This document shows positions 1 through 34,854 of a stretch of DNA of 34,854 bases, in pieces (within the stretch, counting starts at the first letter, position 1; each line of letters starts with the position of its first letter). Position numbers and translations under genes: made by a program. The notes below the pieces were generated by a model that made no database searches, was not told the DNA's origin, and saw only the letters and a list, made by a program, of their open reading frames with translations. Where the stretch lies: IMG/VR virus record IMGVR_UViG_3300020158_000012, positions 1-34,854 of that record. One strand, given 5' to 3'. The stretch is from a virus.

Positions 1-323
1 CGCCAACAGCACACATGAGCAAAGAAACGAACGCACCGAGCGAACACAAACGGAACACGCCGACATTGACAGCACAGGTCAATTGGCCTACACCGAATGC
101 AAGCGATTACAGGGACAGAGGGAATATGAGCAATCCATGCGTGCAAAAGCGTATGGACGTAGGAAAACAACTTGGCTTATCGATGGTTGTTCATCCGACT
201 TCTGGAAAGTTGAACCCCGAGTGGGTAGAGTGGCTGATGGGGTGGCCGCTAGGGTGGACAGACTTAAAGCCATTGGAAATGGACAAGTCCCATTGTGTAC
301 AGCAACAGCTTGGAGAATCTTAA
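1..323 (+). CDS. C5-cytosine DNA methyltransferase, 3' part (continues from the right end of the window)
   Basis: This is the C-terminal part of a phage DNA (cytosine-5) methyltransferase. The frame is open from base 3. Joined to the last base of the window it continues the coding sequence begun at 34320, giving 285 residues with no frameshift. The visible C-terminal motif LNPEWVEWLMGWPLGWTDLK followed by PLEM is typical of the end of small phage C5 methylases, as is the earlier TPTLTAQVNWPTPNASDYRD. An internal ATG at 15 could be mistaken for a start, but it lies inside the enzyme and lacks the catalytic motifs. The TAA stop at 321-323 directly abuts the ATG of the PP-loop gene, so the two are probably co-translated. 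Confidence 0.9.
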   Translation, partial: PTAHMSKETNAPSEHKRNTPTLTAQVNWPTPNASDYRDRGNMSNPCVQKRMDVGKQLGLSMVVHPTSGKLNPEWVEWLMGWPLGWTDLKPLEMDKSHCVQQQLGES

Positions 324-1163
324 ATGCATGACCCATTTAAAATCAACGAGCCAACTTGCATATCTTTTAGCGGCGGAAGGACAAGCGCCTATATGCTTTG
401 GCGGGTGCTGCAATCCAACAATGGCTTGCCTGATGACGCAATTGTGTGTTTTGCCAATACCGGAAAAGAGGATGAGGCAACCCTGCGGTTTGTGCAAGAT
501 TGCTCAGAACGTTGGAATGTCAAAATTCATTGGCTTGAGTTTCAAGCTGCTGAAGAACCTAAAAATAGGTTCAAAGTTGTTGACTTTGAAACCGCAAGTC
601 GCAATGGCGAGCCTTTTGCTGCAAGCATAGATCAAAACGGCAAACCATATTTGCCAAATCCCGTTGCAAGGATTTGCACAATTAACTTGAAAATTCGAGT
701 AATTCACCATTATTTGAAATCAATTGGTTGGCATCACAATGAGCGAATGGATTGGGTAGGTATTCGTGCTGATGAGCAAAGAAGGGCAGCAAAGATTGAA
801 CGCCATAGAACGCCATTGGTAACGGCCGGAATCCGCAAAGAAGATATAAGCGCATTTTGGAAAGCGCAACCATTTGATTTGGGTTTGTCTAACAACAACG
901 GGGTAACGATGCACGGCAATTGTGATTTGTGCTTTTTGAAACCTTCACATCAAATCCAATCGTTAATTGCGGAAAAGCCCGAACGTGCGCTATGGTGGAT
1001 AAAAATGGAACAACACGCGCAGTCATCAAACAAAACGTATGGCGATGGAGCAAAATTCCGCAAAGATCGTCCTTCTTATGCAGAAATGTACAAATACGCC
1101 TTGGCACAAACTGATATGTTTGACGCAAATGAAGAAACAATTGCTTGTTTTTGTGGAGATTAA
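324..1163 (+). CDS. PP-loop ATPase / PAPS-reductase-family protein
   Basis: This is a 279-residue member of the PAPS reductase / DndC-like PP-loop superfamily common in phages. The nucleotide-binding PP-loop is SFSGGRTSAYM at residues 14-24. Cysteines at about 118, 200 and 203 (CDLC) and a terminal CFC at 275-277 could bind a metal or Fe-S cluster, as in enzymes that transfer sulfur to nucleic acids. The ATG follows the methyltransferase stop directly (TAAATG). Whether it reduces PAPS or modifies DNA or tRNA cannot be decided from sequence. Its position beside a DNA methyltransferase favours a DNA or nucleotide modification role, which is inference. Confidence 0.82.
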   Translation: MHDPFKINEPTCISFSGGRTSAYMLWRVLQSNNGLPDDAIVCFANTGKEDEATLRFVQDCSERWNVKIHWLEFQAAEEPKNRFKVVDFETASRNGEPFAASIDQNGKPYLPNPVARICTINLKIRVIHHYLKSIGWHHNERMDWVGIRADEQRRAAKIERHRTPLVTAGIRKEDISAFWKAQPFDLGLSNNNGVTMHGNCDLCFLKPSHQIQSLIAEKPERALWWIKMEQHAQSSNKTYGDGAKFRKDRPSYAEMYKYALAQTDMFDANEETIACFCGD

Positions 1164-1166
1164 AAA

Positions 1167-1439
1167 ATGAGACGCGCAGCAAGGGTGGACAGCAATCAAG
1201 ACCAGGTAATTATCGCGTTAAGGGCCGCTGGTGCTTACGTTTGGATTATTGGCTTGCCCGTTGACCTACTTGTGGGTTACAAAGGACACACCATGTTGAT
1301 GGAAGTTAAAACCGGCCCTAAAAAGCCTTTAACGGCCTTACAACACGATTTTTTTGCAAATTGGACGGGTGGTACGCTGGCACGGGTTGACGGGCCGGAA
1401 GCCGCTTTATTGGCTTTAAGGGTTATAGATGCGAAGTAA
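1167..1439 (+). CDS. small VRR-NUC-like nuclease
   Basis: This 90-residue protein resembles the stand-alone VRR-NUC / Holliday-junction-resolvase-like nucleases of phages, a PD-(D/E)XK fold. The active-site pattern is visible as GLPVDLLV (Asp at about 33) followed by MLMEVKTG (Glu and Lys at about 47-49) and then a helix with LTALQHDFF. It starts three bases after the PP-loop stop and overlaps ninB by 11 bases. With NinB and the HNH-like protein next door it forms a small recombination/nuclease group like the nin region of lambdoid phages. Confidence 0.75.
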   Translation: MRRAARVDSNQDQVIIALRAAGAYVWIIGLPVDLLVGYKGHTMLMEVKTGPKKPLTALQHDFFANWTGGTLARVDGPEAALLALRVIDAK

Positions 1440-1710
1440 CGAACAAAACCGCTTAATGTGGGCAAACTTGACCGACATTGCCGAACAAGTGGATTGGTAC
1501 GGCAACAAATTGCACAAGGAAGAATGGAAGGATGTGCTTACCGCCGCCTTGAAACAACAAAAGGTTGTGCCTGGCATCGAGGGTGGATTCGTTGTCCTTG
1601 GGGCGCGTACCAGCAAAATGACCGTGGCTGAGATGACCGAAATGATAGAGTTATCCACAGCCTTTGGCACACAACAAGGGGTAAAGTTCCGTGCAATTCC
1701 CGAAACATAA
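1429..1710 (+). CDS. ninB: NinB-like recombination mediator
   Basis: This 93-residue protein matches the NinB (lambda Orf) family, which binds single-stranded DNA and assists phage recombination in the way RecFOR does. The N-terminal RSNEQNRLMWA, the central QVDWYGNKLHKEEWKDV and the C-terminal VPGIEGGFVVLGARTSKMT are family hallmarks. It is shorter than lambda NinB but covers the core. It overlaps the nuclease genes on both sides, indicating translational coupling. Confidence 0.88.
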   Translation: MRSNEQNRLMWANLTDIAEQVDWYGNKLHKEEWKDVLTAALKQQKVVPGIEGGFVVLGARTSKMTVAEMTEMIELSTAFGTQQGVKFRAIPET

Positions 1711-2053
1711 GTACGTCCGGTCTAAGGCGTTGCTTGAAGCCTGCCGGACAATAGCTTGTCAACATTGCGGCGCGGAAGATGGTACGGTGTGCGCGGCGCA
1801 CATAAATTGGGGCGGCGGCAAAGGAAAAGCGGTCAAAGCGGATGACAACCTGGTAGCCAGCCTGTGCTTTACTTGCCATGCCGCCCTAGACCAAGGCTCA
1901 GACATGAGTAAGGATGAACGGCAGGAATTATGGTTAAAAGCCCACCGCAGGACGGTCTTAATCCTTTTGACCACCCAAAAGTGGCCTGAAAAAGTTCCTA
2001 TTTCCGCATTGACGGAAGGGGAGCACTCTTTTGCTCATGCGACCGATGCATAG
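1691..2053 (+). CDS. HNH-like zinc nuclease, YbcO/DUF1364-like
   Basis: This 120-residue protein starts at GTG, with AAGGGG upstream inside ninB. The pattern CQHCG (residues 23-27), VCAAHINWGGGKGK (from 33) and LCFTCHAALDQG (58-69) is that of small prophage HNH-type nucleases such as YbcO/DUF1364 or Ref-like proteins. Paired CxxC motifs bind zinc, and the AHIN and CHAALD segments supply the histidines. It likely cuts DNA during recombination. Its 3' end overlaps the small minus-strand gene ending at 1998. The exact subfamily is uncertain. Confidence 0.7.
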   Translation: MQFPKHKYVRSKALLEACRTIACQHCGAEDGTVCAAHINWGGGKGKAVKADDNLVASLCFTCHAALDQGSDMSKDERQELWLKAHRRTVLILLTTQKWPEKVPISALTEGEHSFAHATDA

Positions 2054-2210
2054 GATGGGCATGGGCGGCATCGGTGCGTTCGTGCTTATGCAGTTCTTTT
2101 TCCAATTCCATCACCTTACGGCGCTCGGCCTTGTGTTCGCGTTCCATTTCATAGACAGCGGGAATGGTGTGAACAGCTTTTTCACGTTTTAGGGTAAAGT
2201 TTGTAGCCAT
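1998..2210 (-). CDS. small charged hypothetical protein, minus strand
   Basis: This is a 70-residue His- and Glu-rich protein of unknown function. Residues about 20-45 are highly charged and probably helical (MEREHKAERRKVMELEKEL). It is the only leftward gene among rightward ones. The case for it being real is a strong ribosome site (AGGAGA, seven bases before the ATG), a plausible promoter upstream, and no alternative gene in this interval. It converges on and overlaps the HNH-like gene by 56 bases. Confidence 0.55.
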   Translation of the reverse strand: MATNFTLKREKAVHTIPAVYEMEREHKAERRKVMELEKELHKHERTDAAHAHPMHRSHEQKSAPLPSMRK

Positions 2211-2229
2211 GAAAAAAATCTCCTATAAT
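2201..2229 (+). promoter_or_regulatory. sigma70-like promoter for the 2276 gene
   Basis: TTGTAG at 2201-2206 and a perfect TATAAT at 2224-2229 are separated by 17 bases. Transcription would begin near 2236 and read into the small gene at 2276 and the GroES/packaging genes. The -10 is consensus and the -35 matches at three of six positions. Confidence 0.5.
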
Positions 2230-2238
2230 GACTTGGAC

Positions 2239-2266
2239 ATTGTAATGTCACCCGTTAACCTTGCAA
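2239..2266 (-). promoter_or_regulatory. candidate leftward promoter for the minus-strand gene
   Basis: Reading the minus strand, TTGCAA (2266-2261) and TACAAT (2244-2239) are 16 bases apart. It would drive the 70-residue minus-strand gene. It faces and overlaps the rightward promoter at 2201-2229. Confidence 0.4.
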
Positions 2267-2275
2267 GGAACTATC

Positions 2276-2488
2276 ATGGGAAAAATGGATAAAGAGATGT
2301 ACAAGCCAGGCCGTTCTGGTGAAAAAGCGCCTATGGGCGTTCGCGCTAGCGACGAATCCGGCGAACGCCGTGGCAAAATCGTAGGCGGCGTGGGCATGGG
2401 CAAAGAAGATGCTCACATGAACAAAGAACTAAAAGGCGGCTCTAAAGAGGCCGTTTGCTACGTTCACGACCGTTCGCATTACCGTTAA
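2276..2488 (+). CDS. small Gly/Lys-rich hypothetical protein
   Basis: This 70-residue basic, glycine-rich protein has no recognised domain. The ATG at 2276 is preferred over the in-frame TTG at 2261 because AAGGAA lies five bases before it. The sequence is low in hydrophobic residues, suggesting a small soluble or nucleic-acid-associated protein. It is the first gene after the promoter at 2201. Confidence 0.65.
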   Translation: MGKMDKEMYKPGRSGEKAPMGVRASDESGERRGKIVGGVGMGKEDAHMNKELKGGSKEAVCYVHDRSHYR

Positions 2489-2493
2489 TAGGC

Positions 2494-2525
2494 GGGAGGA
2501 ATCAGGAATCCACCCTGACCCTCCC
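2494..2525 (+). terminator. GC-rich hairpin between small genes
   Basis: GGGAGG (2494-2499) pairs with CCTCCC (2520-2525), and inside it TCAGG (2502-2506) pairs with CCTGA (2514-2518), leaving a seven-base loop. The two stems stack around a small internal loop. No U-run follows, so it may be a pause site, a processing site or an attenuator rather than a full terminator. Confidence 0.4.
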
Positions 2526-2549
2526 TAACCAAACCAAGGAGAATTTGGC

Positions 2550-2792
2550 ATGGCTGATTCGCATTGTAGCGACTGTATATATTTCATTGACCATCACATG
2601 ATGGGGCAATGTAGGCGCTTTCCTTTATACCAAAACCGGCATAAAACGGAATGGTGCGGGGAACATAAGTCGCCAGTAGTAATGACCGCCGTGGTCACGG
2701 AAAACACCGTAACTATCACGGAAATCCCTAAAAAGCGCGGCAGACCGGCTAGGGTGCTTGTTCCGCTAACCGTAAAAGGGGACGTAGAATGA
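2550..2792 (+). CDS. Cys-rich small protein with basic KKRGRP motif
   Basis: This 80-residue protein has CSDCIYF (Cys at 6 and 9), then Cys 21 and Cys 36 in ECGEH-like context (WCGEH), consistent with a small zinc knuckle. Near the C-terminus PKKRGRP looks like an AT-hook-type DNA-contact motif. It has a clear AAGGAG ribosome site and overlaps the GroES start (ATGA). A DNA- or RNA-binding role is inference, and I do not recognise the family. Confidence 0.65.
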   Translation: MADSHCSDCIYFIDHHMMGQCRRFPLYQNRHKTEWCGEHKSPVVMTAVVTENTVTITEIPKKRGRPARVLVPLTVKGDVE

Positions 2793-3052
2793 ATTTATCG
2801 CCCCTACAAGACAGAGTGGTTGTCAAGCCACAGGTCAGAAACTTATCTGATATCATTATTGTGAACAACAAAGAGCCTTTTAACGAAGGTACGATTGTTG
2901 CGGTCGGCCCTGATGTTTACGAAGTAAAGGTTGGGGATTTCATTAAATACGGCAACGGCGATTATTTGAAGTGGCCCACCCACAAGATTGATGGGCAGGA
3001 CTACCAAGTAATCCAAGAGGCCGACATTTGCGCGGTGGTAGAAAATGCTTAA
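2789..3052 (+). CDS. phage-encoded GroES-like co-chaperonin
   Basis: This 87-residue protein has the Cpn10 pattern: PLQDRVVVKP at the N-terminus, GTIVAVGPD at about residues 34-42, VKVGDFIKYGNG at about 47-58, and DGQDYQVIQEADICAVVE at the end. GroES forms the heptameric lid of GroEL. Some phages (T4 gp31 and others) carry their own to fold capsid protein. It lies just upstream of the packaging and head genes, which fits a role in folding the large coat protein. The mobile-loop segment (about 17-32) is diverged from bacterial GroES. Confidence 0.85.
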   Translation: MNLSPLQDRVVVKPQVRNLSDIIIVNNKEPFNEGTIVAVGPDVYEVKVGDFIKYGNGDYLKWPTHKIDGQDYQVIQEADICAVVENA

Positions 3053-3182
3053 AAAATCAGCAAGCCCCAAGGCGTTTAAAGAAAACATCAAGACCGAGGT
3101 AAAAGCCGGTAAACCCGTGAAACAAGCCGTAGCAATTGCTTACGCTGAGAAGCGGGAAGCGCAAGCTAAGAAGAAAAAATGA
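3045..3182 (+). CDS. 45-residue Lys/Ala-rich hypothetical protein
   Basis: This is a tiny basic protein of a type common in phages, with the pattern SPKAFKENIKTEVKAGKPVK followed by QAVAIAYAEKR and a poly-Lys tail. It overlaps GroES by eight bases and its stop overlaps the next ATG (ATGA). Function is unknown; the charge suggests nucleic-acid association. Confidence 0.65.
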   Translation: MLKKSASPKAFKENIKTEVKAGKPVKQAVAIAYAEKREAQAKKKK

Positions 3183-3589
3183 CCGAAATAGCCGAGAAAC
3201 GTCCAGTAGGGCGACCAAGCCTTTATGACCCAGCCCTATGTGAGCAAGTCATAGAGTTGGGCAAACTCGGAAAAAGCGTAGAACAAATAGCTTCTATATT
3301 AGGGTTTTCCCTTAGAACATTTTACATTTGGCGTGATGCCCATGAAGAATTTTTACACGCTATGGAGGACGCTAAACAATATGAACAATATTGGTGGGAG
3401 GAACAAGCCCAAGCGTACCTAGTGGAAAACCGCGATTCGGACAAAATCAACACTACGATGTGGTCACGGTCGATGGCATCCCGATTCCCAAAGAAGTATC
3501 GGGAATCGACCAAGACTGAGATTACGGGTGCTGATGGCGCTCCATTAATTAGCGGGATTACTGTCACTTTTGTAAAGCCGGATGAGTGA
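3179..3589 (+). CDS. terminase small subunit-like protein
   Basis: This 136-residue protein has an N-terminal helix-turn-helix (about residues 18-50, with SVEQIASILGFSLRTFYIWR), followed by a helical segment and KINTTMWSRSMASRFPKKYRE. This arrangement is seen in small terminase subunits of podoviruses and PBSX-type systems, which recognise the packaging site and regulate the large subunit. It lies immediately upstream of the large subunit and overlaps it by eight bases, which supports the assignment. Confidence 0.8.
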   Translation: MTEIAEKRPVGRPSLYDPALCEQVIELGKLGKSVEQIASILGFSLRTFYIWRDAHEEFLHAMEDAKQYEQYWWEEQAQAYLVENRDSDKINTTMWSRSMASRFPKKYRESTKTEITGADGAPLISGITVTFVKPDE

Positions 3590-4862
3590 CGTACAAGGCG
3601 CAATAGCCAACGCGCAGTTCCCGCAGAAGCTGCAATGCTTGTTCCAGCCTGAGAAACAACGCTACCGAATCTTGTACGGTGGACGGGGCGGCGCTAAGTC
3701 TTGGGGGGTAGCTAGGGCTTTGCTGATAAAAGGCGCACAAAGGCCGTTGCGTATCCTTTGCGCCCGTGAGTTTCAGACATCTATTCGGGATTCCGTCCAC
3801 AAATTATTGTGCGATCAGATCATAGAATTGCGCCTGGACGGGTTTTACGAGATTACTCAAAGCAGTCTACGAGGCAAAAACGGGACGGAATTTTCCTTTG
3901 TTGGACTAAAAAACAACGTGGCTAACGTCAAATCCTACGAAGGCGTGGACATTTGCTGGGTAGAAGAAGCCCAAACCACTAGCCGCCTGTCGTGGAACGT
4001 CCTAATTCCTACGATTCGTAAGCAGGATTCCGAGATATGGGTAACGTTTAACCCTGAGTTGGAGACGGATGAAACTTACCAGCGGTTTGTTATCCATCCA
4101 CCGGCTAACTCTGTAGTCACCAAGATTAACTGGTCTGACAACCCTTGGTTTCCTGAGACGTTGGAGTTAGAAAAGAATTCCCTGCGTGACCGCGACCCCG
4201 AATCCTATAACACCGTCTGGGAAGGAATATGCCGCCAATCCGTAGATGGGGCTGTGTTTGCCCGTGAGATGCAGATGGCAGACTTAGAGGATAGGATTAC
4301 CAAAGTCACCTATGACCCGACAAAACCCGTCCATGCGGTCTTTGACTTGGGCTGGTCGGATGCCACGGCTATATGGTTTGTGCAGTGGATTGGCATGGAA
4401 ACCCGACTAATTCGCTACCATGAGGACAGTCAAAGGACGATTTCCGAGTACCTGGCTAAGATGCAAACCTATGGTTACGTCTACGATACACTCTGGCTAC
4501 CGCATGATGCCGAGAACAAAACCCTCGCAGCGGCAGGCCGTTCTATCGACCAAATTGTGCGGGCAGCAGGGTATAAAACCAAAATTATCCCTAGAACGCC
4601 GGTCGTAGACAGTATTAACGCAGCGCGGACATTGTTTAGAAATTGCTGGTTTGATAGGGAAAACTGCGCGGATGGGCTACAATGTTTACGACATTACAGG
4701 TTTGACGTTGACCCTGACACCAAGGCGTTTAGCAAAAACCCCGTGCATGATGAGTATTCGCATGGCGCGGATGCGTTCAGAATGCTAGGGTTAGTTGTCA
4801 ATGAGCCGAAGAAACGGGTAGTTAAACAGACGTATCAAGTACCACAGTCATGGATGGCCTAA
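3582..4862 (+). CDS. terL: terminase large subunit
   Basis: This 426-residue protein is a phage DNA-packaging ATPase/nuclease of the PBSX-like terminase family. Walker A is YGGRGGAKS at residues 32-40 and Walker B with the catalytic Glu is VDICWVEEAQ at 122-131. The C-terminal RNase-H-like nuclease has acidic residues in FDLGWSD (254-260), PHDAE (307-311) and HDEYSHGADAF (389-399). The length is normal. It pumps DNA into the prohead through the portal encoded next. A headful mechanism would agree with the circularly permuted genome. Confidence 0.95.
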   Translation: MSDVQGAIANAQFPQKLQCLFQPEKQRYRILYGGRGGAKSWGVARALLIKGAQRPLRILCAREFQTSIRDSVHKLLCDQIIELRLDGFYEITQSSLRGKNGTEFSFVGLKNNVANVKSYEGVDICWVEEAQTTSRLSWNVLIPTIRKQDSEIWVTFNPELETDETYQRFVIHPPANSVVTKINWSDNPWFPETLELEKNSLRDRDPESYNTVWEGICRQSVDGAVFAREMQMADLEDRITKVTYDPTKPVHAVFDLGWSDATAIWFVQWIGMETRLIRYHEDSQRTISEYLAKMQTYGYVYDTLWLPHDAENKTLAAAGRSIDQIVRAAGYKTKIIPRTPVVDSINAARTLFRNCWFDRENCADGLQCLRHYRFDVDPDTKAFSKNPVHDEYSHGADAFRMLGLVVNEPKKRVVKQTYQVPQSWMA

Positions 4863-6947
4863 ATGGATATTGACCCAATCATTGACGAAGCGATTGACTT
4901 CCTCAAACTCTGCAACGATGCAGACACCAATAACCGCCAAGAAGGGTTGGAGGATTTGAAGTTTGTCAATGGCGACCAATGGCCTGTTGAACTGCAAAAC
5001 TCCCGCAACTTAGAATCTCGGCCTGTCCTGACCATTAACAAGCTAGATGGTTACTGCCGCCAAGTGACCAATCAGCAGCGCCAGCAGCGCCCACGCATTA
5101 AAGTTCACGCCACTAACAACCAAGCGGACGTAAAGACCGCCGAAGTGATTGAGGGCATGACTCGGCATATCGAGGTTAATTCCAACGCTGATAACGCCTA
5201 TGACACAGGCTTTGACCACGCCGTAAGGATGGGCTGGGGCTATTGGCGCGTCACTACTGATTACGTCAAAGAAGATTCTTTTGACCAAGAAATTTACATT
5301 GATGCGATTCCTAACCCGTTCACGGTTTACTTTGACCCTAATTCCGAAGCTGTAGATGGGTCGGACGCAGAACGTTGCTTAATCACCACAATGATGAGTA
5401 AGGCTAAGTTCCGCAAGTTGTACCCAAATAATGATGATGGAACATCATTCACCCAGCGCGGCACGGGTGATACGCAATCGGAATGGATAACCAAAGAGGA
5501 TATTCGCATTGCCGAGTATTTTTATGTCCACCGCGAATCGGCGACCCTTTACCAATTGTCTAACGGCACGTCCACGTTTGCCGAAGGTAAAGATTTCCGC
5601 GCGCGTTTAGAGGCGGCAGGCATCCAAATCCTTGATGAGCGTAAATCCTTCAAGCGGACAATAAAGTGGAAAAAGCTAACCGCAATAGAAGTCATTGAGG
5701 AACGGGATTGGCCTGGTACATATATTCCTGTCGTGCCCGTATATGGTCGCCACGTTGTCATCGGTGACAAGCGCCACAAGTTTGGCATGGTGCGCCACGC
5801 TAAAGATGCACAACGGATGTACAACTTCTGGCAAACCACCATTACCGAATCGGTTGCATTAGCTCCAAAGGCTAAATGGATTATGGCGGAAGGCCAAGAC
5901 GAAGGCCATGAAAGCGAATGGGCAGCGGCTAACGTCAAGTCTTTCCCATTGCTGCGCTACAAGCAAACCGACATTGATGGTCAAACTGCGCCGCCACCAC
6001 AACGTTTACAGCCCGAGCCGCCGCCCGCTGGAGTAATGGCAGCAGCCGCAGGGATAAACCAAGACATAGCCACGCTAATGGGCATATTTGACCCGTCTCA
6101 GCAATTACCAGGCAATATTTCGGGTAAGGCTTTGAATGGTCAGCAGCAGCAAGTTGACCTGACTAACTTTGATTTCTACGACAATCTGACCAAATCTATT
6201 GCCCACACCGGCAAGATTATCCTAGACCTAATTCCGCACATTTACGATTCCCAGCGAGTAATGCGAATTATTGGCGATGATGGCAAGCCTGATTTGGTGA
6301 CTATTAACGAAGGCAAGCAGGACGAAAACGGCGTGTTTAAGGTCATGCACGACATGACTGTTGGGCAATATGACGTTGTTATGGATACAGGCCCAGGCTT
6401 TAACTCCAAGCGTCAGGCGGCGGTTGAATCCATGATGCCATTAGTAACTGGAAATCCCGAGTTGTTTAAAGTCGCTGGCGACTTGGTATTTAGAAACATG
6501 GATTTCCCTGGCGCAGAGGTCATTGCCGACCGCCTTGCAGCGTCTAATCCCTTGGCGCAGATTGACGATAAATCGCCCGTGCCGCCTCAAGTTCAGATGC
6601 AACTCAAGCAAAACCAAGCGCAAATGCAGCAAATGCAGCAACAAATGCAGCAAATGCAAATGATGATTAAGCAGCGTCAGGACATTGAGCAGGTTAAACA
6701 AGATGCTGAAACCAAGCGGGTATTGATTAAAGAAACCAATCGCGCCCATGATATGGAACTTAAAAACGCCGAGCGCCATAAGGAAATGGAACTTAAGGTT
6801 GAGACCACGGCGCACGATACTGTGCTGAAAACTCAAACCCAATTAGAAATTGAGCGCATGAAGGGCGAAATTGCTTTAATGCTGGCAAGTTTAGATAAGT
6901 CGGCAGCCCATGCAGCCTCATTGGAAACAACGGAACGCGCAATATAG
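4863..6947 (+). CDS. P22-type portal protein
   Basis: This 694-residue protein forms the dodecameric DNA gate at the capsid vertex. Recognisable P22-portal-like segments include LTINKLDGYCRQVTNQQRQQ (about 57-76), AVRMGWGYWRVTTDYV (about 119-134), IPNPFTVYFDPNS, and the central region with FWQTTITESVALAPKAKWI. The last ~120 residues are a Gln/Met-rich, then highly charged coiled coil, matching the helical barrel at the end of P22 gp1. It starts at ATG directly after the terL stop (TAAATG). Confidence 0.93.
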   Translation: MDIDPIIDEAIDFLKLCNDADTNNRQEGLEDLKFVNGDQWPVELQNSRNLESRPVLTINKLDGYCRQVTNQQRQQRPRIKVHATNNQADVKTAEVIEGMTRHIEVNSNADNAYDTGFDHAVRMGWGYWRVTTDYVKEDSFDQEIYIDAIPNPFTVYFDPNSEAVDGSDAERCLITTMMSKAKFRKLYPNNDDGTSFTQRGTGDTQSEWITKEDIRIAEYFYVHRESATLYQLSNGTSTFAEGKDFRARLEAAGIQILDERKSFKRTIKWKKLTAIEVIEERDWPGTYIPVVPVYGRHVVIGDKRHKFGMVRHAKDAQRMYNFWQTTITESVALAPKAKWIMAEGQDEGHESEWAAANVKSFPLLRYKQTDIDGQTAPPPQRLQPEPPPAGVMAAAAGINQDIATLMGIFDPSQQLPGNISGKALNGQQQQVDLTNFDFYDNLTKSIAHTGKIILDLIPHIYDSQRVMRIIGDDGKPDLVTINEGKQDENGVFKVMHDMTVGQYDVVMDTGPGFNSKRQAAVESMMPLVTGNPELFKVAGDLVFRNMDFPGAEVIADRLAASNPLAQIDDKSPVPPQVQMQLKQNQAQMQQMQQQMQQMQMMIKQRQDIEQVKQDAETKRVLIKETNRAHDMELKNAERHKEMELKVETTAHDTVLKTQTQLEIERMKGEIALMLASLDKSAAHAASLETTERAI

Positions 6948-6950
6948 ATT

Positions 6951-6993
6951 TGTGGTATAAACCACACAACCTTACCAGTTAGGTTTTAACTGG
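6951..6993 (+). other. two tandem hairpins between portal and scaffold genes
   Basis: TGTGGT (6951-6956) and ACCACA (6961-6966) form a six-base stem with an ATAA loop. CCAGTT (6975-6980) and AACTGG (6988-6993) form a second six-base stem. No strong U-run follows. They may tune read-through, or mark RNA processing, between portal (low copy) and scaffold/coat (high copy). Confidence 0.5.
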
Positions 6994-7014
6994 GCAAAAA
7001 TCTTGAGGAAACTC

Positions 7015-7920
7015 ATGTCAAGTGAAAAAGAAGCCGGTCAAGTTTTGACTAGCGAAAATGCAGCGGAATTTTATGCAAACCGAATGGGTTTAGCCGATCA
7101 AGCGCCTGCCGAGGCTGAAGTTGAGGATTCTCCTTCAGAGCCGACAGAAAGCGAGGATGGGAGTGAATCAGGAGCAGAAAAGGACGCAAAACCGACAGAG
7201 GAACGGAAACAAAATCCGAAACTCGAAAAGCGGTTTTCAGAGATAACTAAGCAACGCGAACAGGCCCGCCAAGAAGCGGCACAGGAACGTGAAGCAAGGC
7301 AAAAGCTGGAAGCTGAGATAGCGGCTATTAGGCAGCAACAACAGCCCCAACAGGCTAAAAATGCTGACGAAAAGCCACAACCGAGTCAATTTACTGATGC
7401 TTTTGAGTATGCAGAGGCATTAGCAGATTGGTCGGCTGAGCAGGCATTGGTTAGGCGAGATAAGGAAGATTTGCAGCGCAGGGCAGATGAGGCGCAACAG
7501 AAAGTAATTTCTAGTTGGGCTAATAAAGTTGCAGCAGCGAAGGCAGAGATACCTGATTTTGATGACATGGTGGCCTCTAGTGGTGTTGCGGTAAGCGACC
7601 CCATTCGTGATGCCATTTTGGAGAGTGACGTAGGCCCACAAATCTTGTATCACTTAGCCAAAGAGGACGATCTTGCAAAGAAGATTGCCTCAATGTCGCC
7701 ATATGCAGCGCTACGCGAGATTGGAAAGTTGGAAGCTAAGTTTGAGAAGCAACCTGAGACTAAGCAAAGTAATCCTGTCGGGAAAAGTAAAGCACCACCA
7801 CCGATTAGCCCTATTCGGAATGCTGGAGGCGGTAATAACGCTGAAATTGGCTCAGACGGTCAGTTTCATGGTAGTTATCAATCGTGGAAAGCGGCGCGTA
7901 AGGCTGGTCGAATTCGATAG
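7015..7920 (+). CDS. capsid scaffolding protein
   Basis: This 301-residue, highly charged, largely helical protein lies between portal and coat genes, the canonical place for a scaffold. The N-terminal ~60 residues are acidic. Residues about 60-125 are Glu/Arg/Gln-rich coiled coil (KRFSEITKQREQARQEAAQE), and the C-terminal end is basic (SWKAARKAGRIR), as expected for coat binding. The ATG at 7015 with GAGGAA upstream is preferred over the in-frame TTG at 7003. Scaffold would shape the prohead and leave before or during packaging. Confidence 0.82.
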   Translation: MSSEKEAGQVLTSENAAEFYANRMGLADQAPAEAEVEDSPSEPTESEDGSESGAEKDAKPTEERKQNPKLEKRFSEITKQREQARQEAAQEREARQKLEAEIAAIRQQQQPQQAKNADEKPQPSQFTDAFEYAEALADWSAEQALVRRDKEDLQRRADEAQQKVISSWANKVAAAKAEIPDFDDMVASSGVAVSDPIRDAILESDVGPQILYHLAKEDDLAKKIASMSPYAALREIGKLEAKFEKQPETKQSNPVGKSKAPPPISPIRNAGGGNNAEIGSDGQFHGSYQSWKAARKAGRIR

Positions 7921-7942
7921 TTTTTATATTTAAGGAAAAATC

Positions 7943-9175
7943 ATGGCAAATAATTTGCTAACTATTTCCAAGATCACCAACGAAGCGCTAATGGTCTTGG
8001 AGAATGAACTTACTTTCACTTCGGAAGTAGATCGTAACTATGACGACCAGTTCGCCGTAGTTGGTGCAAAAATCGGCAATACCGTCAATGTGAGAAAACC
8101 AGGTAGGTTTATAGGAACAACTGGCCCTGCATTGAATGTTGAAGATTTTAATGAAACTTCAGTTCCGGTAACTCTGTCTACTCAATTTCATGTGGATACG
8201 CAGTTTACCACTCAAGACCTTTCATTATCTCTTGATATGTTCTCTGACCGTGTGCTAAAGCCCGCTGTCGCTGCAATCGCTAATAAGATTGACCGCGATG
8301 GTATGGTTATGGCTAACCTTAACACCGCTAACATTGTTGGTGTTGCTGGTACGCCTCCCACAGGTTTGATTACTTATCTGACCGCTGGTGCATACATGGA
8401 CAGCGAAGGCGCTCCGCGCGATGGTCGCCGTTCTTGCATTATTGAGCCGTTTACATCTGCAACTATTGTTGACAGCCTCAAGGGTCTATTTGTGCCCCAA
8501 GAAGCTATCGGCGAACAGTATCGCAAGGGCTTGATGGGTCGTGATTCCGCTGGTGTTAACTGGAAACTTGACCAGAACGTGGTAAGCCAAACCTTTGGTT
8601 CGTGGAGCGCTAACACCATTGCGATCAACGTAACTACGGCTACCGGCTTCCTGACCTCTGGCTGGGCTTACAGCAGCACTTTGTCTATGACCGCTTCTTC
8701 GGCTTCTACTTTGAATGCCGGTGACGTGTTCACTATTCCTGGTGTGTTTGGTGCTAACCCACAGAATCGTCAGTCGTATGGCAAGCTGCGTAACTTTGTA
8801 GTTTTGTCCACCACTTCTGTCGGCACAGGCGCTACTAGCGTAACGGTTTCTCCGGCAATTATCACTGCTGGTCAATTCCAGAACGTCAGCATCACTTCTA
8901 GCGGTTCGCAAAACATTACGGCGTTTAATAACACCGGCGTGGTCTCTCCGCAAAATATGATGATGCACCGCAATGCGTTCACGCTTGCAGTCGCTGATTT
9001 GGAATTGCCGGATGGTGTGCACTTTGCTGGTCGTGCAAGCGATAAGGAAATCGGTTTGTCTATGCGTGTTGTGCGTCAGTACACCATTAACAACGACTCG
9101 ATTCCTACCCGTCTTGATGTCTTGTATGGCTGGGCTCCACTCTATCCCGAGTTGGCTTGCCGTATTGCAGCTTAA
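7943..9175 (+). CDS. major capsid protein, P22 coat-like
   Basis: This 410-residue HK97-fold coat protein is of the P22 gp5 type. The N-terminus (NEALMVLENELTFTSEVDRN, then GAKIGNTVNVRKPGRF at about 41-56), DTQFTTQDLSLSLD, and APRDGRRSCIIEP are characteristic of this family. The mid-region (about 215-310) is Ser/Thr/Gly-rich, as expected for an inserted surface domain. A good AAGGAAAAATC ribosome site precedes the ATG. It may depend on the phage GroES. Confidence 0.93.
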   Translation: MANNLLTISKITNEALMVLENELTFTSEVDRNYDDQFAVVGAKIGNTVNVRKPGRFIGTTGPALNVEDFNETSVPVTLSTQFHVDTQFTTQDLSLSLDMFSDRVLKPAVAAIANKIDRDGMVMANLNTANIVGVAGTPPTGLITYLTAGAYMDSEGAPRDGRRSCIIEPFTSATIVDSLKGLFVPQEAIGEQYRKGLMGRDSAGVNWKLDQNVVSQTFGSWSANTIAINVTTATGFLTSGWAYSSTLSMTASSASTLNAGDVFTIPGVFGANPQNRQSYGKLRNFVVLSTTSVGTGATSVTVSPAIITAGQFQNVSITSSGSQNITAFNNTGVVSPQNMMMHRNAFTLAVADLELPDGVHFAGRASDKEIGLSMRVVRQYTINNDSIPTRLDVLYGWAPLYPELACRIAA

Positions 9176-9193
9176 TCAATAAAGGAAATTATC

Positions 9194-9637
9194 ATGGCAA
9201 ATCCAGGCCCAGCAGTAACCATTTCTGCACATCCCCAAGGCGCTACTACCGGCACAACCTTGCGTCTTGTAGGCACGATTAAAAACGTGAATGCAAACAC
9301 TACCGGAAATTACGCTATCCAAGTGGTTAACTCCGCTGTGTATTTGTTGCAAAGTCTGATTGTTACCAATCTGAATAACGCAGGCGCTTCTGTCACTCCT
9401 ACCGGATTGGCAATGGGCGTTGCTACTACTTCGGGTGGTTCTAGTCTGTACGGTTCAATCACTGCCGCTAACTTGAGCACTCCTCAAGGCGTGTCGCTGG
9501 TTGCTCCTACTGCATCAACTACCGCTAACACCGTGCAAAACTTGTATTTGAACGTAACCGCTGGACTGACAACTGTCGTCACTGGCGCTACGTTTGACGT
9601 ATATGTTTACGGCTACGACTTTAGCGTACCGTTCTAA
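9194..9637 (+). CDS. small beta-rich virion protein, possible capsid decoration
   Basis: This 147-residue Ala/Thr/Ser/Gly-rich protein lacks charged clusters and consists of short beta-prone stretches. It is translated from a strong AAAGGAAATTATC leader immediately after the coat gene and is followed by a strong terminator. Position and composition suggest an abundant head decoration or head fibre protein, which is inference. I do not recognise a specific family. Confidence 0.6.
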   Translation: MANPGPAVTISAHPQGATTGTTLRLVGTIKNVNANTTGNYAIQVVNSAVYLLQSLIVTNLNNAGASVTPTGLAMGVATTSGGSSLYGSITAANLSTPQGVSLVAPTASTTANTVQNLYLNVTAGLTTVVTGATFDVYVYGYDFSVPF

Positions 9638-9650
9638 GCTGATGTAAGCG

Positions 9651-9685
9651 AAAGAGGCCATCTCTGCAAAGGGGTGGCCTTTTTT
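9651..9685 (+). terminator. strong intrinsic terminator after head genes
   Basis: An 11-pair stem (9655-9665 with 9670-9680) is closed by a GCAA tetraloop (9666-9669) and followed by a run of five to six U residues. A flanking A-run (9651-9653) could extend the stem on the other strand. This is a textbook Rho-independent terminator, placed between the coat/decoration genes and the downstream structural genes. Confidence 0.9.
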
Positions 9686-9719
9686 CGTTACAATTTAACC
9701 ACCTTTTTAAGGAATCAAA

Positions 9720-10160
9720 ATGGCAAATTCTCAAGCAATTGGCGCAGCATATCTTGACCAAGATATTGTTGATGCCAACTATTCCCTAGTAAATGCGGTG
9801 ACAGGCCAGATGGGTTACACCACTGGAAGCCCTACAACTGCAATCACTTCCGTAACTCAAGCAACTAGCAAATCAACCGGCGTAACTATCAATGCAGCAG
9901 CGGGTCAAATTGTCACAAGCAATGCGGCACTTGCAGCAGCGGCTGAAGTAGCATTTGTGGTTACAAACAGCGCAGTTAGTTTGTACGACATTCCTGTTAT
10001 TGCATTGGCATCGGGCGCTACCACTGCGGGCACTTACTTACTTTCTATTGCGGCAGTTGCCACTGGTTCATTTACCGTTGTGATTTCCAATGCAAGCGCA
10101 GGTTCGCTTAGTGAAGCTTTAACTCTTAATTTTGGCATCCTCCACGTTGCCCAACTTTAA
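9720..10160 (+). CDS. small beta-rich structural protein
   Basis: This 146-residue protein resembles a widespread small phage structural type with SVTQATSKSTGVTINAAAGQI (about residues 43-63), EVAFVVTNSAV and SAGSLSEALTLNFGI. It is Ala/Thr/Ser-rich and beta-prone. It sits downstream of the head terminator with its own AAGGAATC ribosome site and starts with the same MAN leader as its neighbours. It is probably a head-surface or head-decoration component; the precise role is unknown. Confidence 0.6.
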   Translation: MANSQAIGAAYLDQDIVDANYSLVNAVTGQMGYTTGSPTTAITSVTQATSKSTGVTINAAAGQIVTSNAALAAAAEVAFVVTNSAVSLYDIPVIALASGATTAGTYLLSIAAVATGSFTVVISNASAGSLSEALTLNFGILHVAQL

Positions 10161-10162
10161 TC

Positions 10163-10507
10163 ATGGCTAATACGTCTGTCCTACGACTAGCGGGTAAAAC
10201 AACCGCTGTTTCTGTGACAGCATCTTCTACGTCTGCTACCATTGTTGAAGACCAAACGAACGACCAAGTAAACTTTGCGGCGTTCTTAAACACCGGCTCT
10301 GTAGCCGTTGCGGTCAAACTTGGTGATGCTAACGTGGGCGCTGCTGTGTTGCCGGTGTCTGGTACACCTGGCGACTTTTTGCTTCCAGCGTCAATGAGTT
10401 CGCCCATTGTGCTGGCTTGCCCAACTGTGCCATTTTATGTTCGCATGATTGGTGCAGCGGCTGGCCCTTCATTGGTTTATGTAACCCCTGTCGGCGATCA
10501 AAGCTAA
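10163..10507 (+). CDS. small structural protein
   Basis: This 114-residue beta-prone protein, rich in Ala/Val/Ser, starts two bases after the previous stop and ends just before the first fibre gene. No catalytic or membrane features are visible. Operon position between head and fibre genes suggests a virion component. The family is not recognised. Confidence 0.55.
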   Translation: MANTSVLRLAGKTTAVSVTASSTSATIVEDQTNDQVNFAAFLNTGSVAVAVKLGDANVGAAVLPVSGTPGDFLLPASMSSPIVLACPTVPFYVRMIGAAAGPSLVYVTPVGDQS

Positions 10508-10508
10508 T

Positions 10509-12902
10509 ATGACTGACCCTGCCAAAACAATAGACCAGAATATTCTGCCAGTACAGGCTTATTTCAATCTTGATGGCACTTTTCAGACGTTTATCGGGCA
10601 GGGTCAGCCATTTACAGCCACTATTAACCCAAATCAATCGGGTCTGCACATTACAAGCAGCACGATTGACAGCACAACAATTGGCGCAACAACCCCGTCC
10701 ACGGGTGTTTTTACCAACATTGCCACTAACACCGGCACAATTAGCGCAACCGCTGCAAACCCAACAGACATAGTAAACAAAGCCTATGTGGACATGACCG
10801 CCCAAGGTTATGCCATCAAAGTGGAATGCCAGGTAGCCACCACAGTCAATATTTCATTGTCCGGCCTTCAGACAATAGACGGATACACCACCTTGGCGGG
10901 TGATCGAGTATTGGTAAAAAACCAAACCAATCAGACGCAAAACGGCATTTATGTTGCCGCAGCCGGTGCATGGGCTAGGTCAACGGACGCTAACACTTAC
11001 GCTTCCCTTGTTTCTGCGTTTACTTTTATCCAAAATGGTGCAACGCAACAAAACACAGGTTGGGCTTGTACTATTCCTGCAAGTGGCACACTAGGTGTTA
11101 CTAACATCACTTGGTCGCAGCTTGCTAGTGCATCGGCATACTTTGCTGGAACGGGTCTAAACCTTGCAAGTTACACGTTTAGCATTGCCAACACTGGAGT
11201 TAGCGCGGCTTCTTACGGAACTGCATCAAGTGTTCCAACGCTTGCAATAAACGCTCAAGGCCAAATTACTAGCGCATCAAACACCGCTATCTCAATAACA
11301 AATACGCAAGTTACCGGCTTGGGCACAATGTCCACGCAAAACGCTAACAACGTAGCAATTACGGGCGGCACAATCACAGGAACGCCGATTAGCGGATCTA
11401 CAGTCGGTGGCAGCACTATCACCGCAGCAACTCAATTTAGCGGCCCTGGCACGGGTTTAACGGGCACTGCAAGCGGTTTATCTATTGGTGGTAATGCGGC
11501 TACTGCGACATCCGCTACTACGGCAGGCTCGGCGACTACGGCAACCACGGCAACTAACCTTGCGGGCGGTGCAGCGGGTTCACTTCCATATCAGTCGGCA
11601 TCGGCTACAACTGCCATGTTAGGCATCGGCTCTACAAGCCAGGTGCTTACAGTGTCAGGTGGATTGCCTGCTTGGGCATCAACATCTGGCATTGCGGTAA
11701 CAAGTTTTAATGCAGGCACTACAGGGTTTACCCCTAGTTCTGCTACCAATGGTGCAATTACGTTAGCTGGCACACTAAACACCGGCAACGGCGGCACGGG
11801 GTTAACCACATTTACATCGGGCGGCGCGGTTTACGCTACGTCAACTTCGGCATTGACCACCGGCACTTTGCCCGTGGCATCGGGTGGAACGGGGGTAACA
11901 AGTAGCACGGGAACAGGCTCGGTTGTATTGTCTACCAGCCCCACGTTTGTAACTCCTATTTTGGGCACGCCGACATCTGTTACCCTGACAAACGGCACAG
12001 GATTACCATTAACCACCGGCGTCACGGGAACGTTACCAATTGCGAACGGGGGAACAAATGGCACAGCGACTCCAATTGCGGGCACGGTGGCGTATGGCAC
12101 GGGTACGGCTTATGCGTTTACTGCGGCGGGCACTTCTGGTCAAGTCTTAACGTCTAACGCTTCGGGTGCGCCTACATGGTCAACCCCTACGGCGGCAATT
12201 ACGGTCACAGACGATACGACAACCGTATCCACTCGATACCCATTGTTTGCGTCAATCACTAGCGGGACGTTATCCACGGAATACACCAGTTCGACTAAAT
12301 ATCAATACGTCCCATCTACTGGCACATTGTCGGCAACGGTCTTTAGCGGCTCGGGCGCAAGTCTGACAAACATTCCTAATGGTGCGCTGACTAACTCAAG
12401 CATCACAATCGGCTCAACCGCGGTTAGCTTGGGCGGTACTGCAACAACCATTGCTGGCTTGACTTCGGTTACGTCTACCACTTTTGTTGGCGCTTTGACG
12501 GGTAATGCTTCTACAGCGACATCTGCGACAACCGCAGGAAATGTAACCGGCATTGTGGCAATTGCTAATGGAGGGTCTGGCGCCAGTACCGCCCAGGCTG
12601 CAATGAATGCATTTGCAGGGGATACAACTTCGGGATATTACTTACGGGGTAATGGAACAAACGTTTTAATGTCTGCTATTCAAGCGGCTGACGTTCCTAC
12701 GTTGAATCAAAATACTACCGGCACAGCAACTAATGCAACAAATATTGCAATCACTAATGACGCAGCTACGGCAACATCGGTTTATCCAACATGGGTAACA
12801 GCAAACACAGGTAATTTGCCTGTTTATGTCACTTCAACCAAACTTAGTTTTACGCCATCTACAGGCGCATTACGGGCCTCGCAACTTATAATTGCACCAT
12901 AA
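10509..12902 (+). CDS. tail-fibre-like protein with repeated GGTG motifs
   Basis: This 797-residue fibrous protein has an N-terminal domain including GVFTNIATNTGT and, at about residues 103-160, a conserved fibre module (SGLQTIDGYTTLAGDRVLVK, then QTQNGIYVAAAGAW). The rest is a long Thr/Ser/Gly/Ala beta-repeat stalk with recurring LPVASGGTGVTS, GNGGTGLTTF and IANGGSGAST units, as seen in trimeric tail fibres. It has no S74 domain of its own and ends nine bases before the second fibre gene. The two may assemble together as a two-part fibre. Confidence 0.78.
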   Translation: MTDPAKTIDQNILPVQAYFNLDGTFQTFIGQGQPFTATINPNQSGLHITSSTIDSTTIGATTPSTGVFTNIATNTGTISATAANPTDIVNKAYVDMTAQGYAIKVECQVATTVNISLSGLQTIDGYTTLAGDRVLVKNQTNQTQNGIYVAAAGAWARSTDANTYASLVSAFTFIQNGATQQNTGWACTIPASGTLGVTNITWSQLASASAYFAGTGLNLASYTFSIANTGVSAASYGTASSVPTLAINAQGQITSASNTAISITNTQVTGLGTMSTQNANNVAITGGTITGTPISGSTVGGSTITAATQFSGPGTGLTGTASGLSIGGNAATATSATTAGSATTATTATNLAGGAAGSLPYQSASATTAMLGIGSTSQVLTVSGGLPAWASTSGIAVTSFNAGTTGFTPSSATNGAITLAGTLNTGNGGTGLTTFTSGGAVYATSTSALTTGTLPVASGGTGVTSSTGTGSVVLSTSPTFVTPILGTPTSVTLTNGTGLPLTTGVTGTLPIANGGTNGTATPIAGTVAYGTGTAYAFTAAGTSGQVLTSNASGAPTWSTPTAAITVTDDTTTVSTRYPLFASITSGTLSTEYTSSTKYQYVPSTGTLSATVFSGSGASLTNIPNGALTNSSITIGSTAVSLGGTATTIAGLTSVTSTTFVGALTGNASTATSATTAGNVTGIVAIANGGSGASTAQAAMNAFAGDTTSGYYLRGNGTNVLMSAIQAADVPTLNQNTTGTATNATNIAITNDAATATSVYPTWVTANTGNLPVYVTSTKLSFTPSTGALRASQLIIAP

Positions 12903-12911
12903 GGAAGCATC

Positions 12912-14372
12912 ATGGGAACTTTAACTTTTCAAGCGACAGCAGGCGGCTCGGTTAACTTGCTAGGCCCAAATATCTCAGGCACTGTTAACCTGACATTGCC
13001 AAGCGCGGATGGCACTAGCGGACAACCATTGCAGACTAACGGCAGCGGCACGCTTTCCTTTGCTAACCTGGCAATTGCTAATGGTGGCACGGGTGTTACG
13101 TCATTTGCGGCTAACCAAATTCATTATGGGTCGTTTAGCCAATCGGCTGGATTGACCTTTGACGGGACTAACTTTGCAACTACTGGAACGGCAACTGCTG
13201 CAAAGCTAATCCCTACTGGCACATCTGTTACGGGTAACGGTATGTACCTGCCCGCTGCCAACAGCGTAGGCATATCCACAGCGGGTGCAAACGCTGTTTA
13301 TATAGACGCAAGTCAGAACGTAGGTTTTGGTACGTCATCCCCCGCAGGTTTAGCGGCAAAAACATTCACCGTTCAAACTTCTGGGTTCTCATCAGTTGCT
13401 ATTACAACTGGAGATTATTCTTCTGGCGCTGGTTCAACGACTACTCTTATTGAATCACTTGGCTCTAGGTCTGATGGCAACACAACATTTGGTGGGCGTA
13501 TTGGCGCTGCGTTTCGGCGTACAGATGGAACAGCCATTTCGTCAGGACAAGTTCTAGGCTACTACGGTCTTGGTGGTCAGTGGGGGACGGATACATCGTA
13601 CCAACAGGCAAAATTGCTTTATTCAGCTAGTATTGTTGGTGTAGCAGAAGGTTCGTTTACATCGGCAACGGCAATGCCAACTGCAATTGTATTTGGCACG
13701 GGCAGCACAGGTGGTCAATTTCAATCAGCAAATACGGCTTACGGCACAGAACGTATGCGTATTACGTCTGCTGGTAACGTAGGCGTGGGTACAAATACCC
13801 CAAGTGGTAAATTAACCGTAGTAGGACAAATTAAATCTGCTTCTGCAACGCAATCCGCTCTTTCTTTATCAAATGCCGCACAAACAACCGGATTTCTTGT
13901 TGGCAGAAGTTTTAATAGCACAGATTTACAAGACTTCTTTATTTATGACGAAACTGCGGCGGCTTCACGATTGACTATTTCATCGGCTGGAATTGTTGCC
14001 ATGCCGGTTTACGGTGCTGGTGCGGCAACATTTTCAGCATCTGGCGTCATATCGTCCGTTTCAGATGAGACATGGAAAACTAAAGATGGTGTGCCAGTTG
14101 ACCCTGATGCCATGCTTAAAAAGTTGGAGCCGGGATACTGGTATTACAACGACGAGAAAAAAGAAACTTTTGGAGTTGATAGGCATTTAGGTTTTTACGC
14201 TCAAAACGTAAACGCTGCTATTGGCCCAGAAGCAGCACCAACTCCAGAAGAAGGCAAGCCGTGGGGCTACTATGACCGCTCTGTGTTGGCTGTAGCCGTG
14301 ATGTCTTTGCAAAAAGCACTTGCAACTATTGAATCTCTAACCGCCCGTATCACGGCACTTGAATCAACCTAA
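12912..14372 (+). CDS. tail fibre/spike with C-terminal S74 self-cleaving chaperone
   Basis: This 486-residue protein has a beta-rich N-terminal stalk (TLTFQATAGGSVNLLGPNI, IANGGTGVTSFA), repeats with SxGNVGVGT-type motifs (about 290-300), and an intramolecular chaperone domain from about residue 380. The S74 catalytic dyad is visible in SDETWKTK: a Ser at the cleavage point and Lys five residues later, as in endosialidase-type chaperones. The rest of the domain has DPDAMLKKLEPGYWYYND and HLGFYAQNV and ends in a coiled coil (SLQKALATIESLTARITALE). The chaperone trimerises the fibre and then cuts itself off. Confidence 0.88.
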   Translation: MGTLTFQATAGGSVNLLGPNISGTVNLTLPSADGTSGQPLQTNGSGTLSFANLAIANGGTGVTSFAANQIHYGSFSQSAGLTFDGTNFATTGTATAAKLIPTGTSVTGNGMYLPAANSVGISTAGANAVYIDASQNVGFGTSSPAGLAAKTFTVQTSGFSSVAITTGDYSSGAGSTTTLIESLGSRSDGNTTFGGRIGAAFRRTDGTAISSGQVLGYYGLGGQWGTDTSYQQAKLLYSASIVGVAEGSFTSATAMPTAIVFGTGSTGGQFQSANTAYGTERMRITSAGNVGVGTNTPSGKLTVVGQIKSASATQSALSLSNAAQTTGFLVGRSFNSTDLQDFFIYDETAAASRLTISSAGIVAMPVYGAGAATFSASGVISSVSDETWKTKDGVPVDPDAMLKKLEPGYWYYNDEKKETFGVDRHLGFYAQNVNAAIGPEAAPTPEEGKPWGYYDRSVLAVAVMSLQKALATIESLTARITALEST

Positions 14373-14382
14373 AGGAAATATC

Positions 14383-14676
14383 ATGATTACCACTTGGAAA
14401 ATCACCCAATGTGACCGCCTCACCGCAGACGGTTTCATCACCTGTGCATACTGGACAGTAAGCGCTGTTGACGGTGACTACACCGCATCAAGCTACGGCA
14501 CTTGCGGATTTCAAGAAGCAACGCCATCCAGCCCTTATGAAAAGGTGACTGAGCAGGACGTATTGAAATGGTGCTGGGCCAGCCGCGTGGACAAGGACGC
14601 AATAGAAGCAAGCCTAGCCGCCAATATTGATTTGCAAAAGAATCCCGTTGTCGCGCAAGGACTGCCGTGGCAGTAA
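14383..14676 (+). CDS. MITTWK-type small phage protein, copy 1
   Basis: This 97-residue protein starts at the ATG at 14383 (AAAGGAAATATC upstream); the in-frame TTG at 14359 lies in the fibre gene. It is a small beta/helix protein of a type often found beside phage tail genes (MITTWKI, WTVSAVDGDYTASSYGTCGF, PYEKVTEQDVLKW, VVAQGLPW), possibly the family catalogued as DUF7936 (from memory). A second, diverged copy is encoded at 15610. Function is unknown. It overlaps the next gene by ten bases. Confidence 0.68.
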   Translation: MITTWKITQCDRLTADGFITCAYWTVSAVDGDYTASSYGTCGFQEATPSSPYEKVTEQDVLKWCWASRVDKDAIEASLAANIDLQKNPVVAQGLPWQ

Positions 14677-14996
14677 TCACCGTCATTGCTGCGCTCTGGC
14701 TTTTTTACGTCTTTTACGTTTTCACAATGGGCGTGTATCGCGTGCAGCTTGCGGGTAAGCTAACGGGCCTGTCTAAGGTGCTGCTGATGCCTTTTGTGGT
14801 TATTGCGGTGTTGATGGACGTAGTGTGCCAGATGACGGTGGCAACCATAGTTTTTGCGGAATTGCCAAAAGAGTGGTTAGTTACTGCAAGACTGCAACGT
14901 TACATAGCTGGCAACGATGGATGGAGAAAAACGGCGGCAATGTATGTGTGCAATAATTTGTTAGACCCTTTTGACCCAAATGGAAAGCATTGTTAA
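14667..14996 (+). CDS. small membrane protein ending LLDPFDPNGKHC
   Basis: This 109-residue protein starts at GTG inside the previous gene. Two transmembrane segments are visible: residues about 2-22 (VITVIAALWLFYVFYVFTMG) and about 34-56 (VLLMPFVVIAVLMDVVCQMT). The soluble tail has LVTARLQRYIAGNDGWRKTA and ends LLDPFDPNGKHC, a C-terminal pattern that recurs in small membrane proteins of betaproteobacterial phages. Topology fits a lysis or envelope-modifying factor, but no function is established. Its stop codon (14994-14996) lies inside the 5' strand of the riboswitch outer stem. Confidence 0.7.
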   Translation: MAVITVIAALWLFYVFYVFTMGVYRVQLAGKLTGLSKVLLMPFVVIAVLMDVVCQMTVATIVFAELPKEWLVTARLQRYIAGNDGWRKTAAMYVCNNLLDPFDPNGKHC

Positions 14997-15070
14997 CTGG
15001 CATACTTATGCGAAAGCAAAGGACGCAAAGCTACCGGACTAAAGCGTAAAGCTATGTCAGCGGGGTTGCA
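14991..15070 (+). promoter_or_regulatory. cyclic di-GMP-I (GEMM-I) riboswitch aptamer
   Basis: The sequence carries the conserved elements of the c-di-GMP-I aptamer in order. A GGC (14999-15001) is followed by a hairpin with a GAAA tetraloop (stem 15005-15011 with 15016-15021, loop 15012-15015). Then come the invariant GGACGCAAAGC (15021-15031), CCGG (15034-15037), and the tetraloop receptor ACTAAA (15038-15043) facing TATGT (15053-15057) with a GC/GC stem and short loop between. It ends with AGCGGGGTT (15059-15067). The outer stem pairs TG, T, AAC (14991-14997) with GTTGCA (15065-15070). Compared with the Vibrio Vc2 aptamer, receptor differences covary (A-U in place of C-G). The 3' stem ends seven bases before an AGGA ribosome site for the 15090 gene, so translational control is plausible. 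No terminator is visible. Confidence 0.88.
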
Positions 15071-15089
15071 TAATCTAGGAAAACTGGAT

Positions 15090-15431
15090 ATGTCTGAAAT
15101 CAACGCTTCAAACTGGTTTGTGGATAAATTGTTACCACCCGCGCTACTGGTGCTGGTGACAAGTATTGGCGGGGCTTCGTGGACGATATGGAATAATTTG
15201 AACGAATTAAAAACTTTGGTAATAAACCAAGATAAAGAGATACAAACTATAAAATCAATGCAATTGCAATTAGTGGCAAAATCGGAGTTAGATAGCACCA
15301 TTAAAAATCTCAAGCAGCAAATAGAGATTGGGATGCTACGTAGCAAGATACCGCACAAGGCAAACAACAAGGTGTACGAGGAAGAATTTAAGTTGTTTGG
15401 TTTAGACGAAAAAGCATACGAAAAGCATTAA
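15090..15431 (+). CDS. membrane/coiled-coil protein under the c-di-GMP riboswitch
   Basis: This 113-residue protein has a short N-terminal region, one transmembrane segment at about residues 12-33 (KLLPPALLVLVTSIGGASWTI) and a long charged coiled coil (about 36-80), then a basic/acidic tail. The ATG at 15090 with AGGA ten bases upstream is chosen because the in-frame ATG at 15054 lies inside the riboswitch receptor helix. The layout (one TM plus coiled coil) recalls small phage holin-accessory or envelope-anchored proteins, but no family is recognised. Riboswitch control suggests that its level responds to host c-di-GMP. Confidence 0.7.
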   Translation: MSEINASNWFVDKLLPPALLVLVTSIGGASWTIWNNLNELKTLVINQDKEIQTIKSMQLQLVAKSELDSTIKNLKQQIEIGMLRSKIPHKANNKVYEEEFKLFGLDEKAYEKH

Positions 15432-15457
15432 CGGGAAGCCGCCACCCGACCTTGGCG
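15432..15457 (+). promoter_or_regulatory. possible H-type RNA pseudoknot before the 15470 gene
   Basis: CGGG (15432-15435) can pair with CCCG (15445-15448), while CGCC (15440-15443) pairs with GGCG (15454-15457). These are two interlocking four-base GC stems with loops of four, one and five bases. It ends two bases before the GGAG ribosome site (15460-15463). It could modulate translation of the 47-residue protein. Short stems can arise by chance. Confidence 0.35.
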
Positions 15458-15469
15458 CTGGAGTTGATA

Positions 15470-15613
15470 ATGGAAAAAATAACTTTGTCGGTAAATTTGA
15501 TTAACGCTGTACTTCAATATTTAGGAACGCAACCATATCAAAATGTTTATCAATTGGTAGAGGCTATGCAAAAAGAGGCTAAACAACAAACCGAAGTTAA
15601 AGAGCCGGAATGA
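15470..15613 (+). CDS. 47-residue hypothetical protein
   Basis: This is a tiny protein with the pattern MEKITLSVNLINAVLQYLGT then an acidic/Gln-rich helix (LVEAMQKEAKQQ). It has a good GGAG ribosome site six bases upstream and its stop overlaps the next ATG (ATGA). Similar short proteins occur in phage structural operons. Function is unknown. Confidence 0.65.
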   Translation: MEKITLSVNLINAVLQYLGTQPYQNVYQLVEAMQKEAKQQTEVKEPE

Positions 15614-15945
15614 TTACAACTTGGAAAATTCTTGACATTTCCGTGGAAGGCGAGGCAATAACGCACGCCAAGTATTATGTTTTGGCTGATGACGAGACAA
15701 ATACAGTAGAAACTGAAGGAAATTGGGAGTTTGACAAGTTTAGCGTAAAGACCCCTTACGCTCAAGTGACAGAAAATCAGGTGATTTCTTGGATAAAGGA
15801 AGGTTCAACCCAATACGGGCAAAATGTAATAGAATCACGGTTAGAGGAACAATTGGCGCTTCTTGGTAAGACGAAATCTGTTGTGCCTCCCTGGAAACCG
15901 CCTGTGTTTACCTTGGAGCAACAATGGCACAGCCAATCGACATAG
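15610..15945 (+). CDS. MITTWK-type small phage protein, copy 2
   Basis: This 111-residue protein is a paralogue of the 97-residue protein at 14383. Both start MITTWKI, and PYAQVTENQVISWI here aligns with PYEKVTEQDVLKWC there; both then have an Ile-Glu helix and end in a PPW/LPW segment. The copies are well diverged, so duplication is old or the two were acquired separately. It overlaps the gp4-like gene by 22 bases. The role is unknown; genomic context suggests a tail-assembly or virion accessory. Confidence 0.68.
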   Translation: MITTWKILDISVEGEAITHAKYYVLADDETNTVETEGNWEFDKFSVKTPYAQVTENQVISWIKEGSTQYGQNVIESRLEEQLALLGKTKSVVPPWKPPVFTLEQQWHSQST

Positions 15946-16895
15946 TATCCAGATCGTTAAAAGACATCGGCGCATTAGAGGCCGGTGAAACGCCTACGCC
16001 CGAAGCGGCGCAAGATGCGTTTGATATGCTTAACGATATGTTAGATCAATGGTCTAACGAGGATATGATGGTCTACAACTTCACGGAAATCATTTTCCCC
16101 GTGGTTGGTGGACAAACCCAATACACAATCGGGCCAGGCGGCTCAGTAGGCGCAACCTTTACCGGCTCAATCTCCGGCAATGTCCTGACAATCACCGCCA
16201 TTTCGTCAGGTGCTGTCACGTTAAACCAAACCCTAACCGGCACAGGAATTACGGCAGGAACATCAATTGTTTCGTTTATCAGCGGGGCTGGTGGCAATGT
16301 ATTGGAAACGGGAACGTATCAAATAAACATTTCCCAATCGGTAGCCAGCACGACAATTACGGGTTACTACCAAAAGCCATTGCGGGTAAATTCTGCCTAC
16401 GTGCGGATTAACACTACGTCTAACGGACAACCAATTTACGGCGGTGGCCTTGACTATCCCGTAGCCGTTCTAACTCTAGACGACTATTCCATGATTGGCC
16501 TAAAGTCTTTAAACGGCCCTTGGCCCAAAGCCTTGTACTACAACCCTGGCGATACGTTAGGGAATTTGAGTGTTTGGCCTAACCCAGCGCAAGGCGAAAT
16601 GCATTTGTTTACGGACACTATCTTTGCCCGTTTTACAACCATGTATGACATCATGCGTATCCCACAAGGCTATGTAAACGCCTTGCGCTGGTGTCTAGCA
16701 GAACGCCTAATGCCAATGTACGGCAAAGCATCTCCCGTGCAAATTAGCATGATTCAAAAGTTTGCAGGCGAAGCAAAAGCCACAATCAAACGTACAAATA
16801 TGCGCCCGCAAATGGTTGCGCGGTATGCAGATGCGCTGCTTACGGGAAAGTCAAAGGATGCTGGCTGGATTTTGACGGGGGGTTTCTTGAGGTGA
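15924..16895 (+). CDS. P22 gp4-like tail accessory / head-completion protein
   Basis: This 323-residue protein has the gp4 pattern: an N-terminal helical region (SRSLKDIGALEAGETPTPEA, DMLNDMLDQWSNEDMM), then QTQYTIGPGG, KPLRVNSAYVR, LPMYGKA and a C-terminal helix. gp4 binds the portal and starts the tail. At about residues 77-147 it carries an inserted beta module (GSISGNVLTITAISSGAV, GTGITAGTSIV) that also occurs twice in the gp10-like protein. Start is the ATG at 15924, with GGAG upstream. Confidence 0.85.
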   Translation: MAQPIDIVSRSLKDIGALEAGETPTPEAAQDAFDMLNDMLDQWSNEDMMVYNFTEIIFPVVGGQTQYTIGPGGSVGATFTGSISGNVLTITAISSGAVTLNQTLTGTGITAGTSIVSFISGAGGNVLETGTYQINISQSVASTTITGYYQKPLRVNSAYVRINTTSNGQPIYGGGLDYPVAVLTLDDYSMIGLKSLNGPWPKALYYNPGDTLGNLSVWPNPAQGEMHLFTDTIFARFTTMYDIMRIPQGYVNALRWCLAERLMPMYGKASPVQISMIQKFAGEAKATIKRTNMRPQMVARYADALLTGKSKDAGWILTGGFLR

Positions 16896-16905
16896 CTTTT
16901 TCCGC

Positions 16906-16911
16906 TATAAT
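16906..16911 (+). promoter_or_regulatory. consensus -10 box before the HNH gene
   Basis: A perfect TATAAT lies 27 bases before the HNH endonuclease start. No good -35 is found at 16-18 bases. It suggests that the inserted gene has its own promoter, as homing endonuclease genes often do. Confidence 0.4.
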
Positions 16912-16937
16912 GTGGTTGTACTTTAAAGGAGTAAACC

Positions 16938-17516
16938 ATGTACACAAAGGAAGAAGCAATCCAAAGGAAACGTGATCGTGACAATGCAGCTTATCGGGAA
17001 AAGGTTGGCAGAGCAGTAGGAAATCCTGGTAGGCCAGCAAGTACGCCGGAAGTGATTTGGAGCAAAGTAGATAAACGTAGCGAAGATGAATGTTGGAATT
17101 GGTTAGGATACAAAAATGAAGATGGATATGGAAGAACATGGATTGAAGATGTGGGCTACTATGCTCACAGGGTCATCTATGCGCTTTCATATCCAAACAC
17201 CATTACTTATCGTGCGCCAAGCAGAACAAGTGATTCGGGTTTTGTTCTTCATACTTGCGACAATCCATCATGCTGTAATCCAAAGCATTTATTTATTGGC
17301 ACTCATGCTGAAAACATGGCTGACAAAGTTACAAAAAATCGGCAAAACAAATTTCCAACCGATACAGGCCCAAGATGCAAACTTTCAATGTCACAAGCCC
17401 GAGAAATCAGACAGTTACGCAAAGAAGGCGTTTCTGCTAGACAACTTGCTGAACGATATGAAATCAGTCTGCCATCAATTAAAACATTGTTGCGCGGTGA
17501 TTCCTACAAGGAATAG
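16938..17516 (+). CDS. free-standing HNH homing endonuclease
   Basis: This 192-residue protein has an HNH_3-type nuclease core: [11 protein letters not shown] (about residues 75-85), [20 protein letters not shown] (about 101-120) and [11 protein letters not shown]-terminal helix-turn-helix follows ([37 protein letters not shown]), used for target recognition. It has an AAGGAG ribosome site and a nearby -10 box of its own. It interrupts the otherwise tight gp4-gp10 gene pair, so it is best read as a mobile, selfish gene that cuts related phage genomes lacking it. Confidence 0.9.
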
Positions 17517-17518
17517 GT

Positions 17519-19504
17519 ATGCCTGAATTTGGATTTGTTGGGCCTAGCTATGAGGCTCCGTCAATTTTTCAAGACGCGCAGGAGTGTATAAATTTCTTTC
17601 CCGAAATTGACCCACTCAAGCAGCCTGGTGTTCGCGGGGTGGTGGCTCTTTATCCAACGCCAGGGCTAACGCTACAAGCGGTCTTAAACAACGCCGAAGT
17701 GCGCGGTATGCGTACCTTGTCTGGTGGCAGCCAAATGCTTGTAGTCTGCGGGCCTTACGTTTACGTCTTCACGTCTAACCTTAGTGCAACCGTTGTTGGC
17801 TTGCTTAATTCGTCATCGGGGCGGGTTGGCATATCTGACAACGGAATAAACGCTTATATTGTGGATGGGGCGTATCGGTACACATGGCGCATTTCTAGCC
17901 CAGCAAACGCCGTTTTTACGGGTTCTATCAGCGGCACTACCCTAACGGTAACAAACGTTAGCAGCGGCACAATTACGGCTAACCAAAGCCTTACAGGTAT
18001 CGGCATCACGGCAGAGACTGTGATTACCGCATTGGGTTCGGGTTCGGGTGGTGTTGGAACTTACACCATCAACCTAAGTCAGACCGTGGCGGCAGAGCCA
18101 ATGGCCTCCGCTGCGGTGGGCGCTAGGTATACGGCGACTGTTGCGGCAACAACCATGACCGTATCTGCGGTGGCCTCGGGCACTATTTACCTTGGTCAAA
18201 CAGTACAAGGCGCAGGCGTCACCGCGGGGACTATTGTTACCGCCTTTGGCACTGGCTCGGGTGGAGCAGGCACTTACACGATTAGTTCGTCATTGACTAT
18301 TGCGGTTGGTCAGACAATGTACGGCCTAAACTTTAGTGTTTTGCCTAGCACGGATGGCGCGTTTAGTGGTGGCACATCGGTAGACATTATGGACAATTAC
18401 TTTGTCTACAACAACCCAGGCACACAGCAATGGGGTTCATCTAACCTACTAAGCACAATTTCTGCATCTACAAGCTATGCGTTAAAAGATGGCGCTCCCG
18501 ATAAATTGGTGGCATTGATTGTTGACCACCGCGAAGTCTATTTGATGGGCGAGGCATCCTCTGAAGTGTGGAGCGATGTGGGCGCAGTGCCTTTCCCATT
18601 TCAGCGTATTCCAGGCACGTCTACCCAGCACGGCATTGCGGCTCAATTCTCTGTTGCGCGTTTAGGTAATTCTTTTGCTTATGTATCTCGGAACAACCGA
18701 GGTCAAGCGCAAATCATGCAAATGAATGGTTACATTCCACAAAGGATTTCTAACCATGCGGTTGAGAATACTCTAACGAACAAATACATTGATGATGCTA
18801 TTTCGTTTACTTATCAGCTAGAAGGCCATGAAGTTTACGTTACGTCCTTCCCTACTTTGAATTTGACATGGGCGTATGACGCTACTACGGGGATGTGGCA
18901 CAAATGGCTTTCTATGGCCTCGGATGGGTCTTACCAACGCCACCGCAGTAATTGTTCGGCAGTTTTCCAAGGTTTGGTTTTGGTGGGCGATTATGAGAAC
19001 GGAAAACTGTATTCCTTGGACAAACAGAACTATACCGATAACGGTACAAACGTCCGCAGGCTGCGCCGTGCGCCTCATTTGGTAACTGATTTTCAACGTC
19101 AATACTTTGATGAATTGCAGATTCAGTTTCAGCCAGGCGTAGGCACTACGGGTCTATCGTCAATCAACATAGATTTTTACCTTGGCAATCCGTATGTCAT
19201 CGCGCCTATGCAAATTCTTACCATTGCGCCATTGCAAACTTACATTATTGGCACGGCTAACGCTATCAATTATTCATCGGTTACTACTAACCCTCAAGCT
19301 ATGCTGCGCTGGTCTAATGATGGCGGCTCTACTTGGTCGCGGGAATACTGGACAAACATTGGTCAATTAGGCAGATACAAAAACCGCGCTATATGGCGGC
19401 GTTTGGGTACGGCGCGTGATCGAGTGTTTGAGGTGTCTATTAGCGACCCTGTAAACGCTGTGATTGTTTCTGCAAATCTTAAAGCCACAAATGGAGATAG
19501 TTAA
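17519..19504 (+). CDS. P22 gp10-like tail hub / DNA-stabilisation protein
   Basis: This 661-residue protein resembles phage gp10 hub proteins that plug the portal-gp4 channel and hold packaged DNA. Typical features are the N-terminal [20 protein letters not shown] and [11 protein letters not shown], then [27 protein letters not shown], and [14 protein letters not shown]-like beta-propeller segments. Residues about 132-197 and 203-269 are two copies of the Gly/Ser/Thr beta module also present in the gp4-like protein. It starts two bases after the HNH stop and ends in TAATG with the next gene. Confidence 0.88.
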
Positions 19505-19734
19505 TGGCACTGTCTAACACGCAACAAATTAATCCGTATCCACAAGCCCCGTTTTTGGATGCAAACACAAACCGCCCATCACGCGCATGGCAGCAGTTTT
19601 TTCTTAATTTGTTAAATTTTTCAAGTGCTACTACGGCTACCGCTGGGTCGGGTACGTTGCCCGCTAACCCTGTTGGGTTTATAAATGTCACCGTTAACGG
19701 TAACGCTTATAAAATCCCATACTACAACGTCTAA
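19504..19734 (+). CDS. 76-residue tail-operon protein
   Basis: This small protein has NPYPQAPFLDANTNRPSRAWQ at the N-terminus and a short beta tail (GFINVTVNGNAYKIPYYNV). Proteins of this size and pattern are commonly found right after gp10-like genes in podoviruses. The start overlaps the gp10 stop (TAATG). Function is unknown, probably a minor tail component. Confidence 0.65.
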   Translation: MALSNTQQINPYPQAPFLDANTNRPSRAWQQFFLNLLNFSSATTATAGSGTLPANPVGFINVTVNGNAYKIPYYNV

Positions 19735-19743
19735 GGATTAATC

Positions 19744-21723
19744 ATGCCAGGCCCAAATAGACTAGAACCCACTCCAGAACCCCTATCTCAAACCCAAGAA
19801 TATGGGATGGCGCCTGTTTATCAAACTATGCGTAATGGCCCAGATCGTTTATTAGGTTATCGTTTTGACCAAGCTACTGCCGCACAACAAGGAAAACTTG
19901 ACGTACCAAAACCGCCATCTATTCTTGCAGCAGAGCAACAACTTGGCGGCAAACAATTTGAACCTGTTTATCAAACGTATGAAAAAAGTGGAAAACATGG
20001 TGGTAACGAAACAATAGAGTACGGCCCACCTATAGGATACCGTTACGACAATGGAAACAGCCAATATGTTAACTACGACGCTAGTGGACAATATCAAGGT
20101 ACACAAGATAGAAACAACAATGATTTATTAAAAGTTTTAGCATTAGGCGCTGGTGCAATGTTTCTTGGCCCAGCTATTGGTTCATTGTTTGGCGAAGGTG
20201 CGGCGGCAGCGGGTGCAGCAGGCGCAGGAACATTAGGAGCAACAGAAGGTGCATTAACTGCTTCACAATTAGCATCATTACCAGGGGCAGCTACCGGTGT
20301 TGGAACATTGGGTACTGTTGGTGCTCTTGAATCTGGACAATTGGCTGCATTAAATACTGGTGGTGGTTTGACCACTGGTGGCGCTGGTGCTCTTGGTATG
20401 GGGGGCGGTACAGGTTTAGGCGCAGGATTAGGTAACGGATTGACTGCTGCAACATTAGGAACTGATGCCGCATTAGGAACTGGAGCAGCATTAGGCGGTG
20501 GCGCAACTCTTGGCACTGGAACAACTTTAGGAACTATTGCAGAAACTGGGACAACTTTAGGAACTGGTGCTGGTTTAACAGCCGGTGGTGCTGGTGCTGC
20601 TGGAATGGGTGGCGGAACAGGTTTAACTGCTTTAACAGGTACAGGTTTAGCTGCTGGAAGCGCATTAGCATCAGGAAACACAAGCATACCATCAATGGGA
20701 GGCGGAACGGGAGTAACCGCGCTTTCAAATGTTGGTGCGCCTGCTGGAGCGCCTTTAACTTCTCCAGTAAATGTAATTCCTTCAATGGGTGGCGGTACAG
20801 GTGTTACAGCGCCTGCCGCTGGCGGTGGAACTGTTAGCGCTGCTGGTGTTACTCCTGCTTATGGAACAAATGTTGGTGCTAATGGAGTTATTCCTAATGT
20901 TGGAACACCTAGCACAATTGATACGACTGCATTGGCGAACAATCCAAGTTTGTTAAAACAATTGCAAGATGCAACCGGCCTCAATGGAACGCAACTTGCA
21001 GCATTGTTGTCGGGTGGCGTAAACGCAGCTACGGCATTAAATACGTCTGGCGCAATAGGTGCGGGCCTAAAAGCCCAGCAAGATGCTACAAAGGCTTCTC
21101 AAGACGTTTTAAAAGGTGTTTACGACACACAGTTAGGTTTTCAAAAACCATACCAAGGCACAGGCATAAATGCGCTGAATCAAATGGGGCAACTTGGTAG
21201 CGGTACATATCAAATGTATGACCCCGTTACGGGTCAACCCACCACAATGGGCACAGGCTCTGGATACTTAACTCATCAATTTGATAAAAACGACCTTGCC
21301 GCAGGACTAGCGCCTAACTACGACTTTATGCTTCAGCAGGGCCAAACAGCTAACCAGCGCGCGGCTAACGTGGGCGGTGGAGCGTTGTCGGGCAATACAC
21401 TTCGAGGCTTGCAAGATTACACGCAAAACTACGCTGGCAATGCATATCAAAATGCTTTTCAAAATTATCAAACGCAGCGTAACAACATTTATAACAACCT
21501 GTCAAACATGGCTGGAATTGGAACAGACGCTAATAAGCAAGCGTCAGCGGCGGGAACGTCTTACGGAACTAACATTTCTAACCTTAATGTTGGCCTTGGA
21601 AACGCTACTGCGGCTGCTATGCTTGGACAAGCTCAAGCTGCGGGCGGCGGTGCTAATTCTGCTGCTAATGCTGCATTCCTTGCGGCGTTGCTAAACCAAG
21701 GTGTTAAAACTCCACCCCCATAA
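19744..21723 (+). CDS. ejection-type internal virion protein with Gly-rich expansion
   Basis: This 659-residue protein has a polar N-terminal region, a very Gly/Ala/Thr-rich middle (residues ~130-380) containing four MGGGTG units plus GTG and TLGT repeats, and a C-terminal domain of Ala/Gln/Asn-rich helices (QRAANVGGGALSGNTLRGLQ, DYTQNYAGNAYQNAFQNYQ). That C-terminal pattern resembles P22 gp7/gp20-type DNA-transfer proteins ejected into the cell. The position, first of three large genes after gp10, supports this. The repeats are at protein level, with varied codons. Confidence 0.72.
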   Translation: MPGPNRLEPTPEPLSQTQEYGMAPVYQTMRNGPDRLLGYRFDQATAAQQGKLDVPKPPSILAAEQQLGGKQFEPVYQTYEKSGKHGGNETIEYGPPIGYRYDNGNSQYVNYDASGQYQGTQDRNNNDLLKVLALGAGAMFLGPAIGSLFGEGAAAAGAAGAGTLGATEGALTASQLASLPGAATGVGTLGTVGALESGQLAALNTGGGLTTGGAGALGMGGGTGLGAGLGNGLTAATLGTDAALGTGAALGGGATLGTGTTLGTIAETGTTLGTGAGLTAGGAGAAGMGGGTGLTALTGTGLAAGSALASGNTSIPSMGGGTGVTALSNVGAPAGAPLTSPVNVIPSMGGGTGVTAPAAGGGTVSAAGVTPAYGTNVGANGVIPNVGTPSTIDTTALANNPSLLKQLQDATGLNGTQLAALLSGGVNAATALNTSGAIGAGLKAQQDATKASQDVLKGVYDTQLGFQKPYQGTGINALNQMGQLGSGTYQMYDPVTGQPTTMGTGSGYLTHQFDKNDLAAGLAPNYDFMLQQGQTANQRAANVGGGALSGNTLRGLQDYTQNYAGNAYQNAFQNYQTQRNNIYNNLSNMAGIGTDANKQASAAGTSYGTNISNLNVGLGNATAAAMLGQAQAAGGGANSAANAAFLAALLNQGVKTPPP

Positions 21724-21732
21724 GGATTAAAC

Positions 21733-23079
21733 ATGGCAGACTTTTTCACCGGCTACACCAATCCTGTCCAGCAGACATCGCTGGCAGATATGATGAACTT
21801 GGCATCGGGTGTACAGAACTACCAGCAAGCGCAGCAAATGAATCCGTTGGCTTTGCAAGCTAAGCAATTGGAATTGCAGCAAGCTCAACAGTTAAATCCT
21901 ATTGCTTTACAAAGGGCGCAAGCAGAATTGCAAGCCGCACAAGCAAATGCTAATGTTGCTTCTGGAACTGAACAATCGCGTATATCAGCATCATTAAGCG
22001 ATGCTGATATGAAACGAGTTCAAAAGCTAAAAGATTTTCAATCACTTGCAGCGCGTCAATTACTTGGTCTTGCAGTTAAAGAAGATTTAACAGCGCAAGA
22101 TATTACGGATTCAATGAGCAAAACGCTTAAAGACAGCGGCGCTGGTGAAGATGCTATAAAACAATCAATGGCGCAAATTCCTAAAGGTGGAACACCTGCT
22201 GAACTTCGTTTGTGGGTTGGTCGCAATGGCCTTCAGTCTTTAGAGGCAGCAGGACACATTGATAGGTTGTACCCCGCAACACAAGCAATTTCTACAGGCG
22301 CAGCTACTGTGCCCATGACTGCCGGTGGCGCACTTGCGGTACAAGCCCCAGGCCAACAAGCAGGCCCAGGCATCGAAACTCAATTGCCGCCTTCTACGCC
22401 GGTTGCAGGGCCATCGGGTGAGACTACTTATCTTGGCCCGCAATCACAAAGAACGCCAGGGCCAGTACAAGCTGGCGTAGGCCCAGCTACAACAAATTTG
22501 CAAGCTAACTTAGGTACAACCTTGGGTGGTGATTGGGCAAATACTTCGCAAAAAGCTAGTGAAGCACCGCAAAAAATTGCCATTTACCAAAACATTAAAA
22601 AACTTATTCCAGAATCTTACACTGGTGCATTGTCAGAAAAGAAGCAATTTGCTGCTAATTTTGCCCAATCTATTGGAATTCCTTACAATATTTTGGAAAG
22701 TTCTTCTACGGACGAATTGGCAAAAAACACCAAATTATTGCAGCTTGCCGGTGGCAATACGGATGCTGCGCGTGGTCTTGCTGAATTGGCTAGTCCCAAT
22801 ACCAAAATGACAAAAGAAGGTATGTTGCGCGTAACTAACCAATTAATTGGTCAAGAAACATTTAATGGAGCAAAAGCTAATTTTTTGCAAAGCGCAATAG
22901 GAAACCCAACAAATTATCAAAACAAGCTTTTGCAATGGAACAACGCCGCAGACCCACGTTTTTTCCAAGAAATGTCACAAGCGGATGCCCAAAAAATGAT
23001 GCAAGCAATGAGCCCTGCGGAACTTACTGCATTGCGTCAAAAACGTGCAATGGCTAAACAACTTGGGATTATTCAATAA
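21733..23079 (+). CDS. ejection/internal virion protein
   Basis: This 448-residue protein has a Gln/Ala/Leu heptad region at residues about 30-80 (repeated MNPLALQAKQLELQQAQQLN type) followed by helical and Pro/Gly-rich segments. Such sequences are typical of podovirus ejection proteins, which form a trans-envelope conduit. It begins nine bases after the previous gene and its stop overlaps the next start. The specific family is not certain. Confidence 0.65.
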   Translation: MADFFTGYTNPVQQTSLADMMNLASGVQNYQQAQQMNPLALQAKQLELQQAQQLNPIALQRAQAELQAAQANANVASGTEQSRISASLSDADMKRVQKLKDFQSLAARQLLGLAVKEDLTAQDITDSMSKTLKDSGAGEDAIKQSMAQIPKGGTPAELRLWVGRNGLQSLEAAGHIDRLYPATQAISTGAATVPMTAGGALAVQAPGQQAGPGIETQLPPSTPVAGPSGETTYLGPQSQRTPGPVQAGVGPATTNLQANLGTTLGGDWANTSQKASEAPQKIAIYQNIKKLIPESYTGALSEKKQFAANFAQSIGIPYNILESSSTDELAKNTKLLQLAGGNTDAARGLAELASPNTKMTKEGMLRVTNQLIGQETFNGAKANFLQSAIGNPTNYQNKLLQWNNAADPRFFQEMSQADAQKMMQAMSPAELTALRQKRAMAKQLGIIQ

Positions 23080-25205
23080 TGCCTACATTTGCCGATTTTC
23101 TTGAGCCTTCAACCAAAGTAACTTCAAGCGATCAACGGTTAAAAGACGTTGAACGTGGAAACATATTGCAAACTGAATTTGCAAAAGCGCAAGAACGTTT
23201 GGCTGGCGGTGATACTTCTGCACAAGGCGATGTGGCCTCATTGACCCGTGAATTAGGACGCATGAATTTAACGCCTAATGCACTAGGTGCGCCACAAACC
23301 GGAACATTTGCCGACTTTCTTGATATGCCTGCTGCAAGCGGTGGAAGTGGTCGAGGCGGTCAAGGTGGGCCAACGGCAACAGAATTGCAGTCTTATCAAC
23401 CACCGATGGGGCCGGTTGCTCAAGCATTTCAGCGGGCTTTGCAACTTAAACAACGTGCCCGTGGAGAAACAGCCGCCGTGCTTGATGTGGTTGGTAATAT
23501 TCCTTCTGCGGTTGCTGGAACGGTTGGTTATGGTGCTGGTCGTTTATTTGGCCTTAATCCGCAAGAAGCAACCGCAGCGGCTGCGCCTGTATCTCAAGCA
23601 TTAGCTAATCCGTTTGGTCGGCTTACGGGTACTGTTGAAACACCAGGTTATCAAGGTTCATTACCAACACAATCCCAACAAGCAATTGGCGGTGTAATTG
23701 CAAAAGGCGCAGAATCTGTAGGCCAACGCACTGGCATTAGCCCCACTGATATTGAGCAAGGCGTAAACGCTGCAATGATGGCTTTGCCTGCGGGCATTAA
23801 ACCTGTTAAAGCAGGCATTTCTAAAATTAAGGCGGCTTTGCCAGAGTACACGGTTGAAGTTGGAACGCCTGGAATTGGAAGCGTAGGCGCTGCGGCAGTT
23901 CCAACAGAAACCACCATTAAAGCTGCTTTGGCGAATGCAAGCCCAGAACTGCAAAAAATTGTAAGCAACATACCGCCAAACAAAGTTAACGTGCCAGTGT
24001 TGCAACGCCACATTGAAGCAGATTCATTGCCAGAGCCGGTTCGCCTTACTAACGGGCAAGCCACGGGTGATGTTAGCCAATTGTCAATGGAACAAAACCG
24101 CAGGGGAGCAGACCCCGAACTAGCAGCACGTTTTAATGAACAAAACGGTCAATTGGTTAAAAACCTTGATGCTATTCGTGAAACCGCAGCGCCTGACGCT
24201 TATGGTACAAAAACCATAGAAAACAGCGATTCATTGATTAACACTTACAAAAAATTAGATGCGCAACGTAATGCAGGAATAAATCAAAAATATCAAGCAT
24301 TGCGTGATGCTGCTGGTGGAGAATTTCCAATTGATGCGCCTGCATTGTTGGATAACGTCAAAGCATCATTAAAAAAGGATTTGTTGTCCAATGATGCGCC
24401 TGTAAGTCAAATGGCAGAACTTAATCGCATGGCGGCTGAAAAATCAATGACGTTTGAGGATTATTTAAGCCTACGCCGTAATCTTGGAGACATTGCCCGC
24501 ACAAGTTCGGATGGAACAACCCGACGCGCTGCTTCTTTAATGATTCAAGAACTTGAAAATTTACCATTGCAAGATGGAGCAAAACAACTTAAACCATTAG
24601 CAGACGAAGCTAGATCAGCAGCAAAATCGCGTTTTCAAATGCTAGAAAAAGACCCTGCATACAAAGCAGCAGTAGAAGATAGCGTTTCGCCTGACAAGTT
24701 TATGGAAAAATTTGTTATTAATGGCACACGCGACAACGTGCAAACCATGATTGACCAATTGGGACGTGATTCGGTAGCGCATCAACACATGAGTGCTGGA
24801 ACGCTTAACTGGCTTCGTGAAAAAGCGGTGGATAGTTCTGGTAATTTTTCTCAAGCGGCGTTTAACAAAGCGTTAAACCAATTAGACAAATCGCAAAAGC
24901 TAAACCTTGTGTTTAACCCTGATTCATCTTCAACGTTAAAAACATTGGGCAATGTTGCTCAATACACTCAAGCGCAGCCTAAAGGTAGCTTTGTTAATAA
25001 CTCTAATACATTGGTAGGCGCAATGGCAGAACGCGCTGCTGGTGGTTTGGAAACACTTGGAAACGTTGTTGGTGGTGGTAAATTTGGATTGCCTTTAGGA
25101 AGTATGGTTCGCGGGCAAGTTCAAAAAATCAAAGAATCACAAAAAACAAAAAAAGCACTTGAGCCTGCGGCTGGCGTTACATCATTAAAGGATATAGGAA
25201 AATGA
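23079..25205 (+). CDS. large ejection protein
   Basis: This 708-residue protein is the third of the ejection set. It begins MPTFADFLE, has an amphipathic, Ala/Gly-rich possible membrane-active region around residues 135-165 (VLDVVGNIPSAVAGTVGYGA), and is otherwise helical and charged (LRRNLGDIARTSSDGTTRRA at about 465-485). It fills the place of P22 gp16/gp20. I see no lytic transglycosylase motif. The start shares ATG with the previous stop region, and it ends in ATGA with the collar gene. Confidence 0.68.
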   Translation: MPTFADFLEPSTKVTSSDQRLKDVERGNILQTEFAKAQERLAGGDTSAQGDVASLTRELGRMNLTPNALGAPQTGTFADFLDMPAASGGSGRGGQGGPTATELQSYQPPMGPVAQAFQRALQLKQRARGETAAVLDVVGNIPSAVAGTVGYGAGRLFGLNPQEATAAAAPVSQALANPFGRLTGTVETPGYQGSLPTQSQQAIGGVIAKGAESVGQRTGISPTDIEQGVNAAMMALPAGIKPVKAGISKIKAALPEYTVEVGTPGIGSVGAAAVPTETTIKAALANASPELQKIVSNIPPNKVNVPVLQRHIEADSLPEPVRLTNGQATGDVSQLSMEQNRRGADPELAARFNEQNGQLVKNLDAIRETAAPDAYGTKTIENSDSLINTYKKLDAQRNAGINQKYQALRDAAGGEFPIDAPALLDNVKASLKKDLLSNDAPVSQMAELNRMAAEKSMTFEDYLSLRRNLGDIARTSSDGTTRRAASLMIQELENLPLQDGAKQLKPLADEARSAAKSRFQMLEKDPAYKAAVEDSVSPDKFMEKFVINGTRDNVQTMIDQLGRDSVAHQHMSAGTLNWLREKAVDSSGNFSQAAFNKALNQLDKSQKLNLVFNPDSSSTLKTLGNVAQYTQAQPKGSFVNNSNTLVGAMAERAAGGLETLGNVVGGGKFGLPLGSMVRGQVQKIKESQKTKKALEPAAGVTSLKDIGK

Positions 25206-25744
25206 GCGTTAATCTTTCACCCATAGGTAACGGATTCCAATTCTTTACCACCACCGGCATCCCTCTTAACGGGGGGTACATCTACACCTATGCAGCGGGC
25301 ACTACAACTCCTACAGCAACTTATACAAGTTCTGCGGGTACATCATCTAACACCAACCCTATCCAACTAGGCACGGATGGTCGCCCACCGAATGAGATAT
25401 GGCTTACATCAGGAACTAACTACAAGTTTGTCCTGGCTGATTCAAGCAATAGCGTTATTCAGACTTACGACAACCTATATGGCATTCTTGGAACAGCGGC
25501 TGCGGTCACTGCTGTGCCATCGGGCGGCATTATCATGTGGTCGGGCTCGATCAGTTCTGTGCCTTCTGGTTACTATCTTTGCGATGGTTCTAACGGCACG
25601 CCTAACCTTAAAGATTCGTTTGTGGTCGGCGCTGGCAACACCTACGCAGTGGGTAATACAGGCGGGTTCACATCTTCTGTAACCAGCAACGTAGGTACAA
25701 ACCTTCCCACCTACTATGCACTAGCTTTTATACAAAAATCATGA
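25202..25744 (+). CDS. head-binding / tail-collar fibre protein
   Basis: This 180-residue protein joins an N-terminal segment like the head-binding domain of podovirus tailspikes (NGFQFFTTTGIPLNGGYIYT, then NPIQLGTDGRPPNEIWL and YKFVLAD) to a collar-type domain (PSGGIIMWSGSISSVPSGYYLC, shown split as PSGGIIMWSG and SISSVPSGYYLC; NLKDSFVVGAG). The collar pattern is that of short phage tail fibres. It has no receptor-binding tip of its own, so it may be an adaptor or a short fibre. It overlaps neighbours by ATGA at both ends. Confidence 0.8.
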   Translation: MSVNLSPIGNGFQFFTTTGIPLNGGYIYTYAAGTTTPTATYTSSAGTSSNTNPIQLGTDGRPPNEIWLTSGTNYKFVLADSSNSVIQTYDNLYGILGTAAAVTAVPSGGIIMWSGSISSVPSGYYLCDGSNGTPNLKDSFVVGAGNTYAVGNTGGFTSSVTSNVGTNLPTYYALAFIQKS

Positions 25745-25974
25745 ACGCGCCTGAAATTGACCCTGTTCGTTATGGTGTACTTTGGCAAAAAGTGCAGGAC
25801 TATGAACGCCGATTTGACGAAATGTCTGCCAAGATTGACAAGTTAGAAACCAACATTGACAAACTTGTTGAAATAGCAAATCAGGGCAAAGGTTCGTTTT
25901 ACGCTGGCATGGTTATGGTGTCTGCTATTGGCAGCGTATTGGGTTATTTAAGCCATTGGGTGGGTAAAAACTAA
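25741..25974 (+). CDS. coiled-coil plus membrane-anchor protein of the lysis cassette
   Basis: This 77-residue protein has an N-terminal coiled coil (DYERRFDEMSAKIDKLETNI) and a C-terminal transmembrane helix (SFYAGMVMVSAIGSVLGYLS), ending WVGKN. The layout resembles XhlA/haemolysin-type accessory proteins found beside phage holins. It is the first of five overlapping genes that end with the endolysin, so an accessory lysis role is likely. Confidence 0.7.
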   Translation: MNAPEIDPVRYGVLWQKVQDYERRFDEMSAKIDKLETNIDKLVEIANQGKGSFYAGMVMVSAIGSVLGYLSHWVGKN

Positions 25975-25977
25975 TGT

Positions 25978-26283
25978 ATGCGTTGGGCCATACTTTTGTT
26001 GATGCTGGTAACAATATCGGCGGCTCAAGACAAGTTGATTTTGAACGCGCCATTGCCACCATTAAAGCTGCCGCCTAAGTCAACTTGCGCGGTGCAAGAG
26101 TTGTATGTTATAGCCTGGTCAACGCATGACCCAATAGAACGCCATAAGGCTATGTTGGCATGGTTGGATAAGTCAAAGTGTAGTGTGGATGACTACACAC
26201 TTATATGGAACAATTTGCCCGAATGGGCCGGTACTTCAGATAGTCCCGCATTACGGGGAAAGATTATGGAGAAGGCAAAATGA
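25978..26283 (+). CDS. secreted hypothetical protein in the lysis cassette
   Basis: This 101-residue protein has a signal peptide (MRWAILLLMLVTISAAQ) and no lipobox. The mature part has two Cys (TCAVQELYV, SKCSVDDY) and the segment STHDPIERHKAMLAWLDKS then IWNNLPEWAG. It is probably periplasmic, with a possible disulfide. It lies where spanins are often encoded, but it lacks the lipoprotein or TM-coiled-coil features of spanins. A 34-codon ORF in another frame starts at 25974 and is considered chance. Confidence 0.65.
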   Translation: MRWAILLLMLVTISAAQDKLILNAPLPPLKLPPKSTCAVQELYVIAWSTHDPIERHKAMLAWLDKSKCSVDDYTLIWNNLPEWAGTSDSPALRGKIMEKAK

Positions 26284-26519
26284 ACGATAAGGATAAATTG
26301 GTAAACGTTGTGACTTACATGGTCACCGCTACTTTGTGCGCGGTTGTACTTTCCTTGATCTGGGCGTTGATCCACGGTTTATTTGTCAAGGAAGTAGACA
26401 ACACCAAGATTTTTGAAATTATTGGCCCTGCTTTTCAAACCATTATTGGTGGTTTGATTGGTTGGCTATCCGGCCTAAAAGTAGGCGCACACAAGGAGGA
26501 AACATCCAATGGCCCTTGA
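26280..26519 (+). CDS. two-helix membrane protein, holin-like
   Basis: This 79-residue protein has two transmembrane segments (about residues 10-33, VTYMVTATLCAVVLSLIWAL; and about 48-66, GPAFQTIIGGLIGWLSGLKV) and a charged tail. Size and position between an XhlA-like protein and a 3TM holin suggest a holin or holin antagonist. It overlaps both neighbours. Confidence 0.65.
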   Translation: MNDKDKLVNVVTYMVTATLCAVVLSLIWALIHGLFVKEVDNTKIFEIIGPAFQTIIGGLIGWLSGLKVGAHKEETSNGP

Positions 26520-26916
26520 CCCCGTATCAGCATTGCTTGACATTGGCGGCAAAGTCTTAGATAGGGTTTTTCCCGACCCAGCCCAACAAGCCGCCGCTAG
26601 GCTTGAATTGTTAAAACTTCAACAATCGGGGGAATTAACCCAAATAGCGGGGCAAATGGATATCAACAAAATTGAGGCTGCAAGTAGTAGCGTTTTTGTC
26701 TCCGGCTGGCGACCCGCTATTGGTTGGATATGCGGTGCGGGATTTGCAGTGCAATTTGTTATTGGCCCACTAGCCGAATGGGGTTCCGCTTTGGCGGGAC
26801 ATCCCGTTAAGTTTCCCACGATGGACACCGGCACAATGATGCCTTTGCTTTTGGGAATGCTTGGCTTGGGTGGTATGCGTACCGCCGAAAAAATGCAAGG
26901 CGTAGCTTCAAAATGA
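26509..26916 (+). CDS. 3TM-type phage holin
   Basis: This 135-residue protein matches the 3TM / GTA-type holin family: an N-terminal amphipathic region (LDIGGKVLDRVFPDPAQQAA), a charged helix, then SGWRPAIGWICGAGFAVQF and two further hydrophobic stretches (about 84-100 and 108-124, MMPLLLGMLGLGGMRTAEK). Holins form inner-membrane lesions that release the endolysin. A strong AGGAGG ribosome site precedes it, and it overlaps the endolysin by ATGA. Confidence 0.82.
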   Translation: MALDPVSALLDIGGKVLDRVFPDPAQQAAARLELLKLQQSGELTQIAGQMDINKIEAASSSVFVSGWRPAIGWICGAGFAVQFVIGPLAEWGSALAGHPVKFPTMDTGTMMPLLLGMLGLGGMRTAEKMQGVASK

Positions 26917-27344
26917 ATCTTAGTTTTAATTTCACGTTAGAAGAACTAACCATAACCGACCATCGGGAGTTTAAGAATGAACCTAGTCCTAGTGAAAGAA
27001 CAAATCTTGTCCGTTTGGCAAACTTTTTGGAACAAGTTAAAGTTGCTTTGGGAAACAAGCCAATCATGGTTAACAGCGCATTTAGATGCAAAGAAGTAAA
27101 CGATGCGGTAGGTAGCAAGGACACAAGCCAACATCGGGTAGGTTGCGCCGCAGACCTTCGCGTACCAGGCATGACCCCCGATCAAGTTGTGCAAGCAATT
27201 ATGGCGGCGGGTTTGGCTTATGACCAATTAATCCGAGAATTTGACCGCTGGACGCACGTTAGCATCCCAAATGACCTTAAGGGCAAGCCAAGGGGTCAAA
27301 CGTTAATTATTGATGGAAAAGGCACTAGAATTTATTCGGCATAG
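26913..27344 (+). CDS. peptidase M15 endolysin
   Basis: This 143-residue protein is an M15-family zinc peptidase (L-alanyl-D-glutamate or D-Ala carboxypeptidase-like) that cleaves the peptide cross-links of peptidoglycan. Zinc ligands are visible: His74 and Asp81 in SQHRVGCAADL and His115 in WTHVSI; NSAFRC at 54-59 is the usual upstream segment. It is small and single-domain, with no signal peptide, so it needs the holin. It closes the lysis cassette, and its 3' end overlaps the convergent gene at 27325 by 20 bases. Confidence 0.9.
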   Translation: MNLSFNFTLEELTITDHREFKNEPSPSERTNLVRLANFLEQVKVALGNKPIMVNSAFRCKEVNDAVGSKDTSQHRVGCAADLRVPGMTPDQVVQAIMAAGLAYDQLIREFDRWTHVSIPNDLKGKPRGQTLIIDGKGTRIYSA

Positions 27345-27561
27345 GACAATCTTCCGGCACTTTTACGGCAATGTAAATTGGCGTAATGAGTCGCCTTTTG
27401 GGTTTCTCCCATCTATCAATATAAACATCCGGCATAGCGTCTAGGCTTTTTTTAAGTGATCTGGCATCTATCCCGCTGATAGTGCATATTTGGCTTTTAT
27501 TTAAGCCATCTTCATGTGCGAGTAAAGTGTCTCTGATTAATTGGTGTCTTGATTTTCTCAT
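27325..27561 (-). CDS. small helix-turn-helix-like protein
   Basis: This 78-residue protein starts RKSRHQLIRDTLLAHEDGLN and continues KSQICTISGIDARSLKKSLD, a winged-helix/HTH-like pattern. It could regulate transcription. It is the last gene of the leftward arm and overlaps the endolysin 3' end on the other strand, so its transcript is antisense to the endolysin. It has an AAAGGATAAGAACAC leader like the other genes in this arm. Confidence 0.65.
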   Translation of the reverse strand: MRKSRHQLIRDTLLAHEDGLNKSQICTISGIDARSLKKSLDAMPDVYIDRWEKPKRRLITPIYIAVKVPEDCPMPNKF

Positions 27562-27574
27562 GTGTTCTTATCCT

Positions 27575-27688
27575 TTAATAATCATTACGGTGAATTATAT
27601 AAAACGTATATAACACATAGCCTGTGGCTAAAACAAAATCTAAAACTATAAGCGCAAAAAACAATAACAACCAATGGCTCATATTCAT
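27575..27688 (-). CDS. 37-residue membrane protein
   Basis: This tiny protein has one hydrophobic segment from about residue 5 to 30 (WLLLFFALIVLDFVLATGYV). A GGGAGAACAC leader precedes the ATG, and its start overlaps the stop of the 170-residue repeat protein (ATGA). Function is unknown. Confidence 0.55.
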   Translation of the reverse strand: MNMSHWLLLFFALIVLDFVLATGYVLYTFYIIHRNDY

Positions 27689-28197
27689 GTGTTCTCCCTT
27701 GGTGGTGTGCAAGTGTGGATAACTGTTAGGTCTGCTGTGCGCTTACCGCAGCGAGGGCAAAAGTTACGCTCCTGCTCTGGCTGTGCGAGTAGAGTCTGAT
27801 AAGCGTTTGAACGCTCAAGGTCGCCACTGCCTACCCATGTGGGCTGTGGTGGGGTGGTGTAAAAAGGTTGCCCAACAGCAAAAACTTTTCCTTCGGCAAA
27901 TCTTAATGTTGCATCTTCACGCATCCACGCCACAGGCTCCTGCTCTGGCTGTGCCAAAGCTGCGTGCCACCCTTCCCATGCCCAGTACTCAAAGCTGTCT
28001 ATTATGCAAGGGTTAGTTTCGTTGAGACGTGGTTGCGTATCCCACCAAGCGTCAAACGCAGCTTGCTCTAGCTTGTCCTGCTCTGGCTGCGCTAAGGCTT
28101 CATTGATTGCGGCGTTAGTGATTTGGTACACCCGTTCGGGGTTTCCAGCGTTGTCTTTTATCTTGTTCAACAAGTCAACCAATGTTTCTTTAGTCAT
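27685..28197 (-). CDS. AQPEQE-repeat protein with C-terminal CxxC finger
   Basis: This 170-residue protein is built from modules joined by AQPEQE/AQPEQEPVAW linkers (three copies) that occur widely in Burkholderiales phages. The middle has WWDTQPRLNETNPC and WEGWHAAL, and FYTTPP precedes the last linker. The C-terminal module (NFCPRCGKRTADLTVIHTC) is a probable zinc finger and is nearly identical to that of the 28355 gene. Role unknown; it is an early-region accessory protein. The start is coupled (ATGA) to the 54-residue gene upstream. Confidence 0.72.
   Translation of the reverse strand: MTKETLVDLLNKIKDNAGNPERVYQITNAAINEALAQPEQDKLEQAAFDAWWDTQPRLNETNPCIIDSFEYWAWEGWHAALAQPEQEPVAWMREDATLRFAEGKVFAVGQPFYTTPPQPTWVGSGDLERSNAYQTLLAQPEQERNFCPRCGKRTADLTVIHTCTPPRENT
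27686..27786 (-). repeat. direct repeat copy A (CxxC module and RBS-start)
   Basis: This ~100-base stretch encodes the last residues of the 170-residue protein (AQPEQERNFCPRCG... to the stop) and the ribosome site and start of the next gene. It is nearly identical to 28356-28459, differing by a few substitutions and one three-base indel. Confidence 0.85.
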
Positions 28198-28358
28198 ACA
28201 GTATCCTTCTCACTCAAAATTACACACGAACCAAACCATGCGATGCAACCAAGCAAGCAGATAGGCCAATACACCCAAGGAGGACAAAATTCAAATGCCG
28301 CTGAAATAACAAATGGCAAAATAATTAAGTGTAGATATGCTTTTTGTTTCTCAGTCAT
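28194..28358 (-). CDS. 54-residue membrane protein
   Basis: This small protein has two hydrophobic segments (about residues 8-21, YLHLIILPFVISAA; and about 29-46, VYWPICLLGCIAWFGSCV). The ATG at 28358, just after GGAGAAGAACAC, is preferred over an in-frame upstream ATG at 28385 that lies in the previous gene. Its stop overlaps the start of the 170-residue protein. Function is unknown. Confidence 0.6.
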   Translation of the reverse strand: MTEKQKAYLHLIILPFVISAAFEFCPPWVYWPICLLGCIAWFGSCVILSEKDTV

Positions 28359-28594
28359 GTGTTCTTCTCCTGTGGTGGTGTACAAGTGTGGATAACTGTC
28401 AGGTCTGCTGTGCGCTTACCGCAGCGTGGGCAGAAGTTACGCTCCTGCTCTGGCTGTGCAAGGGCTTGCTTGCCAATGGAAAGCACCTCATCAAGCCTAG
28501 ACACGTCCCACCCAATGGGGCCGTATTCAGGGTCAACAATCTGATCCCTTGCAATTTTTAACGCCTCCAGCGCCAGCTTCAATGCTTCTTTCAT
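28355..28594 (-). CDS. AQPEQE-linker protein with CxxC finger
   Basis: This 79-residue protein has an N-terminal helix typical of the group (MKEALKLALEALKIARDQI), WDVSRLDEVLS, the AQPEQE linker and the CPRCG...HTC finger. It looks like a minimal version of the shuffled family: one head module, one linker, one finger. Probably zinc-binding; target unknown. The start is overlapped by the stop of the 28591 gene. Confidence 0.7.
   Translation of the reverse strand: MKEALKLALEALKIARDQIVDPEYGPIGWDVSRLDEVLSIGKQALAQPEQERNFCPRCGKRTADLTVIHTCTPPQEKNT
28356..28459 (-). repeat. direct repeat copy B (CxxC module and RBS-start)
   Basis: This copy encodes the end of the 79-residue protein and the start region of the 54-residue gene. 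It is nearly identical in DNA to 27686-27786. Recombination between the two copies would delete about 670 bases, removing the 54-residue gene and fusing the modules. Confidence 0.85.
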
Positions 28595-29391
28595 GTGTTC
28601 TTCTCCTTGAGTTTGGCTTCAATTTGATTAATTGGAAACGGCCCATATTCTTCAGCTAGTTCAGCATATTCGTGTGCCGTCAGCCCTACCCACGGGCGCT
28701 GTGCTGCGGGTGGGGTGGTGGCGTAACAGACACCAATCCCAATATCTGTCAGCGGGTCAATAATTTCCTTCCGCAGCATGTCCAAGGTTGCGAAAGCGCC
28801 ATTGTGGTCAATGAATTCAATAGACTCCTTAATGTTGGCAATCAGAAAGTTGGCACGAGCGTTAAGACCAGAAAGCTTATTTGCTGTCGCCACAGGCTCT
28901 TGCTCTTGCTCTGGCTGTGCGGGTGGGGTGGTGTAAGGCCCACACAATGCGTAGACTGCGTTCTGCACAAGAGCGTCAGGATCAAAGTCTGTTTCCTGAC
29001 CCCTCATTGTTGCTCCGCGCACCGCATAACGAACAGCCGCTACAACCGCATCTCTTAATGCGTGCGTCAAAATAGGCTTTGGAAGATCAATTGGTTCGTA
29101 CTCACCATCTCTGTATTCATTTGGCGCATAAAGCCAATGGTCATCAGGTAGCGGAAAAGACATTACGCCAAACGCACTTCCGTCTGGAAGAATCATCACA
29201 GGCTCCTGCTTTGGCTGTGCTAGGGCTTGCCCCATATCAGCTATGACTTTCTGTGCATCTATAGATTCTGGCTCTGCTGGATGGTGCAGCGCATCAATGT
29301 CCTTCAGCGCTTCCACCCACTGCTCAAGCTGTGCGCGGTTAACGGTTAGCTTGGCTTGCGCCGATTTCTTTTTGCTTGGGAATCCAGTCAT
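28591..29391 (-). CDS. large AQPEQE-repeat accessory protein
   Basis: This 266-residue protein starts at MTGFPSKKK (AAGGGGAACAAC upstream; an in-frame ATG further up lies in the next gene). It has a basic N-terminus, an EALKDIDALHHP helix, AQPKQEPVMILPDGSAFGVM, an Ala/Arg-rich helix (VVAAVRYAVRGATM), YTTPPAQPEQEQEPVA, and a C-terminal PPAAQRPWVGLTAHEYAELA module that is very common in Burkholderiales phage proteins of this group. It ends KEKNT at the conserved junction. Function is unknown. Confidence 0.72.
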   Translation of the reverse strand: MTGFPSKKKSAQAKLTVNRAQLEQWVEALKDIDALHHPAEPESIDAQKVIADMGQALAQPKQEPVMILPDGSAFGVMSFPLPDDHWLYAPNEYRDGEYEPIDLPKPILTHALRDAVVAAVRYAVRGATMRGQETDFDPDALVQNAVYALCGPYTTPPAQPEQEQEPVATANKLSGLNARANFLIANIKESIEFIDHNGAFATLDMLRKEIIDPLTDIGIGVCYATTPPAAQRPWVGLTAHEYAELAEEYGPFPINQIEAKLKEKNT

Positions 29392-29597
29392 GTTGTTCCC
29401 CTTGCTCTGATTGCATTTATCACCACGGCACATAAAGTCCACGCAACAGCCGCTACGAAAAATGCTCCGCTTACTGGCAACACCCACTCAAACCCTTGCT
29501 TTCTGTTGCCAATGGCATCAGACAAAAGCTGAACAAGAAAAATGATTCCAGTAACGTGTGTTGCGGCTCTCGGCCAAAAGTAGTCAATACGCTTCAT
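29388..29597 (-). CDS. 69-residue membrane protein
   Basis: Two hydrophobic segments are visible (about 13-28, ATHVTGIIFLVQLLSD; and about 41-62, PVSGAFFVAAVAWTLCAVVI). It ends IRARGTT and is preceded by a GGGGGAACAC leader. Unknown function; it could be a small envelope protein. Confidence 0.6.
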   Translation of the reverse strand: MKRIDYFWPRAATHVTGIIFLVQLLSDAIGNRKQGFEWVLPVSGAFFVAAVAWTLCAVVINAIRARGTT

Positions 29598-29815
29598 GTG
29601 TTCCCCCTTGCGCGGATTGCTTTTGCTACACGGTCTTTTGCTTCCATCGTAATGTCATCTTGCTCACCGCTGATAGGCGTTTCAGCAATCACGGCGCACT
29701 CCTCACGCTCATGTGCTGCTACCAAGGCGGCAAACCTTGCAAAGTTATCGTGTGCAATCTGTATTTCTCGGTCACTAAATTCCGCTTCCTTTGCTAGTTC
29801 AATGATGTTCATCAT
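29594..29815 (-). CDS. 73-residue helical hypothetical protein
   Basis: This soluble, Ala/Glu-rich protein has the segment NFARFAALVAAHEREECAVI, a common pattern in small phage early proteins, and ends IRARGNT at the conserved junction. Two adjacent ATG codons begin it, and the second may be used because the ribosome site is very close to the first. Function is unknown. Confidence 0.62.
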   Translation of the reverse strand: MMNIIELAKEAEFSDREIQIAHDNFARFAALVAAHEREECAVIAETPISGEQDDITMEAKDRVAKAIRARGNT

Positions 29816-30030
29816 TTTCCCCAGATAAAGAAAGCCAGCAGCGTCAAGGCTCCGGTCACAGCTATAACCAAAATGAGTGCTTTAAAAGTGTCCGCAACGT
29901 CATCGTATGGGTCAGCAACCCTGCCCCAGCCACCACTCATATACGCCTCATCTGTTTCCTTGGCGCGTTGCTTGCGTATAGGGCAGTCACGCCCTTGTGT
30001 GCAGTTCCCATTAGCGTTACAGCAGTTCAT
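29812..30030 (-). CDS. Cys-rich N-terminus plus membrane helix
   Basis: This 72-residue protein has Cys at 3, 4, 10 and 16 (MNCCNANGNCTQGRDCPIRK), then DPYDDVADTF and a C-terminal transmembrane helix (LILVIAVTGALTLLAFFIWG). The Cys cluster may bind a metal. It overlaps the genes on both sides by ATGA. Similar proteins occur in related phage early regions; function is unknown. Confidence 0.65.
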   Translation of the reverse strand: MNCCNANGNCTQGRDCPIRKQRAKETDEAYMSGGWGRVADPYDDVADTFKALILVIAVTGALTLLAFFIWGK

Positions 30031-30122
30031 AGCGGTGCATCCTCGTAGTTATCAGGATTAAAAGGTACGCGCTGATATGGCTTATCAGGCAGTGGTTTTA
30101 ATGGGAAGGGCCATGTTGTCAT
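30027..30122 (-). CDS. 31-residue TWPFP small protein
   Basis: This very short, Pro-rich protein (MTTWPFPLKPLPDKPYQRVP then FNPDNYEDAPL) overlaps both neighbours by ATGA, which is the best evidence that it is translated. Unknown function. Confidence 0.58.
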   Translation of the reverse strand: MTTWPFPLKPLPDKPYQRVPFNPDNYEDAPL

Positions 30123-30316
30123 TTGGCACGCTCCTTGAGCATTGCGTCTGCCCAGATGTAAGCAGTCATACAACAATAATCAATCTCTGCTTTTCCCATA
30201 AGTTTGTCCATAGCCATCCCAGCAAAGTGGTCACGCAAAGTCATGTCTCTTGCAAAGCAGCCTTCTTTTACGTTCCAATCGGTGTAGGCTTTAGCCAGTT
30301 CTACGTTGTCTTTCAT
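30119..30316 (-). CDS. 65-residue hypothetical protein
   Basis: This protein has MTLRDHFAGMAMDKLMGKAE then AYIWADAMLKERAK, a pattern widespread in phage early proteins. An AAAGGAATACAA leader precedes the ATG, and the stop overlaps the 31-residue gene. It is probably a small soluble helical protein; role unknown. Confidence 0.68.
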   Translation of the reverse strand: MKDNVELAKAYTDWNVKEGCFARDMTLRDHFAGMAMDKLMGKAEIDYCCMTAYIWADAMLKERAK

Positions 30317-30504
30317 TTGTATTCCTTTAAACGTGTGTTTAAACGCTCTATACGGGCCATATTTAAGTCAAGAACGGCCTGGGCATACTCTACTGCTGCT
30401 TCTGCCTCCAAACGGTCTAAATGGGCTTGTGAAAGTTCTTGCTGGATAACTTTGGCTGGCGTCAAGTCGCGGTAGTAATCTTTCAAAAATTTAAGAAATC
30501 GCAT
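30313..30504 (-). CDS. 63-residue coiled-coil protein
   Basis: This basic/acidic helical protein (RFLKFLKDYYRDLTPAKVIQ, then ELSQAHLDRLEAEAAVEYAQ) is probably a coiled coil. The ATG at 30504 (GGGAATGGT upstream) is preferred over the upstream in-frame ATG at 30522 within the neighbouring gene. It overlaps the previous gene by 14 bases. Unknown function. Confidence 0.6.
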   Translation of the reverse strand: MRFLKFLKDYYRDLTPAKVIQQELSQAHLDRLEAEAAVEYAQAVLDLNMARIERLNTRLKEYK

Positions 30505-30772
30505 ACCATTCCCTTTCAGCACGTTTAGCTATAGACTTTACAGTTTTACCTGTCAACCCAACTAGACCATCACGTTGCATTTCGGGCAAGCGCCTGGCTA
30601 CCTGATTGCCATCAAGCACCGCAAAGAATGCAATTCCGTCTTTACCTAACGGGCCTTGTTCCATCAAAGTTTTAAGAATTAAAGTTACATGGGCTTTAGC
30701 AAGGTCTTTTGCTTCGTCAGCCGCTTGCCAACTAGTTATTGGGTCGGTGTTTCTAGCGCGATATTGTTCCAT
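30491..30772 (-). CDS. winged-helix-like phage protein
   Basis: This 93-residue protein has ARNTDPITSWQAADEA, then a helix (HVTLILKTLMEQGPLGKDGI) and LDGNQVARRLPEMQRDGLVG LTGKT-type segments, the layout of a small winged-helix DNA-binding domain in which the NQVARRLPEM helix would contact DNA. It is common in phage early operons next to ERF/exonuclease genes. It could regulate transcription or support replication. Confidence 0.7.
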   Translation of the reverse strand: MEQYRARNTDPITSWQAADEAKDLAKAHVTLILKTLMEQGPLGKDGIAFFAVLDGNQVARRLPEMQRDGLVGLTGKTVKSIAKRAEREWYAIS

Positions 30773-30781
30773 GTGGCCTCC

Positions 30782-31018
30782 TTAAAAGGGTACGTCAAAG
30801 TTATCTTTAGGAAAACCATCATCTTTTGGCTTTGGCTCATTGATGTAAGCCCATCCGTCCCAACCGCCAGCAACCAGTGGCACATTGTCAATCTTGAGCA
30901 TATCGCCAGACTTGGTTTCAATGATTGATCCAATTCGGGCATAACGGTTTTTGGATACGCCTTGGGCGTTGGTGTATTTGCCGCTGATTACAGAAATTTC
31001 TTTTTTGATCTTGGACAT
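30782..31018 (-). CDS. SSB-like small phage protein
   Basis: This 78-residue protein has a beta-rich body (SKIKKEISVISGKYTNAQGV, YARIGSIIETKSGDMLKIDN, GGWDGWAYIN) and an acidic tail ending DNFDVPF. The tail resembles the acidic, Pro-Phe-ending tip of single-stranded DNA-binding proteins, which recruits partner enzymes. It sits beside the exonuclease and ERF genes. I infer an OB-fold ssDNA-binding role; the body is short compared with bacterial SSB. Confidence 0.6.
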   Translation of the reverse strand: MSKIKKEISVISGKYTNAQGVSKNRYARIGSIIETKSGDMLKIDNVPLVAGGWDGWAYINEPKPKDDGFPKDNFDVPF

Positions 31019-31020
31019 GA

Positions 31021-31671
31021 TTAATTACCTTCAATGATTGCGTTAAGTTGTTGAATTTGAACGTTTACTTCAGCTAAAAAATTGACAATTTCCGCCTCCA
31101 TTTCTTGAATAAAAGCATCATCACGGAAAACCCGTTTGACAAATAGTTGCGCCTTGGCGGGCATCCTTGGGTCAAACACAACGTAATCGCACCAATGGCG
31201 ACCCGTGCAAGCCATTTGGAATTGCATTTGTATGTTGTACTTGCCAGGCACTTTGCCGGTCAATAACGTGTCAATCATGGTCGCCGTGTTAGGGCATTTG
31301 ATTTCCACTAGGCCATCAGGCCCAACAAGGCCATCAGGTGAAGCGCCAGCCCACTCAATTAATGGATGTGGCACAAACCCTACTTCCTCAACCATCACGC
31401 CCGTTTTGGCCTCATACGCCGCCCGTGCAAATGGTTCCTGCTCTGTTCCCCATTCCATCGCGGCGTTGGTAAACCCTTCCGCTTTAGTTTTTGTAATGTT
31501 TTCGCAGACCAGTTGGGCCATGTAGTTGTCTCGCGAAGTGCTGTATCCGCTTTTGGTCTTAGCCATTAGGTCTGCAACCCTACTAGCGGTCACTTTGCCT
31601 ATGCGGGCGGTAAACCATTCGTTCGTGCCTTGTTCCATTAAGCCAGGCCATGCGTTAGGTAGTTCAAGCAT
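31021..31671 (-). CDS. YqaJ/lambda-type recombination exonuclease
   Basis: This 216-residue protein is a PD-(D/E)XK exonuclease that resects double-stranded ends for annealing. Motifs include TNEWFTARIGKVTASRVADL (about 16-35), EWGTEQEPFARAAY (about 73-86), GASPDGLVGPDGLVEIKCP (109-127; catalytic Asp, Glu and Lys) and YNIQMQFQMACTGRHWCDYV with the usual Gln. It overlaps the ERF gene by eight bases, forming the two-component recombinase. Confidence 0.92.
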   Translation of the reverse strand: MLELPNAWPGLMEQGTNEWFTARIGKVTASRVADLMAKTKSGYSTSRDNYMAQLVCENITKTKAEGFTNAAMEWGTEQEPFARAAYEAKTGVMVEEVGFVPHPLIEWAGASPDGLVGPDGLVEIKCPNTATMIDTLLTGKVPGKYNIQMQFQMACTGRHWCDYVVFDPRMPAKAQLFVKRVFRDDAFIQEMEAEIVNFLAEVNVQIQQLNAIIEGN

Positions 31672-32236
31672 TTGTAAGTTCCTTATAGCGTTTGTTTTTA
31701 ACGGTAATCACTTTGGCTTGCCACGCCTGGTCACCATCACAGCAAGCATAAGCCCCGTTGTAGGCAAGTTTCAATTCGTCTACGGTTACACAGGAAGCCA
31801 TGACCTTTAATTGTTCTTCAATAAACTTTACGTTTGGTTCTGACTTTTCTACAACCTCACGCTTGCGGCTTGCTGCATTACCGTCATCATCCTCCGGCGC
31901 TATGCCACAAGCCGCCATCAAGGAATAACGCCTAGCGTAAGTAAGCGCCGAGCCGTAACCTTGTGGGTCTTGTTTGGCAGCAGGAACGTGCAATTTTCCG
32001 CATTCCAGCATCTCGCCTGATTCATGCACAAAGACTGTTTCCACAGTCACGCCTGTATCGTCTTGCGATGTGCGCTGGATAAGAGCTATCCCTGCGGCGT
32101 TTAAGCTATCTACAACGGCCTCCACGCATCCGGCAAGGTCAACGTACTTTGACCGAAAATGAGGGTTGGTAGACGTTTTCAAAGCCGGTGCAAAGCCGCG
32201 CTGGGCCTTGACTAATGCTGATGCAATGTTTTTCAT
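31664..32236 (-). CDS. erf: ERF-family ssDNA annealing protein
   Basis: This is a 190-residue single-strand annealing recombinase like P22 Erf. The hallmark YGSALTYARRYSLMAACGIA, followed by PEDDDGNAA, is present, as is NPHFRSKYVDLAG near the N-terminus. The start is placed at MKNIASAL because the stop of the upstream 28-residue gene overlaps this ATG (ATGA); an in-frame ATG at 32245 is less likely. It pairs the ends made by the exonuclease, and with it could circularise or recombine the genome. Confidence 0.92.
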   Translation of the reverse strand: MKNIASALVKAQRGFAPALKTSTNPHFRSKYVDLAGCVEAVVDSLNAAGIALIQRTSQDDTGVTVETVFVHESGEMLECGKLHVPAAKQDPQGYGSALTYARRYSLMAACGIAPEDDDGNAASRKREVVEKSEPNVKFIEEQLKVMASCVTVDELKLAYNGAYACCDGDQAWQAKVITVKNKRYKELTNA

Positions 32237-32319
32237 AGTGTCCATCCGTAAACAAGTACCCAAGCCAAAGATATGCCGATAAACACGGCAAGCGAAATGT
32301 CTGCTAATTTTTTATTCAT
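32233..32319 (-). CDS. 28-residue membrane peptide
   Basis: This single transmembrane peptide (LADISLAVFIGISLAWVLVY) starts at the second of two ATGs, where GGAG is at a better distance. The stop overlaps the ERF start and the start overlaps the end of the 70-residue gene. Unknown function. Confidence 0.5.
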   Translation of the reverse strand: MNKKLADISLAVFIGISLAWVLVYGWTL

Positions 32320-32524
32320 CATGTTCTCCAAATTGTTGAATTGCTGTCCAAAGGTTGTCGCTAACGTCATCCAAGTTGTCGGACAAGCCGGTGTGGATGT
32401 CGGGGAAGTTCTTGGTAAGCGACCAGTTCATGTCGTTTAACAACTTTGCCATCTCAAGGGGGGGGATAAAGCCGCGCAATAGTGCTTCGCGGAATTCGAC
32501 TAATAAAACGTGTATGTCTCTCAT
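32312..32524 (-). CDS. 70-residue hypothetical protein
   Basis: This acidic helical protein (DIHVLLVEFREALLRGFIPP, LEMAKLLNDMNWSLTKNFPD) has no recognised domain. Its GGAGTAAAC ribosome site follows a TCTTTTTAGGAG leader like that of the 32578 gene. It is second in the leftward operon. Confidence 0.6.
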   Translation of the reverse strand: MRDIHVLLVEFREALLRGFIPPLEMAKLLNDMNWSLTKNFPDIHTGLSDNLDDVSDNLWTAIQQFGEHDE

Positions 32525-32540
32525 GTTTACTCCTAAAAAG

Positions 32541-32571
32541 ACCCTTGCGGGATTGATGGGGCCGAAGCCCC
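32541..32571 (-). other. UUCG hairpin and U-rich leader in the leftward operon
   Basis: On the minus strand GGGGC-TTCG-GCCCC (32571-32558) forms a stable stem with a UUCG tetraloop seven bases after the first gene. It is followed by CCCGCAAGGG (32551-32542) and TCTTTTT. It may be a partial terminator, attenuator or processing site after the first leftward gene. Confidence 0.5.
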
Positions 32572-32577
32572 GTTAAG

Positions 32578-32766
32578 TTACTGGTAAGACAAGCCTTGAA
32601 ACTCAAACGATTCTGCAAGTTCTGGCGCAGCAGACTTGCGAACGTTGATAGAAATACAGGCAAAGCCATAACGCTCTGCAAGGTACTCGAAAGCGTCTGG
32701 AGTGTTAGCCACAACCGTGATGGTGGTAGCGTTGAAGTCTGAGGGAGAGAAAGTGAAATCGGTCAT
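32578..32766 (-). CDS. first leftward gene, 62-residue protein
   Basis: This small protein (FSPSDFNATTITVVANTPDA, then AFEYLAERYGFACISINVRK) has a ferredoxin-like beta-alpha-beta look and no known motif. It has a near-perfect AGGAGGT ribosome site and is the first gene after the leftward promoter, so it should be made early and abundantly. Such position is typical of host-takeover or regulatory proteins, which is inference. Confidence 0.65.
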   Translation of the reverse strand: MTDFTFSPSDFNATTITVVANTPDAFEYLAERYGFACISINVRKSAAPELAESFEFQGLSYQ

Positions 32767-32809
32767 AAGACCTCCTAAAAAGACCCCGAGAAATTCAGGG
32801 CATGGGTGA

Positions 32810-32837
32810 ACTATATCACAAATGTGAAGCCTTGCAA
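32810..32837 (-). promoter_or_regulatory. leftward early promoter
   Basis: On the minus strand TTGCAA (32837-32832) and TATAGT (32815-32810) are separated by 16 bases. The operator 32815-32828 fills the spacer next to the -10. It would drive the whole leftward arm. Confidence 0.65.
32815..32828. promoter_or_regulatory. left operator
   Basis: ATCACA-AA-TGTGAA is an imperfect palindrome with a two-base centre, overlapping the leftward -10. It is the mirror copy of the site at 32882. Confidence 0.65.
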
Positions 32838-32871
32838 GACTTTTTTAAACTTTTTTCTAGGTACTTTCCCT

Positions 32872-32900
32872 AATACAGGCATTCACAGATGTGATATAGT
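32872..32900 (+). promoter_or_regulatory. rightward early promoter
   Basis: TATAGT at 32895-32900 is the -10. AATACA at 32872-32877 is a weak -35 at 17 bases. It is placed just before the Cro-like gene, and the operator lies in the spacer. Confidence 0.5.
32882..32895. promoter_or_regulatory. right operator
   Basis: TTCACA-GA-TGTGAT forms the second palindrome. Read outward, this site and the left one share TTCACA-NN-TGTGATATAGTT, so operator and -10 are copied as one unit. Confidence 0.65.
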
Positions 32901-32906
32901 TAGGGG

Positions 32907-33086
32907 ATGGACATCTTAGAAATAGCAATAAACCATGCTGGCGGCACAGGCCGCTTGGCGTACCTTCTTGACGTAAAACAGTCGGTTGTAAGCAACTGGC
33001 GGCGGCGTGGCGTACCTAAAGCCTGGGAACAGGTGTTGCGGTACAAGTACAAGAAACAGATTGCAGAAGCGGGAAAAGTGGTATAA
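32907..33086 (+). CDS. Cro/YdaS-like helix-turn-helix regulator
   Basis: This 59-residue protein has INHAGGTGRLAYLLDVKQSV then VSNWRRRGVPKAWEQV, the helix-turn-helix layout of YdaS/Cro-like phage regulators. It starts at ATG with TAGGGG close upstream, seven bases after the -10 box, so the leader is very short or the message nearly leaderless. It probably binds the paired operators and controls both early promoters. There is no partner CI gene opposite it. Confidence 0.78.
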   Translation: MDILEIAINHAGGTGRLAYLLDVKQSVVSNWRRRGVPKAWEQVLRYKYKKQIAEAGKVV

Positions 33087-33125
33087 AGTTAGGGCACGGC
33101 TACCTTTAGCGGGGGAAAAGACGAT

Positions 33126-33162
33126 TCATCACCGTCCTGCCGATGCTTCTTTTCAGTGATGA
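33126..33162. repeat. inverted repeat before the replication gene
   Basis: TCATCAC (33126-33132) and GTGATGA (33156-33162) flank a 23-base loop in the ~100 bases between the Cro-like and replication genes. It may be a regulatory hairpin or part of an origin; the rest of this interval shows no gene. Confidence 0.35.
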
Positions 33163-33185
33163 CGACCGATGATGTGAGGTTTTAA

Positions 33186-34013
33186 GTGACTAAAAAAGTC
33201 GATATTTGGATGCCGCTATACGTGGCAGACTATCTTTCCGCTACTTCTAGATTGACAACAGAGCAGCATGGGGCTTACCTACTGCTACTGATGGACTATT
33301 GGAAAAATGGCGCTCCCCCAAACAATGATGCAGTTTTAGCGCAGATTACCAAGTTATCGCCAGATGCTTGGAGTAATGCTCGAACTATGCTTGAGCCATT
33401 CTTTGAAGTATCAGAAAAGCAGTGGATTCAAAACAGGGTTGAGTCCGAAATGGAAAAGGCCAATCACAACAAAAAAGCCAACATAGAGCGTGGCAAGGCT
33501 GGCGCACAGGCTAGATGGGGTAAAAAGGATAGTCCGAGCATAGTTGGAGCAATGCTTGAGCAATGCTTGACAGATAGCTCTTCATCTTCATCTTCATCTT
33601 CATCTTCAGTTAATTTAATAGGTACTAACGTACCTATATGTCCGCCTGATGGCGAACTTGCTGACAAAAAAGGTAAAAAGTTGCCTGGATGCAATCACCA
33701 AGCAGTCATTGATCTTTACCACGAACACTTGCCTACCATGAGGCGCATAGAGGTTTGGAACGACCAGCGGGCTGGCTACCTACGTCAAAGGTGGCGGGAA
33801 GTAGCCTCTGAATTAGCTCAAGAAGGTGAAATTACCGCAAAAGACGTTTTGGCTTGGTGGGCTGAATTTTTCCAGCACATTGATAAATCTAAGTTTTTGA
33901 CCGGAAAAGTGAATAGCAAGGATGGACGGGCATTTACCGCTGACCTTGAATGGATTGTTAGGCCGAGTAATTTTGCAAAAATTGTAGAGGGGAAATATCA
34001 TGGCAATAACTAA
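33186..34013 (+). CDS. DUF1376-domain replication protein
   Basis: This 275-residue protein starts at GTG (GAGG six bases upstream). Residues about 5-110 are a DUF1376 domain (WMPLYVADYLSATSRLTTEQ, HGAYLLLLMDYW), common at the N-terminus of phage replication-initiation proteins. A pure Ser linker at 131-141 joins it to a C-terminal domain with VWNDQRAGYLRQRWREVASE and WWAEFFQHI, seen in phage replication proteins. It likely recruits host replication enzymes at the phage origin; no polymerase or helicase gene is present. Confidence 0.82.
   Translation: MTKKVDIWMPLYVADYLSATSRLTTEQHGAYLLLLMDYWKNGAPPNNDAVLAQITKLSPDAWSNARTMLEPFFEVSEKQWIQNRVESEMEKANHNKKANIERGKAGAQARWGKKDSPSIVGAMLEQCLTDSSSSSSSSSSSVNLIGTNVPICPPDGELADKKGKKLPGCNHQAVIDLYHEHLPTMRRIEVWNDQRAGYLRQRWREVASELAQEGEITAKDVLAWWAEFFQHIDKSKFLTGKVNSKDGRAFTADLEWIVRPSNFAKIVEGKYHGNN
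33579..33608 (+). repeat. hexanucleotide repeat TCTTCA x5
   Basis: Five perfect tandem TCTTCA units encode most of the poly-Ser linker of the replication protein. As units are six bases, length changes keep the frame and would only alter linker length. Confidence 0.9.
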
Positions 34014-34332
34014 ATTTAAGAAACCTGTTGAACAAGATGACAATCGGGAATTGCTTTGTGCAATATCTGGTTGCGGTGCGCGTTGGAGCGTTAATCTTGG
34101 TAAGCCTATGTGTTCATTGCATCAATGGGGTCAGTACCCAGTACGTTCCGAAAGCAGAAGCCTTACTCAAGAAGAACGCGACAACATCCATGATAAAAAA
34201 TGGTGGGCAAAGAAAATTATGAGCGATGTTGAGGAAGGAATTAAAAAGCCAATTGCCGTTGTTGAAATGGCAAAGCGGGCGTTAAAAATTACCGATGATG
34301 TTTATGAAGCAGAAGAAACATGGAGCAATTAA
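34000..34332 (+). CDS. zinc-binding hypothetical protein next to replication gene
   Basis: This 110-residue protein has a Cys/His cluster at residues 20-41 (LLCAISGCGARWSVN, then PMCSLHQW), consistent with one zinc site, and a charged helical C-terminal half. The pairing with a DUF1376 protein is common in phages, so a replication-accessory role (helicase loader-like or ssDNA-related) is possible. GAGGGGAAATATC precedes its ATG within the replication gene. It overlaps the methyltransferase by 13 bases. Confidence 0.68.
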   Translation: MAITKFKKPVEQDDNRELLCAISGCGARWSVNLGKPMCSLHQWGQYPVRSESRSLTQEERDNIHDKKWWAKKIMSDVEEGIKKPIAVVEMAKRALKITDDVYEAEETWSN

Positions 34333-34854
34333 ATGAGTTGGCTCTTTTCGCAGGCGCTGGTGGAGGAATACTTGGGGGAAAACTCCTTGGATGGCGCACA
34401 GTCTGCGCCGTTGAGTGGGAGCCATATCCAGCAAGCGTATTGTGCGCCCGACAAAATGATGGATTTCTCGCGCCTTTCCCAATTTGGGATGACGTACAAA
34501 CCTTTGACGGAAAACCTTGGAGAGGAATTGTTGACGTTGTATCTGGCGGGTTTCCATGCCAAGACATCAGCGCCGCAGGAAAAGGCGCAGGAATTGACGG
34601 AGAACGAAGCGGAATGTGGGGAGAAATGGCACGCATCATTTACGAAGTACGACCCCGATTTGCGTTTGTGGAAAACTCACCAATGCTCACTTCTAGGGGA
34701 CTTGGAACCGTTCTTGGAGACTTGGCCTCAATGGGGTTTGATGCGAAATGGGGAGTGTTGGGAGCAGCAGACGTTGGCGCAAACCATCAGAGGGACAGGA
34801 TTTGGATTTGTGCCAAATGGCGTGGATTACTTCCACACACCCAATACCACAGGA
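34320..34854 (+). CDS. C5-cytosine DNA methyltransferase, 5' part (continues at base 1)
   Basis: This encodes the N-terminal 178 residues of the enzyme, truncated only by the window edge. Motif I (FAGAGGG, residues 10-16) binds S-adenosylmethionine. Motif IV (GGFPCQDIS, with catalytic Cys80), motif VI (FVENS, 116-120) and motif VIII (HQRDRIWI, 156-163) follow. Joined to bases 1-323 it makes a 285-residue protein with a short target-recognition region, typical of phage enzymes. It may protect phage DNA from host restriction. The ATG at 34320 overlaps the upstream gene; an ATG at 34333 is in another frame. Confidence 0.93.
   Translation, partial: MEQLNELALFAGAGGGILGGKLLGWRTVCAVEWEPYPASVLCARQNDGFLAPFPIWDDVQTFDGKPWRGIVDVVSGGFPCQDISAAGKGAGIDGERSGMWGEMARIIYEVRPRFAFVENSPMLTSRGLGTVLGDLASMGFDAKWGVLGAADVGANHQRDRIWICAKWRGLLPHTQYHR

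Follow-up and report, generated by a model that had tools for sequence, protein, structure and literature searches.

The question raised by this locus is whether the late operon of a P22-like podovirus carries a genuine c-di-GMP-I (GEMM-I) riboswitch and, if it does, which gene the element would control, in which direction, and for which stage of the phage life cycle. The window, i.e., the whole stretch of DNA analysed here, is an IMG/VR fragment of 34,854 nucleotides (34.9 kb). An earlier note on its sequence had proposed the aptamer, with the Rfam RF01051 covariance model as the means of checking it. Scanning of the entire window (cmscan, Rfam 15) placed the c-di-GMP-I model on the plus strand at 14989-15073, at full length (model positions 1-87) and with a score of 64.6 bits (E = 1.3e-10) against a family cut-off of 35 bits; it is the sole c-di-GMP-I element of the record. 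The motifs that the earlier note had named, a GAAA-capped hairpin, GGACGCAAAGC, CCGG, an ACUAAA/UAUGU receptor and AGCGGGGUU, were all found in place. The GAAA loop with its ACUAAA/UAUG receptor is seen both in the sequence and in the Rfam alignment, and the two putatively dock in the folded RNA. Other details held only in part. Of the two receptor substitutions said to preserve pairing, only A-U for C-G agrees with the alignment; the pair next to it, for which G-U is the most frequent form, is G-C. The outer stem said to close the element (P1) is weak, its best form consisting of a U14998-A15070 pair with bulged GUUA/UAAU, and it is absent from the structure given by Rfam.

Conservation of the element was evaluated in an alignment of 12 aptamers from phage and mobile elements, all taken from viral contigs. 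Standard pairs fill 99.6% of the paired cells, two-sided changes occur in 12 of the 20 pairs of the P2/P3 core, and the covariation score of 0.59 was matched by none of 500 shuffles. The ligand-site columns G12, C13 and A35-C43 are invariant, and the C92 column is C in all 12 sequences. In the window, the equivalents of the ligand contacts G20, A47 and C92 (G14999, GACGCAAAGC and C15069, respectively) are all present. G20 is a selectivity factor for c-di-GMP versus cGAMP (PMC9262584), and its replacement by A is associated with cGAMP binding (PMC6274999). Position 20 of the window element is G, and not the A of the cGAMP-selective GEMM-Ib type; judged by sequence, this residue and the invariant C92 form the pattern of c-di-GMP binders rather than of cGAMP binders. 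Together these results confirm that the window element is a genuine c-di-GMP-I aptamer with its ligand-contact positions intact. Two other phage or mobile-element aptamers (L009, 6512-6594; L008, 8005-8088) have an A instead of G20, the variant associated with cGAMP binding.

The window phage is a P22-like podovirus by its portal, scaffold, coat, gp10-like and ejection proteins, and also encodes an Erf/RecE pair. The best named matches of its portal are in Xanthomonas phage PBR31 (48%) and Rhodoferax phage P26218 (43.5%), and a betaproteobacterial host is plausible. As the earlier note had described, the aptamer lies in the late operon, directly 5' of a gene for a small membrane protein, and the order on the plus strand is a 109-aa membrane protein gene (14667-14996), the aptamer, and the gene taken to be regulated, here called ds (15090-15431). 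The upstream stop codon (14994-14996) precedes G20 by 2 nt, and the aptamer thus abuts the upstream frame. The 113-aa ds product is predicted to have a single hydrophobic segment at its N-terminal end and a long helix resembling a coiled coil. It gave no Pfam match above the cut-off and no PHROG match, which places it outside the recognised lysis families. A second lysis region, on the plus strand at 25741-27344, encodes a 77-aa coiled-coil/TM protein, two small proteins, a 3-TM holin (26509) and an M15 endolysin (26913). Because this recognised holin/endolysin pair is more than 10 kb (about 11 kb) from the cassette, a lysis role for the window copy of ds rests on homology.

Several features of the fragment may be recorded here. 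The riboswitch cassette lies between two diverged plus-strand DUF7936 genes, one 5' (14383-14676) and one 3' (15610-15945), perhaps a scar of its gain. An int-alpA RNA (RF02996, 37.2 bits) occurs at 33093-33161, just 5' of a replication gene (33186); neither an alpA nor an integrase gene was seen in the fragment. A repeat of about 100 bases (27684-27786 and 28355-28459), with 85-95% conservation among relatives, contains the minus-strand coding sequence for a CPRCGKRTADLTVIHTCTPP-like zinc-ribbon tail shared by different small proteins.

Relatives of the element were sought by two DNA-pattern scans over 2.9 million viral contigs, which gave 22 contigs with a covariance-confirmed aptamer; L003 and L010 were discarded as chance matches to the DNA pattern. 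Five of the confirmed contigs, from five data sets (L002, L005, L011, L015 and L013), have aptamers 89-92% identical to that of the window over 72-74 nt. As far as each contig reaches, their gene order is an XhlA-like gene, the aptamer, a 137-aa peptidase-like gene, a ds homologue (42-48% identical to ds), a holin-like gene and an endolysin gene. The endolysin was assigned by Pfam and PHROGs, and the holin-like gene belongs to PHROG 6637, where its function is unnamed. The peptidase-like protein gave no Pfam or PDB match and a low-confidence structure model (pLDDT 48); from the pattern H..G.V.G...HS / CYEW alone it may be labelled "permuted papain-like", and the PHROG label "enoyl-CoA hydratase" (phrog_1128) is regarded as misleading. 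Scans of genome contigs with ds and the peptidase-like protein, carried out for prophages that might reveal hosts, returned no relative. Among 50,697 records of isolated phages, ds, the peptidase-like protein and the aptamer likewise had no match, apart from chance matches of 18-19 nt to the aptamer.

The association with lysis genes extends to phages in which the aptamer is absent. A ds protein 87% identical to that of the window is encoded in L017-L022, all aptamer-free, and ds homologues precede holin-like and endolysin genes in L002, L005, L011, L013, L015 and L017-L021. In the distant phage L052, also aptamer-free, XhlA-like, peptidase-like, ds-like and M15 endolysin genes are consecutive. 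The upstream membrane protein of the window is 91-92% identical in L002 and L011 and 93% identical in L027 and L028, where its gene is the first of a complete lysis cassette that occupies the genomic slot of the aptamer cassette in the window; the last gene of the L027 cassette encodes a phage lysozyme. By their gene order in relatives, ds and its partners are assigned to a lysis operon, although ds is unrecognised by family databases. The proposal that the aptamer sits between structural genes was thus right as to the late operon, but "structural" alone does not describe its place, since relatives put the element in lysis-type operons. The reading of a c-di-GMP-I aptamer in a phage late operon is supported overall, and of the roles that had been suggested for it, lysis is the one backed by relatives.

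Comparison of the junctions shows that the aptamer is a portable unit. Around this locus, the homology that blastn finds between the window and the L002 group is confined to 14996-15069, that is, to the aptamer. The upstream neighbours are unlike (the membrane protein in the window, the XhlA-like protein in the L002 group), as are the downstream ones (ds and the peptidase-like protein, respectively). With neither flanking gene in common, the aptamer has been kept while the surrounding genes changed. In both settings it occupies the gap from the stop codon of one gene to the start codon of the next: the stop lies 2 nt before G20 in the window and 5 nt before it in L002, and the next AUG is about 20 nt past C92 in the window and L002 group alike. 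The resulting 93-nt gap is the largest in the late operon of the window. In aptamer-free phages, the XhlA-like and peptidase-like genes of L052 share an ATGA start/stop overlap, and ds of L017 overlaps its upstream gene by 8 nt. As these junctions overlap and the aptamer-bearing ones do not, tight translational coupling appears to have been replaced by a regulated gap. The aptamer is therefore real, conserved and portable, and is placed between a stop codon and the next start.

For understanding how the element might act on the next gene, the aptamer tail was folded together with the start region. In the window a 10-bp hairpin of -8.3 kcal/mol is predicted (15068-15093), in which G15068-A15072 and U15074-G15078 pair with C15084-U15093 and the ligand-binding C15069 (C92) pairs with the G of the AUG. 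The Shine-Dalgarno sequence AGGA (15077-15080), 9 nt before the ATG, is divided between the stem and the loop. A hairpin of the same plan is predicted from unrelated sequence in L002, its loop containing AAGG and its C92 pairing with the nucleotide that follows the AUG. Pairing of the AUG with the aptamer tail reached the observed strength in 18 of 2000 dinucleotide shuffles for the window and 11 of 2000 for L002, a statistic picked after the fold had been seen. Holding the pocket bases free lowered the cost of opening the AUG from 2.4-3.9 to 0.4-1.2 kcal/mol across four sequences and four transcript lengths, in an energy model that omits tertiary contacts. From this drop, the element is predicted to switch translation ON. 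For the window, the inner Shine-Dalgarno hairpin stays closed when the bound state is modelled, and the predicted change there is consequently modest (about 1.5-2.7 kcal/mol).

Control by transcription termination was rejected, there being no intrinsic terminator 3' of the aptamer on the plus strand. A promoter belonging to the aptamer itself was also rejected: the candidate TTGACC-17-GATAAA of L002, L015 and L013 falls inside the XhlA-like reading frame, and a promoter scan found no site. In L002 (1655-1690), an AUG within the aptamer begins a frame of 8 codons, and the stop codon of this frame overlaps the Shine-Dalgarno sequence of the next gene; this arrangement is not conserved in L013, and the window counterpart of the AUG (15054) is in frame with ds.

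A working model can be proposed from these observations. Without c-di-GMP, the last bases of the aptamer, including C92, would base-pair with the downstream gene's start codon in a hairpin that also traps the Shine-Dalgarno sequence, and that gene would be poorly translated. When bound, c-di-GMP would engage C92, the outer half of the hairpin would open, and translation would start. The protein so made would, by analogy with the relatives, be an accessory of the lysis machinery, and the phage would thereby adapt lysis to whether its host is sessile (high c-di-GMP) or motile. We infer ligand binding, the direction of the switch and the effect on lysis, and consider it probable, with moderate confidence, that the element is a working c-di-GMP-I riboswitch that forms an intercistronic spacer in a lysis-type operon and acts as a translational ON switch, tuning lysis to c-di-GMP. 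The broader proposal, of a portable intercistronic riboswitch that is carried by proteobacterial podoviruses, has c-di-GMP competing with the start codon for a single base, and times lysis by the motile/sessile signal, is more tentative, and we place it somewhat short of an even chance.

Other interpretations of the same data were weighed. The sign of the switch could be the opposite, with c-di-GMP promoting P1 beside the Shine-Dalgarno sequence and turning translation OFF, or the state could be set by the ribosome terminating upstream, with the ligand only fine-tuning coupling. Vc2, the best-studied translational GEMM-I riboswitch, is an OFF switch (PMC9262584), and with the upstream stop 2-5 nt from G20, ribosomes do get to the aptamer. 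In each of two unrelated platforms, the pairing that competes for C92 nevertheless takes in the start codon, from which the folding model predicts ON, and the interpretation as an OFF or coupling-dependent switch is considered unlikely. It is rather less likely still that a c-di-GMP-binding aptamer serves assembly or host interaction instead of lysis, as part of a moron-like cassette with tail fibre genes on one side and head-closure genes on the other. The position of the cassette would suit such a role, as it lies between the tail fibre gene (12912-14372) and connector-region genes with a DUF7936 gene on each side; but the same slot in L027 is occupied by a lysis cassette that begins with the same upstream gene and ends with the phage lysozyme, and ds homologues stand before holin-like and endolysin genes in the ten contigs listed above and before the endolysin gene in L052.

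Lambdoid phages are known to have short boundary sequences where modules join, and homology between the window and its relatives breaks exactly at the aptamer edges, so that the element might be seen as a relic or a passive joint for recombination. In that case its 74 nt would be a conserved linker, retained through recombination between phages and with no response to ligand. The invariance of the ligand-contact bases, a compensatory U-A to G-C change between the window and L002 aptamers, and the rebuilding of the start-codon hairpin on two different flanks all argue against a mere linker, and we regard this reading as very improbable.

Most of the nearest counterparts of the window element belong to its own RNA family. 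With Vc2 of Vibrio cholerae and Cd1 of C. difficile (RF01051), the window element shares the core, the tetraloop-receptor architecture, G20 and C92; it differs in being intercistronic rather than in a 5' leader, in its weak P1, in its proteobacterial-type podovirus setting, and in the predicted direct competition of C92 with the start-codon region. A canonical P1 is missing from Cd1 as well (PMC9262584), whereas a weak, bulged one can be drawn in the window. Two c-di-GMP-I riboswitches of C. difficile prophages lie close to the lysis module (PMC3649979); by way of a terminator, they control an antitoxin RNA that has a promoter of its own (PMC7699646). The precedent in C. difficile phage cited by the earlier note therefore exists but works differently: Cdi1_4, Cdi1_5 and the riboswitch of phage phiCD27 (phiCD119 type) are phage-borne as in the window, whereas they act by termination on antitoxin RNA, and the window element is predicted to act translationally on a membrane protein gene. 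Nor does the phiCD27 aptamer head lysis genes: it lies beside the integrase gene, about 4.8 kb beyond the endolysin gene and on the other strand. A 2023 review of c-di-GMP signalling names the phiCD119 riboswitch as its only phage example (PMC10333796). The glutamine riboswitch of methylophage Melnitz is also phage-encoded and was speculated to bear on lysis, but it has another ligand, belongs to another RNA family and controls tmRNA (PMC9004378). The RNA class is known, the host group and genomic place are new, and the platform design is probably new. In the present case a whole podovirus family has such an element at lysis-type genes, and its compact design would offer a direct test of whether phages adjust lysis to biofilm versus swimming hosts, and competition between C92 and the start codon, if true, would make for an unusually short expression platform.

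Two Firmicute contigs from IMG/VR resemble the window group in having a c-di-GMP-I aptamer 5' of holin and endolysin genes, with a different first gene and with aptamers not close in sequence to that of the window. In the prophage L040, the aptamer (4338-4422, minus strand) is followed first by the gene for a SinI anti-repressor (PF08671, E 5.9e-11) and then by holin and amidase genes; in L009 it lies 5' of genes for a copper-amine-oxidase-N protein, a holin and a lysozyme. By a rough count, lysis genes occur at 3 of about 13 aptamer contexts, while most of the others have a CheY-like or zinc-ribbon gene as neighbour or belong to mobile elements, which is suggestive of a link between c-di-GMP sensing and lysis. 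If the window model is true, these two contigs and the podoviruses would mean that c-di-GMP sensing has become coupled to phage lysis genes repeatedly and independently. L040 thus has one c-di-GMP aptamer ahead of both a biofilm regulator and lysis genes. In L036, L038, L039 and L042, c-di-GMP-I aptamers in or beside Bacillales-type prophages stand directly before genes for CheY-like response regulators.
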